From positions 434,001 to 498,000 of the forward strand of contig JASNGC010000003.1 in NCBI GenBank assembly GCA_038659295.1: a DNA stretch of 64,000 nt. The letters run 5' to 3'. Positions 1 through 64,000 of the stretch are shown here, one piece after another. Made by a program: the position numbers and the translations under genes. The notes under the pieces were generated by a model that was not told where the DNA came from, did not search any database, and saw only the letters and a program-made list of their open reading frames with translations. Every line of letters begins with the position of its first letter. Positions within the stretch are counted from its first letter, which is position 1. The stretch is from Enterocytospora artemiae (taxonomy: Eukaryota > Microsporidia).

Positions 1-591
1 GTCTTTAGGAATATGTTTGCCTAGACAGTTCTGAGATGGGCTAACCAGAGGATTGGTCTGGGTATTACTTTTAATTCTCTTAGTTTTAGAAATTAGTCCT
101 GGCAAAACACCATCTTCCGAGACCGACCCATCTCCACTCTTGAATATTACCGCCACAAATTCATCGGGCCCGAATATAAAAGTATTTCCACCCACCCTGC
201 CATCAACTATTTTGACTGGGCCCTTTACCCCACTATCCATATCCTTCAGTCCCATCTTAACAGCAGGACTAGCTGCACCAACAGCTCTCGTAAAACTGAT
301 AGTTAACAACGAAATGTTTTCAGGACCTATCACTAATGAGTTGCATTCACATGTATTTGTCCTTTCAATTACTTCCCTCAAAGTTATATTAGTCTTCAAG
401 TCGGACGAGGTACTATGGACAACATCGAATAGAGAATTAGCCTCTGCAAATGTATCATCACAATCACGAACACTGTAGAGAGTCAGCTGAGTCCCATGTG
501 TAACCATTAGATATGTGGCTCCCCAAACAGAAAAAGATGCACAGTCCAGAAACAGCATTGGCGTATTGACATGATGAACTTCAAATCCCAT
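1..591 (-). CDS. 5' part of a probable CPSF160/Cft1-like beta-propeller protein (runs off left edge)
   Basis: An open frame of 197 codons without a stop runs from an ATG at 591 to the window edge, so only the N-terminus is present. The ATG is directly preceded by CCCC, the usual start signal here. The protein shows beta-propeller blade patterns (YLMVTHGTQLTLYSV, then NSLVIGPENISLLTISF, then FIFGPDEFVAVIF). Their order and spacing resemble the N-terminus of the CPSF160/Cft1/MMS1 family, the large subunit of the mRNA 3'-end cleavage and polyadenylation complex. That fits a genome relying on AATAAA signals. Family assignment is inference from pattern; another WD-like propeller protein such as Rse1 or DDB1 is possible. 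The plus-strand reading of the same bases has no ATG start and is a shadow. Confidence 0.5.
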   Translation of the reverse strand, partial: MGFEVHHVNTPMLFLDCASFSVWGATYLMVTHGTQLTLYSVRDCDDTFAEANSLFDVVHSTSSDLKTNITLREVIERTNTCECNSLVIGPENISLLTISFTRAVGAASPAVKMGLKDMDSGVKGPVKIVDGRVGGNTFIFGPDEFVAVIFKSGDGSVSEDGVLPGLISKTKRIKSNTQTNPLVSPSQNCLGKHIPKD

Positions 592-966
592 GGGGTCAAA
601 ATTTTCTAATAGGAAAACCTAGACAGGATACTTAAATATATGATGGTCAAATCTTATTTGATTGTATAACAAGACATTCCACCATACTTATGGCTTTTGT
701 ACAATATTCTCGAAAGTATTGGTCTTGATTATATCGAGAGATTCGGAGGTCCTTAGAATTTAATATATTAAAATTGATAATCTATAAAAAGAAAGCATAA
801 AAACAGCACCATTATGTTACAAGGTTATATTTTCAAATTGGATACATTACATACCCTGTAATAAAATATGAAACTGATTAAATATACCAGCTTGTGTACA
901 CTGCTCTAAATACTCTTCGACAAACAACATTTATTATCTTTTACAAAATCTTAAATGGTAAAACTT
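592..966. other. Intergenic spacer
   Basis: AT-rich spacer holding the upstream region of the left-edge gene and the 3' flank of the next minus-strand gene. I see no credible reading frame or RNA. Confidence 0.5.
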
Positions 967-1764
967 CTACTTTTTGAATCTGGTTTTTTTCTCGCTCTGT
1001 AATTTCACATAAACCATCTTAATATCCTCGATATTGCATTCTGATTCGAAATTCTGCATAACTCTATTAATGAATATGTTGAAGTCATAGTTCAGGAATG
1101 ACAGCTTATCAGCATATTTTATAAAGTTCAGTAACAGTTGCCTGCCTGCACTTCCAAATTTTTCACACGAACAAAATATTAAAATAAATTCCTCGCACAG
1201 CATTTGATTGTATATTTCTAACAAATTCACTATTTCTTCACTTTTAATGACTGTGGTCACCAGTCGGACTGGAATAATAAAGTCCCACTTCTTTTGTCTA
1301 ATGCGATGAGGCTCTAGTATGTTATTTTCTGAGTCTAAGGCAGGCAACTTTTCAATCTTATGCAGACCGCCAATGCCTTTGTGGGTCAGTAAATTCATTC
1401 TATCTATTTTAAATGTATCTATTTTAAATGTCGCCTCAATATCATTCAACACAGAATCTATCCATTTTTCAGGCTTGTAAATATTTACCTGTTCCCCAGA
1501 GTAATTTGTAGACACCAAATCCAATATTAGTGCTCTCACCGTGAGTATTTTCATTTCAAATGCCCTCCTGATCAGATCGTTTCTGGAGTCTTCCTCGATA
1601 TACTGCAGAATATTTATCAACAAGATTAGCTTCTTGTTGGTAAACTGAGATAAATCCTCTATTTTTTCAATGGAAATTTTGAAGAAATAGTTCAATAGTT
1701 CTTTCTGATCATCTTCATGAAATTTCAAAATTATGTCGTTGATTTCCCTGAGAATATTTGACAT
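967..1764 (-). CDS. Unknown protein, 265 aa
   Basis: The ATG at 1764 is preceded by CACCCCATT, the local start signal. I do not recognise a family. The sequence is mostly helical, rich in Leu, Ile, Asn and Lys, without signal peptide or clear membrane span, and ends in a basic tail (KKTRFKK), so it is probably soluble. An in-frame duplication gives FKIDTFKID near residue 115; the DNA (about 1400-1430) is a 15-base unit in tandem, a recent slippage event that keeps the frame. It lies between two other minus-strand genes with separate start signals, so no shared transcript is implied. Confidence 0.75.
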   Translation of the reverse strand: MSNILREINDIILKFHEDDQKELLNYFFKISIEKIEDLSQFTNKKLILLINILQYIEEDSRNDLIRRAFEMKILTVRALILDLVSTNYSGEQVNIYKPEKWIDSVLNDIEATFKIDTFKIDRMNLLTHKGIGGLHKIEKLPALDSENNILEPHRIRQKKWDFIIPVRLVTTVIKSEEIVNLLEIYNQMLCEEFILIFCSCEKFGSAGRQLLLNFIKYADKLSFLNYDFNIFINRVMQNFESECNIEDIKMVYVKLQSEKKTRFKK

Positions 1765-1927
1765 AATGGGGTGACTCAGAAAGGGTTGCTATAACACTTT
1801 TAAACAGCCTTATAACCAGGCACACTGACACTAATCATCATAGATACAGGAATGGCTACAGTTTCCAGAAAATATTAGTATTTTAAACATAATTCCACTT
1901 CAAATTTAAAAAAGACCTTTATTATTT

Positions 1928-4414
1928 CTAAATATTAGATTTTGTACTTTCTTCCTTATCTTCATGTGATTCCACAGCATTACTATGCGGATTTTTTGGG
2001 AGCTCCTTTGAAGATACTGATGTGCGATTACTTACCTGAATCTGTTTGTGCTTGTTAATTTGTGGTAAATCAACCGCATTAGGCACCTTAGTTCCTGAAG
2101 ATGCTGTTGTAGGGGCTTTTCTAGTCTTTGCTCCTGGAATTACTATGCTGGATTCCTTTTTACCAGCATACTCACCTCTATTCACTATCTTTTCCTTGCT
2201 AGGCTTTTGGATCTCCTGCTTCTTGTAGATCTTCAGTGGTTCCTCCTTCTCGACTGTTTTCTTCTTAAACATCCCGAGTATACTACCCAGAACACTTCTG
2301 TTGGCTTCTTCCTCAAAAATATTTAGTGGTTTTCCATCGTCATCTTCTTCAACCTCTATATCTGACACACTTGCTCCTTTTTGCAGATCAAAAATATCTG
2401 CAAACGACTTAGAATATGTTTGTTTATACGGTTTTGTGTTAGACTCGTCAATACCTTTGCTCTTCTTGAAAGAGGGAGTTGAGCTGTTAAACTCCTTTTT
2501 CATTAACTCGCTCTTTTCATTTGATACAATCTCGGCTGCATCGCTGGTATTGTTTGGTACAAAAGCCCTTTTGGATCCATCCCTAATATTTGGTGACTCA
2601 TCCTTTATCCCGGCATGATCATTCCAATTTTCCTCTGATTTAATATTTGATAGATCACTCACAGAGTAATTCATACTTTCATTTGATGAAGATGAAGCCA
2701 AATTATAGAAATTTTTTTTGTTATCAAAAGCGAGACTTGCTGATATTCCATCAGGATTAACTTTATTCATACACTCTCTATCCTTATAATCTAACTCTTC
2801 ATCAATATATTTCTCCTTATCATCTAACGAAATCTGGCATTTCCCACTACCACTTGCTAAATCATCATCAACAGTAGACTTTTCATAATCAGAATAATCA
2901 AAGCCGATGGACCCGTTATCCATCTGTTGTGTTACAGGATCTACCGACGATGAATTTGGTGTATATTGAGCGTCAGGCACATCTCCTTTGGAATTAGTAC
3001 CAATCGATAGGTGTTCCAATTTATTCAAAATTTCCTGCTTAACACTTTCTTCGCACTGAACTTGCTCCAGCAGACAATTCCAAACCTCCCAGTGATCATG
3101 GCAACCATCAATCAAATTAAGGAGCTCTGTCTTTGGAATTCTAATCACAATCTCATAAGGATTGTCTTTAAAGCCACTTTTCACTTCAGAATCAGGGTCA
3201 TTGTGTTCCGATATCAAACTGTCATCAAATTTGAGTCCAAAACTTCTTCCAAGAACATCTACCTGGGATTTATGTTTATCAGAGAATGGAGAAGTATCAT
3301 TATTGCAAGAGGTTGAGGATTTTGTAGTATATGGAGCAGTTTTACGCTTTTGTTGAGAACTGTTGCCAGAAATTGCTTTTTCGGTTACAATTTGTGGATT
3401 GTTATCGACTACATCTGAACATGAATATTTGTCTAATAAATTAGCACCAATACCAGAATTTGATTTATCTTCACACACATTTCTGTCATCTGTAGAACTA
3501 GAAAATATTCGATTATTTTCAATGGAGCCAACAACTTCTTGATTTGTGATTGTTCTGTCCTCTTCAGATTCCCTATCTGAGTTAAAGATATCACTTGAAT
3601 CCTCATCAAACAAATGTGAACTTCCTTGATTTTCGTGTGGTATATGAGTTGTGAAGCATAAAGAGCCAGCTGATTGGGGATTGTCACATCTATTGTTTTC
3701 CGTATCTGAGAATATTGAAGTTCCATCCATACGGTCCGTGTTAAACATTTGCGGCACTACTTTTTCACCAATAGCCCCTGAAGTGTCATTTGAATCAGCC
3801 AAACCTGGATGAAATTCGGGACCAACCATTTTCAACTCTTCCTGTTCTAATTCAGAGTTAGAAAAATCAATCTCTTGAGCTTTCGATTCTTTGGACAAAC
3901 TAAAATCCTCAGACAGTCCAACCAAATTCCCTTCGTTAGTATGTGGCAAACACTCCTGATTGTTTAAAGGGGCTTCCATGTAACGGTCATCCGAAGACAT
4001 AGTGGTACTAGTATGATCATATTTAATAGATCTTTCAAATCCAACTTGTTCCGTGGACATGGAAGTAGTATCTTCAGTTGTGTTCTCCACATCATTTTCT
4101 GTATTTTCTTCATCTGAATCGTCTAAAAAATCTATTTTTGATTTTGAAATAACGAATTCTGGGTCTGCATTATCCTCAGCCGGAGATCCCCACGGAAATT
4201 GGTCATCTGAGCCACTTAGCTCATCAACTATCGAACTATAGTTCGAAGGATTGTTTATGTTGTTGTCATGGCGCTTTTCCATGGCTTCTGCAATTTCAAC
4301 GGTGTTTGAACCTGCAACAGCACTGAAATAATCTGTCTGTCTACCGTCATCTTCATTTGGTGACCATTCATTCTCTGAAGAATCGTTTGTATTGTTTGAA
4401 AGAATTGTTTTCAT
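1928..4414 (-). CDS. Long acidic Ser/Asn/Asp-rich disordered protein, 828 aa
   Basis: The start at 4414 has CCC about 9 bases upstream. The protein is low-complexity over most of its length: rich in Ser, Asp, Glu and Asn, with many SD/SE/DDSDEEN acidic patches that look like casein-kinase-2 sites. One more ordered stretch lies around residues 425-470 (IPKTELLNLIDG ... EVWNCLLEQ). The last 150 residues become basic and contain a hydrophobic-basic block (SVLGSILGMFKKK) followed by Lys-rich linkers. No signal peptide or membrane span is seen. Such architecture suits a scaffold or adaptor. A C-terminus vaguely like Sec16 was considered but the match is too weak to use. Function unknown. Confidence 0.8.
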   Translation of the reverse strand: MKTILSNNTNDSSENEWSPNEDDGRQTDYFSAVAGSNTVEIAEAMEKRHDNNINNPSNYSSIVDELSGSDDQFPWGSPAEDNADPEFVISKSKIDFLDDSDEENTENDVENTTEDTTSMSTEQVGFERSIKYDHTSTTMSSDDRYMEAPLNNQECLPHTNEGNLVGLSEDFSLSKESKAQEIDFSNSELEQEELKMVGPEFHPGLADSNDTSGAIGEKVVPQMFNTDRMDGTSIFSDTENNRCDNPQSAGSLCFTTHIPHENQGSSHLFDEDSSDIFNSDRESEEDRTITNQEVVGSIENNRIFSSSTDDRNVCEDKSNSGIGANLLDKYSCSDVVDNNPQIVTEKAISGNSSQQKRKTAPYTTKSSTSCNNDTSPFSDKHKSQVDVLGRSFGLKFDDSLISEHNDPDSEVKSGFKDNPYEIVIRIPKTELLNLIDGCHDHWEVWNCLLEQVQCEESVKQEILNKLEHLSIGTNSKGDVPDAQYTPNSSSVDPVTQQMDNGSIGFDYSDYEKSTVDDDLASGSGKCQISLDDKEKYIDEELDYKDRECMNKVNPDGISASLAFDNKKNFYNLASSSSNESMNYSVSDLSNIKSEENWNDHAGIKDESPNIRDGSKRAFVPNNTSDAAEIVSNEKSELMKKEFNSSTPSFKKSKGIDESNTKPYKQTYSKSFADIFDLQKGASVSDIEVEEDDDGKPLNIFEEEANRSVLGSILGMFKKKTVEKEEPLKIYKKQEIQKPSKEKIVNRGEYAGKKESSIVIPGAKTRKAPTTASSGTKVPNAVDLPQINKHKQIQVSNRTSVSSKELPKNPHSNAVESHEDKEESTKSNI

Positions 4415-4840
4415 AAAAATAGGGAATACAAATTCCGGTAATCAAAGTATACATAGAAACTCTTCATATAACTAATCTCTTCAGCAAAGCAACCGCAAAG
4501 ACACTTAAGTTCCTAAGTCTACCGTACATACTATGTAAGATTTAAAGAAATCTCAATCTAATATACATCAAAATAACAATGGACTTGTTTAAAGATCAAA
4601 GCTATTAAACCCGCAGTATGCCTAACTTCAATATCCATAACAACCAGTAAACTTGAATTCTAAAATTAAATAAAAGCATTAACCCATTCATACCTCACAA
4701 AGTTAGTTTTGTGAAAGTATTTCTTATTTAGATAAAAACAACCTGATACAGAACACTTGAAATGTAACACCATTATCTACTGTTTGTTCAGTAGGACCAT
4801 CTATTAAAACTGCACAGAATGTCTTTATTTATTATTTTAT
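4415..4840. other. Intergenic spacer
   Basis: This 426-base AT-rich stretch lies between the start of the acidic protein gene and the stop of the Rab gene. The Rab stop (TAG) is followed by overlapping AATAAA-type signals on the minus strand within 20 bases. I see nothing else. Confidence 0.5.
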
Positions 4841-5434
4841 CTAACAGCACATGCGATTCTTAACCTGAGCATTCAAAGCATTTTCCAATGGCTCACTGTC
4901 ATTTTCCAGTTCTGGATTTGCTTCCAAGTCCCTCAGTATCGTATCCTCAATGCATGCAGTCAGTTCTTTAATATCTACCTCGTTTAAGGCAGAGCTCGTG
5001 CAGAATTGAGCTCCTATTGCTTTGGCAAACTCCTCTCCCTCTGAATCTTGAATCACTCGTTGTGAATCGTTCAAATCCCTTTTGTTCGCTACAATTAGAA
5101 TATTCACACTTTCTTTATGACTCTTACTCCTGAATTCAGCTTCCCAAAACTTCAACTGCTCAAACGACTTCCTGTCGTCAATAGCATACACAATCACTGC
5201 CAAGAAGGAATCTCGAAGATATGGTGTGATAATGGACTTGTACCTCTCCTGCCCTGCAGTATCCCACACCTGCAATCGCACTGGGGTGCCATTTATACTT
5301 TTCTTCGTGGAGAAGAAATCCAGTCCAATGGTGGGCTCTGTTTCTTGAAATCTGTCGCAAATGTATCTATAGATCAACATTGTTTTCCCTACAGCTGTAT
5401 CCCCGAGAAAAATAATTTTATAAGAGTTTTTCAT
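4841..5434 (-). CDS. YPT6: Rab GTPase, Rab6/Ypt6-like
   Basis: A 197-residue Ras-superfamily GTPase. The P-loop GDTAVGKT is at residues 11-18, the effector Thr in EPTIGLDF, WDTAGQERY at 57-64, NKRD at 117-120 and a C-terminal CC for geranylgeranylation. The TIGLDF, RLQVWDTAGQERYKSI and YLRDSFLAVIVY blocks are those of Rab6/Ypt6, which controls endosome-to-Golgi and intra-Golgi retrograde traffic. The G5 loop reads SSAL (148-150) where nearly all Rabs have SAK, an unusual change in the guanine-contacting loop. The start is supported by CCCC about 8 bases upstream. The GRASP-like protein and ARF GEF elsewhere in the window act in the same compartment. Confidence 0.92.
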   Translation of the reverse strand: MKNSYKIIFLGDTAVGKTMLIYRYICDRFQETEPTIGLDFFSTKKSINGTPVRLQVWDTAGQERYKSIITPYLRDSFLAVIVYAIDDRKSFEQLKFWEAEFRSKSHKESVNILIVANKRDLNDSQRVIQDSEGEEFAKAIGAQFCTSSALNEVDIKELTACIEDTILRDLEANPELENDSEPLENALNAQVKNRMCC

Positions 5435-5740
5435 TTGTTAGGGGTAAAGATGAAATCGCGTGTAAATCAAAGAAAACCTCCAAGGGCAAGCCCTTGGTTG
5501 AACATATAACAAAATAGAATCTAAAAATAAGGTGATACTTGAATACGGTTAACTATGGTTGTTTTAATTCTGAATTTGTAAAATCCCACAAATTATTTCA
5601 AAAGCTTTCGTGAGATCATTGGAACCAAGATTCTTTGCAGTCATCATCCTTTATTTTCATTGAATAATTTTCATCATCAAACAGCGTTTGATTGGTTTCA
5701 TACCGGAAATACATTTAAATTAGCTCCAAATAAGCATTTC
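5435..5740. promoter_or_regulatory. Divergent upstream region, Rab6 and small membrane protein
   Basis: About 300 bases separate the Rab start from the plus-strand membrane-protein start. The Rab side carries CCCC just upstream of its ATG. The other side has a TTTAAATTAG stretch about 25 bases before its ATG but no C-run. No other element is recognised. Confidence 0.4.
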
Positions 5741-5962
5741 ATGAAGTTTTTCGAGTCTATTGCAGAAATGTTTTCGGGGCTTTTGGAGTGGATGGGCAAC
5801 TTAATATATCTGCTAATCTTGGTAATAGTAGTCTTTGCCATAGCAATAGTGTTTGTTTTGACCCAGAAACAGGATGGAGATAGAATAATCATTGTGGAAA
5901 AGGAAAAACAGGAAGAGGAAAACGCCAAGAAGGAGGATGATGAAGCTGGTGAAAAGGTATAA
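5741..5962 (+). CDS. Small single-pass membrane protein, 73 aa
   Basis: From the first in-frame ATG at 5741 the protein has a short N-terminal amphipathic part (MKFFESIAEMFSGLLEW), one strong membrane span (residues about 19-42, NLIYLLILVIVVFAIAIVF) and a charged Lys/Glu-rich cytosolic-type tail. The reading frame stays open upstream but without an ATG. An AATAAA overlaps the stop codon, as in many neighbours, supporting a real gene. It converges with the tRNA methyltransferase gene with only about 50 bases between stops. No family is recognised; length and topology would fit a small ER or mitosomal subunit. Confidence 0.6.
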   Translation: MKFFESIAEMFSGLLEWMGNLIYLLILVIVVFAIAIVFVLTQKQDGDRIIIVEKEKQEEENAKKEDDEAGEKV

Positions 5963-6013
5963 ATAAACTATTATCGAGAAGGGCCTGCAATTTGTAAACC
6001 ATGTTTATTTGCT

Positions 6014-6817
6014 TTATTTCAACTTGTATATTCTTCCAAAAGTATGCCCACTCTTGATTCCCGCTCTGTGTGCTTCGTCCGTATCCATATAGGAAATATC
6101 AAACAAAAACTTTTCGACATCCTCTCCTGACTTCTTGCCGGATGAGGACAACGTTTCAATTCGCTCACTTATTGGAGCCTTTAAGGCTGAGAAATCGTCA
6201 TTTACTGCATCTTGTTTGATCTCAAACAGTCTAGACTGGTCAAACACCTGGCACATGTATTCAAAGAGCTCTCTTACATCCGTACTAATAAAAATCTCTC
6301 CGTGATCTGCCAATATATATTTAAACACTTGCATCTGTTGCCTACAAACCATCCTTCCCTTTTGCTTTGAAGCCTTGAAATGTGGATCAGGAAATAAAAT
6401 AAATATTTTTTCTATCGACTTTGGCTTGACAACATTCACCAGAAAAAGAAGAGCATTCGTATTCATAACACCTATGTTGGACCAATCATATTGTATATTG
6501 TCTGCAAGAGACCCTGTGTCTGCCTGTTGTTCTGCAGGTTCCTCTTGTTTTTTCTCAATGTACAATTTCACATATCTGTATACCTTCTCTCGAACCTCAA
6601 CTCCCAAAATATTGATGTCTCTGCATGCCTGCCCCGCTTGGAACAGAAATCTGCCATATCCACACCCAATATCCAAATAGGAGGGTGGTTTGCCATTTTT
6701 AAAATACTTGCTCCAATTAATATCATCTGGATTGTTGGGGATGTCCAAATTAGTTGTTTTGAAACTTCCAACATGGGCTTTACATCGAAAATCCTTCTTA
6801 CGGAGATTCTTAAACAT
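6014..6817 (-). CDS. TRM8: tRNA (guanine-N7-)-methyltransferase, Trm8/METTL1 family
   Basis: This enzyme makes m7G at position 46 of tRNA variable loops using S-adenosylmethionine. Diagnostic features are the SAM-binding LDIGCGYGRF at residues 48-57, the acidic GVEVREKVY after it, and the family signature FPDPHFKASKQKGRMV at 142-157. The STDVRELFEYM block of motif VI follows. At 267 residues it is close to yeast Trm8 in size. The N-terminal stretch before the SAM fold is shortened, and a hydrophilic insert (QEEPAEQQADTGS) sits after the second strand. Its usual WD-repeat partner Trm82 is not in the window. The start has no C-run nearby. Confidence 0.95.
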   Translation of the reverse strand: MFKNLRKKDFRCKAHVGSFKTTNLDIPNNPDDINWSKYFKNGKPPSYLDIGCGYGRFLFQAGQACRDINILGVEVREKVYRYVKLYIEKKQEEPAEQQADTGSLADNIQYDWSNIGVMNTNALLFLVNVVKPKSIEKIFILFPDPHFKASKQKGRMVCRQQMQVFKYILADHGEIFISTDVRELFEYMCQVFDQSRLFEIKQDAVNDDFSALKAPISERIETLSSSGKKSGEDVEKFLFDISYMDTDEAHRAGIKSGHTFGRIYKLK

Positions 6818-7041
6818 TCAACGGCAAGAATTTTATCTGAAAACTTTATAAAAATAAAAATTGTTCGGCTGAAGTGCCAAGATCTCCTTTTACTCTCTAG
6901 ACCAGAAAAAGAACTCGGTTAATTACAATTAACTCTCCATTGAAATTAAGTATTTGATTAAATTTGCTTGTAAAATACCATTGATGAAATTCAAAAAATT
7001 GCAGTATTTGATTTTTGGAAAACCTACTGAGTTGAAGTTTA

Positions 7042-7716
7042 TTATGCCATCTTCTCATGCTTGAATTTCTCCACTACATTTTTCATGCAGTCTTTCCTTG
7101 GCTCTCTAATAATAACTTCGTACAAGCATAGCTCAATCATGATAAATAATATTAGAAATCCAAATCTCTGCACAAAATTCATTTGATCCAAAAAAGCATA
7201 AACAAATGACTTGTGAACATAATTTAGTATTTCTAACAATGAAGTATAAAAAATCCCAAATAATACCAAAAAAACCCTATGTGACTGGCTTTTTTGCACA
7301 GGATTGTGGAGAATCTCTAGAAAGAGTACTATCATTGGAAATAAATGCACGAAGAATTCGGAGTATATCACCCTGATACTAATCTCATCCACCTCTTTTT
7401 TAACCAATTTTGGATCTATTAGGTACAGTCCCCAAAAGTTCAGTGTTACCATAGTGCTCAAAACTACTGAGGTACCCAGTGAAAAATTATGAATGGACTT
7501 CAGGGACGAAAAGTATCTGGATAAAATCCCACAGAAAATGCAAAATATTGTGTATATCAAACCCAAGTTGGTAAAAAACCCGAGTTGATACAATGATGGT
7601 CCACTGAACAAAGGATATTTCACTATCATGTTTACTGCAGATCTTATACATGTAACAAACATCAAGAACTGAACTATTCTCAGAACTGGACGAAAATTGT
7701 TAATGTGTGACATCAT
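7042..7716 (-). CDS. AIG1/FAR-17a-like multi-pass membrane hydrolase
   Basis: A 224-residue protein with about six membrane spans. The frame extends upstream only through a TTG; the first ATG (7716, with a second at 7713) is preceded by CCCCC. The order YQLGFFTNLGL, then LNFWGLYLIDPKL, then SEFFVHLFPMIVLFLEIL, is that of the androgen-induced-gene-1/FAR-17a family (also ADTRP). Those proteins are atypical threonine hydrolases that cleave fatty-acid esters of hydroxy fatty acids. The catalytic pair known from AIG1 appears conserved: Thr49 in FFTNL and His124 in FFVHLF. It is therefore probably an active ER lipid hydrolase; the substrate cannot be inferred. Confidence 0.8.
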   Translation of the reverse strand: MMSHINNFRPVLRIVQFLMFVTCIRSAVNMIVKYPLFSGPSLYQLGFFTNLGLIYTIFCIFCGILSRYFSSLKSIHNFSLGTSVVLSTMVTLNFWGLYLIDPKLVKKEVDEISIRVIYSEFFVHLFPMIVLFLEILHNPVQKSQSHRVFLVLFGIFYTSLLEILNYVHKSFVYAFLDQMNFVQRFGFLILFIMIELCLYEVIIREPRKDCMKNVVEKFKHEKMA

Positions 7717-8250
7717 TTGTCTCAAGGGGGAGAAATTAGGAAAATAAATGGAAAGTTGGGAATATACCTTCTGAAACCTTATATGGTATATCTATCAGTG
7801 CACATAATCAGCAATAATGGCAAGATATCACTTTTCATATTAAATTTTATAAACTGGTATGGTTTAGTTTCGATTACTTGCCTAAGGGCAACTAATGTAT
7901 TACACAAGATCTTATAGCTGTGTTGGGCATTAATCCAACCCACCATCCTTACTGAAAACTTCTAGACTTGATATTAAGATTTGTTTAATAAAAAATTGTT
8001 TGGGAAAGTTTGAAAAAATTTGAGAAAACAGGATCTTAATTTGTTATTTTGATAATCTGGGGACTTCCAACACACGCCTTGATCCAGATTAATTCCAAAG
8101 CATAGTTGGTGTGGGCCACAAATAGAACCTGGCAGTGTATCCACATCACAACAATTTGTGTATATGCCCTTGAAGATTAATCAACTGTTTATTACCAACA
8201 AAGTTTTCAATACGTAATGTTATTAATATTCAAATAATTCTATTGCCCCA
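7717..8250. promoter_or_regulatory. Long divergent upstream region
   Basis: About 530 bases lie between the AIG1-like gene (minus) and the first multi-span paralogue (plus). Both ends carry C-runs (CCCCC for the minus gene, GCCCCA directly before the plus ATG). A 67-codon frame here starts only at TTG and is not credible. Nothing else is recognised. Confidence 0.45.
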
Positions 8251-9232
8251 ATGATCTTAACAACCCACACCCAATTATCAAACAGCTTGACCTACCGCCT
8301 AACTTACCTTTATCCACATATAGTATTCTATTTATCAAAGTCTGGAATGCTGTTTCAAACCATCTCAAAAGAGATAAAGGAATCCGCCGAGCAGTCTGTC
8401 ACATACTTTGATCTATATGACCTGTTCCTGGCAGGAATACTCAACACGCTAGTGTTTATATTGTATATACAGTTCATAATACAACAGAAACCGTTTTCTG
8501 AGTATTTGGGAAATGCCATGAGCTTGATGACTGCAGGCTTTATCTTCTATATTGAGCACACTATAGCAACCTTAGGCGGGAAAATCTTCAGGACCTCCAC
8601 CATTATTCTTATCTGCCTATGCATAGCCGAGGTGATATATAGCAGATGGACAATAGATTTAATCCGAAGTAAAATTAATGCATACCTGCTGAAAAAACTG
8701 GGTGTGAGCATAGCTATAAATAGTAGGTGCGATACCATATTTAATTTAAGAGGCCTTCTATATTAGATCTGCAATTCAGTCATTTTCAATATCGAGTGTA
8801 GTTTTGCCAATAGTTGCACTGATAATCTCCATCCACAATGAAACTAATCCTTGGTCTCTTTATACATTTTTCATACTGGGCTTGACTATTGTGTCCTGTA
8901 TAAACAACTTGGGCATATTTACTCAGATGCATGATGAGAATGTTACACGGAGAAAATGTGTTTTAGTGCTGCAGGCCGTCAAGATATTTGCTGTAAACTA
9001 CTCGATCATATTATTTACGGGAAGAGATTTTGATGGTACATACATAAAGGGTTGTATTCCAATTCCCCCGGATATCACTCTCTTACATGCCATCAGAAGA
9101 TTTCTAAATATCATAATTTTGGTTGAGTCTACAGCGTTTTTCATTTTTCTATTCCTCGATCTCTTTTACTTTGGCTCTGGAATGAAAGATTACTTTTCTC
9201 TTAAAAAGTTTAAAAATAGAATTGTTCTATAA
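8251..9232 (+). CDS. Multi-span membrane protein, tandem paralogue A (one intron)
   Basis: Exon 1 is 8251-8722 and exon 2 is 8751-9232; joining them gives 317 residues in one frame. GCCCCA precedes the ATG. Without splicing the frame stops at 8766; with splicing it reads ...AINKAFYIRSAIQSFS..., matching the neighbouring paralogue (INEAFIIRSAISSFS). Six to eight hydrophobic spans are visible. Shared motifs with paralogue B include PFSEYLGN, IRSKINAYLLKKLGVS, TQMHDENVTRRK, AIRRFLNIIILVES and a C-terminal FGSGMKDYFSLKKFKNRI. There is no cleavable signal peptide. I do not recognise the family; the conserved polar loops suggest a transporter- or receptor-like role, but this is a guess. AATAAA overlaps the stop. 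Confidence 0.85.
8723..8750 (+). other. Spliceosomal micro-intron, 28 nt
   Basis: The donor is GTAGGT and the acceptor TTTAATTTAAG, with the branch-point A inside TTTAAT a few bases upstream of the terminal AG. Removing it restores one frame and yields protein conserved with the paralogue across the junction (phase 1). Its 3' half is nearly identical to the intron at 10308-10334. The donor differs from the canonical GTAAGT at one position. Confidence 0.85.
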
Positions 9233-9811
9233 TAAATTCAGTTTCCTTAGCTTCTATCATATTCTTTGATGTATATTTTATTTTCATGGTAACTATGGCT
9301 GTATATTCCCAAGAATTGATGATGATCATCAAAACATAAGGCCCACAACAAATATATTGATGGTCTGACCATTCAGAAGACATTTCATACTCTTTTCTGT
9401 CATTATTTAATCAGAAGTGGAAATCAAAGTCAAAAACCTACTAGAATTTCGAGCTTTAGCAAACCCCCGGTTTTAAGATTTCATTAAAATAGTGCAACAT
9501 GTATATATCATGGTATAAATCCTGGTGCTGGATCTGGCTTATTATTTTTATATTGAAATTCTAAAATCGGTATCTATCTGTACAAACAAACCTTCCAAAC
9601 CTCAAAATTTAAATGCTACAAAGGCCATTCTATGCAGGATGTCAAATCGCAGACTTTCATTACCATGAAGCACCATTATAAATAAATGTATAGCAGAAAG
9701 GTTAATTTATAACTTACTGGCAGCCGTATGGTCTTCTGCCATTTCATTGTTTTGTTATGTGAAATTTCGACCAACCAAAGCTGATTTATTCAAAAATAAT
9801 TTTATTGCGTA
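9233..9811. other. Spacer between the tandem paralogues
   Basis: This 579-base AT-rich spacer shows no reading frame of note on either strand and no repeat of the flanking genes visible by eye. It must contain the promoter of paralogue B, which lacks the usual C-run. Confidence 0.45.
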
Positions 9812-10816
9812 ATGTTAACAATTATACTCAACGATATCAGCCCCCACCAAATGGTCCTAAAGACATATAATGATACCACAAAGAATATGATCTTTCTAAT
9901 CCCACATATCATATTCTTTATAGCAAGAAGTGGACTTCTATACATGGGGATTCTAACCAGACCCAACAACATCCTAATACCCACCCCGTTCTTCGATTCT
10001 GTCGAATTATTTATGCTTGGAACTCTGAACTCAATCAATCTGATGTTATATCTACAGGTAATTCTGCATCAACAACTTTTTTCGGAGTATTTGGCAGTTT
10101 TCCTGAACGTTGTTAATGCCATTTATATTCCGTATATCGAATATGTCCGATCGGATCTGGGAGAGTCGATATTTAATATATACATGACTATGCTTGCTGT
10201 GGCGTTTTTTGGGGAATGTATATACAGTATAATTGCTATGCGTCTGATCAGAGCCGAAATAAACAACTATTTGTTTAAGAGGCTAGGAGTAAGCACTATC
10301 ATAAACGGTAAGTGATACGGTATTTTAATTTAAGAGGCTTTCATTATCAGATCTGCAATCAGTTCATTTTCCATATTAAACTTCCTACTGCCAATACTAT
10401 TCATGATTGTTGCTGTCTACAATGACTATGACTACATATCTTTCTATACTTTGTGGGGATTTGGGGTAACTATATTGTCATACATCATCAATCTGGGTGT
10501 GTATGTCCAAATGCATGATGAGAATGAATCAAGACGAAAGATTATTCTGATACTCTTGATGATTAAGATTGTGGCCACAGATTGGTCGATCATTTATTTC
10601 ACTGGGAAAGATATTAACGGACGCACAATAGACGGATGCCATCCAGCTTCCCACGATGTTATTCTTCTTTATGTGATAAGAAGATTCTTGAATGTTATAA
10701 TTCTGGTTCAATCAGTAGCCTTTTTTCTTTATTTAATTCTTGATTTCTTCCACTTCGGTTCTGGAATGAAAGAATATTTTACATTTAAAAAGTTTAAAAA
10801 CAGAATCACTCTTTAA
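9812..10816 (+). CDS. Multi-span membrane protein, tandem paralogue B (one intron)
   Basis: Exon 1 is 9812-10307 and exon 2 is 10335-10816; the join gives 325 residues. Exon 2 is 482 nt, the same length as in paralogue A, and the intron sits at the same codon and phase. The unspliced frame would end at a TGA inside the intron. The protein shares the spans and motifs of paralogue A (LFSEYLAV, IRAEINNYLFKRLGVS, QMHDENESRRK, IRRFLNVIILVQS, FGSGMKEYFTFKKFKNRI) with a longer, divergent N-terminus. This indicates an old duplication with constraint on loops and C-terminus. No C-run precedes the ATG, unlike paralogue A. AATAAA overlaps the stop. Function unknown. Confidence 0.85.
10308..10334 (+). 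other. Spliceosomal micro-intron, 27 nt
   Basis: It has the canonical donor GTAAGT and acceptor TTTTAATTTAAG. Excision restores the frame and gives a junction conserved with paralogue A. The donor is followed directly by an in-frame TGA, so retention would truncate the protein at about 167 residues. Confidence 0.9.
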
Positions 10817-11041
10817 TAAATGGCCCTTTTAGTGTTTCAAAAACGATACTCTCTTGTTACGTGTGGAGTCCTGTTATCACGGCCAATGAATTGGTCGTTC
10901 GTCTTCACATCGGTTATGAGTGATTTATCTGTAAATCTTTTACCATATTTTCATCAATGTTGGCCTGAAGGTGCCAGTGGGAAATCATCCAAAAATACCG
11001 TATGTTGAATTCAGTATATTTGTAAATTTCAAATTTATTTA

Positions 11042-11554
11042 TTATTTCTTTCTTTCTTTCTCTAAATCATTCATAATTACATCGAATGCCTCCAAAGTTT
11101 CATCGAGATCCGATGAGGAATCACCACTAATTCTCATCAAGCTTTCTGTGGAATCCAAATCGACTCCTTGTCTGGCATATGATTCGGCCAGGCGATTGGA
11201 TGGACTTGTCGGTATGTTGAAAAAACCACTCTTGTCCATCTCGGAAATGAACTTATCTATTTGCAAATAGTTTTTTTGATCTGTTGCAAAAACAAGATGG
11301 TTTTTTGTCTTCACATGGGAAGAGTAGCTATCAAATTTTATCAAGCAGATTTCGCAGTATCCCGGTTTAGATGACACCTTCTTTTTGACTGTCTTCTCTG
11401 ACCTTCTTGCATTGGAAAATGGACAGCAGAGTAAAGGACTATTGAGGTTAAGCTTGGGCGGCTCTTTCGTATATTCCTTGAATATGGGCTGGTACTTACC
11501 CTTGAAGTCTTCCACCAGGACGTAGGGATTCTTGAAAATTTGAAAGTTTTTCAT
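11042..11554 (-). CDS. DBF4: Minimal Dbf4-like regulatory subunit of Cdc7 kinase
   Basis: Dbf4 activates the Cdc7 kinase that fires replication origins by phosphorylating MCM. Two of the three Dbf4 motifs are clear. Motif M is at residues 10-45 (NPYVLVEDFKGKYQPIFKEY), which contacts the kinase. The DBF zinc finger (motif C) is at 65-100, with Cys67, Cys70, His80 and His86 (GYCEICLIKF ... SSHVKTKNH). The N-terminal BRCT-like motif N is absent: the protein is only 170 residues, versus 400-700 in fungi and animals. The ATG at 11554 is the first in frame; a CCCTCC lies about 45 bases upstream. AATAAA overlaps the stop. It lies just downstream of the proteasome alpha3 gene on the same strand. Confidence 0.85.
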   Translation of the reverse strand: MKNFQIFKNPYVLVEDFKGKYQPIFKEYTKEPPKLNLNSPLLCCPFSNARRSEKTVKKKVSSKPGYCEICLIKFDSYSSHVKTKNHLVFATDQKNYLQIDKFISEMDKSGFFNIPTSPSNRLAESYARQGVDLDSTESLMRISGDSSSDLDETLEAFDVIMNDLEKERKK

Positions 11555-11671
11555 CCACAAAGCGACATTTTGAATTTTGTTTTTTTCCAGAGTTTGGAGG
11601 GAAAATCGAACAACAACAATTTAATCCAAGAAAATAAAGCAAGCTGGAATATTTATTTTATGAAGTGTTCA

Positions 11672-12400
11672 TTAATGGGGTGTTTTATTGATTTCATTAA
11701 AAAGGTCTTTTGTGGTTTGTGGCGAAAGCACCCTGGCCTTCCCAAATTGGTAGTGTAATATCTCTACCTTGTCGACGATATCATCACTATACTCACGTGC
11801 CTTCCCCAAAATCCTTAGCATAAACTTTGTGGCATCTTCCAAGCTGAGTGTTTCCTCAGGCATCTCATTCCTTAGTAAGGAATTGAGACTTTCATCATCA
11901 GCACCAAAGGACCAAGCAATCCACCTATTCACAGCCCCACTGGAGTCTGTGGAATACAAGCAATACTGGTCATCATCATACCCAGCATACAAGAAGCTAA
12001 CGCCAAATGGTCGAGACCCGCTGAACTGAGTATATTGCTGCTTTCTTTCCCCAATAATCCCGCAGAGTACGGAAGTTTTCACATTTGACCCAAGTGACTC
12101 CCACAAGTTGGCACTAGTTTGTCTGGCAAATTTTATGATTCTATGGGCATCACCAAACAAACCTGATACGGCACAGTATGTGCGGCCATCTAATTTATAA
12201 ATTTTCTCCAGGGCACCCAAGTTTAAGCGTGAATTTACTGCACTTCTTGGGGTTGTGTTGACTCCCAGGAGGACTACTCCATCAGAGCAAACCATCCCCA
12301 TTATTGTCCCTGCCTTACTTACGTTCTTTATTGCATACTCTGTTTGTAACAAGCGCCCCTCCTCCGTGAAAGTGTTTGAACGGACATCTACGTCTGTCAT
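11672..12400 (-). CDS. PRE9: 20S proteasome subunit alpha3 (PSMA4/Pre9 type)
   Basis: An alpha-type ring subunit of the 20S core. The N-terminal FTEEGRLLQTEYAIKNVSKAGT is the alpha signature, and QYTQFSGSRPFGVSFLYAGYD matches the alpha3 group best (YTQFGGKRPFGVSLLY in others). The frame stays open upstream to a GTG, but the ATG at 12400 directly after ACCCC gives the right N-terminus and 242 residues, close to the family's 250-260. Alpha subunits are non-catalytic and gate the chamber. It shares a 180-base divergent region with the Tma20 gene; the alpha5 subunit is about 3.6 kb away. Confidence 0.9.
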   Translation of the reverse strand: MTDVDVRSNTFTEEGRLLQTEYAIKNVSKAGTIMGMVCSDGVVLLGVNTTPRSAVNSRLNLGALEKIYKLDGRTYCAVSGLFGDAHRIIKFARQTSANLWESLGSNVKTSVLCGIIGERKQQYTQFSGSRPFGVSFLYAGYDDDQYCLYSTDSSGAVNRWIAWSFGADDESLNSLLRNEMPEETLSLEDATKFMLRILGKAREYSDDIVDKVEILHYQFGKARVLSPQTTKDLFNEINKTPH

Positions 12401-12580
12401 GGGGTAAAAACAAAGAGATTTTGAAAGTGAAACAGGTCCAACCGGGCAAGAACCTCCAACTAACATGCTTGATTTAGAAGCTTGATATACCACAGAACTA
12501 TTAAGAACAGTTGTGTTTCTGCAAACTAGTTAAACAAATTATTTTTAGCATGATTTTCGGGGTTTGAGGCCATTTTACCC
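12401..12580. promoter_or_regulatory. Bidirectional promoter region, proteasome alpha3 / Tma20
   Basis: A 180-base divergent spacer with a C-run adjoining both ATGs: ACCCCATG on the minus side and TTTTACCCATG on the plus side. It shows how close the motif sits to starts in this genome. Confidence 0.6.
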
Positions 12581-13141
12581 ATGAAGGGTCTATTTGACAA
12601 GTCTACGATCTCTAGCAGCCACTTGCTTAGCAAATCTGATAAGAAGAAATACAACATCATCAGTGGCAATGCCTTGGATATTAAGCAGGAGTATACCATT
12701 ATTAATATGAGCAATAAAATCAAAGTCATTCAGAATTCTGAGGGGGAATGTATCTTATTTTCCCACTATAACAAATTATATCCAACAGTAAAGCACTTTA
12801 ACAGAAAAGTTCACAGTGTGGTATTTTTGGACGAGGGAGCCAGAAAGCCAATCATAAACGGTGCCGATGTGATGATACCTGGAGTCTTGAAATATAAGGA
12901 TGAAGCCGATCACTTTGATGCTGACGCTGTTGTGGGGATTGCTATAAAAACAGGGAATAGGTCTGATAACGATGAAAGATCCACATCTATTGCAGAATCA
13001 CAAAGGGATTTGGGTTTTGAAATTTTAGCCGTGGGCAAGGCCCTTATGAGCTACAAGGAAATGCTTGGCCACACTTCAGGACCCATAATAGATATTTTAC
13101 ATGTTTCTGGCGATATATTGGATCGTGGAAGGTTAATATAA
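12581..13141 (+). CDS. TMA20: Tma20/MCT-1-like PUA-domain translation factor
   Basis: A 186-residue protein with an N-terminal pre-PUA domain and a PUA domain from about residue 90 on. The blocks LYPTVKHFNRKVHSVVFLDEGA, INGADVMIPGVLKY and AVGKALMSYKEMLGHTSGPIIDILHVSGD follow Tma20/MCTS1. MCT-1 with its partner DENR/Tma22 promotes recycling of 40S subunits, tRNA release and reinitiation. An insert (TGNRSDNDERSTSIAESQ) lengthens a loop before the last PUA strands. The start is fixed by ACCC abutting the ATG, and AATAAA overlaps the stop. Confidence 0.85.
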   Translation: MKGLFDKSTISSSHLLSKSDKKKYNIISGNALDIKQEYTIINMSNKIKVIQNSEGECILFSHYNKLYPTVKHFNRKVHSVVFLDEGARKPIINGADVMIPGVLKYKDEADHFDADAVVGIAIKTGNRSDNDERSTSIAESQRDLGFEILAVGKALMSYKEMLGHTSGPIIDILHVSGDILDRGRLI

Positions 13142-13410
13142 ATAAAACATAATCAGACATTTCCGAAAGGTGGAACTATTTGTGGCTTGATATTTGAATA
13201 CTTATGGTATGGCCATTCTCAATCCTACATAGGGCTGAGGAGTATATTATTTTGTAAAGATGTGTAATTTTAGTGTGTAGGTAGATCCATATGAAAATAA
13301 ATGTTTGCTTTATTTAAAAACGACTGACAATCTCTGACTGGTAATATAAACTTGTTCGTGGCCTTAGAAAATTTGGAGGCTATATAAAATAATTTCCATT
13401 TTTTGCCCAC

Positions 13411-13971
13411 ATGTCGGACAATATATTCTCAGAATTAGAAAAGCACGATTTCGTTATTGTTTTTGAGCATGACTCAGATGATGTCTCCAAATTGGAGGAT
13501 TCGTGCATAAAGACGCCAGTATTACTTGACCTGAGCAAGGCAGTAGAGCTAAAAGCACCCATAGTCTCCCATTTCAGAATCAATCAATTTCCGGTATTGC
13601 TGTACAAATCAGTGCCGATATATCTGAACGATAATTTTCAGGAAAAATATGATGATATTAATATCAAAAATATTGAGAAATTTGTGGATGAATTTGTGCA
13701 CAAAACCAAAGTAGCGATTTTTATGAAAGGAACTGTGGAGAAACCATTCTGTAAATTTTCAAAACGTCTTCTTGCCCTCTTAAGTGAAATTAATGAAACG
13801 GACATCGGTGGGTTTGATATTTTTTCTGATGAGGAAATGAGATATTATCTAAAGATCATCAACAACTGGAATACATATCCAATGATATATTTGAATGGAA
13901 AGTTTATCGGAGGACTTGATTCGTTTACAAACTTGGTCGATACTGGCGAGTATAAGAGGCTGATGTTTTGA
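13411..13971 (+). CDS. GRX4: PICOT-like monothiol glutaredoxin (Grx3/Grx4 type)
   Basis: The N-terminal 90 residues look like a degenerate thioredoxin fold, and residues 95-186 form a monothiol glutaredoxin domain (VAIFMKGTVEKPFCKFSKRL ... FDIFSDEEMRYYLKIINNW.TYPMIYLNGKFIGGLDSF). The WNTYPMIYLNGKFIGG block and the order of domains match Grx3/Grx4/PICOT, which bind [2Fe-2S] with glutathione and deliver iron in the cytosol. The active site is CKFS (114-117) instead of CGFS; the Cys is kept but the Gly, which shapes the glutathione-bound cluster site, is replaced by Lys. GCCCAC precedes the ATG and TGAATAAA ends the gene. Isu1, Dre2 and Tah18 are also in the window. Confidence 0.88.
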   Translation: MSDNIFSELEKHDFVIVFEHDSDDVSKLEDSCIKTPVLLDLSKAVELKAPIVSHFRINQFPVLLYKSVPIYLNDNFQEKYDDINIKNIEKFVDEFVHKTKVAIFMKGTVEKPFCKFSKRLLALLSEINETDIGGFDIFSDEEMRYYLKIINNWNTYPMIYLNGKFIGGLDSFTNLVDTGEYKRLMF

Positions 13972-14411
13972 ATAAATCCACATTCTTGATCACAACAGTG
14001 TTATCTCTTGCTGTAAATACAATCGGAACAATTCATTCTACACCAAATTTTAGACACAAAAACAGTATATTGTTAACAAGCCAGCCTTCAAGTATCGTTT
14101 TGTACAATTTTCTTGACTACTTTTGCATATATGCTGCAGGTGTAATAAGAGACCATAGTTTGAAAATCTAATGATGGACGACAACAAGTGGATGCTACTT
14201 GGCCAATAAATGAAGTCTGGATATTTGGATTGCCATAGTTTTTATTCAGGTTTTATGACATAGCAGAAACCACCTGTATCTGACAGCTGATCAAAAATAA
14301 TTGGTCTCAGAGACATGAATTCTGATTCATATACGTTTCGGGTGGACCAACTGTCTGAAACATGATAGCTGATCGGATTGAAAACTTATAAAAAACAGCG
14401 TAAAAAGTCTT
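13972..14411. other. Intergenic spacer
   Basis: A 440-base spacer between two plus-strand genes. It contains only TTG-initiated short frames. I see no recognisable RNA or element. Confidence 0.45.
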
Positions 14412-15656
14412 ATGAAATCAATATTCAGGACAGCACTTTTCCTCACCATCATAGTGACATTTTCTGTGATTGCAACAGAGTTATTCACAACTAACCAATT
14501 TAGAAAGAATGTAGAATCTGGAAAAACAGGATTTCCAGAGGGAACCAACACCGATAAAATGTCGATGGCCGACAAGAACTATCATGACCTAGCGGTGATA
14601 GCCTTGAGAAATAGGCAGGATAGACTTAACCTGGAGTTGGCTAGATGGTTCTGTCTCATTTGTATACCCACCACTTTCTTTGTAAAGAAAATCAGAAATA
14701 CTGTCTTGGAGTTAGTAGATGTGAGAATATCACTTTTCAAGAGGGATGCATACGATATAAAGACGGGGGAATTAAATTTCATTAGTATTTTTATTACGTT
14801 AATTCTTTACTGCACCTATGGCGACATATTTGTGACAATGGTACTTAATCAGGAAAATGGTAGCTTAATCTCCACCGCCTTGTTATATATCTTGATGTTA
14901 TCCATAGTTCTACCTCTTCTAATTGTTATTGCATATAACATGTTTAGAATTTATGAAAACAAATTCATCATAGCCTGCTACCTGGCCTTCTATGTAAAGT
15001 CTGTAATGGACTTTATGTCTCAAGACGAGGTTAATCCAAAGGTCTTCACCAAGGTGAACTCCTCCGAATTCCACCCAAAAGTTCAGGAGGTTCTTAAAGA
15101 ACAAAGCCTTCAGAATAAGGTGTACAGAGAAATTGTTCAGAAAGACTCTGTCAATGCAGCACTCGTTGGATGGGGTGAATACGAGCATATAGAGATATAT
15201 GGGAATAGTGCCAAGTTTTCTGGTGCTGAGTTTAATTCGGTTCTCATGCATGAAATAGGCCATTCAAAAGATTTTTCACTCTATAAAAAAATTGCAATGT
15301 TATTTGTGCTCAAGGCTGTGGAGATGGTCATTTTGCTCATAATTTTCTCGAGAATTGCAGATGACTATTCAGATGATTCGATGTCCAAGATCGGGTCTTT
15401 TATCGTGCTGTACTTTGTTTATCAAACCTTCATGTCAAAATACTTGATGGCTTTTCACAAGCTGACCAGTCAGGTGTCTGAAACAGCAGCTGATATTGTT
15501 GCAAAGGAGCATGGGTTTGGAAAGGAACTAGCCAATGTGCTTTATAGAATTACAGTCGATTCTAAAGAGTATCTCTACCCTACATTTCTATATAATGTCT
15601 TGCAAAGCTATCATCCTGCAGTGCATACCAGGATTGAGTATCTAACTAGTAACTGA
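14412..15656 (+). CDS. STE24: CAAX prenyl protease Ste24
   Basis: A 414-residue M48 zinc metalloprotease of the ER and nuclear envelope membrane that trims farnesylated CAAX proteins. The metal site is complete: HEIGH at 280-284, the second Glu at 357 in SETAAD, Asp361 and the conserved SYHPAVHTRIEYL at 399-411 near the C-terminus. Several membrane spans lie at about 80-95, 125-145, 153-180 and around 300-345, and the first 22 residues form a hydrophobic anchor. It is a little shorter than yeast Ste24 (453). The start is the first in-frame ATG; no C-run is near. The Rab in this window is geranylgeranylated, not a CAAX substrate. Confidence 0.93.
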   Translation: MKSIFRTALFLTIIVTFSVIATELFTTNQFRKNVESGKTGFPEGTNTDKMSMADKNYHDLAVIALRNRQDRLNLELARWFCLICIPTTFFVKKIRNTVLELVDVRISLFKRDAYDIKTGELNFISIFITLILYCTYGDIFVTMVLNQENGSLISTALLYILMLSIVLPLLIVIAYNMFRIYENKFIIACYLAFYVKSVMDFMSQDEVNPKVFTKVNSSEFHPKVQEVLKEQSLQNKVYREIVQKDSVNAALVGWGEYEHIEIYGNSAKFSGAEFNSVLMHEIGHSKDFSLYKKIAMLFVLKAVEMVILLIIFSRIADDYSDDSMSKIGSFIVLYFVYQTFMSKYLMAFHKLTSQVSETAADIVAKEHGFGKELANVLYRITVDSKEYLYPTFLYNVLQSYHPAVHTRIEYLTSN

Positions 15657-16035
15657 GGAAAACACCTTTAATTGAATAAATTAAATATACAATTTTTCTA
15701 CTGTGTTGTAGTCCGATAGTCAATCTGTTTTGGAACAGTCCGTGTGTTTTTGACGTTTAATATGTGGGCATATAATGTACCACACAATATATGACTAAAA
15801 ATCACTTGTACCACAATCAATAGATTATATCGAGCATAATTGCCATTGGCCATATTTTTTGAATTTTATTCTAGTTATTCTGCTCTTTTCCATTCCCAAG
15901 CACTGTAATGCATAGAATGAGCTACAAACACCCAATAACGGATTCCTGAAAAAGCACCTTGCCGTATTTTTCAGGGAAAATTTATTCCATCTCCAAAATT
16001 TGTTGTTTAAAAGAAACAAATTTATGGGCCCCAAA
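15657..16035. other. Intergenic spacer
   Basis: About 380 bases upstream of the proteasome alpha5 gene. A minus-strand 81-codon frame overlaps the start of the next gene and lacks a credible start signal. Nothing else is seen. Confidence 0.45.
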
Positions 16036-16737
16036 ATGGGTTCAAGCACTATGGATGTAAATACATACAATATTGATGGAAGGATTTATCAAGTTGAGTA
16101 TGCTATGAAGGCAATGAACCTAGGAACCACAACCATTGGAATCAGACTGCATGACTGTGTGATTGTAATCTCAGAGAAGAAATTAGTCAATGAGTTGCAA
16201 AAGCCGGAGAGCCTAAAGAAGCACCACAAGATATATGACACTATTTTACTATCCTCGTCCGGGATAAGTGGCGACACACCAACCATTGTTAACAAATGCA
16301 GAGATTTCTGCATCTCCCATCAGTCACTCTTTGACGAGCAGATCAGTGGCGAGAAGCTTATGGAAGAGATATGTGCACTTGCTCTCAAATTTGGTGAGGA
16401 CGACTATCAAAAAATGATATTCAGCCGTCCATTTGGCGTCAGCTTTCTTGTGGCTATGTATGATAAAGATCCAAAGCTATACTGTGTTGATCCTAGCGGA
16501 TCATATCTAAGGTTTCATGCCAAGGCAATCGGTTCAGCCCATGAAATAGTTGAATCTACACTGGAGAAAGAAATAGACTCGCTTGTGAATAAAGAAGATA
16601 CTATTCGGTCGGCATTAACGATGTTGAAGAACGTAATGAAAGATCCAATATCGCCTTTCAATATAGAGCTGTCTGTTGTGCATAAGGATGGAATTGATTC
16701 CTATACACCCGAGGAACTAGAGCTATTAATAAAATAA
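16036..16737 (+). CDS. PUP2: 20S proteasome subunit alpha5 (PSMA5/Pup2 type)
   Basis: An alpha-ring subunit: VNTYNIDGRIYQVEYAMKAM is the N-terminal signature; ALKFGEDD ... SRPFGVSFLVAMYDKD and LYCVDPSGSYLRFHAKAIGSAHE assign it to alpha5 (others have LALQFGEED and SRPFGVALLFGG). Three ATGs lie close together (16024, 16036, 16051). The second follows GCCCCAA and is preferred, giving 233 residues; the family has about 240. The stop is part of an AAATAAAC signal. Confidence 0.9.
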   Translation: MGSSTMDVNTYNIDGRIYQVEYAMKAMNLGTTTIGIRLHDCVIVISEKKLVNELQKPESLKKHHKIYDTILLSSSGISGDTPTIVNKCRDFCISHQSLFDEQISGEKLMEEICALALKFGEDDYQKMIFSRPFGVSFLVAMYDKDPKLYCVDPSGSYLRFHAKAIGSAHEIVESTLEKEIDSLVNKEDTIRSALTMLKNVMKDPISPFNIELSVVHKDGIDSYTPEELELLIK

Positions 16738-16928
16738 ACAAATAATATCTTGTAAACACATCTAAATCTGCAAGCCTCATGGCAATATTGAAAGTCGGCA
16801 TATTAATTTGAAAAGTTTCTAATTTAATCAAAACAGGTCTGTCAGATGGATTTTATGTTGCGATACTTTTTTGCATCCCATTGTCGTTCATTTACCGTGC
16901 TGATCGCAATTAAGATTATCCGGTGGAA

Positions 16929-17852
16929 TTACTTAATTTTGCCCTTTCCGTCATCAAAAATCAGTTCAGGTTCTCCCCCTAGTTCAATATATCTCCCATC
17001 TGCAGAGAAGTGTTTGTCAATAATCTTCTTCATGGAATCACTTATCCAATTGTTCTCCTGTGCAATCCTGAATGCCCATGATCTGAAACAGGAGGAAAGA
17101 ACAGATTCCACAATTTCCCGCTCCAAGCCCACAACTCCAAAATATTCAAAAAAGTACTTTTTCTTTATAAACGGATTGTTCCTAACCATAATTTTTAGGT
17201 ATCGGAACTTATCGGGCATTGATTTGTATAAAAATTTGATGTCAGAAAACTTCAGTTTTTTTATATATTCGTCGGTGAATACAGAGTCTTCAGTCTTCTT
17301 GAGAATATCTCTCAGAAGATCTACAAATTCCCACAAATGAGTTGTTTGCAGAAAAACAATCAAAATATCAAAAAAACTCCTATCGAATTTACACTTCAGA
17401 CCTTCTGTGAAGAACTCAACCATCCTGCCCAGCACTTCATCTTCCTGCCCATGGATGCCAGATTCATGATCAACAGTCGTAGGATTTGGTTGGGGAATAT
17501 CAATCTCCTCCTCAACCACTCTCTTCATCCTAACAACAAATTCCATGTATCTTATATGAACATTTCCAAATTCACTCTGCTTCAGATAGTCCAAAGCACC
17601 TTGAAAATCCTTAAAATACAAATAAGTCTTGATGATTTCCTTAATTGCATCAATCTTGACAAACGTTGCTCTCTGGGATATCAGCAAGTTTATTGCCTCC
17701 TCTTTTTTATTTTTTTCGCGATAGTGCACCAGAAGAAACAGTGGGTTGTGCTTTTCAAGCTTCGAGACGAGTGCTTTGTCGTCATAGTCTATCGGCACGG
17801 CTGGATTTAAATATGTGAATCCCTTCTTTGTTGTAAAAGTTTTATTAACCAT
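16929..17852 (-). CDS. Unknown helical protein, 307 aa
   Basis: GCCCAAA immediately precedes the ATG at 17852. The protein is predicted helical and TPR-like in texture (AINLLISQRATFVKIDAIKEI, YFKDFQGALDYLKQSEFGNVHIRYMEFV, then LWEFVDLLRDILKK), without signal peptide or membrane spans. An acidic linker (about 115-135) divides it into two halves. Helical-repeat eukaryotic complex subunits look like this, but I do not recognise the family. It converges with the alpha5 gene, with about 190 bases between stops. Confidence 0.75.
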   Translation of the reverse strand: MVNKTFTTKKGFTYLNPAVPIDYDDKALVSKLEKHNPLFLLVHYREKNKKEEAINLLISQRATFVKIDAIKEIIKTYLYFKDFQGALDYLKQSEFGNVHIRYMEFVVRMKRVVEEEIDIPQPNPTTVDHESGIHGQEDEVLGRMVEFFTEGLKCKFDRSFFDILIVFLQTTHLWEFVDLLRDILKKTEDSVFTDEYIKKLKFSDIKFLYKSMPDKFRYLKIMVRNNPFIKKKYFFEYFGVVGLEREIVESVLSSCFRSWAFRIAQENNWISDSMKKIIDKHFSADGRYIELGGEPELIFDDGKGKIK

Positions 17853-18024
17853 TTTGGGCCAGGGGTTTATCTATCTACAAAAGTAACTGGTATTTTAATT
17901 GTAGAAGAAGCACAGTCTAGTGTGACATTGGAGCACAGATAACTTCCGAGCTCCTATTCTGTAATTCTGAAACATAAAAAACTATTGGTTTGGACTTTTG
18001 AAATTCCTGAGTCAGGAAGAACTA

Positions 18025-19062
18025 ATGGATAGACTGCAAGGATTGTCGATTGTACTTGATAAAAAATTCTATAATCCTTTGGGCATAGTTAGAGGCTCTA
18101 TCATCCTGAAATCAAGATATCCGATTCATATTTCTAGCTTAACAGTGTACTTTTCGAAAAGTAGGAAAGTTTGCGTTTCTAAAACATTTAGAGCGGTGAT
18201 TAGAGAGAATGAGCAGTATGGTTCATGTGATGTATTTCAGGGGCATGATGATTCTGGAGATTCTAATAAGCTACAGAGAACAATTTCTGACGACATTTCT
18301 ATTAAAGAATTTGACGAAAAAGTCTTTCTGCCAAACGAATATATTTCCGACATCGAGCTGAGCTCTGGCAAACACGAATTCAACTTCAAGTTTATTCTAA
18401 ATTCAATCTGTATGACCTCAACACAGTCTAAGGGTTGCTACAACGATGCTGTAATTGAAATAGAAAACACCTATACTCTATCGGCAGAATGTAGGCTAAA
18501 TGACAGTTCCATGCTTAGGTGCCAAACACCTGTTAATATATGTGATTTTCCGGACCAGAGCTGTGTTGTGGAAGCCAACATTCGAGTCAAGTGCTTTTTG
18601 GGCATGTTCTGTAAGAAGTATGGATTTTTACTTGAAGTTGATCGAAATATGTATACGGTTGGAGATCTGATTAGAGCAAGTCTCCGTCCTAAAATTCTCA
18701 TGAAGTCAGAACTAATCAGAAGTGTGCAGTTCAACCTATTTGAAATGTTTAAATATAAGGTTGGCTCGCAACAGTTTATCAGAACCCGGGTTTTAGAAAG
18801 AGGAAATGGAAACTACAGGAATAATAACTGTTTTGATGGGGAAATCCGAATACCGGGTGGGGCTAATGGGTCATGTGATGAAAATACTTTTGCCATATCT
18901 ATTGTCCTAGAATGCCAAATATCTCTCTATAAAGGGGGAGATGTCAAAATCAAGAAGATTTTGAGTGTTAGGAAATTTTTACTCTTTATACCCCATTTGG
19001 TCTCCTCGATTGGGGTCTTGGATGGTCGAACATTTGAGGAGCAGCTTTTAACTTTTGAATAG
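18025..19062 (+). CDS. Arrestin-fold protein
   Basis: The frame is open upstream to a TTG; the first ATG is at 18025, giving 345 residues. The N-terminus (LSIVLDKKFYNPLGIVRGSIILK ... IHISSLTVYFSKSRKV) and the later LPNEYISDIELSSGKHEFNFKFIL, a version of the LPxGxHEFxFxF motif, are typical of an arrestin N-domain. A second beta-sandwich follows from about residue 180 (RVKCFLGMFCKKYGFLLEVDRNMYTVGDLIRASL). Alpha-arrestins are adaptors that bring ubiquitin ligases to membrane proteins; Vps26-like and spore-related arrestins are alternatives. No PPxY motif is seen. The C-terminus ends with the arrestin-like core, with no long tail. Confidence 0.7.
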   Translation: MDRLQGLSIVLDKKFYNPLGIVRGSIILKSRYPIHISSLTVYFSKSRKVCVSKTFRAVIRENEQYGSCDVFQGHDDSGDSNKLQRTISDDISIKEFDEKVFLPNEYISDIELSSGKHEFNFKFILNSICMTSTQSKGCYNDAVIEIENTYTLSAECRLNDSSMLRCQTPVNICDFPDQSCVVEANIRVKCFLGMFCKKYGFLLEVDRNMYTVGDLIRASLRPKILMKSELIRSVQFNLFEMFKYKVGSQQFIRTRVLERGNGNYRNNNCFDGEIRIPGGANGSCDENTFAISIVLECQISLYKGGDVKIKKILSVRKFLLFIPHLVSSIGVLDGRTFEEQLLTFE

Positions 19063-19306
19063 TTGTATGGATTAGGCAGCAACACTGGGTGATGTCATTG
19101 GCTACAAATAAATTTGTTGCTGTAACTGGACTCGCTTTTTGGCAAAGTTGATTGCTTCTAATTAATATTTTGGTAGAAGTGAATGAAACACTCCAGGTTA
19201 ATTTGGGTATAGATATATTACACTCGGATAACATTAAATTCATAGAAATTATTGTGTTTCAAACAAAAGTGATATTTACAATAAAACCAATTTGAGATCC
19301 TAATGT

Positions 19307-20614
19307 TTATTTTGTGATTGAACAATGTTTATTCTCAATTTTTGAGGATTTTATGCTTCTATATAAGTGGCACATTTTATAGGTATCCTCCGCCATCTGA
19401 TATAGGAATAGCATTAGAATATATATGTGACCGAAATAATACAAACTTTTCCAAATCTCCTTTGTGTCATCGATGGATCCTGTATAGAAGGGCAAGGAGA
19501 AGTAGTTAACAAAGAGACAGGTCTGAGCTACCCTTAACATCCTGTATGGAATATGTTCATTTGCTCTGCATATTATTTTACTAAAGAACCCAAAGGAAAT
19601 GAAGAATAGTAAGTATGATGGTTTGTATGAGTGGATGAATGCTGAAACAATAAAGCATGCATTTGCAGCAAATGTCTTTGATCTTTTCACTAGCTTCAAA
19701 AACACAAATTCCTTTAAAAATTTCGACATAAATTTGTTCCAATTTGCAGATATTTCCTTAACTGACTCTGCAAACTCCACCTTGACAAAATCAATGTTTA
19801 GATGGTCTGCAACATTGGTTAGACACATACATGTATGGGAAAATCGCCAGGCAAAATGGTATTTTGCACGCATTGAAATGTTGTACAGATACAAACACAT
19901 GATTTTCTTATACCAAGGCACCATTTCTGATTTGATTGTCTGAAGAAAAGGATTACTTTTTAAGATAGCATGGATTAGTAGAAACAGAATCGAAATTGAT
20001 AGTTGCCTCAACTGCAATTTTGAAGCCCCAATGTTTCTTGAGGGCTTGCGACTCTGCAAACCCTTAGACATTATGAATTTTCTATGGTTATTAATGTTTG
20101 ACGGTTGTCTGTAGTTGGGCACCAAACTATTAGAGCCTGAAGGTTTGGAATATTTGCCAGGACACATCTGGTTTACAAACTCAACATAACTGGTGGCAGG
20201 ACCAACCAACATACTGGGAACATACAGAATGTAGTTGATAGCATCCTCTATTCTGTTGTTGTAGTCTCTTCCTAAATAGCACATTTTTACAATCAGTATC
20301 ATCAAGAATCCAGAGATATCATATGCCCCACCAATTTGTGGTTCTAAAGTTTTTCCGTGGTACTTGTAAGAATATAGGAAAAACAAATTTACAAGAAAGA
20401 AGGCATATTCGTTGCAAACTCTTAATAGAATCAATATTACATTAGCTGAGACTACTGCCGATATTAGTAATAAGTGGGTTGGTCCATATGCCAAATACAA
20501 TATGGAAATGGATATTATCAAATTCCTTAGTGTAGATTTGGTATGGTATTTGCTTGATAGTAGAACCATCGACAAAGCAATAAGATATCTTACATCTCTA
20601 AATTCAACCTGCAT
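19307..20614 (-). CDS. ALE1: MBOAT lysophospholipid acyltransferase (Ale1/LPCAT3-like)
   Basis: A 435-residue multi-pass membrane protein from the first ATG at 20614. The MBOAT signature includes the conserved Asn in SANWNKFMSKFLKEFVFLKL (about 293) and the active-site His328 in VSAFIHSYKPSYLLFFISF. Upstream blocks such as FLVNLFFLYSYKYHGKTLEPQIGGAYDISGFLMI, KMCYLGRDYN and YVPSMLVGPATSYVEFVNQM fit the lysophospholipid acyltransferase group (Ale1, LPCAT3, LPEAT). These re-acylate lysophospholipids in the ER. A hydrophilic loop at about 155-200 is longer than usual. The stop lies within AAATAAAC. Confidence 0.85.
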   Translation of the reverse strand: MQVEFRDVRYLIALSMVLLSSKYHTKSTLRNLIISISILYLAYGPTHLLLISAVVSANVILILLRVCNEYAFFLVNLFFLYSYKYHGKTLEPQIGGAYDISGFLMILIVKMCYLGRDYNNRIEDAINYILYVPSMLVGPATSYVEFVNQMCPGKYSKPSGSNSLVPNYRQPSNINNHRKFIMSKGLQSRKPSRNIGASKLQLRQLSISILFLLIHAILKSNPFLQTIKSEMVPWYKKIMCLYLYNISMRAKYHFAWRFSHTCMCLTNVADHLNIDFVKVEFAESVKEISANWNKFMSKFLKEFVFLKLVKRSKTFAANACFIVSAFIHSYKPSYLLFFISFGFFSKIICRANEHIPYRMLRVAQTCLFVNYFSLPFYTGSIDDTKEIWKSLYYFGHIYILMLFLYQMAEDTYKMCHLYRSIKSSKIENKHCSITK

Positions 20615-21183
20615 TATTTTTAGGCTCCAAATATTATACAAAAATTTGTTTTAGAAACAATTCTTTTCGGCATATTTTGGAATAAATGGCTGCAAGGCGA
20701 GATTGTCAGGAGATTGGGACCTTACTCCATGCAGCAATTCTTTGTATATGTCGTTGAAGTTTGATGGCTGTGATACTATTTGTGTTTAAGTTAAAGACTA
20801 TCTTGATGGGGTAAGCATTCATCTATTAACCAAAGGCATTTCCATATTAGTAACTCCATTGTTTAACAAATCTATCAGATATTAACAAAATTATACACGG
20901 GAGTTAATGGAAGATAGCCATTAATTGTACAGCTAGTCCATACAAAAGTATTGTTGGTTGAGAAGTGGACATTACATGGCCTAACCGGCAATTGGACGGT
21001 AATAGTTTCTAAAAACATATCTGCATTGATCACCATCCCATTGCCAAAAATTTACACTCAAACCCGTTCGGTATCCTGTATACATGACTTCGAAGGGTAT
21101 TTTATTATTGTTCATGGTCTTGTAATACCAAGCTATGGGAACATCTCTCTTCTATCTATAAAATTTTTAAGGCTCATTGACCC
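20615..21183. promoter_or_regulatory. Long divergent spacer
   Basis: About 570 bases between the MBOAT gene (minus) and an unknown gene (plus). The plus side has GACCC directly before the ATG. An 82-codon plus frame (20951-21199) starts at TTG, has no ATG and overlaps the next start; it is not credible. Confidence 0.4.
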
Positions 21184-22164
21184 ATGGTTGGAAAGCTGAT
21201 TTGTTTAAACAATTTTAACTTCTCAAAAAGTGATTTTAATGTTGACGAACAAACTCTGGGTATGCTCTCGGATATATTTGCTTACTCCCCAGATATGTAC
21301 AAGATTATTTGTAAATATGTATCAAGGGCAATAGAAATGAATCCGGAATGCAAAGACCCAATTTCCAATCTCCTAACAACAGAAATAAATCAAAGCAAAG
21401 CACTCTATTTGAAGTATTTGGGCTGTCTTATTGATTTCCCTATTTCATCAGAATACAATATTTTTTCGGATTTGGAAATATCCTATTCAATTCCTCCAGA
21501 CTTTTCATTAGACACCTATATCATTCAGTCAATTGTTACAAATTACGCATCTGTGCCACATGAAGTCATTAGAAGGCTCAATCAGATCGATGAAAATGTC
21601 TTGATTGATTTTTTCTTTGGAAAGGCTGATTTGGTCGACCTCACCGTTCTTTTTGTGAAGCTGTTTGACAAGCATCCCAATATGCTATACCTACTACATA
21701 AAAAACTCATGGAGTTAACCGATGTAACACCGAAATTTAAGTCATATTTGAGCCTCTTCCTGGGACTGCTCTACAACAGCTATTCTTTCACAGAAGATGA
21801 GAACGGTATGCTAAAGGAACTCTTCACTATATCTGGAATCGACTACTACACAAAGATCGGAAATGATAAAATCAACAAATTGGGTTATTCCTTTACTGAG
21901 CCGGCTGTTAGAAGTATATGCTATAACAATTCATATTCTGATCTGAATAGAAGGCCAACACGATTCAACACTGAAGATTTTTTAGAGATTACTAATTCTT
22001 CTGTCACCCATTTTTTAACCTATTTGGAAATTTTGAAGGATGATATCAAAAGGCTACCAGAAGGCGAAAGAGATGAGCTCATAGACAGAATAAAACAGGA
22101 ACATAAATGTAACCAAAGATATCTTGAGATAATTTTGCCAAAGTTGATGAGATTGTTTGAATAA
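21184..22164 (+). CDS. Unknown protein, 326 aa
   Basis: GACCC abuts the ATG, and AATAAA overlaps the stop. The protein is Asp/Asn/Leu-rich and helical, without signal peptide, membrane span or motif I recognise. The C-terminus (about 245-326; FLEITNSSVTHFLTYLEILKDDIKRLPEGERDELIDRIKQEH) looks like a helical bundle or coiled coil. The composition matches neighbouring genes, so nothing suggests transfer. It could be a fast-evolving orthologue of a eukaryotic complex subunit. Confidence 0.75.
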   Translation: MVGKLICLNNFNFSKSDFNVDEQTLGMLSDIFAYSPDMYKIICKYVSRAIEMNPECKDPISNLLTTEINQSKALYLKYLGCLIDFPISSEYNIFSDLEISYSIPPDFSLDTYIIQSIVTNYASVPHEVIRRLNQIDENVLIDFFFGKADLVDLTVLFVKLFDKHPNMLYLLHKKLMELTDVTPKFKSYLSLFLGLLYNSYSFTEDENGMLKELFTISGIDYYTKIGNDKINKLGYSFTEPAVRSICYNNSYSDLNRRPTRFNTEDFLEITNSSVTHFLTYLEILKDDIKRLPEGERDELIDRIKQEHKCNQRYLEIILPKLMRLFE

Positions 22165-22366
22165 ATTGCTTAGTTTGACCAGCCTCCTTGATAATGCCAT
22201 GGAAAACAGCAATCATATGATAAGTTGTTTCACAGTTGAATATATTTTAAATCAGGTTTTTGAATATAACAAACCACAATAAAGTTTCGTAAAAAGAACT
22301 CATGTACTATAAAAATAATCTCACATTCGGCTGCAGAATTTTATTTCTTTTTCTGATTTGGCCCAA

Positions 22367-23086
22367 ATGTCTGTTTTTGAGATAGAATCTGCTGTCGAAA
22401 AGTTTGCACCTAAAACAAATGCCGAGGCTTGGGATAACACTGGAATACTTATTGATTGTGAGGGAATCTCTGATAGAAACACTTCTCAACCGAACCCTAT
22501 CTACAACGTTTTGATTACGATAGACTTAACAGAGGAGGTCCTCTGTGAGGCAATTGCAAAGAATGTAAATTGTATTTTTTCCTATCACCCAATCATTTTT
22601 GCAAAGCTGTCGAGTATAAACGATTCAATTTTAATCAAATGCATTCAGAACAACATTTCAGTATATTCTCCACATACACAGCTGGATGGGCTTATGAATG
22701 ACTACATAATGAATTTGATATGTAACAGGAGTTTTGATGAGATACTATCGATTCTCAAGGGTATAGCACAGATGGATACTGTAAGGACAGTTAGATGTTC
22801 TGACACACTTAGGGTTTATGATAAAGATCATATTGTGGTGGGTGTTGGATCAGCATTCAAGGGCATTGACTTAAAGAATTCGTTGGTTGTGACAGGTGAG
22901 ATGGGACATCATGACTTGCTAGCCTGCAGAAGAAATTCCTCTGAGGTGATTTTGCTGGAGCACAGTAATTCAGAAAGGATTGTTCTACCGCACATTAGAG
23001 ACTTAGTTTTGAAACAACTGCAGAATTCCACGAAATATAGACTTTTATTGAGTGAATCTGATAAGGATCCAGTGGTGTTTCTCTAG
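22367..23086 (+). CDS. NIF3: NIF3/DUF34 family metal-binding protein
   Basis: The ATG at 22367 follows GCCCAA; a TTG three codons upstream is not used. Of 239 residues, the dinuclear metal site is visible: His74 in SYHPIIF, His103 and Asp107 in PHTQLDG, and His199 and Glu203 in EHSNSER. AWDNTGILID (21-30) and TGEMGHHDLLAC (176-187) are further NIF3 signatures. The family (yeast Nif3, human NIF3L1, bacterial YqfO/YbgI) is universal; its reaction is not settled, with GTP cyclohydrolase-type and nucleotide-repair roles proposed. This copy lacks the large insert found in some bacteria. Confidence 0.92.
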   Translation: MSVFEIESAVEKFAPKTNAEAWDNTGILIDCEGISDRNTSQPNPIYNVLITIDLTEEVLCEAIAKNVNCIFSYHPIIFAKLSSINDSILIKCIQNNISVYSPHTQLDGLMNDYIMNLICNRSFDEILSILKGIAQMDTVRTVRCSDTLRVYDKDHIVVGVGSAFKGIDLKNSLVVTGEMGHHDLLACRRNSSEVILLEHSNSERIVLPHIRDLVLKQLQNSTKYRLLLSESDKDPVVFL

Positions 23087-23344
23087 AAATAAATGGATAT
23101 CACCGTCATATATTCTTTGTCCCACATATATGGTCCAATGTTCTTGAATATTAATTCAATTCAAAGGATTAAATGGTTTGGATTCCACACCATGGCTGAA
23201 TTCTTCTACCAAACTCACTTTTAATCCTGATCAAGAAATAATAGAATTAATATACTTTGATAAGGTGTAATCGAGATAATAAGCAATTTTATTACAATAC
23301 ATTTCTGAAGATCTTCTGTATTTTTGGAGGTATTCAAGAATAAT

Positions 23345-25780
23345 TCATTTACTGAAAATCCCTTCTAAGACAACATCTACGATTGTCAAAAAGGTTATGA
23401 TAAAAAGTCTATCAACGAAAAATCTAGAAAATACAAGACTCTTTCTCATGACGAACGAACAAATATAAACAAGCATTATGGAAAATGCCTTAAAGAACAC
23501 ATCAACCCGGGATTGTCTATAGTTTTTCAAAACAATATATCTCGGTAGTATAGCATATGCAAATGCGGAAAGTAATACACTGATATGATCAGCCTTCTGG
23601 TCGAAGACAAACAATTTGTCGATTCTCAGACATTGGATGCTAAATTCGAAGTTGTACAGACTTGGCAATAGTGAGATTATGGCGAATTTCAAGGATGAAT
23701 TTTGCATATCCTGAGCTGCAGAATTATATGTATTAAGTGATTTTTCTTTATCGGCTGCCCCCTTATCGCAGTGCTTGATATCAGAAGATGATGATTCTTC
23801 ATAGCGCTTGGGATGTGTTTGATCCGGAATAATCCTGGGATTTACTGAAACCCTCTTGTTTCCTATAAAATCCATATTTTTAATGAGCAGAATTAAAATA
23901 GATGTCTGTGTGTCAAAATGGCATCGAATTAAGGACATCTCAAAGGTTGAGCAGTTTGTACCAAACAAACCGAAGAATCCGCATGGATCATCATTATATG
24001 CTACGATCGTAAGTATATCCATCAAATAATGCAGAATAAATTGAGTTATTTGCCTGGATTTTAAAGAAATAGATGAATCCCGAGGACATTTTGTACTTCT
24101 ATGATTGGAAGCCTCAGATCTTTCTTGTGCCCTGATTATATTCAGTACCTTAAAGACTCCAAACAAAAAGACAATTGCCCATTCATTTAGAAAGACGTAA
24201 TGGCCAAGACTCATTTCCTTTCTTCTAACTTCAAAGTGGTATGGCTTATCAGTTTTAAAATACAAGGCAAGTATCAATAGATTTGGAGCTGTAGGGTTCA
24301 TCAGGACAATTCCACAAATCCACAGTAGGTCACGAAAGGCAAACCCACGATAGGAATGCGATTCCATGAATATCAGAAATATTGTCAAATAGAATTCAAA
24401 GCATTCAAACAGATTGAATCTGGTAAGCTTCAGTTTCATAAAAGAAAATACACATGCAACCACAGAAATAACAATGGCAAGACCAGCAACAAGCTCGTTT
24501 GTTTTGGTTAAGTAATCGTATATCTTCTTCGTAAGATATTGATTGTACCTAATGCACTCAATAATGCTATCGTTTCCTGCTAGCTTGGTATTTTCACCAT
24601 TGGAGAGTCTATCGAATTTGATATTAAATCCATCCAATTGGGACTCCTTATTTTTGATTATTTTCTGATATAATCTCAGATCAACCAAGTCATTGATAAA
24701 GTTTCCGTATGAATTCCTAGGATTTGGAACCCCCATAAAATAGCATATGGTGTTTATTATATCGTCTTGGTGGATAATCTTGTAGGGAGAAGTAGCTTTT
24801 ATCCAGTCGGCTGAAGAATTACACTTATCTGTATCATAGAACTTGTTTAAAAACTCAGTGTTATTCAGAACATTTAAATCATCAATCCCCTTCCCACCAC
24901 TAGTCATGCCATCATTGTGTGGTTGTACCTGTCTGTTGGATTGAAATCCTATGTCCTTATGCATATCCTTCGATAACTTGCATGCTGTCAGATCCGAATC
25001 ATCAACTATGGGTATTTTCGAAATAAATGAGCAAAAAGAAGCCAACTCATATTCCGACGAACTACCATGCCCTCCATCATCAGTAACGCCATGATCAGAA
25101 GTTAATACAAGAAGCGTATCCTCAGACATCCTTTCATAAACCTTATTGATGTACAAATTATACATCTGCATAACTGATTCGATTTTGTTGTGATTAATGC
25201 CATATATATGGCCAAGAGCATCCAAATTTAGTACATGACAAAAATTTATATCGAACTTGTCCAAATTCTCTATCATCCTCTCGAAAATATATTCTTCGGT
25301 CGGATTGTTCTTATCATATGACTTCATTACAACAGATTTGTCAGACAAGAAGGGATAGAAATCCCTCCAGACCTCATCTCCATAAAAATACATGGACTTG
25401 TTAGATAGCTGGCGTATAAGACTGTCACCTTCCTTCTTCGAGTGGAAAAATGCGATAAGCTCGTCAATTTGGTTCGAAGGAGTCCCGGATGTCATAGAGT
25501 ATATTCGACAGGATGTAGCAGTTGGAATCCCTGCAATGCTTAAGTAGTCATGCCTGTACTTACAATCAATATCGAAGTTATTGAAATAATGTCCTGTTTT
25601 ATTTACCTTAACAAAGCCATCAAAACGTAGGCCATCAACAACTATGTAAATAAGCTTGTTAAACTTTGGTTTCCCAAGAGTTGTGGTGTTTATTTCCCTG
25701 GAATAGCTGGCAACTCTAAACAGCGACTTGTAAAACAAAAAGGTTGAAATGGACAACAGAAAATATGTGAGAGATTTCAT
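23345..25780 (-). CDS. GPI ethanolamine-phosphate transferase (PIG-O/Gpi13 or Gpi7 type)
   Basis: An 811-residue ER enzyme. A signal anchor (1-20) is followed by a lumenal alkaline-phosphatase-fold domain: IYIVVDGLRFDG (45-56, metal Asp49), PTATSCRIYSMTSGT (86-100, nucleophile Thr), FYGDEVWRDFYPF, HVLNLDALGHIYGIN and LVLTSDHGVTDDGGHGSSSE. The C-terminal half has multiple membrane spans. Family members (Mcd4, Gpi13, Gpi7) add ethanolamine phosphate to mannoses of the GPI anchor. DGLRFDG and the GDE[TV]W motif favour the Gpi13/Gpi7 side over Mcd4. Mini GPI-anchored-like proteins are encoded 25 kb away. GCCC abuts the ATG. Confidence 0.88.
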   Translation of the reverse strand: MKSLTYFLLSISTFLFYKSLFRVASYSREINTTTLGKPKFNKLIYIVVDGLRFDGFVKVNKTGHYFNNFDIDCKYRHDYLSIAGIPTATSCRIYSMTSGTPSNQIDELIAFFHSKKEGDSLIRQLSNKSMYFYGDEVWRDFYPFLSDKSVVMKSYDKNNPTEEYIFERMIENLDKFDINFCHVLNLDALGHIYGINHNKIESVMQMYNLYINKVYERMSEDTLLVLTSDHGVTDDGGHGSSSEYELASFCSFISKIPIVDDSDLTACKLSKDMHKDIGFQSNRQVQPHNDGMTSGGKGIDDLNVLNNTEFLNKFYDTDKCNSSADWIKATSPYKIIHQDDIINTICYFMGVPNPRNSYGNFINDLVDLRLYQKIIKNKESQLDGFNIKFDRLSNGENTKLAGNDSIIECIRYNQYLTKKIYDYLTKTNELVAGLAIVISVVACVFSFMKLKLTRFNLFECFEFYLTIFLIFMESHSYRGFAFRDLLWICGIVLMNPTAPNLLILALYFKTDKPYHFEVRRKEMSLGHYVFLNEWAIVFLFGVFKVLNIIRAQERSEASNHRSTKCPRDSSISLKSRQITQFILHYLMDILTIVAYNDDPCGFFGLFGTNCSTFEMSLIRCHFDTQTSILILLIKNMDFIGNKRVSVNPRIIPDQTHPKRYEESSSSDIKHCDKGAADKEKSLNTYNSAAQDMQNSSLKFAIISLLPSLYNFEFSIQCLRIDKLFVFDQKADHISVLLSAFAYAILPRYIVLKNYRQSRVDVFFKAFSIMLVYICSFVMRKSLVFSRFFVDRLFIITFLTIVDVVLEGIFSK

Positions 25781-25791
25781 GGGCTACAAAT

Positions 25792-25983
25792 TTAGACAAA
25801 CAAAAAGCTATGATTTGAAGTCGTTCGACAAGAGCGAAATTCTGCAAATGCAGACATTCCTGAATACTTGCGCTGTACAAAATTATTTGCCAACTCCTTT
25901 GAAAATGAGATTGTTCGCACTGAAGTGCTTTTGTACAAACAGCAGACACCGATAGAACAGACTAGTACAAATATGGCATACAT
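25792..25983 (-). CDS. Possible small membrane-anchored protein, 63 aa
   Basis: An ATG-initiated frame on the same strand as, and only 11 bases before, the GPI-transferase gene. It begins with a clear hydrophobic segment (MYAIFVLVCSIGVCCLY) followed by a polar, basic tail, as in tiny ER or mitosomal subunits. No C-run precedes it, it overlaps shorter frames, and I recognise no family. It may equally be the 5' leader of the neighbouring gene. Confidence 0.25.
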   Translation of the reverse strand: MYAIFVLVCSIGVCCLYKSTSVRTISFSKELANNFVQRKYSGMSAFAEFRSCRTTSNHSFLFV

Positions 25984-26059
25984 TCTAAATACGTATCTTA
26001 TTAACGAATGGACTTCAAATAGAATCTAATAAGAATTTTTCCCCCTCAGCCTTCAGTTT

Positions 26060-26887
26060 ATGGACAGAACTTCTGAATTTTCTAAAATTGTCAAAGCAAC
26101 AGAAATACCACAATGGAACATCAAAAACAGTGGTTTTCACCGGGAAATTGGAGAGATTGATAACGAAATAAAGAACGCCATAAAACACATTCAGGAGTGT
26201 GATAAACGTCAGAAAGATTATTCTGCTAAACTAGAGGCCATTAAAGAGAAGCTTAAACAGTTGAAGGAAGTTAAGTTCGACAAAGACGTTAGAAACGACA
26301 GACTGGAGATAGTTGAAAGCCTTAGTGGAATCATCACAAAGAGAGTATTGGAGTACACCATAAAAATAAGACAGATAGAGCGAGATTACAAATCAAGCAG
26401 TAACAACCACGAAGTTGGCACTAATGCTTTGGAAAGTTCAAATACAATGGGGACTGGTGGAAGAAAGGCTGGTTTGAGCCGGACCATACACGCAGATGAT
26501 GCAGAATATGGTGGCTTTAACGCTGCTCCTTCACAAAATGCTTCGAAAAGCACCAACTCGTCCCTAGTCTCAATGAGCACCATGTCACCAAGCGCTCTGG
26601 ATTCTGAGCATGCTTCGGAAACGATTGCTGAACGACGTAGGATAGTGAATAGTATATCGGAGATTGGGCAAATTGTTGAAGATATAGCAATACAGGTTGG
26701 AATACAAGAAGAAAATCTACGGCAGATTGATGATATTGTGGCAAAAACAGAATATTATGGAAAGCAAGCACTGTTAGAACTGCATGAGACATGGGATTCA
26801 ATTTCCGGCAGAAGAAAGGGAATTATCAAGTTTTTTGTCTTTTGGATAATTTTGATAATAGTGTTTTTCTTTGTAAGAAGGGGATAG
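26060..26887 (+). CDS. Syntaxin-like Qa-SNARE
   Basis: A 275-residue tail-anchored protein. The N-terminal helical region (20-115, coiled-coil like) would form the Habc bundle. A Ser/Thr/Asn-rich linker follows, then a SNARE helix at about 191-248 (RRRIVNSISEIGQIVEDIAIQ ... LRQIDDIVAKTEYYGKQALLEL) with a Gln at the expected zero layer in VGIQEENL. It ends with a membrane anchor (about 252-271) and RRG. Organisation and QEEN...ID fit a Qa syntaxin of the Ufe1/Sed5/Tlg2 type; which one is unclear. CCCCC lies about 13 bases upstream of the ATG. Confidence 0.82.
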   Translation: MDRTSEFSKIVKATEIPQWNIKNSGFHREIGEIDNEIKNAIKHIQECDKRQKDYSAKLEAIKEKLKQLKEVKFDKDVRNDRLEIVESLSGIITKRVLEYTIKIRQIERDYKSSSNNHEVGTNALESSNTMGTGGRKAGLSRTIHADDAEYGGFNAAPSQNASKSTNSSLVSMSTMSPSALDSEHASETIAERRRIVNSISEIGQIVEDIAIQVGIQEENLRQIDDIVAKTEYYGKQALLELHETWDSISGRRKGIIKFFVFWIILIIVFFFVRRG

Positions 26888-27124
26888 TTCTATGTGGCCT
26901 CTATACTAATGTTTGATTGTTAATAAATAACCAATTTGTGAAGCTTTGTTACTGGAGTTTTTGAAAGGGTTCCGATCTTCCACCAATAAGTCTTAGTGTG
27001 TGATGATTTTGGATGGTTGGATTGATATAACATTCTTCTAATCAGACAATATGGTTTTAAGTAATATTCAACCTTAAGTATATATTTTCAAATCAAATCA
27101 GTTTGATTCTACCCTTCAATTTCA

Positions 27125-28489
27125 ATGGTGGAATCCCAACCACAAGGGTCTACTTGTCTCATATGCTTTTGTGAATATACTGCAGCTGGACTACACAGAA
27201 TAGTTAGTTTAAAGTGTGGCCATATTTTCGGCCAAGACTGTATTGAAAAGTGGCTGAAGATAAGTAAAAATAGCCATTGTCCAAGTTGCTTTGCACCCAT
27301 CAAGAAGATCCACTTAAGACCAATTTTTGCCACCGAGATCTCCTGCACAGACAATGCCAAGGAATTGAAGCTTATTGAAAAATATCACCAGGAAAAAGAG
27401 AAGCTCTTGAGAGCTGAGCAGAAAATTAGTGAACTAAAATCAGAAATTGAAATTTTGAAATTAACTGTTGCAAACATCACCAAGAAGAGGATATGTTCTG
27501 TGGAGGAGCATTCTGTCCCCACTGTTTTTTTGAACGAAATAAAACTGCACTTTTATCCTGAATACTCCATTCTGGAATATGATCCTGTGAATTGTACCGT
27601 GCTGGTGACATGCCAGATGCCTAGCAAAAAAGAATCTGACATAGACTGTCCATCTCGAATGCATGGAATATATAAATATCTGATTACAGATCAGGATGTT
27701 AATAGCTTTATAAAATTTGATCACAAGATTAGCTATTTGAAGATGAGCCCGTTCAATGATGGATTGTGTATAGTTTGTGCAGGGCATTCTGTCAGCATTC
27801 TGAATGTCCTAAATGAAAATATTCTATTTTATAGGGAGTTTGTAACTATTATAACCTGTGCTATTTTTAATGAGAAAAATAGAGATGTTATCTTTGTTGG
27901 TGATTTAAAGGGCACCTTCCACAGGATTTATCTGACAACAGATGCCATAGAACTAAACAGTTCCATTAAGCTATTTGATCTACCCATCCAGAACATAGTC
28001 CAAGCAGATTACGACTTGTATGTATCATCACTCTTTTCAGTGAAAATGATGAGAATCCCTTCGGATGAGATAGTGGAGAATTCCTCAGAGTCGGCTCACA
28101 GTGATGTGAAGTGGTCCGAAATTAATGACCTTAGCTTCAAGGACCTGGAAATTTGTAAAAAAGGAGTGTTTATTTTCATGGATGCATGGAAGAATACAGT
28201 ATTGTTATCTATTAGGGATAGTAATAGTAGCATATACTTTCACGTGACAGGAAACAGAGAAGTCCAGACATGTTCTGGAATCACCCAATTCAGGAAGGTT
28301 CCAAATAGGATTTATGGAGAGTATATCTACTCGATAGATAATCTGAAAAAATCATTAAAAGTATTGAATTTGGCAAACTTTAATAATATATTTTCCTATG
28401 ATCTGGAGTTTGATTTGATTGACTTTGCAATAAAAAAGAACTATATGGTTATATTAACACAAAAACGCATTCGCATTTACAAGGTCTAA
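27125..28489 (+). CDS. RFWD3-like RING E3 ligase with coiled coil and beta-propeller
   Basis: A 454-residue protein: RING domain at 11-57 (CLICFCEYTAAGLHRIVSL, KCGHIFGQDCIEKWL, HCPSC), coiled coil at about 80-120 (EKYHQEKEKLLRAEQKISELKSEIEIL), then a WD40-like propeller to the end. The order of domains and the RING details (C-x2-C ending in [RK]CGH[IL]FG, with Gly where a fifth ligand is usual) match RFWD3. That ligase ubiquitylates RPA and RAD51 at stalled forks and cross-links in animals and plants. Repeats of the propeller are weak but regular (LKMSPFNDGLCIVCAGHSVSILNV, CAIFNEKNRDVIFVGDLKGTFHRIY). ACCC lies about 8 bases before the ATG. Other RING-WD proteins are possible. Confidence 0.75.
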   Translation: MVESQPQGSTCLICFCEYTAAGLHRIVSLKCGHIFGQDCIEKWLKISKNSHCPSCFAPIKKIHLRPIFATEISCTDNAKELKLIEKYHQEKEKLLRAEQKISELKSEIEILKLTVANITKKRICSVEEHSVPTVFLNEIKLHFYPEYSILEYDPVNCTVLVTCQMPSKKESDIDCPSRMHGIYKYLITDQDVNSFIKFDHKISYLKMSPFNDGLCIVCAGHSVSILNVLNENILFYREFVTIITCAIFNEKNRDVIFVGDLKGTFHRIYLTTDAIELNSSIKLFDLPIQNIVQADYDLYVSSLFSVKMMRIPSDEIVENSSESAHSDVKWSEINDLSFKDLEICKKGVFIFMDAWKNTVLLSIRDSNSSIYFHVTGNREVQTCSGITQFRKVPNRIYGEYIYSIDNLKKSLKVLNLANFNNIFSYDLEFDLIDFAIKKNYMVILTQKRIRIYKV

Positions 28490-29083
28490 TAGAGATGCAT
28501 TCTATCAGCCATTTAGGTATGGTGACTACACCTGAAAATTAAAAAATCTATAATATCAAAGATTTACAAGAGATATAATGCAGGGTGTACACCGTTATAT
28601 CCGAATTGGATATTTTAGTTATAAATGACCTCCACGGGCTATAAATGTTGGAAAATATACACTTGGCTATATTTTGAAAATCCAAAGTAATCAATGGATT
28701 CCAATTATCATATTTAACAAACTCTTGCTGTGGAATTTATTCTAGAATTGCAGGAAAATTTCTGAAAACACAGCAACATCCATCGCATTTTGAAGCTACA
28801 AAGTCTTCAACCCTATATTGATAAATTACAGAGAAAGTGAGGAATCTGTGTATCCTCTACAACCTCAGCCCCATTATATCCATCCATACTCATGGGCTAT
28901 TCTTGTTTTTGTGAAAAGGAGTTTAATTTACCACGACATATTCTTGAGATGATTTAAATATAATAACAAACTAAGGTTTAAAATAAAAGTTGCCTCAACC
29001 ACATATTTGATTTAAACAACCTATGACTCTATATCGCTCCAATAATTTATTGGAATTTATTTCTCAATTCGTCATCCAATAGT
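28490..29083. other. Convergent intergenic region
   Basis: About 590 bases between two convergent stops, unusually long for this genome, where most convergent pairs are within 50-260 bases. No reading frame, tRNA box or known snRNA core is visible. Confidence 0.45.
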
Positions 29084-29554
29084 TTACTTTGTTATTTGAT
29101 TTTTCGATTCATTGGTGCTAGGCTGAGATTCATAGTTTATGAAATTATCCCAATAACCTTTTCGATTCCTAGGCATATTCTTTTCTATTATTTGTATTAT
29201 CATTAGAATGTCGAGTGTTTTTCTGGAGTTTTTTGCTGTTGTTTTTTTATCTGCTCGTTCATAATCATCAGCCTCAGAGAATATACCTGACTTATTTCTT
29301 TGGTTTTGGAACCATATTTGGATGCCTCGGGAGCTGTGGCTCAGCAAGAGAGCCAGGTCATCGCGAGTTTGTTTTGATGGGAATCGGGTTATTTCGAAGA
29401 TATCCTTTAATACAGCCTTTTGAAACTCTGTTTTCTGAATCCTGGTTTTCGACGAATCGTACTCTATTTCATCATTCCGAATTTTAAGCATTCCCAGCAA
29501 TGCTTGGATATTTCTTTTTCGAATACTATCCAAATTTGGCTGTTCTGACAACAT
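29084..29554 (-). CDS. Homeodomain protein 1
   Basis: From the ATG at 29554 (ACCCCGTC upstream) the protein is 156 residues. A homeodomain spans about 37-90: KTRIQKTEFQKAVLKDIFEI, TRFPSKQTRDDLALLLSHSS, RGIQIWFQNQRNKS, with WFQN at 81-84 and Asn in the DNA-recognition position. It has an N-terminal leader (IQALLGMLKIRN) shared with the homeodomain protein at 39864-40286 at identical spacing. Microsporidia are known to keep a small set of short homeodomain proteins. The C-terminal 60 residues are polar and unassigned. It is a nuclear transcription factor; targets are unknown. Confidence 0.88.
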   Translation of the reverse strand: MLSEQPNLDSIRKRNIQALLGMLKIRNDEIEYDSSKTRIQKTEFQKAVLKDIFEITRFPSKQTRDDLALLLSHSSRGIQIWFQNQRNKSGIFSEADDYERADKKTTAKNSRKTLDILMIIQIIEKNMPRNRKGYWDNFINYESQPSTNESKNQITK

Positions 29555-30465
29555 GACGGGGTGCCACTGATTTTTATTTTTATTGATTCTATTCAAAACC
29601 CAGAAATTATCTACCAATGGCAATTCAATAAATTAATATCTTCAATCTGTTTCAAATATAGATGTTGTAATAAGCACATCTCCCTGCGACACTATGGTGC
29701 GATCTATTATTAGCAGGTTAATTATACTGAAAAAAATTATTTCATAAAATGAAACTTTTAAAGCACAGGTGCTATTGCTGTGCCGATATCTCCTTCAATT
29801 TTCCTCTGAGCTACTCTTTTGTTTAGAAATATTCCACATTTGATATATTAAACTATATTTAGAAATATAAAATAATAAATAAATTTTTTTCAAAAATCAA
29901 TATTTCCGGAATAATTAGGACCACTAACTAATTAAATAACTTACAAAAAATGTCTGTTTGTGCTATAAAAGATCTTGTCTTATTAAAAACAGAGTTTGCA
30001 AAATCATATGTGAAGAGATTATTAAAACTGCTTTCCAAAAAGCACGTGTGCCAATGGACATAGATACCAAATTATTCTTTTTACAGCATCAAATTTTTGA
30101 CTAAGATGAGTTGTTTGTTTCAGTATTATTATTTGTAACATTAAAAAACCAATGTATCTCGATGCTCGAGACTTAATATAGGTACAATTTTAATCATCAA
30201 AATCTCAAACAAACATTCTCCAATCCAGATGCAAATGGTCCAAATAAAGTTCATAAGATTGATTTGTAAACTCCTTCAAATACAAGGGCAGATACAAACA
30301 CTGTAAATACGAATTTATTTATAAGACAGCCAACTAGACAAACCGATTTCTAAGAATAATAGCTTCAAAGCGTCACTAGAATTGTTATTTTATAATTTGA
30401 GTCATACTGCCTGGTTAAAGTTTACCTGTACAGTTCAAACATGAGTAAATAGTCATGTGACAACA
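29555..30465. other. Gene-poor region upstream of homeodomain gene 1
   Basis: About 910 bases, strongly AT-rich, with no reading frame above 60 codons apart from the short non-ATG extension of the homeodomain gene. It lies upstream of the homeodomain gene and downstream of the ARF GEF gene. I see no tRNA B-box, U-snRNA core or repeat. Confidence 0.5.
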
Positions 30466-33400
30466 TTATAGTTCAAATATGCTCGACTCGGCCCCTGTTT
30501 CTATAAAATCGACGTCTGACTTTTCAAGATATCCTTCCTTGTGAAGCTTTCCTAAAAAAGCTTTGACACCACTCTCCTTGACCAGCGGTAGAAAGGAATA
30601 CTCATTTCCAGTTGTGCACTCTGACGATTCAAACTCTTTGCAACAGACTTTATGTGCATTCTTAAGCCGACCCTTAAGGATCTTTATAAAAATATCTATT
30701 TCCATTACAACACTATGGCCATTCAAATAAAACTCATTGTCCATTGCATACTTTATTATATTGATGTACAGAATAAGACTATCCGATAGATAGTTGAGTA
30801 GGAAGACTGTGTAGCTATAAAGCTTTTCATCAGGAATTGCCAAATGTTTTAAAACCAGGTATATTATTCTGTTAAAATCGGTGAAGACACCTGAGTTCAG
30901 AGGACATCCATCTTTATGTATCCTCTTTGCAACCTTTATATTACACACTGAGGCATTTTGGGAGGTTAGAAAACCTATAACATTTTGTGGATACTTGAGT
31001 TCTGAAGCAAATATTTCACTGAAAAAAATACTGGCTCCAGCGTAGATACCCTCCACGGCGATCGAGTTCTTGGGTCCAGTATCTCCGATGCCTACACCAT
31101 CTTCTCTGGCTATGCTATTCTCAGACATATTGGAAAACTTGTTTCCATTATCAATTGCTTTACTGGGTCCAGCAATCATGTCTTGATCTCCTGGCAACTC
31201 CTTATTTGATATGCTTGTGTCTCGAAGTCGTGACGAAACCGACTGAACGCTTAACTCCTTATCGACATCCTGCACAGTTTCAATTTTTATTACTGCATAA
31301 AAATCATCTGCTTTTCTATTTTGAGAAGCATTTAGATAAGTTGCAAGCCCACACACCTTAAAGCTGTTTGATCCAATATATATCTGATAAATTCTTTCAC
31401 TAAATGAGTTTTTGAAGAAGCCTTGGTAGAAGTCTATCTGCGAGGTGTCAGATATACAATGAATAATCTCTGGGTTTCTTGTACATAGCTCATAAAGAGT
31501 TTCAGAGCCCAGGTAATCTAGAATCAAATATACTTCGTTGACAACATTTTCATTGTGAGTTTGCAAACCGACCTTTTTTGCCTCCATCAGATGATCCACA
31601 TCACACTTATGAATACTATAGCACGATCTTATTACTTCCGTAAAAAGCTCAGAATTCCTCACAATAATATTGTTGAGGATATTTGCTGTGAAAGTATTGG
31701 AGTGCTTATAGAGCATATACATGTTCTTGCAAAACGTATGGGTATCATGGAATTCAATATTCAAAAATTCCTTATACACCGGAACAAATGTGGACAGTAT
31801 TTGTGATTTTGGCTTGGAGGCAAACATACTTTTGATTATACTACCCTTAGGCTTCTCGATTTTTTCCAATGCTTGTTGAATATTGGCGGCACCATGTTCA
31901 TCGAGAAAGTATCGGCCAATACAAAACTTAAAAGCCTCAATATAACGGGTTAAGTTGTTTTTATGAGAATTCAGATACTTCTCGTAGATATTTTGTAAGT
32001 TAAATGTATTGCAAATCTGAAAAAATTCCCGAGGCTCTGAAAAAATAAAGTTGTCATAGTGCCTGATGAATAGATATTTGTAAGCTGCAAGAATAGCTGG
32101 AGATGAAGTGACAGTAGACCTTGCCATTATTGGATGGATTCCAGAGGCACCTACCGATGGCTTGTCATGCTGAATAACGCTTTTGTACAGCTGAAACTTA
32201 TCATACCCATCCTCCCAGGCAAGTGGTATCTTCAGCTCATTTTCTCTAATACTTTCATAATATCTCTTGAGTGTATCCTTTCCAATGAGTTTATTTTCGA
32301 TTTTATGATAATACTCCTCAAAAGACATCTTCTTCTCGATACTAGGGTTGTAAATGATGGTATTAAGAAAAATAAACGAATAGCATACACTATGATAGAC
32401 ATTAAAAACAGATGATTCCATGAGCTCTCCTTGTTCCAAAGTATCACAAAGGTTATTTTGCTCGATATATTCCTGTGCAAATATAGAAACTACCCGATCA
32501 ATAATCTGACTTTCACCCTGTAGTTGGAAAGACCCAAGCAACTCCCTGAGGCTATCAAGCAGATCTGTTTTATTAAAATTGAAGGTCTTAACAAACCGAA
32601 TTAAATCAGCCTTGTTTTTTTCCTTGCACAAGAACTCACCCAGAGACTTCAATGAAACCAGCCGACTCAGCCGAACCAATCGCAGATCATCGGGGATGTT
32701 CTTGCATGTTTTGTTGAACTCGGAAATTTGCTCCACAAAGACATCCTCAGATTTTTTGGAAGCATCTATTAATGAAGAATAGTAATCAATCTGTGCATAT
32801 AGTTCTTCACTAGGATGTACCAGACAAAATGCAGATACTTTATCTCCAAGAGCATTAGGCTTTGATGCCTTGCTTAACTGACCGTCAAAGGGTTCCCCAA
32901 GGTCACTGCATCTACATATTTTCAGTGACGAACCTATCTGTGAGAGATCCGATTCTATCTCAGAAACAATACTCCTCACTCTTTCGAAACGTTCTTCAGC
33001 CAGGTTGTGCATGAAATACTTATTGTCGAATGCATAAAAGATCATTGACAGATTTGGCTGCTCATTCCAACAAACTGTCCAAATGTTCGGGTATATGGAA
33101 TATATCAGCTGTTGGTATTCCGGGCAGTCGTAGCCTATCTTTATTGCATTATCTCCAAGTATTTTTGCAAAGTCTACAACCAGTTCCTTAACAAAATAAA
33201 ACTTCTTGTAACATCTATTAAATATAAACAAGTCAAGAAAATCTGAGTACAGTATGTTTCTAAAAACCATGTATAGGTTTATATCTTTTGATATATTATT
33301 TTCGAACACATACAAATATCTCACAAACACCTGAACCTTTTGATCGTAATTAAACAAGTTTGCAATCCCTGCTGAGTTATATTCCACTTCCTTTACGGTT

Positions 33401-33960
33401 TCTCGGCCGTCGCAAGACTTTGCCGGCTCATCCGAAGTAAAATCATGCCTTACTTCACTAGAATTAGGCTTGAAAAACCTACTGCATAACTTGAAATAGG
33501 CTATCATGACATGGTTTGTGTATTTGTCCATGGAGCCCAGTTTGAGTCTTGTCAGTGAGTCTAAATCTACATTTCTTGGATATTCATACATTAGATTCAG
33601 GAAGTACAAAAAGTCCTTATTAGATAATTTCATAGAAAGAATTCTGTTGTATAGTTCTACAAGAGGAATAGAATCGATAATTCCAAGCAGAATCCTACAC
33701 TCCTTGTTGGAACTTGAAGATAGCTTGAAAAGTTCCTTGATTGTATTGTCCGAAGGCTTAGACAGTGGAAAAAGAGCTGTCTCTGTAATATCTCCATTGA
33801 TAAACTCCTTACCATTCTGTCCGAGAGGAAAGCCACTTGCAGAATGCTGGTCGCACGATTCTATGCATTTTTCACCAATATCCCGCTGTCTGTTTGAACC
33901 AATCCTCTTCGAGATTTCAAGCAATTCACATGGATTAGATCCATTTACTTCACTCTCCAT
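30466..33960 (-). CDS. Large Sec7-domain ARF guanine-nucleotide exchange factor
   Basis: From the ATG abutting ACCCC at 33960 the protein is 1164 residues. A Sec7 domain lies at about 405-580: SLKSLGEFLCKEKN, FNKTDLLDSLRELLGSFQLQGESQIIDRV (catalytic glutamate finger in QGESQ, near 483) and YSFIFLNTIIYNPSIEKKMSFEEY, then KRYYESIRENELKIP. The remainder is helical (HEAT/armadillo-like) on both sides, as in the large GEFs Sec7/BIG and Gea/GBF1 of the Golgi, though shorter (others 1,400-2,000). The helix after the Sec7 domain resembles Gea/GBF1 more, but I would not commit. It loads ARF with GTP for COPI or clathrin coats. Confidence 0.85.
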   Translation of the reverse strand: MESEVNGSNPCELLEISKRIGSNRQRDIGEKCIESCDQHSASGFPLGQNGKEFINGDITETALFPLSKPSDNTIKELFKLSSSSNKECRILLGIIDSIPLVELYNRILSMKLSNKDFLYFLNLMYEYPRNVDLDSLTRLKLGSMDKYTNHVMIAYFKLCSRFFKPNSSEVRHDFTSDEPAKSCDGRETVKEVEYNSAGIANLFNYDQKVQVFVRYLYVFENNISKDINLYMVFRNILYSDFLDLFIFNRCYKKFYFVKELVVDFAKILGDNAIKIGYDCPEYQQLIYSIYPNIWTVCWNEQPNLSMIFYAFDNKYFMHNLAEERFERVRSIVSEIESDLSQIGSSLKICRCSDLGEPFDGQLSKASKPNALGDKVSAFCLVHPSEELYAQIDYYSSLIDASKKSEDVFVEQISEFNKTCKNIPDDLRLVRLSRLVSLKSLGEFLCKEKNKADLIRFVKTFNFNKTDLLDSLRELLGSFQLQGESQIIDRVVSIFAQEYIEQNNLCDTLEQGELMESSVFNVYHSVCYSFIFLNTIIYNPSIEKKMSFEEYYHKIENKLIGKDTLKRYYESIRENELKIPLAWEDGYDKFQLYKSVIQHDKPSVGASGIHPIMARSTVTSSPAILAAYKYLFIRHYDNFIFSEPREFFQICNTFNLQNIYEKYLNSHKNNLTRYIEAFKFCIGRYFLDEHGAANIQQALEKIEKPKGSIIKSMFASKPKSQILSTFVPVYKEFLNIEFHDTHTFCKNMYMLYKHSNTFTANILNNIIVRNSELFTEVIRSCYSIHKCDVDHLMEAKKVGLQTHNENVVNEVYLILDYLGSETLYELCTRNPEIIHCISDTSQIDFYQGFFKNSFSERIYQIYIGSNSFKVCGLATYLNASQNRKADDFYAVIKIETVQDVDKELSVQSVSSRLRDTSISNKELPGDQDMIAGPSKAIDNGNKFSNMSENSIAREDGVGIGDTGPKNSIAVEGIYAGASIFFSEIFASELKYPQNVIGFLTSQNASVCNIKVAKRIHKDGCPLNSGVFTDFNRIIYLVLKHLAIPDEKLYSYTVFLLNYLSDSLILYINIIKYAMDNEFYLNGHSVVMEIDIFIKILKGRLKNAHKVCCKEFESSECTTGNEYSFLPLVKESGVKAFLGKLHKEGYLEKSDVDFIETGAESSIFEL

Positions 33961-34388
33961 GGGGTGAAACAAACATGTAAATAAAACAGAATGACACAAT
34001 AAATATTTTTCTCAGCACAAGCATGTGGACATACTCTAATTGAGTCCCATGATGTATAGTTTTAAATTAAGCGTACTAATATTCCGTACCGATTCCAAAA
34101 AGAAGAATTTGGATGCAGATGGTTAGTATCTTGCTGTGGTACACCATAGATCTCTCAAACTCAATACCTCCACAATTATACCATTCTGCTTTTCTTGTGA
34201 CGAATAAATAAACAAACAGGGAATTTGATGTGACAATGCATAAGGGATCGATTGACTTGAGTCATAAAATATAGATTCAAAATGCTGTCTGAGACTGAAA
34301 ATGGTACAGAAAGCAGCTGCCCAAGTTTTTTCACTTTCCCTCTTTTTTTGTCTGAAACAAATAAAAAATTCGAATTTTTCAAGCCCCC
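33961..34388. promoter_or_regulatory. Bidirectional upstream region, ARF GEF / actin
   Basis: A 428-base divergent spacer; both ATGs are abutted by C-runs (ACCCC and GCCCCC). The actin side also has pyrimidine-rich tracts (TTTTTTCACTTTCCCTC at about 34325-34342). Minus-strand frames here are shadows that run into actin. Confidence 0.5.
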
Positions 34389-35504
34389 ATGAGTACGGAC
34401 AAAGCATCTATTATTATTGACAATGGAAGTGGAATGGTCAAGGCAGGATTTTCTGGAGATGATGCTCCAAGGTCGGTGTTTCCAAGTATTGTTGGCACCC
34501 CACGTCATCAGGGTGTCATGGTTGGCATGGGACAGAAGGACTTTTACTTGGGGGATGAAGCCCAGAAGAAGAGAGGTATTTTGACATTGAAGTACCCTAT
34601 TGAGCACGGTATTGTCACCAACTGGGACCATATGACCATGATATGGCGCCACACCTTCTATAATGAGCTCAGGGTTGCACCAGAAGAGCACCCTATTCTC
34701 TTGACAGAGGCACCATTGAATCCGAAAGCAAATAGAGAAAAGATGCTGGAGATAATGTTTGAGACATTCAATGTGCCGTCCTGGTATCTTCAAATACAGG
34801 CGGTCCTCTCGCTGTACGCTTCGGGACGCACAACAGGTATTGTGTTTGATTCGGGTGATGGTGTTTCCCATGTGGTTCCGATCTATGAGGGTTATAGCCT
34901 TCCTCATGCTGTAAAGAGGATCGACCTGGCTGGTCGTGACATTACAGAATATCTCAGGAAGATCCTCACTGAGTCTGGTGCAGTTCTTACTACCACTGCA
35001 GAGTCAGAAATAGTCAGATCCCTGAAGGAGAAGCTCTGTTATGTTTCCCTTGATTATGAAAACGAACTTAAGAACAATACCGAGGAGGTTGAGTATGAGT
35101 TGCCCGATGGATCAAAGATCAAGGTGGGGACACAGAGGTTTAGAGGGCCTGAAACTCTCTTCAACCCTTCCATGAGTGGGGTTGAGTCCAGTGGAATTCA
35201 CAAGACTATCTTCGATTCAATTATGAAGTGTGACGTTGACATTAGAAAGGATCTTTATGGGAGTATTGTCCTTTCTGGCGGATCTACATGTTTCCCAAAC
35301 ATAGCTGAGAGGATCCAGGCCGAGGTTACAAAGCTAGCGCCATCTACTATTTCAGTAAAAGTTATTGCACCTGCAGAAAGAAAGTATTCTGTTTGGATTG
35401 GTGGATCTATCCTTGCATCATTAAGCACATTCCAGCATATGTGGGTTTCCAGGGAAGAGTACAATGAGTATGGTCCAAGTGTAGTCCACAGAAAATGCTT
35501 CTAA
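34389..35504 (+). CDS. ACT1: Actin
   Basis: A 371-residue actin, close to the usual 375. The phosphate-binding loops [23 protein letters not shown] and [63 protein letters not shown] and the C-terminal VHRKCF are all present. Divergence in the D-loop ([14 protein letters not shown]) and in regions such as [22 protein letters not shown] is typical of microsporidian actin. Codons here are less AT-biased than neighbours, consistent with high expression. GCCCCC abuts the ATG and AATAAA overlaps the stop. Confidence 0.98.
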
Positions 35505-35957
35505 ATAAATGCATTCAGAGAATATCCGGCATTGTTGTGTTTGTCTTTCACTGATGTCTAGTTAAAATATTCTGGCAAGTAAGCCATTCGTTTGACAAAT
35601 AGTATCATGGGTAATGATGAGCAGTAGATATTTGGATCGTAAGAGCCTGGCTTCCTTGGCAATGTCATTGCTCTAGATTCTAGTCTCTAGTATTTCATTG
35701 TAATTTGAGATCCGGGTGCCATGCCTAACAACAGTGTATCTGAGAACAGACAGGATGTGGAGTTAGTATTGCTTGCAGAAAAACAAGCCATAAATACCGC
35801 AACAGTGATAACCATCTCAGTAAATCTGCTTAACTTAACAATATCCAATAGGCACAGATTTACTGTGGAAATTTCAATAAAATCGAGTAACTAATTGTAC
35901 AACACTTTCAACAACTAAATGTATCACAGCTATTTATTGAATACCCGGCTGACAAGG
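35505..35957. other. Convergent intergenic region
   Basis: About 450 bases between the actin stop and the Dre2 stop. No reading frame, repeat or RNA gene is recognised. Confidence 0.45.
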
Positions 35958-36311
35958 TTATAGATCATTCACATCATCGTCAAATTTAATTTCCTCTCCT
36001 TCCTTGAAGGGAGGCATACCTTTGTAGGGGCATCCAGCACATCTAAAGGCATCTCCCAAGTAGCAACTTCCACACGATGACTTCTTAATTTTCTTTTCAT
36101 CTACAGACTCTGTCAAGTTTGGTTCATCAGCTCCACCACTTTTACTCAACTCACAAGTACAGTTGGCACACTTCCTTTTGGTAATAACTCGATTTGAGGC
36201 TGTAGTATTGTTTTCGACTTCTACATTTATCGCTTTTCTCTGTCTTGGGTCCCTCCGAATGCTCATGGCTGATTTCAAAATATCAGACAAGTTTTGCTTT
36301 TTGTCCGTCAT
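35958..36311 (-). CDS. DRE2: Dre2/CIAPIN1 (anamorsin) Fe-S domain protein, truncated form
   Basis: Dre2 with Tah18 passes electrons into cytosolic Fe-S cluster assembly. The C-terminal CIAPIN1 domain is unmistakable: [11 protein letters not shown] (Cys48, 51, 53), then the twin CX2C site [15 protein letters not shown] (Cys80, 83, 91, 94) and [14 protein letters not shown]. At 117 residues the whole N-terminal methyltransferase-like domain (about 130 residues in yeast and human) is missing. In other Dre2 proteins a fourth Cys lies about 11 residues before the CxxCxC; here no Cys occurs in the first 47 residues, so the first cluster site has only three visible ligands. CCCC upstream of the ATG at 36311 argues against a lost exon. 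Tah18 is encoded at 53.5 kb. Confidence 0.93.
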
Positions 36312-36475
36312 TATAGGGGTTAGCAGAAATCTAGTTGCTTAGTATGACTGGATACTATGCATCATGTTATACTACTGCACAGTAAGTGCCGATATCTGCA
36401 TCTTGCCTGGCTTATAGATAATATTTCCGTACTAGTTGCATAAAAATTTTAGCGATACATTCTTCATCCTTATTT
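36312..36475. promoter_or_regulatory. Divergent promoter, Dre2 / MED7
   Basis: A 164-base spacer. The Dre2 side has AACCCCTATA just before the ATG; the MED7 side has no C-run but the T-rich stretch TCTTCATCCTTATTTATG. Confidence 0.45.
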
Positions 36476-36853
36476 ATGAAATATTCCACTTGGCCTCATC
36501 CACCAGTTAATAATAGATACAACATCCCCACATTGCCTAGATCTTCATTTTCCATATTCAACACCCAGTACAGAGTTATAAACGGAAATCCACAGCTGGA
36601 TATTCCAACAGTTCCGTTGGACAAGAAACATCTTCATGGTCTAATCAACGAGTCTCTCTGCAGCTTTATCAATCTCACAGAATCGTTTAACCCAGACACT
36701 ATCAATAAAATCGTAAGCATTCACACCGAAATTAATGAAATCATAAACACTGCAAAGGGAATCAATCACCAGAGTGATGTTATTGAAGCGAAAAACAAAA
36801 AGACAGTGATGGTGAGGGAAATAAGTGATAGAATAAAAGAATTGATGCAATAG
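36476..36853 (+). CDS. MED7: Mediator subunit MED7-like
   Basis: A 125-residue protein whose layout follows MED7. A Pro-rich start (WPHPPVNNRYNIPTLPRSSF) is followed by IFNTQYRV...PQLDI (compare AFGSIWQVKDQLPDLE in yeast). Next come LDKKHLHGLINESLCSFINL (leucine-rich helix matching KKELRKLN.SLL.NFLDLL), KIVSIHTEINEI (matching the IHHLINEYRPHQ region) and a final coiled coil (IEAKNKKTVMVREISDRIKELM). MED7 sits in the Mediator middle module. It is about half the length of animal or fungal MED7 (about 220-230). MED6, a head-module subunit, is encoded at 44 kb. Recognition rests on pattern only. Confidence 0.7.
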   Translation: MKYSTWPHPPVNNRYNIPTLPRSSFSIFNTQYRVINGNPQLDIPTVPLDKKHLHGLINESLCSFINLTESFNPDTINKIVSIHTEINEIINTAKGINHQSDVIEAKNKKTVMVREISDRIKELMQ

Positions 36854-37115
36854 TTGAAGAATTAAGCCACACAAGGATTGTTATATGGCCTACATGTGTA
36901 CTGATTATCCATCAATAAAATGCTTTTCTTTTGTGTCAAAATATATATACTCCATATATCCACACGACTTTAGCATGCATGTCCTCCCTTTCAACGCAAA
37001 CCATTATGACGTACTAAAATAGTAAATTGTCCAAGTCGAACAAATATCGAGGTAGAAGTGTGCTTTGTCTTGGCAGCTCATCCATATTCATTTAATTTAA
37101 AGATATTTTTACCCC

Positions 37116-39407
37116 ATGCCTACATATTCTGATCTAAATCCAAAGATTTTCAAGTACTTCGTTGCGGATGATGTCTGCCAAGTCGCCCACTCTGATGTGC
37201 TACTTTTATCTGGAGAATTTCATGGAAAGTCCGATGTCAAGCTGCAGATGGATTCTATGGAACTCATAGTGAAGGAAATGCTGATGAAACGGGGGATAGA
37301 GGTGGAGGAATATACATTGCTAGGAAACGAAAGTGGTGATGCAGACACTTCGAATGCTTTTTTAGTTTTTGGAAAGTATTATGTCTTGAGTAAATCTGGC
37401 CATCCTAATGATTTCAGGGACTTTTTGGACATATGTATCTCTGACCACATCACTCCGACGATTTGTTGTGTTGTGAATTCAGAAAAGCAGTCTCTAGTCG
37501 AGTTCTCCTATGTGGATTCCTCCACAATTCATTCGACTTCCTACCTGGACGATGATCTGTTCTCTATAACACACTCGCTAATATCAAAATACAACATCAT
37601 CCAGGTTCTGTACACCGATTGTAAGATGGAGAGGATATTTGACGGATGGGGCATAAACAGTATAATGGTGCAGAAAAGGCCACACCCTGGCAATGGCAAC
37701 AAATGTTTCTCTGCATCTTGCATTTCTGAATATCTCAAGTTTGACATGCCGGTGGTTAACTTCCAGTATGAAGATGCTTGTCTCATAAACATCTCTGATT
37801 TTGACCTGGTGGATTTTAATCTCCAGACCAGTCAAGGGAAACGGTTGCTAAACCAGTGGATTAGGAGCCCTTTGGTAAAAAAGGATGAAATAGAGAGAAG
37901 GTTGGAGATAGTCGAATATTTTATTAAGAAAATGAAAAACGGACGCAATCTGTCCGGAATGTCTTTTATGCGTCGAAAGATTGATCTGAAGAAGTTTATG
38001 TGCAAAAAGGACATGAACAAGAATGAAATTATTCAAATATACAAGATCATAGAAATAATCCCAGAAACAATAAGATATCTAAGTGATGGATTTGGTAGTG
38101 ACAAATGCGGTGATGATGTGTCCGCGATTAGCTCTTCTTTAAAGTTTATCAACGAGGATTTTATTGACCCACTCAAGAGAATTTATAGTTCCATGGGTGG
38201 GGTTATGGCCGAAATTTTAAATGCAATTGATCTGGAGCATTCTGAAATTATAAGTGACAGTGAAATGTTAGACAACCTCAGGAAGGCTAGGCAAAATGTT
38301 CTTCGAGAAGTTGATCTGGAGATTGAACAAATGAGGGGAAAATTTGATACGCTGAAATACACTGGTGGAGAGTTTAAAATAACCAAGACAGAATATAATA
38401 ACATTGTGAACAACAACAAAAAGGGCAATCGCCACTGCGACATTCCAATATTTAACTGTACTTCGGTCTTGAAGAGTGGTGTAACCTTCACGACAAAAAA
38501 TATGAGCAATCTGCAAATAGAGCTGGAAAATATTCAGTCGCAAATTAATTACGAAGAAAGAGAAGTGTTAAAGCGTCTTGTGAGTTCAATAAAAAACCAC
38601 AGGGATAGTTTAGAAATATACAACTATATTATTGCCATGCTTGACATCTATGGTGGATTTGCAAAAATAGGGAGCCAAGGTGATTACTGCAGGGCCAAAT
38701 ATTATGAGGAGTGGGAAATGCAGAACAGCAATGGAGCGCGCAATACATATGAGGTTATCGACATGTGGCATCCAGCTATTCAGAATGATGTGGTAAAAAA
38801 CTCGATCTGCTTCACAAATAATACCTGTATTTTAACCGGGCCCAACATGGGTGGAAAAAGCACATTTATCAAAACACTCAGTTTAATTAGCTTGTATGCC
38901 CAAATAGGATGTTATGTTCCTGCGAGACAGGCTAGCCTACCGATCTTTAATAGAATATTGATGAGAGTCGGGGCCCGAGATGTTAGTAGTATGAACCTAA
39001 GTACGTTTATGGTCGAAATGATAGAGCTCAATAAAATTTTACGGTGTGAACAGTTTAGTTTGGTACTGATCGATGAGCTGGGTCGGGGAACGAGTGCAAT
39101 TGATGGACTGAGTATAATTGTGGCTGTTAAGGAGTACCTAATACAATCAAAGAATTACTCGGTGATAACTACTCATTTCAGCGAGCTGCATAAAAAAGAG
39201 GTCAGCTTGGGGGATAATCCGAATTCAGATGTGGACGAGCAGGTTATAAATAAGCGCATGTGTGTTAGAAACGGAATACTTACTTACCAGGTGGAGGATG
39301 GGGTCTGTGATGATTCATTTGCAATCAATGTTGCTGAAATGGCCAATTTCCCCCAAAGAGTGATAGATAATGCAAGAAAATATATCCAGGGAGAGCCAAG
39401 CAAATAG
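37116..39407 (+). CDS. MSH2: DNA mismatch-repair ATPase MSH2
   Basis: A 763-residue MutS homologue. Walker A GPNMGGKST is at 575-583, the following QIGCYVP and STFMVEMIEL blocks are intact, and Walker B is in LVLIDELGRGTS (about 650-660). The late block YQVEDGVCDDSFAINVAEMANFP matches MSH2 ([23 protein letters not shown]) rather than MSH3 or MSH6, which also carry a Phe-x-Glu mismatch motif not seen here. It is shorter than yeast Msh2 (964) through loss in the N-terminal and connector regions. MSH2 pairs with MSH6 or MSH3 to recognise mismatches. ACCCC abuts the ATG. Confidence 0.93.
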   Translation: MPTYSDLNPKIFKYFVADDVCQVAHSDVLLLSGEFHGKSDVKLQMDSMELIVKEMLMKRGIEVEEYTLLGNESGDADTSNAFLVFGKYYVLSKSGHPNDFRDFLDICISDHITPTICCVVNSEKQSLVEFSYVDSSTIHSTSYLDDDLFSITHSLISKYNIIQVLYTDCKMERIFDGWGINSIMVQKRPHPGNGNKCFSASCISEYLKFDMPVVNFQYEDACLINISDFDLVDFNLQTSQGKRLLNQWIRSPLVKKDEIERRLEIVEYFIKKMKNGRNLSGMSFMRRKIDLKKFMCKKDMNKNEIIQIYKIIEIIPETIRYLSDGFGSDKCGDDVSAISSSLKFINEDFIDPLKRIYSSMGGVMAEILNAIDLEHSEIISDSEMLDNLRKARQNVLREVDLEIEQMRGKFDTLKYTGGEFKITKTEYNNIVNNNKKGNRHCDIPIFNCTSVLKSGVTFTTKNMSNLQIELENIQSQINYEEREVLKRLVSSIKNHRDSLEIYNYIIAMLDIYGGFAKIGSQGDYCRAKYYEEWEMQNSNGARNTYEVIDMWHPAIQNDVVKNSICFTNNTCILTGPNMGGKSTFIKTLSLISLYAQIGCYVPARQASLPIFNRILMRVGARDVSSMNLSTFMVEMIELNKILRCEQFSLVLIDELGRGTSAIDGLSIIVAVKEYLIQSKNYSVITTHFSELHKKEVSLGDNPNSDVDEQVINKRMCVRNGILTYQVEDGVCDDSFAINVAEMANFPQRVIDNARKYIQGEPSK

Positions 39408-39863
39408 ACCCTGTAATCTTCATTGTATTGAAACTGCCAATTTGCTAGTCATAATAAATTTTTATTCTAAGACATCTCCAACTGTTGGGACTTTTAAACT
39501 GGTAAATAGGTATGATAATTTCTTTGCAATTTATTTGATGAAATGATGTTCAACGGGAGTATTTTAAGGGGTCAGTAGCATCTGCCGACAAATGATAACT
39601 CCATATAATTTTACAAAAAATTGCTATTTATTAATCAATCGGAACTGCCCCACAACAATGATTGCCAGCATATCGGTATGAATTCCCTCTAAACCAGTGC
39701 TCTTGTTTCACCACTCCATTTGGGAAATTAGCCAGATCCTCACCCTATTGTACAATGTTATGCCTGAATTTATTTGATCGAAAACTGGTCAGACTAAAAC
39801 AAAATCTAAATATTCTCAAATATTCGTTTTATTTGTAAATATTCATCCACAATGGTGGACAAA
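39408..39863. other. Convergent intergenic region
   Basis: About 456 bases between the MSH2 stop and the stop of homeodomain gene 2. No reading frame or RNA gene is seen. Confidence 0.45.
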
Positions 39864-40286
39864 TCATGCATGAGAAATCGACGCATTAACTTTTTTGATG
39901 ATCTCAATTAATTTCCCCAGTGAAATATCCTCAGTCTCGTTCTCGCTGATATTATTTGACGACAGGTCTGTGTTATTTTCTGAATTGGAACTGGCCAATG
40001 GCAGAGGACTACTTCGTCTCTTTGCTTGTCTGGTGTTCTGGAACCAGACCTGAATACTCCTTTGCGGAATGGATATCAACAGACTGAGATCCTTCCTCGA
40101 TGCAGTTGATGGAAATTTCGTTAGTTTAAATAGTTCTTTTAAAACTTTGAGTTGAAACGGTGTTTTTTTAACCTTCTCCGATGCAATATGATCAATTTGG
40201 TTCCCCCCCTTCTTCAACTTCAGTATCCCCACAAGTGCCTCTAATTCTCGCTCTTTATTATTGTAATAAAAATTTCTATCGTACAT
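39864..40286 (-). CDS. Homeodomain protein 2
   Basis: From the ATG at 40286 (the frame upstream only has a TTG) the protein is 140 residues. The homeodomain is at about 37-95: KKTPFQLKVLKELFKLTKFP, STASRKDLSLLISIPQRS, IQVWFQNTRQAKRR, with WFQN at 81-84. Every landmark (leader LEALVGILKLK, KT at 41-42, FPS at 58-60, WFQN at 81-84) sits at the same position as in the homeodomain protein at 29.1-29.6 kb, so the two are paralogues without indels to the recognition helix. The C-terminus is Ser/Asn-rich. Only GGCCTCC, not a full C-run, precedes the ATG. Confidence 0.88.
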   Translation of the reverse strand: MYDRNFYYNNKERELEALVGILKLKKGGNQIDHIASEKVKKTPFQLKVLKELFKLTKFPSTASRKDLSLLISIPQRSIQVWFQNTRQAKRRSSPLPLASSNSENNTDLSSNNISENETEDISLGKLIEIIKKVNASISHA

Positions 40287-40474
40287 GGAGGCCGAATATT
40301 TTTTGATTTTTATAATATGGTTATTAAAAAGTGATATAATGGTGTTTAATACAAATCCAAGGCATAGTATTGGTTGCTGGATCAGATTGGATGAAAATTT
40401 CTGTACTTTTCGACAAAGTTTGCGAAACAAATAAATATCAAAAAATATTTTATTTTACGTAAAAAAATAGTACA

Positions 40475-40792
40475 ATGATGGGAAAAACTTTTGGGATCAA
40501 AGAGGGTACTGTTCTCTGGACTTTAGAGGCCTGGTGGGGTAGTGGATACTTGAGATATTTGAATGACAAATTAAAAATTTTCAAAAAACATTCGTTCAAT
40601 AGAATTGGATCCAAAAATATAATAGACTTTGGAGAGGATAAGAAAGATGCTTACGTCATACCTGGGGACAGAGTAAAAGGTATATTTGTAGCTGATAAAA
40701 TCCAGATAAGTTTGCATGGAGCATATGCTTTAAATTGTATGATTTATGGAGGTTTGTACTGTTCGCCTTGGCTCAGTTTATTTCTGGACTAG
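40475..40792 (+). CDS. Hypothetical protein, 105 aa
   Basis: An ATG-initiated frame (two adjacent ATGs, 40475 and 40478) divergent from homeodomain gene 2. The translation is of mixed, plausible composition with several Trp and Tyr, no signal peptide, and a hydrophobic last 25 residues. I recognise no family. It has no C-run and no AATAAA at the stop, so it may be a chance frame or a fragment. Confidence 0.35.
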   Translation: MMGKTFGIKEGTVLWTLEAWWGSGYLRYLNDKLKIFKKHSFNRIGSKNIIDFGEDKKDAYVIPGDRVKGIFVADKIQISLHGAYALNCMIYGGLYCSPWLSLFLD

Positions 40793-41842
40793 CTATGCCG
40801 ATTAATAATTAATGTAGAAAACAGTGGAACTGTAAGGTGCCAGTACTTTTCCCAACACGGAATTTTTTTAACCGAACAAATGTTTATATTAATATTTTAT
40901 TATTACTGTATAGATAGATAATTAAGGAGATCGACCTTGTGATAGGATAGTATTGTTCAAAAGTGGAAATGTGGGTGTGTAGTTCTCTGTGAGCCTTTAG
41001 GGATATTTGAGCTATATGCATATTGATGGATAACTATTATTTATTTTGAAGCCTTTGTTGTATAGCACAAAATCAATTGTTGATTGATGATATAAAAGCT
41101 CTGTGGAGAGGAATGGATTCTACAATAAATTTATTTTAAATATAGACTAAGAGGATTCGCTCATAAGAAAATCTTTAAAAGTGTATAAACTTACGTTTGT
41201 TCTGGTTAAAATGGCCAAATGATTTGATGGCAATGAGCAATATATACTACTTTAAGGAAGAAGTGGGAGTCTTCTGAAATATCTGATAAATAAACAATCC
41301 CATTTATTGTATTCCTTCCAAGCAAGCGGATTTGTACACTGAAATATACTGCCTTATTCGATAAACAATATCCAGGCCTCAAATTGGACTGGCTTTTCTT
41401 AAGATTCATATGTACCAATAAATTGGCTTTCGGCAGATACTATTGTTCAGAGAATTACAGATTCAATATCAGTAGCCTTTTTATACCATCGATGTATGCC
41501 AAATAAGCATGTGAAATCCACTAATGGTGGCCTACTTCTGAAATTGTGCTGCTTCACTATGTCATAATCTCTTTTATTCATTCTGACCATGGTCTCCAAA
41601 CTTTTGGACTCTAAGAATGATGCATTCCCTTAATAAAGATTCTAATTCGTCATCCAAAATATTTCCAATCAAACCTCAGCGTTTTTGGAATTTTGGAACA
41701 TTTTCCAGGAATTTTCAAATATCGTTCTCGTATTCATAGAGGACTATCCATTTTGGAGTTTATTTTCCATTTATTATTTTGTGATGACAACTTGATTTTG
41801 TTTGTTTATATTTCTTTTAAAAAACAACAATGTTTTGACGGT
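40793..41842. other. Largest gene-poor region of the window, upstream of the forkhead gene
   Basis: About 1,050 bases with no convincing gene. A minus-strand frame at 41206-41409 (67 codons from an ATG) has a beta-rich look but no start signal. A non-ATG extension of the forkhead frame covers 41693-41842. No tRNA or repeat was recognised. Together with the gap at 29.6-30.5 kb it suggests long upstream regions for transcription-factor genes. Confidence 0.5.
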
Positions 41843-42472
41843 ATGTATAAGCCAGCTCAACAAAATAACAGTCAACCCGGGCGATATACGGGAGAGGCTG
41901 AGTATGATAATGCAGGGGTGAATGGTGCTACACGTAGGCCACGTTTGTCGTATGCCGAACTTATTACAATGGCAATAGAGGACAGTCCAGACAGCATGTT
42001 CACCCTCAAGGAGATTTATCACTGGATCTCATCACATTTCCCATACTTTGATCTTAAAAAGGTAGGCTGGCAGAATTCAATCAGACACAACCTGAGTCTA
42101 AACCGATGTTTTTATAAGGTACCAAGGGCACAAGGAAGTAGAGGCAAGGGATCATTTTGGAAAATTAACTACGAATATCAAAATGTAAAGGTCAATTATA
42201 GAAATCGTAAATATGACTGCTTCCCATCATCAAATCAACAGAATATCCAGTCATTGAGTCAGATATTAAACGACAACAGGCTGATTGGTGAGAACATAGG
42301 TGTGAATGATATACCTTACAAAAAGACAACAGTTTTCAATGGCAATCTCCGTGAGGCTGAGGGATATTATAATACAAATGATAAGATGATAGGCGATATT
42401 AGCAATACAGAAGATATGTACGATTATCAAGACGATACGCAAAAGCTGGATAGGATATTCTCGTTTAAATAA
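41843..42472 (+). CDS. Forkhead-domain transcription factor
   Basis: From the first ATG at 41843 the protein is 209 residues. The forkhead domain spans 32-112: RPRLSYAELITMAIEDSPDS, FTLKEIYHWISSHFPYF, and the recognition helix WQNSIRHNLSLNRCFYKVPR, then GKGSFWKINYEY. The recognition-helix residues Asn, Arg, His and Ser are canonical, so it should bind an RYAAAYA-type site. The remaining C-terminal 95 residues are Asn/Asp-rich and disordered. The forkhead-associated (FHA) domain of yeast Fhl1 is absent. AATAAA follows the stop by a few bases. Confidence 0.93.
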   Translation: MYKPAQQNNSQPGRYTGEAEYDNAGVNGATRRPRLSYAELITMAIEDSPDSMFTLKEIYHWISSHFPYFDLKKVGWQNSIRHNLSLNRCFYKVPRAQGSRGKGSFWKINYEYQNVKVNYRNRKYDCFPSSNQQNIQSLSQILNDNRLIGENIGVNDIPYKKTTVFNGNLREAEGYYNTNDKMIGDISNTEDMYDYQDDTQKLDRIFSFK

Positions 42473-42733
42473 GTGAATAAACTGCTACTGTAAAAATGAC
42501 CTGGATGTATTCAAGAGTATATTTTGTAATTTTAAAACAACGGGTTGGCAACATTGATGCTGATAGATAAGCTGGCTGTCTCATAATTAAATCACTCCTA
42601 ACATATCTCAACCTTGTATTACGTGCTTGCTCCTCTCCAAGGTGTATAAGTTGTTTGAAACATATCTCCCCAGCTTGTGATTCGAAACTTTGTTTCAATT
42701 TTCGAAAATATTTTGTAATAACTTGTTGTTTTC

Positions 42734-43555
42734 ATGTTGCCTATGATTTATCTACAATTTATTAGAATAACCGGATTGGGTGACCAGTGTATCGGAATCG
42801 GAAAAGATGGACTACCCTGCATAACCTCACCTATCAAGGGAAATACAGCAATAGGACTCAATGCCACCTTGCCTGCTGGTAATGTGGGTGGTGCACCAAG
42901 TAACATGAATAATATGCCTACACCCCTTAACAACTCGATGTCAGCAAATAATGTTTTGAGTTCAAGTGTGGATTATAAGTGCCTCTCCAGCAATTCCCAG
43001 TTTATAGTTTCCAAGATGTGTGCTCCTGGAGTCAACAACCAGGGGTTTAAGGATAATGTGGCGTGGAATTTGAAAACATTTTCAAACTTTTTGGATCTAT
43101 ATCCAAATGCCAGGAATCAGTTTGAAAAAATAATAAGCAACTATGGAATAATGAGGCCAGAATCAGGGCCTGTGATAACATCAACAACCAACTTTACTGG
43201 GGGATATGGAATGGCATTGCCTGACCCAACCCATCTTGTAAATACTGTCGAAGAATCATTGGCAATCCAATACAGCTTTGGAGAGTATGTGCGCACACTC
43301 TTGGAGACTTTGAAAAAGTACCTGAGCCGATCATCCATATTGTTGGCCGAAACAGCGAAGGATATCAAGAGTAAATACCAGCAGTTGAAATCAGCATTTG
43401 AGAGATACCGCCGAGAAACGTCACCCAATTTCAAGGATACCCTAAGCAAGCATATAATTGATCTGAAGAGGGAAACCGAGGAGGCAATAGGAGTGTTCGA
43501 AGAGGTGTTGGATTGGCAACAGAAGGTGACCAAGAACATGGCTGCAAGTCTATAG
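42734..43555 (+). CDS. Unknown protein with C-terminal coiled coil, 273 aa
   Basis: The first 100 residues are Gly/Asn/Ser/Pro-rich with four Cys (GDQCIGIG, LPCITS, DYKCLSS, SKMCAPG). A middle part includes NFTGGYGMALPDPTHLVN, and residues 180-273 form a basic helical coiled coil (LLETLKKYLSRSSILLAETAKDI, YQQLKSAFERYRRE). The N-terminus (MLPMIYLQFIRITGLGDQC) is only weakly signal-peptide-like. A polar-tube or spore protein was considered because of its size and low complexity, but the Cys pattern and Lys content do not fit what I know of PTP2. Function unknown. No C-run precedes the ATG. Confidence 0.65.
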   Translation: MLPMIYLQFIRITGLGDQCIGIGKDGLPCITSPIKGNTAIGLNATLPAGNVGGAPSNMNNMPTPLNNSMSANNVLSSSVDYKCLSSNSQFIVSKMCAPGVNNQGFKDNVAWNLKTFSNFLDLYPNARNQFEKIISNYGIMRPESGPVITSTTNFTGGYGMALPDPTHLVNTVEESLAIQYSFGEYVRTLLETLKKYLSRSSILLAETAKDIKSKYQQLKSAFERYRRETSPNFKDTLSKHIIDLKRETEEAIGVFEEVLDWQQKVTKNMAASL

Positions 43556-43684
43556 AGGACAAGAAACCTTATATAATAAATATTTGTTAGACTTAAAATA
43601 CCATGTGTGTTGTAAACTAAACTAGATGGTCGTCTTGAAATATCATACCTGTCATAAAGCAACGCCACAGACTGTATCCTTAAT

Positions 43685-44350
43685 TTATTTAGCATATCTC
43701 ATAAAGTCATGTATTGAATCCAGAACTGAATGCCCGTCCTCCTTGGTCCCTTGTTCACTATCCAGGCATTCCTGACTATTGTCAAGCATAAAGTGCTCCT
43801 CTCCATAAGTATCCATACATGCATTTAAATACCACAGACTATTTAGAACCCTAACATTGGAGATCGATTCAATCGTGGGGCACTGATAGACATATCCATA
43901 CATACAATAGTAAAGACTCAGCAAGATAACATCATTGTTACTAGCACTGCCAGTTCCCCTATTCTCTTTCTTTGCTATTATAAATAAATTTTCAGATTCC
44001 TTTTCTAAAATATAAAATACTCCTGGGATATCGGTCAATCTGCTGGTAAAGTCAATATTGGCAAATTGGCTCTGCATCTTTAATATTTCATTGATGCAGG
44101 AATGATCATAAAACTGAGACTTTGAAAAATACTGGATAATATTCTGGGAGTTCAGTGTATTGCAGGAAAAAAACTCTGGATCATAGAAACAAGTGCTCGA
44201 TACCATGCTTTTTATTTTATTATCGTCCTCACTGCTGTTGGTAACATCGCAATCCATTAAACAGGGGTAAAAACTCACGCTGTAATGCATCGATGAGTGT
44301 TCAGGGGGCATCTGCCTGAGCAGGCTCCAATGATACATCCTTTTTTGCAT
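43685..44350 (-). CDS. MED6: Mediator subunit MED6
   Basis: From the ATG at 44350 (AACCCGCAG upstream) the protein is 221 residues. The MED6 core reads FFSCNTLNSQNIIQYFSKSQ, FYDHSCINEILKMQSQF, PGVFYILEKESENLFIIAKKE, then VILLSLYYCMYGYVYQCPTI, ESISNVRVLNSLWYLNACMD. This parallels the conserved YF..S.FYD..CNNE.LKMQ and YY...G.VYQAP....VINSR blocks of MED6, a head-module subunit needed for Mediator contact with Pol II. The acidic C-terminus is low complexity. It shares a 49-base divergent promoter with Isu1. Confidence 0.9.
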   Translation of the reverse strand: MQKRMYHWSLLRQMPPEHSSMHYSVSFYPCLMDCDVTNSSEDDNKIKSMVSSTCFYDPEFFSCNTLNSQNIIQYFSKSQFYDHSCINEILKMQSQFANIDFTSRLTDIPGVFYILEKESENLFIIAKKENRGTGSASNNDVILLSLYYCMYGYVYQCPTIESISNVRVLNSLWYLNACMDTYGEEHFMLDNSQECLDSEQGTKEDGHSVLDSIHDFMRYAK

Positions 44351-44399
44351 CTGCGGGTTGTCTCTTTTTATGTGCTGCTTTTCCAACCCTCATTATTCC
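44351..44399. promoter_or_regulatory. 49-base bidirectional promoter, MED6 / Isu1
   Basis: Only 49 bases separate the two ATGs. AACCCGCAG precedes the MED6 start and CCAACCCTCATTATTCC precedes the Isu1 start. An alternative Isu1 ATG at 44370 would shrink it further. Confidence 0.6.
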
Positions 44400-44801
44400 A
44401 TGAATATTTCCAAAGTCTCTACCAAATACGCAACTGATGTGATGGACCACTTTAATAGTCCCAGAAATGTGGGATCTTTTGTGGAGGACGACTCCATAGG
44501 CACTGGAATTGTTGGTGCGCCAGTGTGCGGAGACGTTTTAAAAATACAAATTAAAGTGAACAAGGACAATGTTATAGAAGATGCAAAGTTCAAGACTTTT
44601 GGATGCGGATCAGCGATTGCCTCTTCGAGTCTTGCATCCGAATGGCTAAAGGGAAAGACGCTTGAAGAAAGCCTGAAAATAACTAATAAGCAAATTGCAG
44701 ACAAGCTATCACTGCCTCCAATAAAACTACATTGTTCGATGTTGGCAGAAGATGCTATAAAATCTGCAGTGGAAAATTTTATATCGAAGCAGAAAAAATG
44801 A
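44400..44801 (+). CDS. ISU1: Fe-S cluster scaffold Isu1/IscU
   Basis: A 133-residue scaffold for [2Fe-2S] assembly, located in mitosomes in microsporidia. Ligands are Cys43, Asp45, Cys69 and Cys112 (APVCGDVL, TFGCGSA, LHCSML), with the LPPIK Hsp70-recognition site at 105-109. VMDHFNSPRNVGSF and ASSSLASEWLKGKTLEE are diagnostic. The start at 44400 gives a short basic leader (MNISKVSTKYAT); an upstream ATG at 44370 would add ten residues, including two Cys. Fe-S partners elsewhere in the window are Dre2, Tah18 and a glutaredoxin. Confidence 0.96.
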   Translation: MNISKVSTKYATDVMDHFNSPRNVGSFVEDDSIGTGIVGAPVCGDVLKIQIKVNKDNVIEDAKFKTFGCGSAIASSSLASEWLKGKTLEESLKITNKQIADKLSLPPIKLHCSMLAEDAIKSAVENFISKQKK

Positions 44802-44981
44802 CCCAAACACTGACAATCATCAAGGTAGTTGGGTTCACAATGCCTCTGTATGAAAGGCCGAACCATAGCAGTTAAAATTGATTTTTTAATACAGATCTGT
44901 GAATGAGCCAACAAATAAATTAAAAATCTTCACGTAAATATATCTTAATAAAATTACCCTGTAATTACAGATTCTACTTTA

Positions 44982-45457
44982 TTATAGCTCCTCTTTGGGT
45001 CTTTGCACATAGCGCTTTATTCCTATCAATAATAGCATGCCTAATGGAATCGAAGTAAGGATGAACCAGGTTTTCTTGTAAAAGGGCTTCGAATAGGCCC
45101 TCTTTAGACAAAATACACCATCATTTGCATCATACACAAACCCCTCAGTAAATCTTCCATTCTCCGGTAGTCCAGGCCCATGAAGTCGGAGACTATAGGT
45201 ATAGCTACTCCGTTGACACTGATCAGGGATTTCCATTTTAAACACCCCACCTCCGTACTATGCAATAGCGAAACAACCTTTTCAGGATCGTTTGAAGCAT
45301 CACTTCTGAAGATGAAATAGGAATAAATCTCAGGTTCTTTTTTCTGGAATGAAATTTCAACATAATGTTTAAGATCATCATTTGTAAAATACATGGTCAT
45401 ATCATCTTCGGAAGTATTCTTGTTCAAAACCAAACCGAGGATAAGTGGGAGAAGTAT
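44982..45457 (-). pseudogene. Type I membrane protein gene with a broken start and a frameshift
   Basis: Two overlapping minus-strand frames belong together. The upstream one (45455 to about 45104) reads a hydrophobic leader LLPLILGLVLNK, then NTSEDDMTMYFTNDDLKHYV ... VVSLLHSTEVG. The downstream one (to 44982) reads FKMEIPDQCQRSSYTY ... FCLKRAYSKPFYKK, then a membrane span and a basic tail. They meet at a GGTGGGGTGT run near 45250; one extra G would join them. Where a start is expected (CTCCCATA just before), the codon is ATA at 45455-45457. This may be gene decay, sequencing error, or a non-AUG start. Protein family unknown. It lies next to another type I membrane protein. Confidence 0.5.
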
Positions 45458-45657
45458 TATGGGAGTGCATTTGTGGAAATTTTTAAGTGTGTTTTTGTTT
45501 ATTTGATTAAATTATCAAAAACAAATAAGTCAGAAATATCATCTCGGAAGGAATGTAAACACGGTGGTACTACTACAGACAGCACCTTTAAATGTTTAAA
45601 TGCAATTTACGCACTAATTCTATGCCATCAAGTATTTATTAACTTCATTCCACTTGA

Positions 45658-46227
45658 TCAACAGCATATTTTGATAAGCAAAATCAATATTACTATTCCC
45701 AACACAATGGAGATTACCAATAAATTTATGTTTACGGCATCATTTTCGGATTCTGTATGCTCTTCCTCCTGCTCAGATATCTCTATTGCATCATAACTAT
45801 CGTAATTAAATCTCCATATCCCCGTTTGTCCACACCACGCTGACCGGGAATATAGAGTCTCGTCATTTTCATTATATGAGAAGCAGTAGTATCCCTTTGC
45901 TATACTGCTGGAATCATCTGCATACTTCCCTAGAAATCTATTGTTCGTCAGTACACCTCCTCCATTTTCGGTTGCCTTGCTTTTCATTGGTGTTTCAAAA
46001 TTTATTGTAAATTCCTCGAGGGGTTTATAATTCTGTATCTCAAACGTCTCTATCCTTCTCCATCCGTTTTCTCCATTTTCGGTATCTGAAAAATTTAAAA
46101 ACACCTCGGTGGAAGTGTATGGCATAGTATCCACCTTTAAACGTGCTACAGAATTTTCATTGTCGGACGAGATACCTAAGAGATGTATTTTCGTAATAAC
46201 GCGACCAAGGCATGTGAAAAACAACAT
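45658..46227 (-). CDS. Type I membrane protein, 189 aa
   Basis: The ATG at 46227 gives a weakly hydrophobic start (MLFFTCLGRVITKIHLLGIS) and a lumenal or extracellular region of about 140 residues, beta-rich with Tyr/Trp/Asn (WRRIETFEIQNYKPLEEF, YYCFSYNENDETLYSRSAWC). An acidic stalk (SEQEEEHTESEND) and a strong membrane span (about 167-187, INLLVISIVLGIVILILLIK) end in CC. I recognise no family. It is 200 bases upstream of the broken type I gene on the same strand, and similar topology suggests related roles in the secretory pathway, but no sequence similarity is evident. Confidence 0.7.
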   Translation of the reverse strand: MLFFTCLGRVITKIHLLGISSDNENSVARLKVDTMPYTSTEVFLNFSDTENGENGWRRIETFEIQNYKPLEEFTINFETPMKSKATENGGGVLTNNRFLGKYADDSSSIAKGYYCFSYNENDETLYSRSAWCGQTGIWRFNYDSYDAIEISEQEEEHTESENDAVNINLLVISIVLGIVILILLIKICC

Positions 46228-46552
46228 TATTGAGGACTAAAAGGAACAAAATTGAGGAAACAAGATCACAAAATCATATCACAAACAAACAATCAATTAA
46301 CCACAACACAATTACACATCTATTTATTGATTCACTGTGATTTCAGAAGTACATGTTTTTAGGGTAATCACCACGGACACATAGAAATCTAATACTGTAT
46401 AACAGATTTTTATCTGCAAACGAACAATTGAAATACTAAAATGTGTTTAAACATTTAATTAATCGATAGATTCAGAAATGTAATCATAGATGGGCTTGTG
46501 GGGAGTAAGTCTCTTTTGTACTGTTTTGTTAGTTTTGCATTTGTTCTTCAAT
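46228..46552. other. Intergenic spacer
   Basis: About 325 bases between two minus-strand genes. No reading frame or RNA is recognised. Confidence 0.45.
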
Positions 46553-47206
46553 TTAAGCAATTCCCAATTTTCTGCTGTGAAGCCTGATTACTACCATTAT
46601 TAAGATATATGTGAATGCTATAACTAATTTAGCCCAGAGCGAATAATCTGAATTGGTAAAAAAGGGACCAAACAGCATCGTGGTGAATGACTCTAACCCC
46701 ATAGCCGTTAAACACATACCGGCAGCAATCCGTGAAAGTCCATCACCAAGAAAACTGATTTTATATTTTTTTGCTGCAAACTCAATAAGTGAAAGTGAAA
46801 TAAAGCCAATAAATATTGTAGTCCAATCATTGGAAAAGATGCTCGCGGTTGGAAGGACAATAGAGAAAGCTGCACTGAAAACTCCCATAATACTTCCTCC
46901 AATATTAAAGTAACATGTCGCTATCGGCACTGACAAGCTTACTACAGCATTTAGAAAGGTCTGATTGAAAAAGGATCCCAAGAGCATATAAATCAAACCT
47001 CCACATCCGACGATCACTGAGCACCATTTTCGTGATTTAATCCAAATAGGAACAGGTATCAGTAGAAATAAGCCCAAAAAGGTGAACAATGTACTAAAAA
47101 CCATTTGTATATACCTATTTGTCGGAAAGAACAAAGATGTAAAAGGCTTAATATCACTAATATCGCGGTTTTCACTAAACATTGCCGGAATAATCGCTTG
47201 AGTCAT
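46553..47206 (-). CDS. Multi-pass membrane protein, 217 aa
   Basis: From the ATG at 47206 the protein has about six membrane spans (for example FSTLFTFLGLFLLIPVPIWI, CSVIVGCGGLIYMLLGSFF, SIMGVFSAAFSIVLPTASIF, TTIFIGFISLSLIEFAA, LWAKLVIAFTYILIMVVI). It has a polar N-terminus of about 40 residues and a short basic C-terminus (RLHSRKLGIA). No conserved charged pair in the membrane or family motif is recognised, so transporter is only one possibility. Divergent from the GRASP-like gene. Confidence 0.7.
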   Translation of the reverse strand: MTQAIIPAMFSENRDISDIKPFTSLFFPTNRYIQMVFSTLFTFLGLFLLIPVPIWIKSRKWCSVIVGCGGLIYMLLGSFFNQTFLNAVVSLSVPIATCYFNIGGSIMGVFSAAFSIVLPTASIFSNDWTTIFIGFISLSLIEFAAKKYKISFLGDGLSRIAAGMCLTAMGLESFTTMLFGPFFTNSDYSLWAKLVIAFTYILIMVVIRLHSRKLGIA

Positions 47207-47575
47207 GGCAAGGACTTTAATCAACTCATATATATTGTGTAAAGGGGAAAAGGAAATCGATTAAGGATTTTGTGATATTTCCAAGACAATATTTATTGGA
47301 CCATGATGCTTGCCAAAAGCTTTGAACGTAAGATCATCTCATACTTTATTGATATGGAATACTTCGATAGAATGTTACAAAATTGTCGAAAACATGGTGA
47401 ATTATTAGAATATTTGGCCGTGCATATTTTGATATGTTCAATAAAATTAGTGAGCCTTATTAAACCATCTTACCTCCTTTCTAGCACATATACTCTGGAT
47501 TATAATAGAGAATATGATACATTTTGGATATTATCATGTTTATTTTTTCAAACTTGTTTTTCCGTAACCCTTGTT
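47207..47575. promoter_or_regulatory. Divergent upstream region with open frame into the GRASP-like gene
   Basis: The GRASP frame stays open upstream from 47303 (an ATG) to 47575, adding 91 residues that resemble no GRASP. Just before the preferred start come a T-rich tract and CCGTAACCCTTGTT. I read this stretch as the promoter and 5' leader. Confidence 0.5.
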
Positions 47576-49495
47576 ATGGGAAATAACGCCTCCAAACTTT
47601 TACGTAGACAATTTTTTATAATTAAACAAAGTAATTTGGATCTGCCGCTCGTACCATTTTTACAAAGCATAATAAACTGTGCAGTCCTTGGTGATCCACC
47701 TGTTGGTGGTGCAAGTAATTGCTCCATGAGCAATCCATCTGGCCTAGATCTTCTTTCCAGTCCAGATGCCCTGAAGTCTACTCTAAAGTCGAATTCCATA
47801 AAGCTCACCATACTGAACCACCTAGATAATTCCACCTTTGAAGTTGTTATTCCGAGTGGGACGTCCAAGCTAAATATAAATGTAGTAGAAGTTTCAGACA
47901 ATATTTTTATAAACAACATTCGTATAATCAGATCGGAGAATGACCAGTTTCAAGAAGGAGACCAGATATTGGGAATTGAGAATGAAATTCAGAGTACGGG
48001 AAGTGAGAAGTTGTTAGAAATTCTCAATTCTATGAAAATTCATGGAACTAATTCTCTGGATACATCCAGGGAACCCCATAACTCTTGCAGGATAGTTATT
48101 GCCCGTGGAGATGTTGTGAAGATAGTTGATGTTGCTGGATCTTTAGGGGTAGAGGTAGGTGTTGGAATACTATATTCAATACCAATGCATAACTACTGCC
48201 TGGAAGGCTACACAGGAGTGGTGAAGAAGTTAGAGTGCGGTACAAATACTGAATGCTGCACTTCAAGTGGCTATTCGAATGAAAACATTGTGGGGAATGC
48301 CTCAAGTTTGGCTGGAGATAATATGGGGCAGAATCAGGGTTCCAATTCTATTGATGATAATTCGTCATGTACGGCCCAGCCTATAGAAGAGAAAGGAATA
48401 AAAGATGTTGTTGGAGAGTTTTTGGAAGAAGAACGTAATGTTTTATCTGTTTCTGAAGACTGTAAGTCGGTTAATGGTGCCGTATTCAATGGTGAGGGGT
48501 TTGAGGCTGTTAAATTGATTTCGAAGAAAGAAGCGGAGGACTCTTGTTATGACGATATAGATTGTAGAAATCAGGATTATGATAGTACATTGTCTCAAGT
48601 TGAAAATACTGATAATGGTTATGCGGTGTACAAAAAAGATAGACTAGCCCAGGATCCTGATAGTTTAAGTGTCTGTCATATAAATGAAACCAATGGTAGC
48701 TGTATTGATCGGTTTTGTGATCAGGATGGGGAGAAAAATAACGATCATATTTCCCAGGAAACATATCAAAATCAAATGGTTAAGCACATTTTCGAGAGCG
48801 ATGAAACCGATGCTACTCTAGATCTGGAGTCTCGGCCACTTGATAATGGTATTGATTCAAATATTGAAATAGAGGAATTGAAATGCCTACCAAGTGAATC
48901 AAAGAATAATTCCTCGGTTACAGGTCCTTCCGACAACTTGACAGATGAAATCTGTGGAAGTAACAAGTCCAGCATGTATAGTAAATCTATTTTTGAAGAT
49001 TCCGATGAAAATGAATTGTTCAAAAGCGATGAAGAGAACAGAGAATGTCGGAGGGATGATAATGAAACCAATCAAAATCGTGATCACATTGGTATAACCT
49101 GTGAATACCAAACAGTGTTTGATAACAACTCATCTACTCATGGCACTTTTGCTAATACCCACGATGCTGATAAGGAGAAAATATCGCATGTGGAAGATAA
49201 ATTACATTCTCACAGTGTAGGAATAGACATGTGCAATTTATCTTTACATCCAGATGCTTCACAAGAGTTGCTTTCCCTTTCAGAATTACATCTTGTCGGC
49301 ACAGAAACTCACCCGGATAATTCCACGATAAAAGGCATTTTTGATTCGGAAAGTAGCGAGGAGGATTTATTTGCACAAAGAAAGATATATGAGAGGGATG
49401 AAAGAAGCATGTCTACAAGTGAAATCGAAAAGTATCAGAAGATTAGAAAAAATGATACGTTCAGAGATTCTCTTTCAGACTCGGAATTTTGTTGA
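47576..49495 (+). CDS. GRASP-like Golgi stacking protein, probably N-myristoylated
   Basis: From 47576 the protein starts MGNNASKLLRRQFF, a good N-myristoylation signal with adjacent basic residues; CCC lies 8 bases upstream. Residues about 10-205 resemble the twin PDZ-like GRASP domain. In the first, NSIKLTILNHLDNSTFEVVI fits the strand after the groove. In the second, CRIVIARGDVVKIVDVAGSL followed by GVEVGVGILYSIP parallels the GRASP block ending GSLGCGIGYGYLHRIP. The remaining 430 residues are acidic Ser/Asp/Asn-rich, like the regulatory tail of GRASP55/65. GRASPs tether Golgi membranes and act in unconventional secretion. The Cys and acetylation site of yeast Grh1 are not evident. 639 residues in total. 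Confidence 0.7.
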   Translation: MGNNASKLLRRQFFIIKQSNLDLPLVPFLQSIINCAVLGDPPVGGASNCSMSNPSGLDLLSSPDALKSTLKSNSIKLTILNHLDNSTFEVVIPSGTSKLNINVVEVSDNIFINNIRIIRSENDQFQEGDQILGIENEIQSTGSEKLLEILNSMKIHGTNSLDTSREPHNSCRIVIARGDVVKIVDVAGSLGVEVGVGILYSIPMHNYCLEGYTGVVKKLECGTNTECCTSSGYSNENIVGNASSLAGDNMGQNQGSNSIDDNSSCTAQPIEEKGIKDVVGEFLEEERNVLSVSEDCKSVNGAVFNGEGFEAVKLISKKEAEDSCYDDIDCRNQDYDSTLSQVENTDNGYAVYKKDRLAQDPDSLSVCHINETNGSCIDRFCDQDGEKNNDHISQETYQNQMVKHIFESDETDATLDLESRPLDNGIDSNIEIEELKCLPSESKNNSSVTGPSDNLTDEICGSNKSSMYSKSIFEDSDENELFKSDEENRECRRDDNETNQNRDHIGITCEYQTVFDNNSSTHGTFANTHDADKEKISHVEDKLHSHSVGIDMCNLSLHPDASQELLSLSELHLVGTETHPDNSTIKGIFDSESSEEDLFAQRKIYERDERSMSTSEIEKYQKIRKNDTFRDSLSDSEFC

Positions 49496-49693
49496 GAAAA
49501 TCTATCTTTATAAATAAATGATATTATAAATCAAAATGGTAGTTTTGTTTCATTGGCATTTTGAAAGAAGCTTTGCTGCATGTTCAAGGCACATGCTACT
49601 TGTCTTCCTGGAGAAGTAAAATCCTAACAGCAGAAATAGAACAAATTATTGAAGGCATCTACTTAGCCTGATATTTATTATTTGCCCTTCCTT

Positions 49694-50203
49694 ATGCTTT
49701 ATATTGTTTTGCTATGTGGTATGAGCTTATTACTGGGAATGGAATTGGAGGTAAGATCCCACACGGATGTTGAACAGGCTACAAATAAGAATGATAATAT
49801 ACACCATACTGATACATCCGTGCATTTCCCTCTATTTTCTACACCCATACTCACTTCCTTCAACCTCTCTAACCTAGCGTTAATCTACACTCCTCCATTC
49901 ACGCAACTTATCTCACCTTCTTTTGTCCAACTTTCCGATGGATTCTTTCTGGCAAGCAAGTTTATGCTGCATAAACCACTTAGGAAACAATACGAATATG
50001 AATATGACATAGAAAGAGGAATAAAGATATATATAGTAGAAGATGTAATGAAATACATCAGTGGGGACAAAGACACCACTCCAGTTCGGGATAGATTGGT
50101 TACCTTTATTGATGAAATTGTGTACTGTGATTTCTCAGCACAGTTTGTTGGATTACTATTGTTTGGAGTGATACTAGCAGTATTATTCAAATTGGAGAAA
50201 TAA
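49694..50203 (+). CDS. Small type I membrane protein, 169 aa
   Basis: The ATG at 49694 lies after GCCCTTCCTT. Signal peptide (MLYIVLLCGMSLLLGMELEV), about 125 lumenal residues with a long basic segment (KPLRKQYEYEYDIERGIKIY), and a C-terminal span (about 149-165, FVGLLLFGVILAVLFKL) with a three-residue tail. No family is recognised. It heads a run of small secretory proteins extending to 51.9 kb. Confidence 0.7.
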   Translation: MLYIVLLCGMSLLLGMELEVRSHTDVEQATNKNDNIHHTDTSVHFPLFSTPILTSFNLSNLALIYTPPFTQLISPSFVQLSDGFFLASKFMLHKPLRKQYEYEYDIERGIKIYIVEDVMKYISGDKDTTPVRDRLVTFIDEIVYCDFSAQFVGLLLFGVILAVLFKLEK

Positions 50204-50292
50204 ATTGGTTCGACACAACTATACACATGCATGGGAGCAGACTGCAGGCTATATCAAACAGTTATTTGTATAAATACTTTTCGCTCCAAATA

Positions 50293-50478
50293 TTATTTTA
50301 TTTCTACAGTTCTTATATCTTTCCCCAGAATTTCATATGTCCTATTCTCTTCAGTGGTGATTTCTATGTTCATCATCTTGTTTACTTTTAATATTCTACC
50401 ACGATGGATTAAATTGTCTTTGGTCTGTATGATACCAGTCTTGTTTACTTGTTTATGCAAAAACTTAATAACATTCAT
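50293..50478 (-). CDS. Tiny LSm/Sm-fold protein, 61 aa
   Basis: A 61-residue frame from the ATG at 50478. It fits the Sm fold almost exactly: N-terminal helix (MNVIKFLHK), Sm1 strands (KTGIIQTKDNLIHRGRILKVNKMMNIEI, with Gly and MN at the usual places) and Sm2 ending in LGKDIRTVEI, the counterpart of IRGxxI. Which of the fifteen Sm/LSm paralogues it is cannot be told; the very short form suggests SmG- or LSm5-like. Sm proteins act in snRNPs or mRNA decay. It is convergent with the 49694 gene. The longer plus-strand frame over it (50231-50488) is a shadow. Confidence 0.72.
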   Translation of the reverse strand: MNVIKFLHKQVNKTGIIQTKDNLIHRGRILKVNKMMNIEITTEENRTYEILGKDIRTVEIK

Positions 50479-50679
50479 AAAGCGGTAACAAAAAGAGTAA
50501 TGGACTTTAAACACTTATCATATGTGGTGGTGTGAAATATGCCACGTGCATGCATAATGTATATTTATTACCTCAAGTGTTTAGTTTGCAGTGACGCATT
50601 TCTGTTGGTTACCTAAATGGGAAATTTCCTGAGATTCTTTTTTTCTATTTTGTATAAATATTAAAATGACATTGTAGCC

Positions 50680-50976
50680 ATGGTCAGACTTAGCAGCGCA
50701 CTACTAGTTCTTGCTTTGAGGCTTGTATCGATGAAGAAGGATGAGGAGGAAACTGAGACAACCACGGTAAGTCCCTCCTCTTCTAATCCAAACACAGACA
50801 AGAGCACCAAGGATACCAAAGATAGAGGTGCTGGCGATGTAGTTGATGAAGAAGATGAAGATGAGGAGACAACCACCAAGTCTAAGACAACCACAAAATC
50901 TAAGAGTGATAAGAATGGAGTAGCAAGCGGAATTGCTATGGCGTTTACATCACTATTAGTGCTGTCCACATTGTGA
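50680..50976 (+). CDS. Mini secreted protein with GPI-like tail, member 1
   Basis: A 98-residue protein: signal peptide (MVRLSSALLVLALRLVS), a Ser/Thr/Asp/Glu/Lys-rich low-complexity body (ETETTTVSPSSSNPNTDK, VVDEEDEDEETTTKSKTTTK), and a C-terminal hydrophobic segment (GVASGIAMAFTSLLVLSTL) with no residues after it, as in GPI-attachment signals. A GTAAGT with a TTCTAAT-type branch site lies at 50766-50796, but removing it would break the frame. TGAATAAA ends the gene. A surface or spore-wall protein is likely, but that is inference. Confidence 0.7.
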   Translation: MVRLSSALLVLALRLVSMKKDEEETETTTVSPSSSNPNTDKSTKDTKDRGAGDVVDEEDEDEETTTKSKTTTKSKSDKNGVASGIAMAFTSLLVLSTL

Positions 50977-51086
50977 ATAAACTGATAGTAAAAAAGTGTT
51001 TGTTGTAAGTGTTGGATTGTGTTTTAAACATGGATTTTATTGTGTCATTTTAAACAAGACTGTGGCTTTTCTCATGGTATTTTTAT

Positions 51087-51296
51087 TTATGATAGCAGTA
51101 TCGCGCATAATACTGATGATATCATGGTGATACTACTAAAGCACCCGTTTTTGGGCTCATCGACCTCCAAGGTAGTGGTGGATGCTTCCTCATTGTCTGT
51201 TCTGTTTTTAGATGGAACTGCAGGATTTGTTGTATTCCTGGTCCTTCCAGCTGATATTGAGGCGGAAAAAAGTGTGGATATAAAAGAAAAGTTCAT
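51087..51296 (-). CDS. Mini secreted protein with GPI-like tail, member 2
   Basis: The start at 51296 follows GCCCAATACCC; an upstream ATG at 51341 would add fifteen residues. The 69-residue protein has a signal peptide (MNFSFISTLFSASIS), a Thr/Asn/Glu-rich middle (NTTNPAVPSKNRTDNEEASTT) and a hydrophobic end (CFSSITMISSVLCAILLS) resembling that of the gene at 51545 (SNIRMISTVLVLLGHI). The antisense 101-codon frame is the shadow: it has no signal peptide or C-run. Confidence 0.65.
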   Translation of the reverse strand: MNFSFISTLFSASISAGRTRNTTNPAVPSKNRTDNEEASTTTLEVDEPKNGCFSSITMISSVLCAILLS

Positions 51297-51544
51297 GGGT
51301 ATTGGGCAAAAGTTGTGCTTATATAGCATTGTGATCAACATGTAAAATTTGATAAAATAAATTAAAAAATAAACAGGTAGTGAAAATAGACAGTTATAGA
51401 CTATGGGGATATTATGCTGCCAAGTCTGTCCTATATTTTCATCACGAAAACTATTATTTACTGATCGGTTTTAATCAGCCTTTTTAATTGATTAAAAATA
51501 AACAGATCAAACATTTGTATAAAAGCATCTTTGTCCTCATCCCT

Positions 51545-51850
51545 ATGCTGTTCATCTCACTAATTTCAGCTGTATATGATGATGGTCAATGGAAAGACCA
51601 TGATGCATATTTACCCCGTGTTCAGTCTAACTCTGATCTTTACTGTAAAAATTGTAATATGATGATGTTTCAGCAACCTATTGAAGAAAAGCAAGTGGTG
51701 CCAGAGGAAGATACTGCATTCGTAGAAACTCCTGAAATTTCAATGGATAAGAATAATGGTGAAGAATCAGCATCAAAAGGATGGAAAAGTAGTGCCACAT
51801 CCAACATAAGAATGATTAGTACAGTATTAGTGCTGCTAGGCCACATATAA
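51545..51850 (+). CDS. Mini secreted protein with GPI-like tail, member 3
   Basis: The ATG at 51545 directly follows ATCCCT; the frame upstream has only a TTG. The 101-residue protein has a signal peptide (MLFISLISA), two close Cys (YCKNCNMMMF), a Glu-rich middle and a terminal hydrophobic segment (IRMISTVLVLLGHI) without a tail. AATAAA overlaps the stop. Together with the two preceding genes it forms a cluster with shared layout but little sequence identity outside the tail. Confidence 0.68.
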   Translation: MLFISLISAVYDDGQWKDHDAYLPRVQSNSDLYCKNCNMMMFQQPIEEKQVVPEEDTAFVETPEISMDKNNGEESASKGWKSSATSNIRMISTVLVLLGHI

Positions 51851-52307
51851 TAAATAGAAATGAAGAGTGATTGTATCAAAATTACTTAGTTAAATCCCCT
51901 CTGCTCATGATTTATTGTTTAGTATTACCACTTCTTTTGCTCTGTTTGATATATGCCATTATATTTGTTGTATACACTACATTTTACACCATAGTAGTAG
52001 GATAAGAAACAAGATCTGTTCCTTCATTGGAGTATGTACATGAAGATAGGACTAATATCAAAAACAACTCGATGAAACTGCGATAGGAATGTCCTAGAGG
52101 GAAAAGCAAGTGAATAGATCTGGCCATCCCTGTAATTTATCATATGATATTTACAAAAATTTATTTCTACAATATCAATTAGAAGTACCTTTTGAAAAAT
52201 AGTTTCACAGCACAAAATACCGGAATTTCCTTCTCAAATAATAACTGCATCATACTTCTGCAATAGGAATCTGTTGCAACTACCTGTTGTTTTAAACCAT
52301 TATTTAC
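51851..52307. other. Intergenic spacer
   Basis: About 457 bases upstream of the RhoGAP gene. No frame with ATG, C-run and reasonable length is present, and no RNA is recognised. Confidence 0.45.
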
Positions 52308-53318
52308 ATGCCTGAAATTGGACCACATCTACTCTGGCTATTACTTTGTTTTCAATGTTTGTTAGCCCTTGTGTTTATGAAAAATGATGCAGTCCTCTTA
52401 CAAGCAATATGCGATTCTACAAAAAATGCCGATAAGAATGTGATAGTTCACTCCAAAACAGATTTGATTGGCCTAACTAAGGGCAAGGTAGTTCCTCGAT
52501 GCATTGAGCTGTATTCGGATTTGTCTGAGGCAGAAGCCGGTGATTTGAGGATGTACTGTAAAAAGAAACTTGAGAATGTAGGGATGGTTGAAAAGATCTG
52601 GAAGGCATTATCTAATTTCTGCCTCTGTAGTAATGACAGTGCTGAAGTTGAAGAGGAAATGATGCTTGAGAGTTCGAAAGATGAGGTATATAGTAAAGCA
52701 AAGGAGCTGTATTTGACTAGTGTGCTTGCTTGCTTTAGGGGTAATGAAAAAAAGGTTTTGTCCGAAGTTATTGATCTGATTCGCTATCTAAATGAGAAAG
52801 GTACTACAACAGTTTCAATATTTCGAAGAGAGGGAAGGAAGGTTGAGTCGAGAAATATAATTAATCAGATACTTCTGGGAAAGCAGGTGGATTTCGAAAG
52901 ATATGGAATATATCCCTTGGCAAGCGGATTGAAATACTATATTAGAGAGATTTTGGATGGGCTGTTTGATAAAGCTTCATTGGACAAGCTGTATGACGCA
53001 GTTCAGGGTGGAAATAGATCGGAGATCAGAAGGCTTTCCAAACTGTTGGTGTTTTCGCTAAATCCATCGGTTAGGGAATGTTTCATGGAGTTGAGGGAAT
53101 TACTGCAGAATATTGCACAGAACTCTCATATCAATCAGATGACATGGGATTCGTTAACCAACATACTATCCCTTACTACCATGCCATGTGGTATATTTAC
53201 CGATGCGGCTTCTGCATTTGTGTGCATAGATATGTTTAAAGCAATAATGAAGGTGGAGGCCAACAAACTAGAGGATTTGAGAAGTGTCGTAATTAGACAG
53301 GTCAATGGAAAAGAATGA
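52308..53318 (+). CDS. RhoGAP-domain protein with N-terminal signal peptide
   Basis: The first 23 residues (MPEIGPHLLWLLLCFQCLLALVF) are a strong signal peptide. Residues about 135-310 read as RhoGAP: TVSIFRREGRKVESRNIINQ with the arginine finger Arg173, then LASGLKYYIREILDGLFDKA, RRLSKLLVFSLNPSVRECFM, ELRELLQNIAQNSHINQMTW (conserved Asn276) and ILSLTTMP. These parallel GIFR(R)SG, LLKLFLRELPEPLL, LP..N...L..L, V..N...NKM and FGP. No other membrane span is present in the 336 residues, so the protein is probably secreted or lumenal, which is odd for a regulator of cytosolic GTPases. A host-directed role is inference. Confidence 0.8.
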   Translation: MPEIGPHLLWLLLCFQCLLALVFMKNDAVLLQAICDSTKNADKNVIVHSKTDLIGLTKGKVVPRCIELYSDLSEAEAGDLRMYCKKKLENVGMVEKIWKALSNFCLCSNDSAEVEEEMMLESSKDEVYSKAKELYLTSVLACFRGNEKKVLSEVIDLIRYLNEKGTTTVSIFRREGRKVESRNIINQILLGKQVDFERYGIYPLASGLKYYIREILDGLFDKASLDKLYDAVQGGNRSEIRRLSKLLVFSLNPSVRECFMELRELLQNIAQNSHINQMTWDSLTNILSLTTMPCGIFTDAASAFVCIDMFKAIMKVEANKLEDLRSVVIRQVNGKE

Positions 53319-53478
53319 TAAATTAATCATCAGTAGAAAATGGTTTCTTGGTGTGTAGAATTAATAAAACCTGAAAATAAACTCTTTATTACTAGCATCC
53401 TTCCAATATTTTACCTCATCCTGTTGGGTGTTTGACAAAGGAAAAGCCAGCAGTACTTTGTGTTGAGGAGATACTCCT

Positions 53479-55281
53479 CTACCATGTTTCTGACTGGAAT
53501 GTTACCTCTTCGCCATGAACTTCCTTAAGTAGATTGGTGATCTCCTTATTTAGCCTGCAGTTACCACTTACAAAGACCAACCACTGATTAATATTATCCA
53601 CAGGATTTTCCCTATAAATGTCCATAATGTATTTGGAATCATCCTTACTGGCCGCATAGAATAATTTGATGTTGTTGTTTGAAGTTACCGTCAGGTTATC
53701 ACAAAGTTTTTCTTCCCTTTGAAACTCTTCAGCATCAATCAATTTATCACTCCCGTACTTTCTAAACCCGTAGTATACTCTTATTTCCTTGTCTTTAAAA
53801 TAATGGATCGCAGACCGTGGCAATGTAACTCCCGTGCCAGTACAGAAGAAAAGCAGTTTTTTATCATCAAAGAAGAGCTTACTTTTTTCCAAGGAAACTG
53901 GTAGGGTATTACCTGGAAGTAAGGACTTTAAATAGTTTGAACAGAATCCTGGAGGTGACTTCAATCTGGAGGTGTTTTCATTTCTCTTGATCAGGTTATA
54001 GTATATCCGATACACCTGCTTGTACTTAGTACAGCTATAATATCTTAGCATGGTCTCATTAACATTCTTTAAGAAGTCGTATGGAATTGTCAATGAAAAC
54101 TCCTCAATTACATTCTTAAAACTCTTTTTCTGTAAAACCACATACTCATAATAAACATCATAGTTTTCTGATATTTGTCTAAGTTTGTTTGTTAGTAAGG
54201 TACACAACTTGAGATTCTCAACCGAGACGAATTCTGGCAAGAATTGGAAAACAGAAAAGGGAGGTCGAGCATTTAGATCTATGGTGGTACTCAACAGGAA
54301 CAATTCATCGAGTGTGAAATTGGAAAGAGTATTGTTACAGACATAGAAAGAGGATGCAATACCAAGCTCTTTTACCGTTTGTCTAGAATTTATAATATTT
54401 ACAATATCTAGATCTATCGGCTTTATTCCTATACAATCACCAGGATAAAATTCCCTGTATTCAGGAATGTCTAGTATCAACTCATAAATTTCATGCTTGT
54501 ACCCCACTTCTGAAATCAAACTGTTGGAAACCACTGTTGCTAGGTACTTTTGGGGCCGCTTTGAAAGATCGGAAAGGGTTATTGAAGGACTTTCAGGTAC
54601 ATTATTTCCCTCCAAACTATCACTGCTTAGGTACAAAGACTTACGGTCGTCAGGTTTAGAATAGTATTCATTGGACGATAGATTGCCACATGGAAAACCA
54701 TTTATGAGACGATGTTCGGAATTACAAAACTCATCCAAATCTTTTGTGCCCGAGGCCGAAATATTTTTGATCTTAACTATTGACAGTAACTTGTTCTTAA
54801 ATCTGTCATATCCATCATATTCGCCTCGAGGATCTTGGGAATTTGCATATTCTTCAATTAAGCACTTTGCTCCGAGCTGTCGAAGAATTAAACAGAGGCT
54901 TTTTCCAAAGAAATTGAATTTTTCATATTTAGAATCACCCAGACCAAGCAAGGCAAAAGAGAAGTTAAATATTTGAATTGGACCTTGCATTATGGGTGCT
55001 GCTTTTTCACTAGGGTTACTTGGTGGTGATTCATTCGCATTTCTATCCCCCTGCAGCTCAAGTAAATTGCTGCATGTTTCATAAAAGTACGAGGCATTGA
55101 ATGGAGGTTGTCCATTTCCATGAGTTGGAACAATGAATACCACAAATGGAATTTCTTTTATTCGTAAAATATTAAATCTATCCAGCTCCAGGGGAATAGA
55201 ATCGGGGAGTTCGTTAGAAAGTAACTTGGATAAATGGGCAGAGGTACCTGTTTGGGAACCGTATAGAATAGGAATTGGCAT
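53479..55281 (-). CDS. TAH18: Diflavin reductase Tah18/NDOR1
   Basis: A 600-residue NADPH-dependent diflavin oxidoreductase, electron donor to Dre2. Residues 1-170 are flavodoxin-like (ILYGSQTGTSAHLSK, IVPTHGNGQPPFNAS, LLGLGDSKYEKFNFFGKSL). An FAD-binding domain follows (MLRYYSCTKYK, then PPGFCSNYLKSLLPG), then the NADPH part (LLFFCTGTGVTLPRSAIHYF, VYYGFRKYGSDKL, LVFSGNCRLN). It ends in a C-terminal Trp (QSETW), which stacks on FAD in this family. Length agrees with yeast Tah18 (623). Low-complexity inserts lie at about 80-100 and 180-240. Dre2 is at 36 kb. Confidence 0.93.
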   Translation of the reverse strand: MPIPILYGSQTGTSAHLSKLLSNELPDSIPLELDRFNILRIKEIPFVVFIVPTHGNGQPPFNASYFYETCSNLLELQGDRNANESPPSNPSEKAAPIMQGPIQIFNFSFALLGLGDSKYEKFNFFGKSLCLILRQLGAKCLIEEYANSQDPRGEYDGYDRFKNKLLSIVKIKNISASGTKDLDEFCNSEHRLINGFPCGNLSSNEYYSKPDDRKSLYLSSDSLEGNNVPESPSITLSDLSKRPQKYLATVVSNSLISEVGYKHEIYELILDIPEYREFYPGDCIGIKPIDLDIVNIINSRQTVKELGIASSFYVCNNTLSNFTLDELFLLSTTIDLNARPPFSVFQFLPEFVSVENLKLCTLLTNKLRQISENYDVYYEYVVLQKKSFKNVIEEFSLTIPYDFLKNVNETMLRYYSCTKYKQVYRIYYNLIKRNENTSRLKSPPGFCSNYLKSLLPGNTLPVSLEKSKLFFDDKKLLFFCTGTGVTLPRSAIHYFKDKEIRVYYGFRKYGSDKLIDAEEFQREEKLCDNLTVTSNNNIKLFYAASKDDSKYIMDIYRENPVDNINQWLVFVSGNCRLNKEITNLLKEVHGEEVTFQSETW

Positions 55282-55639
55282 GGATGGAAGAAGAATAAGG
55301 GGTTAGAAGAAAGAGATGAAAGTTGTACTCCAATATGAAGATTTGTCTAAATGGCATGGAAATATCATTTTCCGGGCTGAATAATGATTACATCTGGTTT
55401 TTCTCATTTACTCATTTGAATTCCAAAAGACTATATTTGATAATTAATATGATAGATGATTTAACCCCAAAACAGTATTTTATTATAATCATATATCCAT
55501 AATGTTAATGTTACATCAAGGTCGACCCAATGTTTAAGTAACATGCCTCAGCCTCAGGTATCCATCTGGAGCAAATATAATTTGGTAAATTTTATTTGTT
55601 TCCCTCCATTTATAAATATTTTCTTAAGTCAGCACTCCC
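55282..55639. promoter_or_regulatory. Divergent upstream region
   Basis: A 358-base spacer between Tah18 (minus) and the coiled-coil gene (plus). The plus ATG is abutted by ACTCCC; the minus side has no C-run within 20 bases. AT-rich, nothing else recognised. Confidence 0.45.
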
Positions 55640-57025
55640 ATGGACGAGAAATCTTTCTCATTACATTTTAACCCAGTGACAAATGTGAAGTCTGTAAAGG
55701 ATTACGAAGAGGAGATAACAGCATTGAAAAATGAGGTGTTTGATCTAAAGACTCAGCTTACACACAAATCTAATGTACCCAAACTGCTTTATGACAATTC
55801 CAAGGTGCTTCAGGAGATGGAGAAAGAAAAGACAAGGTATGAAGCTGAATGTAAAAAGGCAGTCTCTGATTTAAAGGCTATTGAGCAGGAATTTGCCTCA
55901 TTGAAGTCTGAGATGGCAGTTATCCAGGACGACAATACCCATTTGAAGGAACAAAAATCCAAGTTGAGTGGAGAAAATGCGGTTTTACACCAAAATATTT
56001 TTGTAAATAGCGAGAAAATAGCACTTTTGGAGGACGAGAACAGAAGACTCCTGAGCAGGATTGAGAAGATCAATCCAGAGTATTCTAGGATGAAGAGTAT
56101 CCATGAAGAGATAGAAAACGACAATATACAGCTGAAAAATATCATTAGCAGAATAGAGCTCGAAAAGAACAAGTGTATTACAGAGCTACAGGAAGAAAAT
56201 AGTGAACTACAGAGAAGAATTGATACGTACCGAGATCAGGTGAATGAAAGCACGCTTTCCAAAGCACGGGAATTTGATCAGAAGATTAGAGAATATGAAG
56301 AGAAGTGTGGATATTACGAGGAAAAGTGTAGAGAGTACGAGAGCAAACTTAGGGATTATGAAGATAAAATGCATGAGTACAATAGAACCATGAACACAGA
56401 ATTAAGCAACAACGAGCAATTCATTGGCGAATTGAAATCGAAACTCCAGAACCTGATTCAAGAAAAGAGGGAAATGGAAGAGCATAGTTTTCAACAAGAA
56501 AAAGAGCTAACAGAGGTGATTTCTAAAAACAACCAAAGTATTAAGCTATATACAGGGCTGTTGAATAAGATCAACGGCATATTTAATACGAGGATGTATG
56601 GTTTAGAAATAATGGTGAGTGAGTTAAGTGATAGGGCAGCGGCATTACAGAAGAGGTTTGAACTTAGTGAAGAAAACAAACAGATGATAAAAGGTTTGAA
56701 ATTAGTGGGAAGATTTAACTTGAATAAAATTCTGGATTCGTTGAGAAAGGCTGCAGCGGCGAGGAAACAAGAAAAGGATGGTACTGCCCAACTTGCAGCA
56801 CCATATAATAAAAATGATGAGGCTGTCAGGGGGCTGATGGAACAAGTTTATGAAAGTATGATGGAAATAAATGTTATTCAAAAATATCTGCAAGAAAAAG
56901 GAAAAGAGATTAAGGCCTTGAAAAGCGAGAATGCGAGATTACGGAAGGAAGAAAGTAAAGGGAGAAAAGCTATGAATGAAGCTCTTTTACGTAACTATGG
57001 ATCGGGTGTGATGCAAGGCAGATAG
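55640..57025 (+). CDS. Coiled-coil protein with CM1-like motif (Spc110/Pcp1/centrosomin-like)
   Basis: A 461-residue protein, almost entirely coiled coil from residue 15 to 460 with short breaks. Near the N-terminus, SVKDYEEEITALKNEVFDLK (17-36) and the following residues resemble the CM1/Cnn_1N motif (TLKEYEEQIDELKKENFDLKLRI), with which Spc110, Pcp1 and centrosomins recruit gamma-tubulin complexes. A repetitive EYEEKCGYYEEKCREYESKL run occurs near 215. A CM1-bearing spindle-plaque protein would be expected in microsporidia. Recognition rests on this one motif; the C-terminal calmodulin-binding PACT element is not evident. Confidence 0.6.
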   Translation: MDEKSFSLHFNPVTNVKSVKDYEEEITALKNEVFDLKTQLTHKSNVPKLLYDNSKVLQEMEKEKTRYEAECKKAVSDLKAIEQEFASLKSEMAVIQDDNTHLKEQKSKLSGENAVLHQNIFVNSEKIALLEDENRRLLSRIEKINPEYSRMKSIHEEIENDNIQLKNIISRIELEKNKCITELQEENSELQRRIDTYRDQVNESTLSKAREFDQKIREYEEKCGYYEEKCREYESKLRDYEDKMHEYNRTMNTELSNNEQFIGELKSKLQNLIQEKREMEEHSFQQEKELTEVISKNNQSIKLYTGLLNKINGIFNTRMYGLEIMVSELSDRAAALQKRFELSEENKQMIKGLKLVGRFNLNKILDSLRKAAAARKQEKDGTAQLAAPYNKNDEAVRGLMEQVYESMMEINVIQKYLQEKGKEIKALKSENARLRKEESKGRKAMNEALLRNYGSGVMQGR

Positions 57026-57216
57026 TTTGATCAATAAAATATGTTTAATCTGGTAAATTGAGTTGTTAATAAATTCACAGATACTACAATAACAGCAACA
57101 GTTGAGCAAATGGAGAGGACCTATAGATTTGTCCGACGAATATGAACGATATGGCCAAATAACAAACCTTAGTGTTTTTATTTCTACGAACTATCGATGC
57201 TGACCCTCCTAGTCAT

Positions 57217-57441
57217 CTATTCAATAGTTTTTATATTGTTACATCTTATCAATACCTCTCCAACAACATTCTCTTTTCCCTCAACTATTTCTACGCACTC
57301 TGAAAGAATAACATTCATGAACGAGTCAGTGCTAACCAATATCCCTGAAAAAACATTTCCCCATTTTAGTGTCACTGTGATTTTAGTGTTGGTCTTTATC
57401 GTAAGAAACTTACTAGGTGTCAATTTTTTAAATAGGTTCAT
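57217..57441 (-). CDS. SMX3: Sm protein F (SmF; alternatively LSm6)
   Basis: A 74-residue Sm protein: LTIKTNTKITVTLKWGNVFSGILVSTDSFMNVILSECVEI gives the Sm1 strands with the characteristic LKWG..F.G.L.S.D..MN of SmF, and GEVLIRCNNIKTI is the SmF/LSm6 form of Sm2, with Cys-Asn-Asn. It is part of the heptamer on U1, U2, U4 and U5 snRNAs, consistent with the introns at 8.7 and 10.3 kb. The plus-strand frame in the same place is a shadow. Confidence 0.9.
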   Translation of the reverse strand: MNLFKKLTPSKFLTIKTNTKITVTLKWGNVFSGILVSTDSFMNVILSECVEIVEGKENVVGEVLIRCNNIKTIE

Positions 57442-57620
57442 GCTGAATTTGGGTATTCTGAAAGGAAAATAATTTCATATTGTGGCTTGCCTCTATTTTA
57501 CTTAAGTCATGGCTTATACAGCCAATAATCCCCAATGGACTAGAAAGCCAAGAAGCAAGCTAGTGGAAAAATAGAGCACTCACGTAAAAGGTTCTCAAAA
57601 ATTTTGTATTGTACCCCCAA
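57442..57620. promoter_or_regulatory. Divergent promoter, SmF / Elp4
   Basis: A 179-base spacer. The Elp4 side has GTACCCCCAA immediately before its ATG; no C-run is seen next to the SmF ATG. Confidence 0.5.
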
Positions 57621-58457
57621 ATGGTGGTGCCATTTATCAGAAACTCTTCGTTTATTCCAAAAGTCGTGGAAACCACCAGGCCACTCTTTGGAATCCCAAA
57701 CCTAGATGACATTTTGGGACTTAGTCCCGGAACTTTAAGCACATTTTATGAGAGCGAAGATTCACTAATCCACAAACGACTTCTGACAATTTTTACATCC
57801 TCCTCTCTGAAAAGCAATAAGGAAACCTTCGTACTATCCAGTGTTAAAACAGACTTCCTATGCTACAATACACAATCAGTGGCTCCCAAAGAAGACGAAT
57901 CTCCAAAGATGGTCATTGCTTGGAGGTATAAATCCCTAAAAATGAAGGACTCTTGCTTTATTTTCAACATGGAGGATGAAATCCCGCTAGAATCTACATT
58001 GCGCCTGAATCATATTTCTGAATTCCTAGAGATGTTAGAAAGAAAAAAAAACTGTTATTTTTCTGTATTTAGCATATTCTCACCACTTTTAACAGCATCA
58101 GGTCAGGACAATATTTATCAAATACTTTATAATATCAAAAAATGGACAAAACTAAACAACCATGTCGTTTTCATGTCAATTCCAACCTTTTTTCATGAAA
58201 CCATTCTATTTTCACAGTTTTTCGACAATATTATTCAAATCCACTCGGACTTATCAATGATGGGCCAGAAAAGCATTTATTCTGCAATTCTAGAGATAAA
58301 AAGAAGAACACTTCCCAATTGTTTGTTGGTGAATACCTTAGAAAGTTCTAAATATGGACTGAGACTAAGAGCAACAAATGCAATATTGGAATTAATTGAT
58401 ATACCACCAGAGGAAAATCAGCATGGCGGAGGTTGTCATGTAGGAACAGATTTTTAA
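57621..58457 (+). CDS. ELP4: Elongator subunit Elp4 (PAXNEB)
   Basis: From the ATG at 57621 the protein is 278 residues. RPLFGIPNLDDILGLSPGTLSTFYE (20-44) corresponds to the Elp4 opening (STGIPSLDDLLGGGLPLGSLLLIEE), and KMVIAWRYKSL (96-106) is the KIAWRY block unique to Elp4. Elp4-6 form a RecA-like hexamer that supports wobble-uridine modification of tRNA. It is shorter than yeast Elp4 (456). There is no Walker A, as in other Elp4 proteins. AATAAA overlaps the stop. Elp5 and Elp6 are not in the window. Confidence 0.85.
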   Translation: MVVPFIRNSSFIPKVVETTRPLFGIPNLDDILGLSPGTLSTFYESEDSLIHKRLLTIFTSSSLKSNKETFVLSSVKTDFLCYNTQSVAPKEDESPKMVIAWRYKSLKMKDSCFIFNMEDEIPLESTLRLNHISEFLEMLERKKNCYFSVFSIFSPLLTASGQDNIYQILYNIKKWTKLNNHVVFMSIPTFFHETILFSQFFDNIIQIHSDLSMMGQKSIYSAILEIKRRTLPNCLLVNTLESSKYGLRLRATNAILELIDIPPEENQHGGGCHVGTDF

Positions 58458-58919
58458 TAAACAAATAGAATATCTAGCAATAATACTCAATGTATCTAGG
58501 CAAGTTTGATGTTGATTATAAAACCAAAGATTATTGCACATAAGAAGCAAGTCTTCCAAATCTATATTACCAGTGTGGAGTGTCCTTATACTTGGCATAT
58601 ATTCAAGTTTGAGGTTTAGGTACTCCATATCCTATTTTATTATTTTGTTACACATCTTCAAAACCTCAAGCAAAAAACGATCTATCCTGACCAAAAGAGC
58701 AACAATAACCTGTGTATTGGATTAGAGCTTCCATAACCACCAATATTACCTCAAATAAAATCAAGCACATTAATCCATACACTTTAACAATGTTAAAACT
58801 TTACAAGACCAGAAAGACAAACGCAATACGGATGAACACATACCACAGGCCCGGTCACCATGCAGAATTTACTGTAGATGCTATTGTCCATTGTCGTAAT
58901 CCTTAAAAAAGTCTTTATT
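58458..58919. other. Convergent intergenic region with a possible degraded minus-strand frame
   Basis: About 460 bases. On the minus strand a frame with ATG at 58628 runs antisense into the end of Elp4. Upstream of it, after one in-frame TAG, the same frame continues for about 25 codons. The text LEDLLLMCNNLWFY is faintly Sm-like. Too weak to call a gene. Confidence 0.35.
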
Positions 58920-59780
58920 CTAAATCAACTGGGAAATATTCAACACTCGTCTGTTTGCTTTCAAATTATTTCGGAATGCATCTTCTTCAGTAGATAAACC
59001 CATTTGCAAAAAAATATCATTACAGACCTTATCACATTCTTCAGGGTTAAAGGTTCCTTTTTCAATAATAATATCAGCTTGGTTTTTGTTTGAGTAGACC
59101 CATCTTTGGGTAGCTGGCCACAATTTCGTTTCAAATCTCTCAGTAATCTTATCCTTTAAAATGGTGTCGGTTATATCATCCAGGCAGTTAAACTTTCTTT
59201 CCTTCATGTCCCTGGCAATCCTCATAGAGCGCATTAATTCTTTTGGTAACAGCATTTGGATTTTCAGTGCTGAGAAGGTAGGTATGCTGTAATCATTTAC
59301 AATGTATTCATTCACAAGAGCCTTGCTGGAATTTGTAGCATCCAGTTCTGAAAGATTAAACACCTCCTTATTGAACAGATTAAACGAGTAAATTCCCTCC
59401 AGAATTATCACCTTTGGAAAAACATTTTTCACAAATTTTTTTTCGGAAATTTTCGTAATAAAGCTATACCTGTAATCTGGAACCACCACATCATGTCTGG
59501 CATAGGCATTCAGGGTTTCTTTGATAGCATCCCAATTAAGAGCTGCAGGGTTGTCGAAATCATATCTGGAGAGATTCTCAAGCGTGTACTCCAGAGGAAA
59601 TGTCTTGTAGAAGCTATCGCAACCAATTAGGACGCAAGAAATGTGGTTGTTCATAAGTTTCTGATGGATATAAGCAGCAAGAGTACTTTTCCCGGAGGAA
59701 GAACATCCCTGAATAATGATGATCTTGATTGGCATGGTTTGTACATGCAACTGATTCATAGTCTCTTCAAAATTGTCCAT
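58920..59780 (-). CDS. Uridine kinase-like P-loop kinase, cytosolic paralogue
   Basis: A 286-residue nucleoside kinase. P-loop GCSSSGKST (25-33), the acidic CDSFYKTF block, RYDFDNPAALNW (compare FNFDHPDAFD), VVVPDYRYSF, KVIILEGIYSFN and RSMRIARDMKERKF give the whole uridine-kinase layout, with substrate-binding Asp and Tyr residues in place. It phosphorylates uridine and cytidine in salvage. There is no signal peptide. The C-terminus (ATQRWVYSN...IIIEKGTFNPEEC) is shared with the next gene. The stop TAG is part of TTAGAATAAAG. ATGs at residues 8 and 16 are alternatives; the start is not marked by a C-run. Confidence 0.88.
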   Translation of the reverse strand: MDNFEETMNQLHVQTMPIKIIIIQGCSSSGKSTLAAYIHQKLMNNHISCVLIGCDSFYKTFPLEYTLENLSRYDFDNPAALNWDAIKETLNAYARHDVVVPDYRYSFITKISEKKFVKNVFPKVIILEGIYSFNLFNKEVFNLSELDATNSSKALVNEYIVNDYSIPTFSALKIQMLLPKELMRSMRIARDMKERKFNCLDDITDTILKDKITERFETKLWPATQRWVYSNKNQADIIIEKGTFNPEECDKVCNDIFLQMGLSTEEDAFRNNLKANRRVLNISQLI

Positions 59781-60250
59781 GGCGTTTAGGGTAAATTGAC
59801 ACTAGGAAGAATTAATATGAATTTCATAAATTAATTTAATTATGCTTAAAACAAAGAGGCAATGAAAACTTGAATATTAACTGTAACAACCAAGATCCAC
59901 AATAATTCTAGCATTTTTTGATTTAGATTAAATTAAAAAACTTGTAATAGCTACGAGAAAATATCACAAAATATTTAGATCCTATGCTGTTAAGGACAGA
60001 CTGCAGTTGTGGCCAAGTTTAGTAATAAAATCTAATTAGTTTTAATCATATCTGAAATTTATTGTAAAATGAGAATGATGTCATTACAAAACCACATCAT
60101 AAGTCTTCATCCAACAGGATATTAAAAAAGTCATGCTTTAAACAGCAAATGGCTTTGTTAAGGGAATAAAAATTGAAAATCCAACTATTATTGCTGCCAA
60201 AAGCAGACAATTTGATAGGTAATATATTGTTGTTGATATTGAATTTATTG
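59781..60250. other. Spacer between tandem uridine kinase genes
   Basis: About 470 bases, strongly AT-rich. A 67-codon minus frame at 60097-60300 starts at GTG within the upstream gene's end and is not credible. Confidence 0.45.
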
Positions 60251-61189
60251 CTAAGACAATCTCTTAATATAGGCCCCAAATGTTTGAGTTTTATTGGCAC
60301 TCAAAAAATCTAGGATTTGTTGCGTTTTCTCCTCACATTTCTCAATATCAAAAGTGCCTCCAACAATCTCCACGTAAGGTTCGTTGCTGATGGGAGAGTA
60401 AATCCACTTTTCAGTGGCAGGCCAGACGTACCTTTCAATCTGCTCTTTTATCCTCTGTTCTATTAGGTCTTCGGATAATGAATTTTCATACTCCACCTTC
60501 CTATGTTTTTTGTCTCTTGCTAGTCTTATCTTAGTCAGTTGTTCCTTGGATATCTTCACTAGAAGCTTTAGCCTTGGGTCGATTATAAAATTGGACAGAT
60601 CAAGAAGATTATTTGGTATATAATCACGTGAAATTACTTTTTCCGAGTCAAATGGATCCAACTCCAAGTGGTTAATCACCATATGATTAAATATATTAAA
60701 GCCAAATATACCTTCTACAATTATTATCTCTGGAAAGACATTTTTGATAATCGTCTTTGAGTTGACTTGGGAGGCAAAGTCATACTGATGACAGGGCACA
60801 TACGAGCACCCATCTGAATAGGCCTTCAAAGTATCACGCAGAGCATACCAATCTATAGCTGCTGGACTATCAAAGTTGTATTTCTGGGTGTTCTCAAGGG
60901 TCAGCTCAAAATTAGATGAATGATAGTAACTATCTATTCTGATCACCACTGTTTTTATTTTCGATTCTGTCAGCCTTTCGTAAAAGTAGTTGGATAGAGT
61001 GGTTTTTCCAGATGCAGAGCATCCCTGGATTAGAATTGTCTTAATAGGCTTGCTGTCTGTTTTCCCAAAGAAAAATAGAACTAATAGTGATAAAAACTTG
61101 AACATTAGGAATATTTTTTTGTTTTTGAAAAATTGAAAATAAATCAAAGCTAAAAAACTAATTAAGTAGAAGGTCGACCATTTGCTCAT
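60251..61189 (-). CDS. Uridine kinase-like paralogue with N-terminal signal peptide
   Basis: The kinase fold is complete: P-loop GCSASGKTT, RIDSYYHSSNFELTLENTQK, YNFDSPAAIDW, YVPCHQYDFAS, IIIVEGIFGFNIF and LAKIRLARD-like TKIRLARDKKHRKV, ending with WPATEKWIYS...IVGGTFDIEKCEE. It is about as similar to its downstream neighbour as expected for old tandem paralogues. The difference is the N-terminus. From the ATG at 61189 a 28-residue hydrophobic segment precedes Met29 (61105), where MFKFLSLLVLFFFGKTDSKP is a clean signal peptide; either start predicts entry into the secretory pathway. A secreted nucleoside kinase would be remarkable. Confidence 0.85.
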   Translation of the reverse strand: MSKWSTFYLISFLALIYFQFFKNKKIFLMFKFLSLLVLFFFGKTDSKPIKTILIQGCSASGKTTLSNYFYERLTESKIKTVVIRIDSYYHSSNFELTLENTQKYNFDSPAAIDWYALRDTLKAYSDGCSYVPCHQYDFASQVNSKTIIKNVFPEIIIVEGIFGFNIFNHMVINHLELDPFDSEKVISRDYIPNNLLDLSNFIIDPRLKLLVKISKEQLTKIRLARDKKHRKVEYENSLSEDLIEQRIKEQIERYVWPATEKWIYSPISNEPYVEIVGGTFDIEKCEEKTQQILDFLSANKTQTFGAYIKRLS

Positions 61190-61516
61190 TGATTATCACT
61201 GAGCTGAAAGGTCAACTTTTTAATTTATTAATTTAATTAATTATATAATATACTGAAGAAGGTTGAAATTTTTTATTAAATTTCTTGGTATCTCTACTAA
61301 TAAATAGAGAACTAATATAGAGTCCACATTTTAAATATTCTCTTGTGATCTAATACACAAATAGATTATGTTGAATCAGACAATAATTAAACAAACTCCG
61401 ATGTATTAAATATTATTTTAATTGATTCTTGAAGGTGATCTGTCATCACACAAAAATAGATCTGTTACTAATGGAGATGATTCATGTAGATTTAGGACTC
61501 AAGAGATAAACATCTA
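61190..61516. other. Intergenic spacer
   Basis: About 330 bases, highly AT-rich, upstream of the secreted kinase gene. Runs such as TTAATTTATTAATTTAATTA are present but no gene. Confidence 0.45.
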
Positions 61517-61963
61517 CTATTCCTCAATGTCCTTGAATAGATAACTATTTTCTATATACTTCTCCAAGGTTTCAATCTCAAATGTGTCGGAATTTCCCAA
61601 CTTCTCAAAGCCAACCAATTTGTCTACAAAATATCCATCCCTAAAAAATCCCAGAAAAGGTAAGCACGTGATTTCCAGGCACTTACACATTTTTGGAGCT
61701 CTGTCAACATTGATAGAAGCAAAGTGAACATTCACAAACTTAGGAGAAAGAGTCTTCAGTGCTCGGTTCAGAAGTTTACATTTTTCAAACTCTGTGCAAT
61801 AAAAGTGAACAATCATAGTGAGCTCTTTGGTCTTCGAAATCAACTCGTCCTCATCTGTGTAGTCCAGATATTCCAAATTCATCTTAAACTTGGATTGCAT
61901 GTATTTTTTTAAGAAATCATCTGTTTCTGAGGAGTATTCTAAATCGCCAGCGATCTCACTCAT
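61517..61963 (-). CDS. PLP1: Phosducin-like thioredoxin-fold protein (TXNDC9/Plp1)
   Basis: From the ATG at 61963 (GCAGCCCTT upstream) the protein is 148 residues. After a short acidic start, residues 50-148 follow TXNDC9/Plp1: MIVHFYCTEFEKCKLLNRAL, VNVHFASINVDRAPKMCKCL, then LPFLGFFRDGYFVDKLVGFE, KLGNSDTFEIETLEKYI (compare VVGFTDLGNTDDFTTETLEWRL). There is no CxxC redox motif, as in this family. These proteins cooperate with CCT chaperonin in folding actin and tubulin; actin is in this window. The N-terminal helical region of animal TXNDC9 (about 80 residues) is mostly lost. Confidence 0.88.
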   Translation of the reverse strand: MSEIAGDLEYSSETDDFLKKYMQSKFKMNLEYLDYTDEDELISKTKELTMIVHFYCTEFEKCKLLNRALKTLSPKFVNVHFASINVDRAPKMCKCLEITCLPFLGFFRDGYFVDKLVGFEKLGNSDTFEIETLEKYIENSYLFKDIEE

Positions 61964-62086
61964 AAGGGCTGCCGATTTTTTGTGAACTTTTATAAACAAA
62001 GATAGTGGTTTATCTGCAGATCAATAGAACTCAAGATTTGCCCTATATTTAAAGGTAAGATCTGCTTTGAATATTCGACCCTTCAA
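61964..62086. promoter_or_regulatory. Bidirectional promoter, Plp1-like / unknown gene
   Basis: A 123-base divergent region with a C-run beside both ATGs: GCAGCCCTTATG (minus) and TTCGACCCTTCAAATG (plus). CCCTATATTTAAAGG near 62041-62055 may act as a TATA-like element. Confidence 0.5.
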
Positions 62087-63040
62087 ATGCTTCTACCGTC
62101 AGATATAATAGAGAGCCTAAAATTGAAGCAAACAGAGTCCATTGAATACAAGATACCAGAGGTATTCCCAAAGAGTTGTGCAAACTTCCTAGTACCAGAA
62201 AGTACTGAAGAAATGAATAAGATACTATCATTTTATAATTTGCCCACATTTAATGGAGATGTAGATAGTATTGTAGAGGTTGCTGCTGCATATCAGAAAG
62301 AAGTGAGTGAAGATATTCCACATTCCAGATGTCCAGAAAAAAGAAACACTAATGCAGAAACCACTGAAAATATCTCTTCTACCGTCTATACCAACCTTTT
62401 ACTGGGCATGCCAGAGGATGTTTTAGAAAATCAATCTAATAATCTTTGTTTAGATATTCCTCACTTGACTGCTCTGGCGAACAAAATTAAAAAGTATGAG
62501 CAAATGGAACAGTACTGCGATTCAAAGGAGATAGAAATGGCATCAAGAAATAGAAACGATACAAGTAAGCTTTATGATCTCACGGTTGATGAATTAAGGG
62601 AAAGACTTGAAATGCTCCAAAAAAAACATCGATATGAAATTATCTATGAACGCCACAGTGACATCATCGACAAGTTGAGGACAATATGCAAACACTCATC
62701 CGATTCTGGTGCAAAAAATTTGGGCGAGATAGATTGCCTATCTGTTATCGATTCCTTGGCATTTTTAAAAAAGAAAACCGAGAAACAATATAGAAAAATC
62801 AAGATGATGGAACATCTGCAGACAATCGTGGACGACAGCAGCAAGGACAATTTTACGGAGGATGCCATAAAAGCAAAGATCTTATTAAGCATAATTAGTG
62901 GAAAGCAGGTTGAAATTGAAGATGTGTGCGAGAGTATGAACTTGACCAGGCCGAGTGTTCTTGTTATCATCTATAATCTACAGATGATGAAAGTGGTAAA
63001 ATACGACAGAGCCACTGATCTGGTCATGCTGGATATTTAA
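62087..63040 (+). CDS. Unknown protein with coiled coil and winged-helix-like C-terminus, 317 aa
   Basis: GACCCTTCAA precedes the ATG. Residues 1-110 are acidic and probably disordered with a few hydrophobic motifs; about 125-250 contain helices and coiled coil (LYDLTVDELRERLEMLQKKH, then SLAFLKKKTEKQYRKIKMME). The last 70 residues (DAIKAKILLSIISGKQ, then RPSVLVIIYNLQMMKVVKYD) look like a winged helix: helix-turn-helix then a hydrophobic beta wing. Kinetochore and transcription subunits show such layouts. I do not recognise the family. No signal peptide or membrane span. Confidence 0.72.
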   Translation: MLLPSDIIESLKLKQTESIEYKIPEVFPKSCANFLVPESTEEMNKILSFYNLPTFNGDVDSIVEVAAAYQKEVSEDIPHSRCPEKRNTNAETTENISSTVYTNLLLGMPEDVLENQSNNLCLDIPHLTALANKIKKYEQMEQYCDSKEIEMASRNRNDTSKLYDLTVDELRERLEMLQKKHRYEIIYERHSDIIDKLRTICKHSSDSGAKNLGEIDCLSVIDSLAFLKKKTEKQYRKIKMMEHLQTIVDDSSKDNFTEDAIKAKILLSIISGKQVEIEDVCESMNLTRPSVLVIIYNLQMMKVVKYDRATDLVMLDI

Positions 63041-63194
63041 ACCATATTAATAAAATTTCCTCTAAGGCCAGTGTAATATTACCAATATTTCCTAATTGTG
63101 AACACACTGGAGATAGCTTGTTTCACAAATCCAAGCACACCATTCTGATGTCCAAAGCCCAAGGTTGAGGATAGGTATTTTGAAATTAAAAATT

Positions 63195-64000
63195 TTATTG
63201 ATCATACTCAACCTCGCAAGTCTCACCGCCTGTCAGCGTACCATGTCCTATGAGCCTCCAATTATTTTTAACTTTTCTGGAAATAGAGACTCTTTCCCCA
63301 ATGCTCACACAACAAGGTTTCAGAAGCTCAAAATAGCCTGTCTTCTCATCAATTTTGAGAATCCTACATCCTGTGGTGCTGCTTGAGATATTTAGTAGGA
63401 TTTTCTCATCAGGTGTAATTCTTTGGTGACTAGTAGTTGCTGTTTTCTCAAAAAGCTCGTAATTCAACCTAATTCGACAGTAAATTGGCGGCAAACAATC
63501 CTTGTGTCCCATGACCATTCCAATCAACTTGTCGGAGCGGCAAAAATTGGGATCTAGGTTAGTTCCAACCCCAATTAGACCCCCAGGAACAGCACATTCC
63601 AGAGGAGTCTTTTCAGCGTACAAACTTTCAACTCTTGTAATGAATGGTTTGCATTTGAATCCATTTGTGGTCTTAGTAAAAATCCCCGGTCTAATCTCAA
63701 TGATATCGCCTTTCCTGATGGTCCCAGAAATTATGGATCCACCTATGATTCCACCAGAAAGAGACTTATATGGAGCTCCAGGCTTGTTTGTGTCAAAAGA
63801 CCGAATTATGATCATCTTAGGAGCCTCATCCGGATCTCTTTTCGGAACCTCCAAATAATTAACGATATAGTCCAGGATTGCATCTATATTGACATTTAGC
63901 TGACCACTCACCGGAATAATGGGTGCTGTGATCTTAGCTGTTTGTAAAAAATCTTTAATTTGCTTGTACTGTTCATAACTCTGTTCTTTTGTGATTAAAT
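63195..64000 (-). CDS. GCD11: eIF2-gamma (Gcd11), C-terminal two thirds (runs off right edge)
   Basis: The open frame continues to the window edge, so the N-terminal GTP-binding part (P-loop and switch I) lies beyond. Visible are KITAPIIPVSGQLNVNIDAI (compare EGAPIIPISAQLKYNI), RSFDTNKPGAPYKSLSGGII and GGSIISGTIRKGDIIEIRPG (domain 2), then VESLYAEKTPLECAVPGGLI, GVGTNLDPNFCRSDKLIGMV. These are diagnostic of eIF2-gamma, which holds initiator Met-tRNA with GTP. The reading frame could start at a GTG (63911), but conservation continues upstream, so that is not the true start. Convergent with the gene at 62087; the stop-to-stop gap is about 150 bases. Confidence 0.97.
   Translation of the reverse strand, partial: LITKEQSYEQYKQIKDFLQTAKITAPIIPVSGQLNVNIDAILDYIVNYLEVPKRDPDEAPKMIIIRSFDTNKPGAPYKSLSGGIIGGSIISGTIRKGDIIEIRPGIFTKTTNGFKCKPFITRVESLYAEKTPLECAVPGGLIGVGTNLDPNFCRSDKLIGMVMGHKDCLPPIYCRIRLNYELFEKTATTSHQRITPDEKILLNISSSTTGCRILKIDEKTGYFELLKPCCVSIGERVSISRKVKNNWRLIGHGTLTGGETCEVEYDQ

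Follow-up and report, generated by a model that had tools for sequence, protein, structure and literature searches.

The 64,000-nucleotide window, by which we mean the whole stretch of Enterocytospora artemiae DNA analyzed here, contains two adjacent genes for UCK-like kinases, one with a predicted signal peptide and one without. The explanation that we favor, and consider as a whole somewhat probable, is that a gene for a UCK-like nucleoside kinase underwent duplication; one of the branches, represented today by two genes (window 60251-61105 and a further gene on contig C4), would have gained an N-terminal signal peptide and would act outside the parasite, and the other would have stayed cytosolic. 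The leadered enzymes would enter the ER and either be released or stay on the outer face of the parasite; there, with ATP, they would phosphorylate a nucleoside, probably uridine and/or cytidine, the product being a charged monophosphate close to the parasite. The leaderless enzyme would serve ordinary salvage inside the parasite. The data behind this explanation are the genes themselves, the leader, the absence of any ATG by which it could be skipped, the predicted UCK-like fold, the conserved catalytic residues, and the same pattern of leadered and leaderless copies here and in Enteropsectra breve. Cleavage, export, substrate and benefit of the leadered kinase are what we infer. A nucleoside kinase on the secretory route is thus far a plausible reading of the sequences, supported by further instances.

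The sequence-only reading had claimed two adjacent uridine-kinase-type genes with intact P-loops, and both are present on the minus strand. The leadered gene, P0001, occupies 60251..61105 when read from its favored start, Met29, within an open frame of 312 aa (60251-61189); its P-loop, GCSASGKT, lies at 61001..61024 (residues 56-63 of the 312-aa frame), and the codon of Asp86, which matches the catalytic Asp62 of human UCK2, at 60932..60934. A spacer of 470 bp (59781..60250) separates it from P0002 (58920..59780, 286 aa), whose P-loop, GCSSSGKS, is at 59685..59708 (residues 25-32) and which has no leader, as had been claimed for the downstream copy. The assembly holding the window has 3.015 Mb in five contigs. 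The SSU rRNA of this assembly covers the Rfam microsporidian model in full, with 1179 bits; as that model also matches nine of 14 prokaryote controls, the weight lies on the full length and the high score. Two look-alike small hydrophobic ORFs, perhaps paralogues, are found elsewhere in the window (8251-8766 and 9812-10315, plus strand).

Both proteins match PF00485, the phosphoribulokinase/uridine kinase family (P0001, 49.3 bits; P0002, 51.9 bits; cut-off 22), and are 40% identical over 245 aligned positions. They fall far below the cut-offs of two bacterial-type equivalogs of NCBIfam, PRK05480 (71.3 and 81.8 bits, respectively; cut-off 180) and udk (60.6 and 76.1 bits; cut-off 220.3). In human UCK2, Asp62 is catalytic, Asp84 and Arg166 bind the ribose, and Glu135 serves Mg (PMC9163393); all four are matched in P0001, P0002 and the paralogue P0012, and all 45 aligned rows have the P-loop Lys and residues equivalent to Asp62, Asp84 and Arg166. 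Tyr112 is matched in P0001, P0012, P0002 and the relatives P0022 and P0025. The base-reading His117 of UCK2, the change of which to Tyr abolished uridine activity (PMC9163393), is replaced by Gln in P0001 and by Lys in P0002 and P0012, with His in one of the 45 rows, so that we class these kinases as UCK-like and not as proven UCK. The predicted structure of P0001 has the UCK fold, including a hairpin at the position of the nucleoside-binding loop (strands 102-109 and 114-121). Human UCK2 is among the best structural matches of this model, tied with a Thermus enzyme, although identity over the structural alignment with 6n53 is 25%. UCK2 is a cytosolic enzyme, whereas P0001 and P0012 have an added leader.

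The sequence-only reading had assigned P0001 the signal peptide MFKFLSLLVLFFFG. The leader is indeed predicted, but it corresponds to residues 29-42 of the open frame and begins at Met29, not at the frame's first Met. Above Met29 there are 28 further in-frame codons (Met1-Leu28, 61106..61189, minus strand, 24% G+C) encoding a second hydrophobic stretch, which is likelier to be 5' untranslated than coding. The frame has Met at 1, 29 and 170 and the P-loop at 56; hence any ATG-started whole kinase includes a hydrophobic N-terminus, and a start at an ATG downstream of the leader, one of the outcomes that the sequence-only reading had set against itself, is rejected.

To compare the two upstream candidates, we scored start context (the 40 bases before the ATG and the codon after it), contrasting 117 ORF starts with 895 internal Mets. 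The score has a leave-one-out AUC of 0.90, the starts being C-rich just before the ATG, and is imperfect in that 34 of the 117 starts do not exceed the 95th percentile of internal Mets. Met29, at 3.23, outscores 99.8% of internal Mets; Met1, at -2.40, outscores 63% of them, lies at the 9th percentile of starts, and is therefore disfavored. All positive examples are first ATGs, among them Met1 of P0001, which biases the score against Met29. As a control, the NDK gene was called at its canonical Met55 (2.06) and not at Met1 (-3.22). For P0012 the first Met is favored (5.72) over Met9 (-2.93).

Read from Met29, P0001 has an 18-residue predicted signal peptide (61052..61105, minus strand) with a weight-matrix score of 8.9 and the best cleavage after Ser18, between GKTDS and KPI; Thr at -3 and Ser at -1 are acceptable, and Lys and Asp are found in the c-region. 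In the predicted structure, the mean pLDDT over the first 20 residues is about 66. All leader scores come from a signal-peptide weight matrix and are predictions. By prediction with this matrix, the signal peptide of P0001 stands directly before the enzyme domain, as in microsporidian secreted metabolic enzymes.

The background frequency of such leaders was estimated from 117 ORFs of at least 200 aa, taken from the window and 20 sampled 10-kb pieces (118 were found, and one overlapping ORF was dropped). A leader with score of at least 5 and hydropathy of at least 2 was seen from the first ATG in six of them and from any Met in the first 60 codons in eight; the level of P0001 from Met29 (8.9) was reached by one. 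When each N-terminus was shuffled 2000 times, the actual score was reached by 12 shuffles for P0001, 29 for P0022, 303 for P0012 and 241 for P0025. By this test, only the leaders of P0001 and P0022 stand out. The ORF survey and the shuffles together put the leader of P0001 above chance expectation. The NDK frame (L042:1336-1944, plus strand) extends upstream into a spurious hydrophobic stretch, a warning that leader-like sequence can arise in this genome from A+T-rich DNA upstream of genes. The top leader score among the 117 ORFs, 12.7, belongs to a 336-aa ORF of the window (52308-53318, plus strand).

The adjacent genes had been described as a pair; adjacent they are, but the set is larger, with PF00485 represented by four genes in this assembly. 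One of them, P0012 on contig C4, shares 63% identity with P0001 and is also leadered: it starts with MFGLLALIMQFSLIVTDTPIK, a hydrophobic leader of different sequence, and its first in-frame upstream stop, at -27, makes an extension comparable to that of P0001 impossible. The fourth gene, P0013, was dropped as a UCK-like candidate, being divergent and without the nucleoside hairpin, with a borderline leader score (3.3).

Protein searches yielded at least 42 relatives, whose high scores set them off from the bacterial, fungal and animal matches. This list is incomplete: scoring in two of the searches was limited to about 8000 candidates with the most shared words, the best 120 of 550 were listed in one search, and several relatives from one search are absent from the listing of the other. 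Eleven of the 42 carry species names, representing nine microsporidian species; the microsporidian placement of the other 31 rests on a 58-row tree, where a 100/100 branch splits the microsporidian clade from 12 bacterial, archaeal, fungal, animal and other eukaryote rows. Among 46 sequences (the 42 relatives and the four genes of this genome), four have a leader scoring at least 5 ahead of the domain: P0001, P0012, P0022 from E. breve and P0025 from a metagenome contig. No clear leader was found by the matrix in the other 42, including sequences named as T. hominis, Vavraia, Spraguea, Nosema granulosis, Gurleya, Astathelohania, Binucleata and Nucleospora. Three candidate leaders, P0130 (6.3), P0028 (4.4) and P0140 (4.4), were rejected as artefacts because the best cut falls in the P-loop strand, and two more, P0132 (4.8) and P0137 (3.3), were judged not convincing. 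E. breve also has the leaderless copy P0031. The sequence-only reading had asked whether related microsporidia have the same pair, and this species has at least one copy of each kind. In a scan of viral contigs the pattern was matched 56 times, and no relative was confirmed among these matches. One relative from Trachipleistophora hominis, the PF00485 kinase P0131, is recorded as 'Armadillo/beta-Catenin/plakoglobin' and is apparently misnamed.

The 58-row tree does not resolve the branching order of P0001/P0012 and P0002, and the long branch of P0013 is possibly misplaced. In a 38-row tree, which leaves out P0013, P0028, P0031, P0032, P0132, P0139, P0140 and P0143, P0001 groups with P0012 (100/100) and P0002 with P0014 (100/99), and both pairs are joined (91/86); P0014, which is taken to come from a sister species, is 87% identical to P0002. 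Leader changes on this tree number three by parsimony and at least two by starred branches, and clustering of the leadered rows falls short of significance, as 59 of 500 label shuffles gave counts as low. Leaders occur patchily (in this genome, E. breve and one metagenome contig), a pattern that suggests recruitment more than once and not a single event. Leaderless microsporidian uridine kinases, such as that of T. hominis (EC 2.7.1.48 according to PMC4256464), belong to the same clade but have no clear leader, whereas P0001 has a predicted one. Passages of PMC4256464 and PMC6699826 describe a uridine kinase gene in T. hominis and its lack in E. cuniculi and N. ceranae, and state that most microsporidia appear to be without kinases for using nucleosides; the relatives detected here, from nine named species, point to a wider occurrence of these genes than the two accounts allow.

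Two other explanations concern the leader itself. It could be an uncleaved signal anchor that leaves the translocated kinase tied to the ER or plasma membrane and facing the lumen or the outside; we consider this unlikely, though far from negligible. The frame is open to Met1, a start there would give two hydrophobic segments and then likely anchoring, and the first predicted model shows two N-terminal helices in this part with low confidence; the Lys and Asp in the c-region of the predicted cleavage site point the same way, as does the location of T. hominis hexokinases 2 and 3 in the surface coat (PMC6460350). Against an anchor are the poor start context of Met1, the small extent of uncharged sequence in the Met29 leader (at most 11 residues in a row, short for an anchor), and the upstream stop of P0012. 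The hydrophobic N-terminus could also be an accident of A+T-rich sequence, the protein being cytosolic and the genes ordinary salvage isozymes. Translation of T-rich DNA gives Phe, Leu and Ile, as in the false upstream extension of the NDK gene; eight of the 117 sampled ORFs score as leader-like from some Met within 60 codons, and shuffles often match the scores of P0012 and P0025. Yet the whole kinase of P0001 needs the stretch translated, there being no later Met before the P-loop, and leaders of different sequence are found in its paralogue P0012 and two other relatives; we consider such an accident distinctly improbable.

It is also quite unlikely that the leadered enzyme is exported but acts on a substrate other than uridine or cytidine, or is an inactive binding protein. 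The invariant P-loop Lys, the equally invariant equivalents of Asp62, Asp84 and Arg166, the Tyr112 matches that extend to all four leadered proteins, and the hairpin of the predicted model at the place of the UCK nucleoside-binding loop argue against it.

A leadered UCK-like kinase that would supply nucleotides has to be seen against the pyrimidine metabolism of the parasite. Microsporidia are described as being without de novo pyrimidine synthesis, and their acquisition of pyrimidines is called unclear, in passages of PMC5113988. In the genome studied here, NDK, thymidine kinase, thymidylate kinase and CTP synthase were found once each, and UPRTase was not found by a search in which 14 of 14 controls matched, 12 of them over the cut-off. 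Uridine salvage by a kinase agrees with this gene content. The NTT nucleotide-transporter family has four genes in the genome, three of them close together on contig C1 at about 134-140 kb. PF01733, the nucleoside transporter, had no match in the genome or in any control, and MFS_1 matched five stretches, spread over four frames, of which two exceeded the cut-off. The sequence-only reading had proposed that nucleotide transporters import the kinase product, and here published evidence is against it: the cited passages report for T. hominis no uptake of CTP, TTP or UTP by NTTs (PMC4256464), no uptake of uridine, CTP or UTP by MFS transporters (PMC6699826), and purines only for the nucleotide transporters tested (PMC5113988). 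This evidence against NTT import applies to tri- and diphosphates and not to monophosphates, and other species may differ. The mean UTP of a mammalian cell is given as about 600 uM (PMC5113988), and at such a level in a host-type cell the gain from extracellular trapping is not obvious.

The leadered kinase fits, by analogy, the pattern of the secreted microsporidian hexokinases (Nematocida, Antonospora locustae, T. hominis, Nosema bombycis), where a metabolite kinase with a signal peptide occurs beside a leaderless copy, as P0001 does beside its leaderless paralogue P0002 in the same genome; it differs in belonging to another enzyme family, in a probable nucleoside rather than sugar substrate, and in that its leader is known by prediction. 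Signal peptides are reported for three of four T. hominis hexokinases, hexokinases 2 and 3 being concentrated in the extracellular coat at the parasite surface (PMC6460350); for A. locustae, secretion of the hexokinase into the infected cells is reported (PMC3976299), and the N. bombycis enzyme is likewise counted among the secreted ones (PMC6152459). The likeness to these enzymes drawn in the sequence-only reading extends to the present genome, which has two hexokinases. P0229 (L010:865-2235, minus strand) has a leader if read from Met38 (5.6) and none from Met1 (-2.8), its start being unsettled (context scores -0.49 and 1.13, respectively); P0230 (L011:871-2319, plus strand) has no leader, and its start is unsupported by context (-1.63). 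Two adenylate-kinase-family genes are possibly a third leadered/leaderless kinase pair: P0227 (L040:1291-2049, plus strand), a 252-aa frame with good Met1 context, has a strongly hydrophobic N-terminus (hydropathy 3.13) that scores only 3.3 by the matrix and is perhaps an anchor, and P0228 (L041:1414-1971, minus strand) is without a hydrophobic N-terminus. In the titles, abstracts and passages covered by a non-exhaustive survey, no published account of a secreted uridine or nucleoside kinase in microsporidia was found.

In summary, the earlier reading as a whole is partly supported: the leadered and leaderless UCK-like kinases, the hexokinase parallel and the occurrence in E. breve stand, and import by NTT transporters has the T. 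hominis evidence published in the cited passages against it. A wider and rather doubtful possibility is that P0001, the hexokinase P0229 and the adenylate-kinase-family NMP kinase P0227 form an extracellular kinase set, which would convert host nucleosides to mono- and diphosphates at the parasite surface for a putative pyrimidine nucleotide importer. If true, this would answer how some microsporidia obtain pyrimidines. A nucleoside kinase outside the parasite would be a concrete part of that answer, and the strategy of the secreted hexokinases would then extend to nucleotide metabolism.
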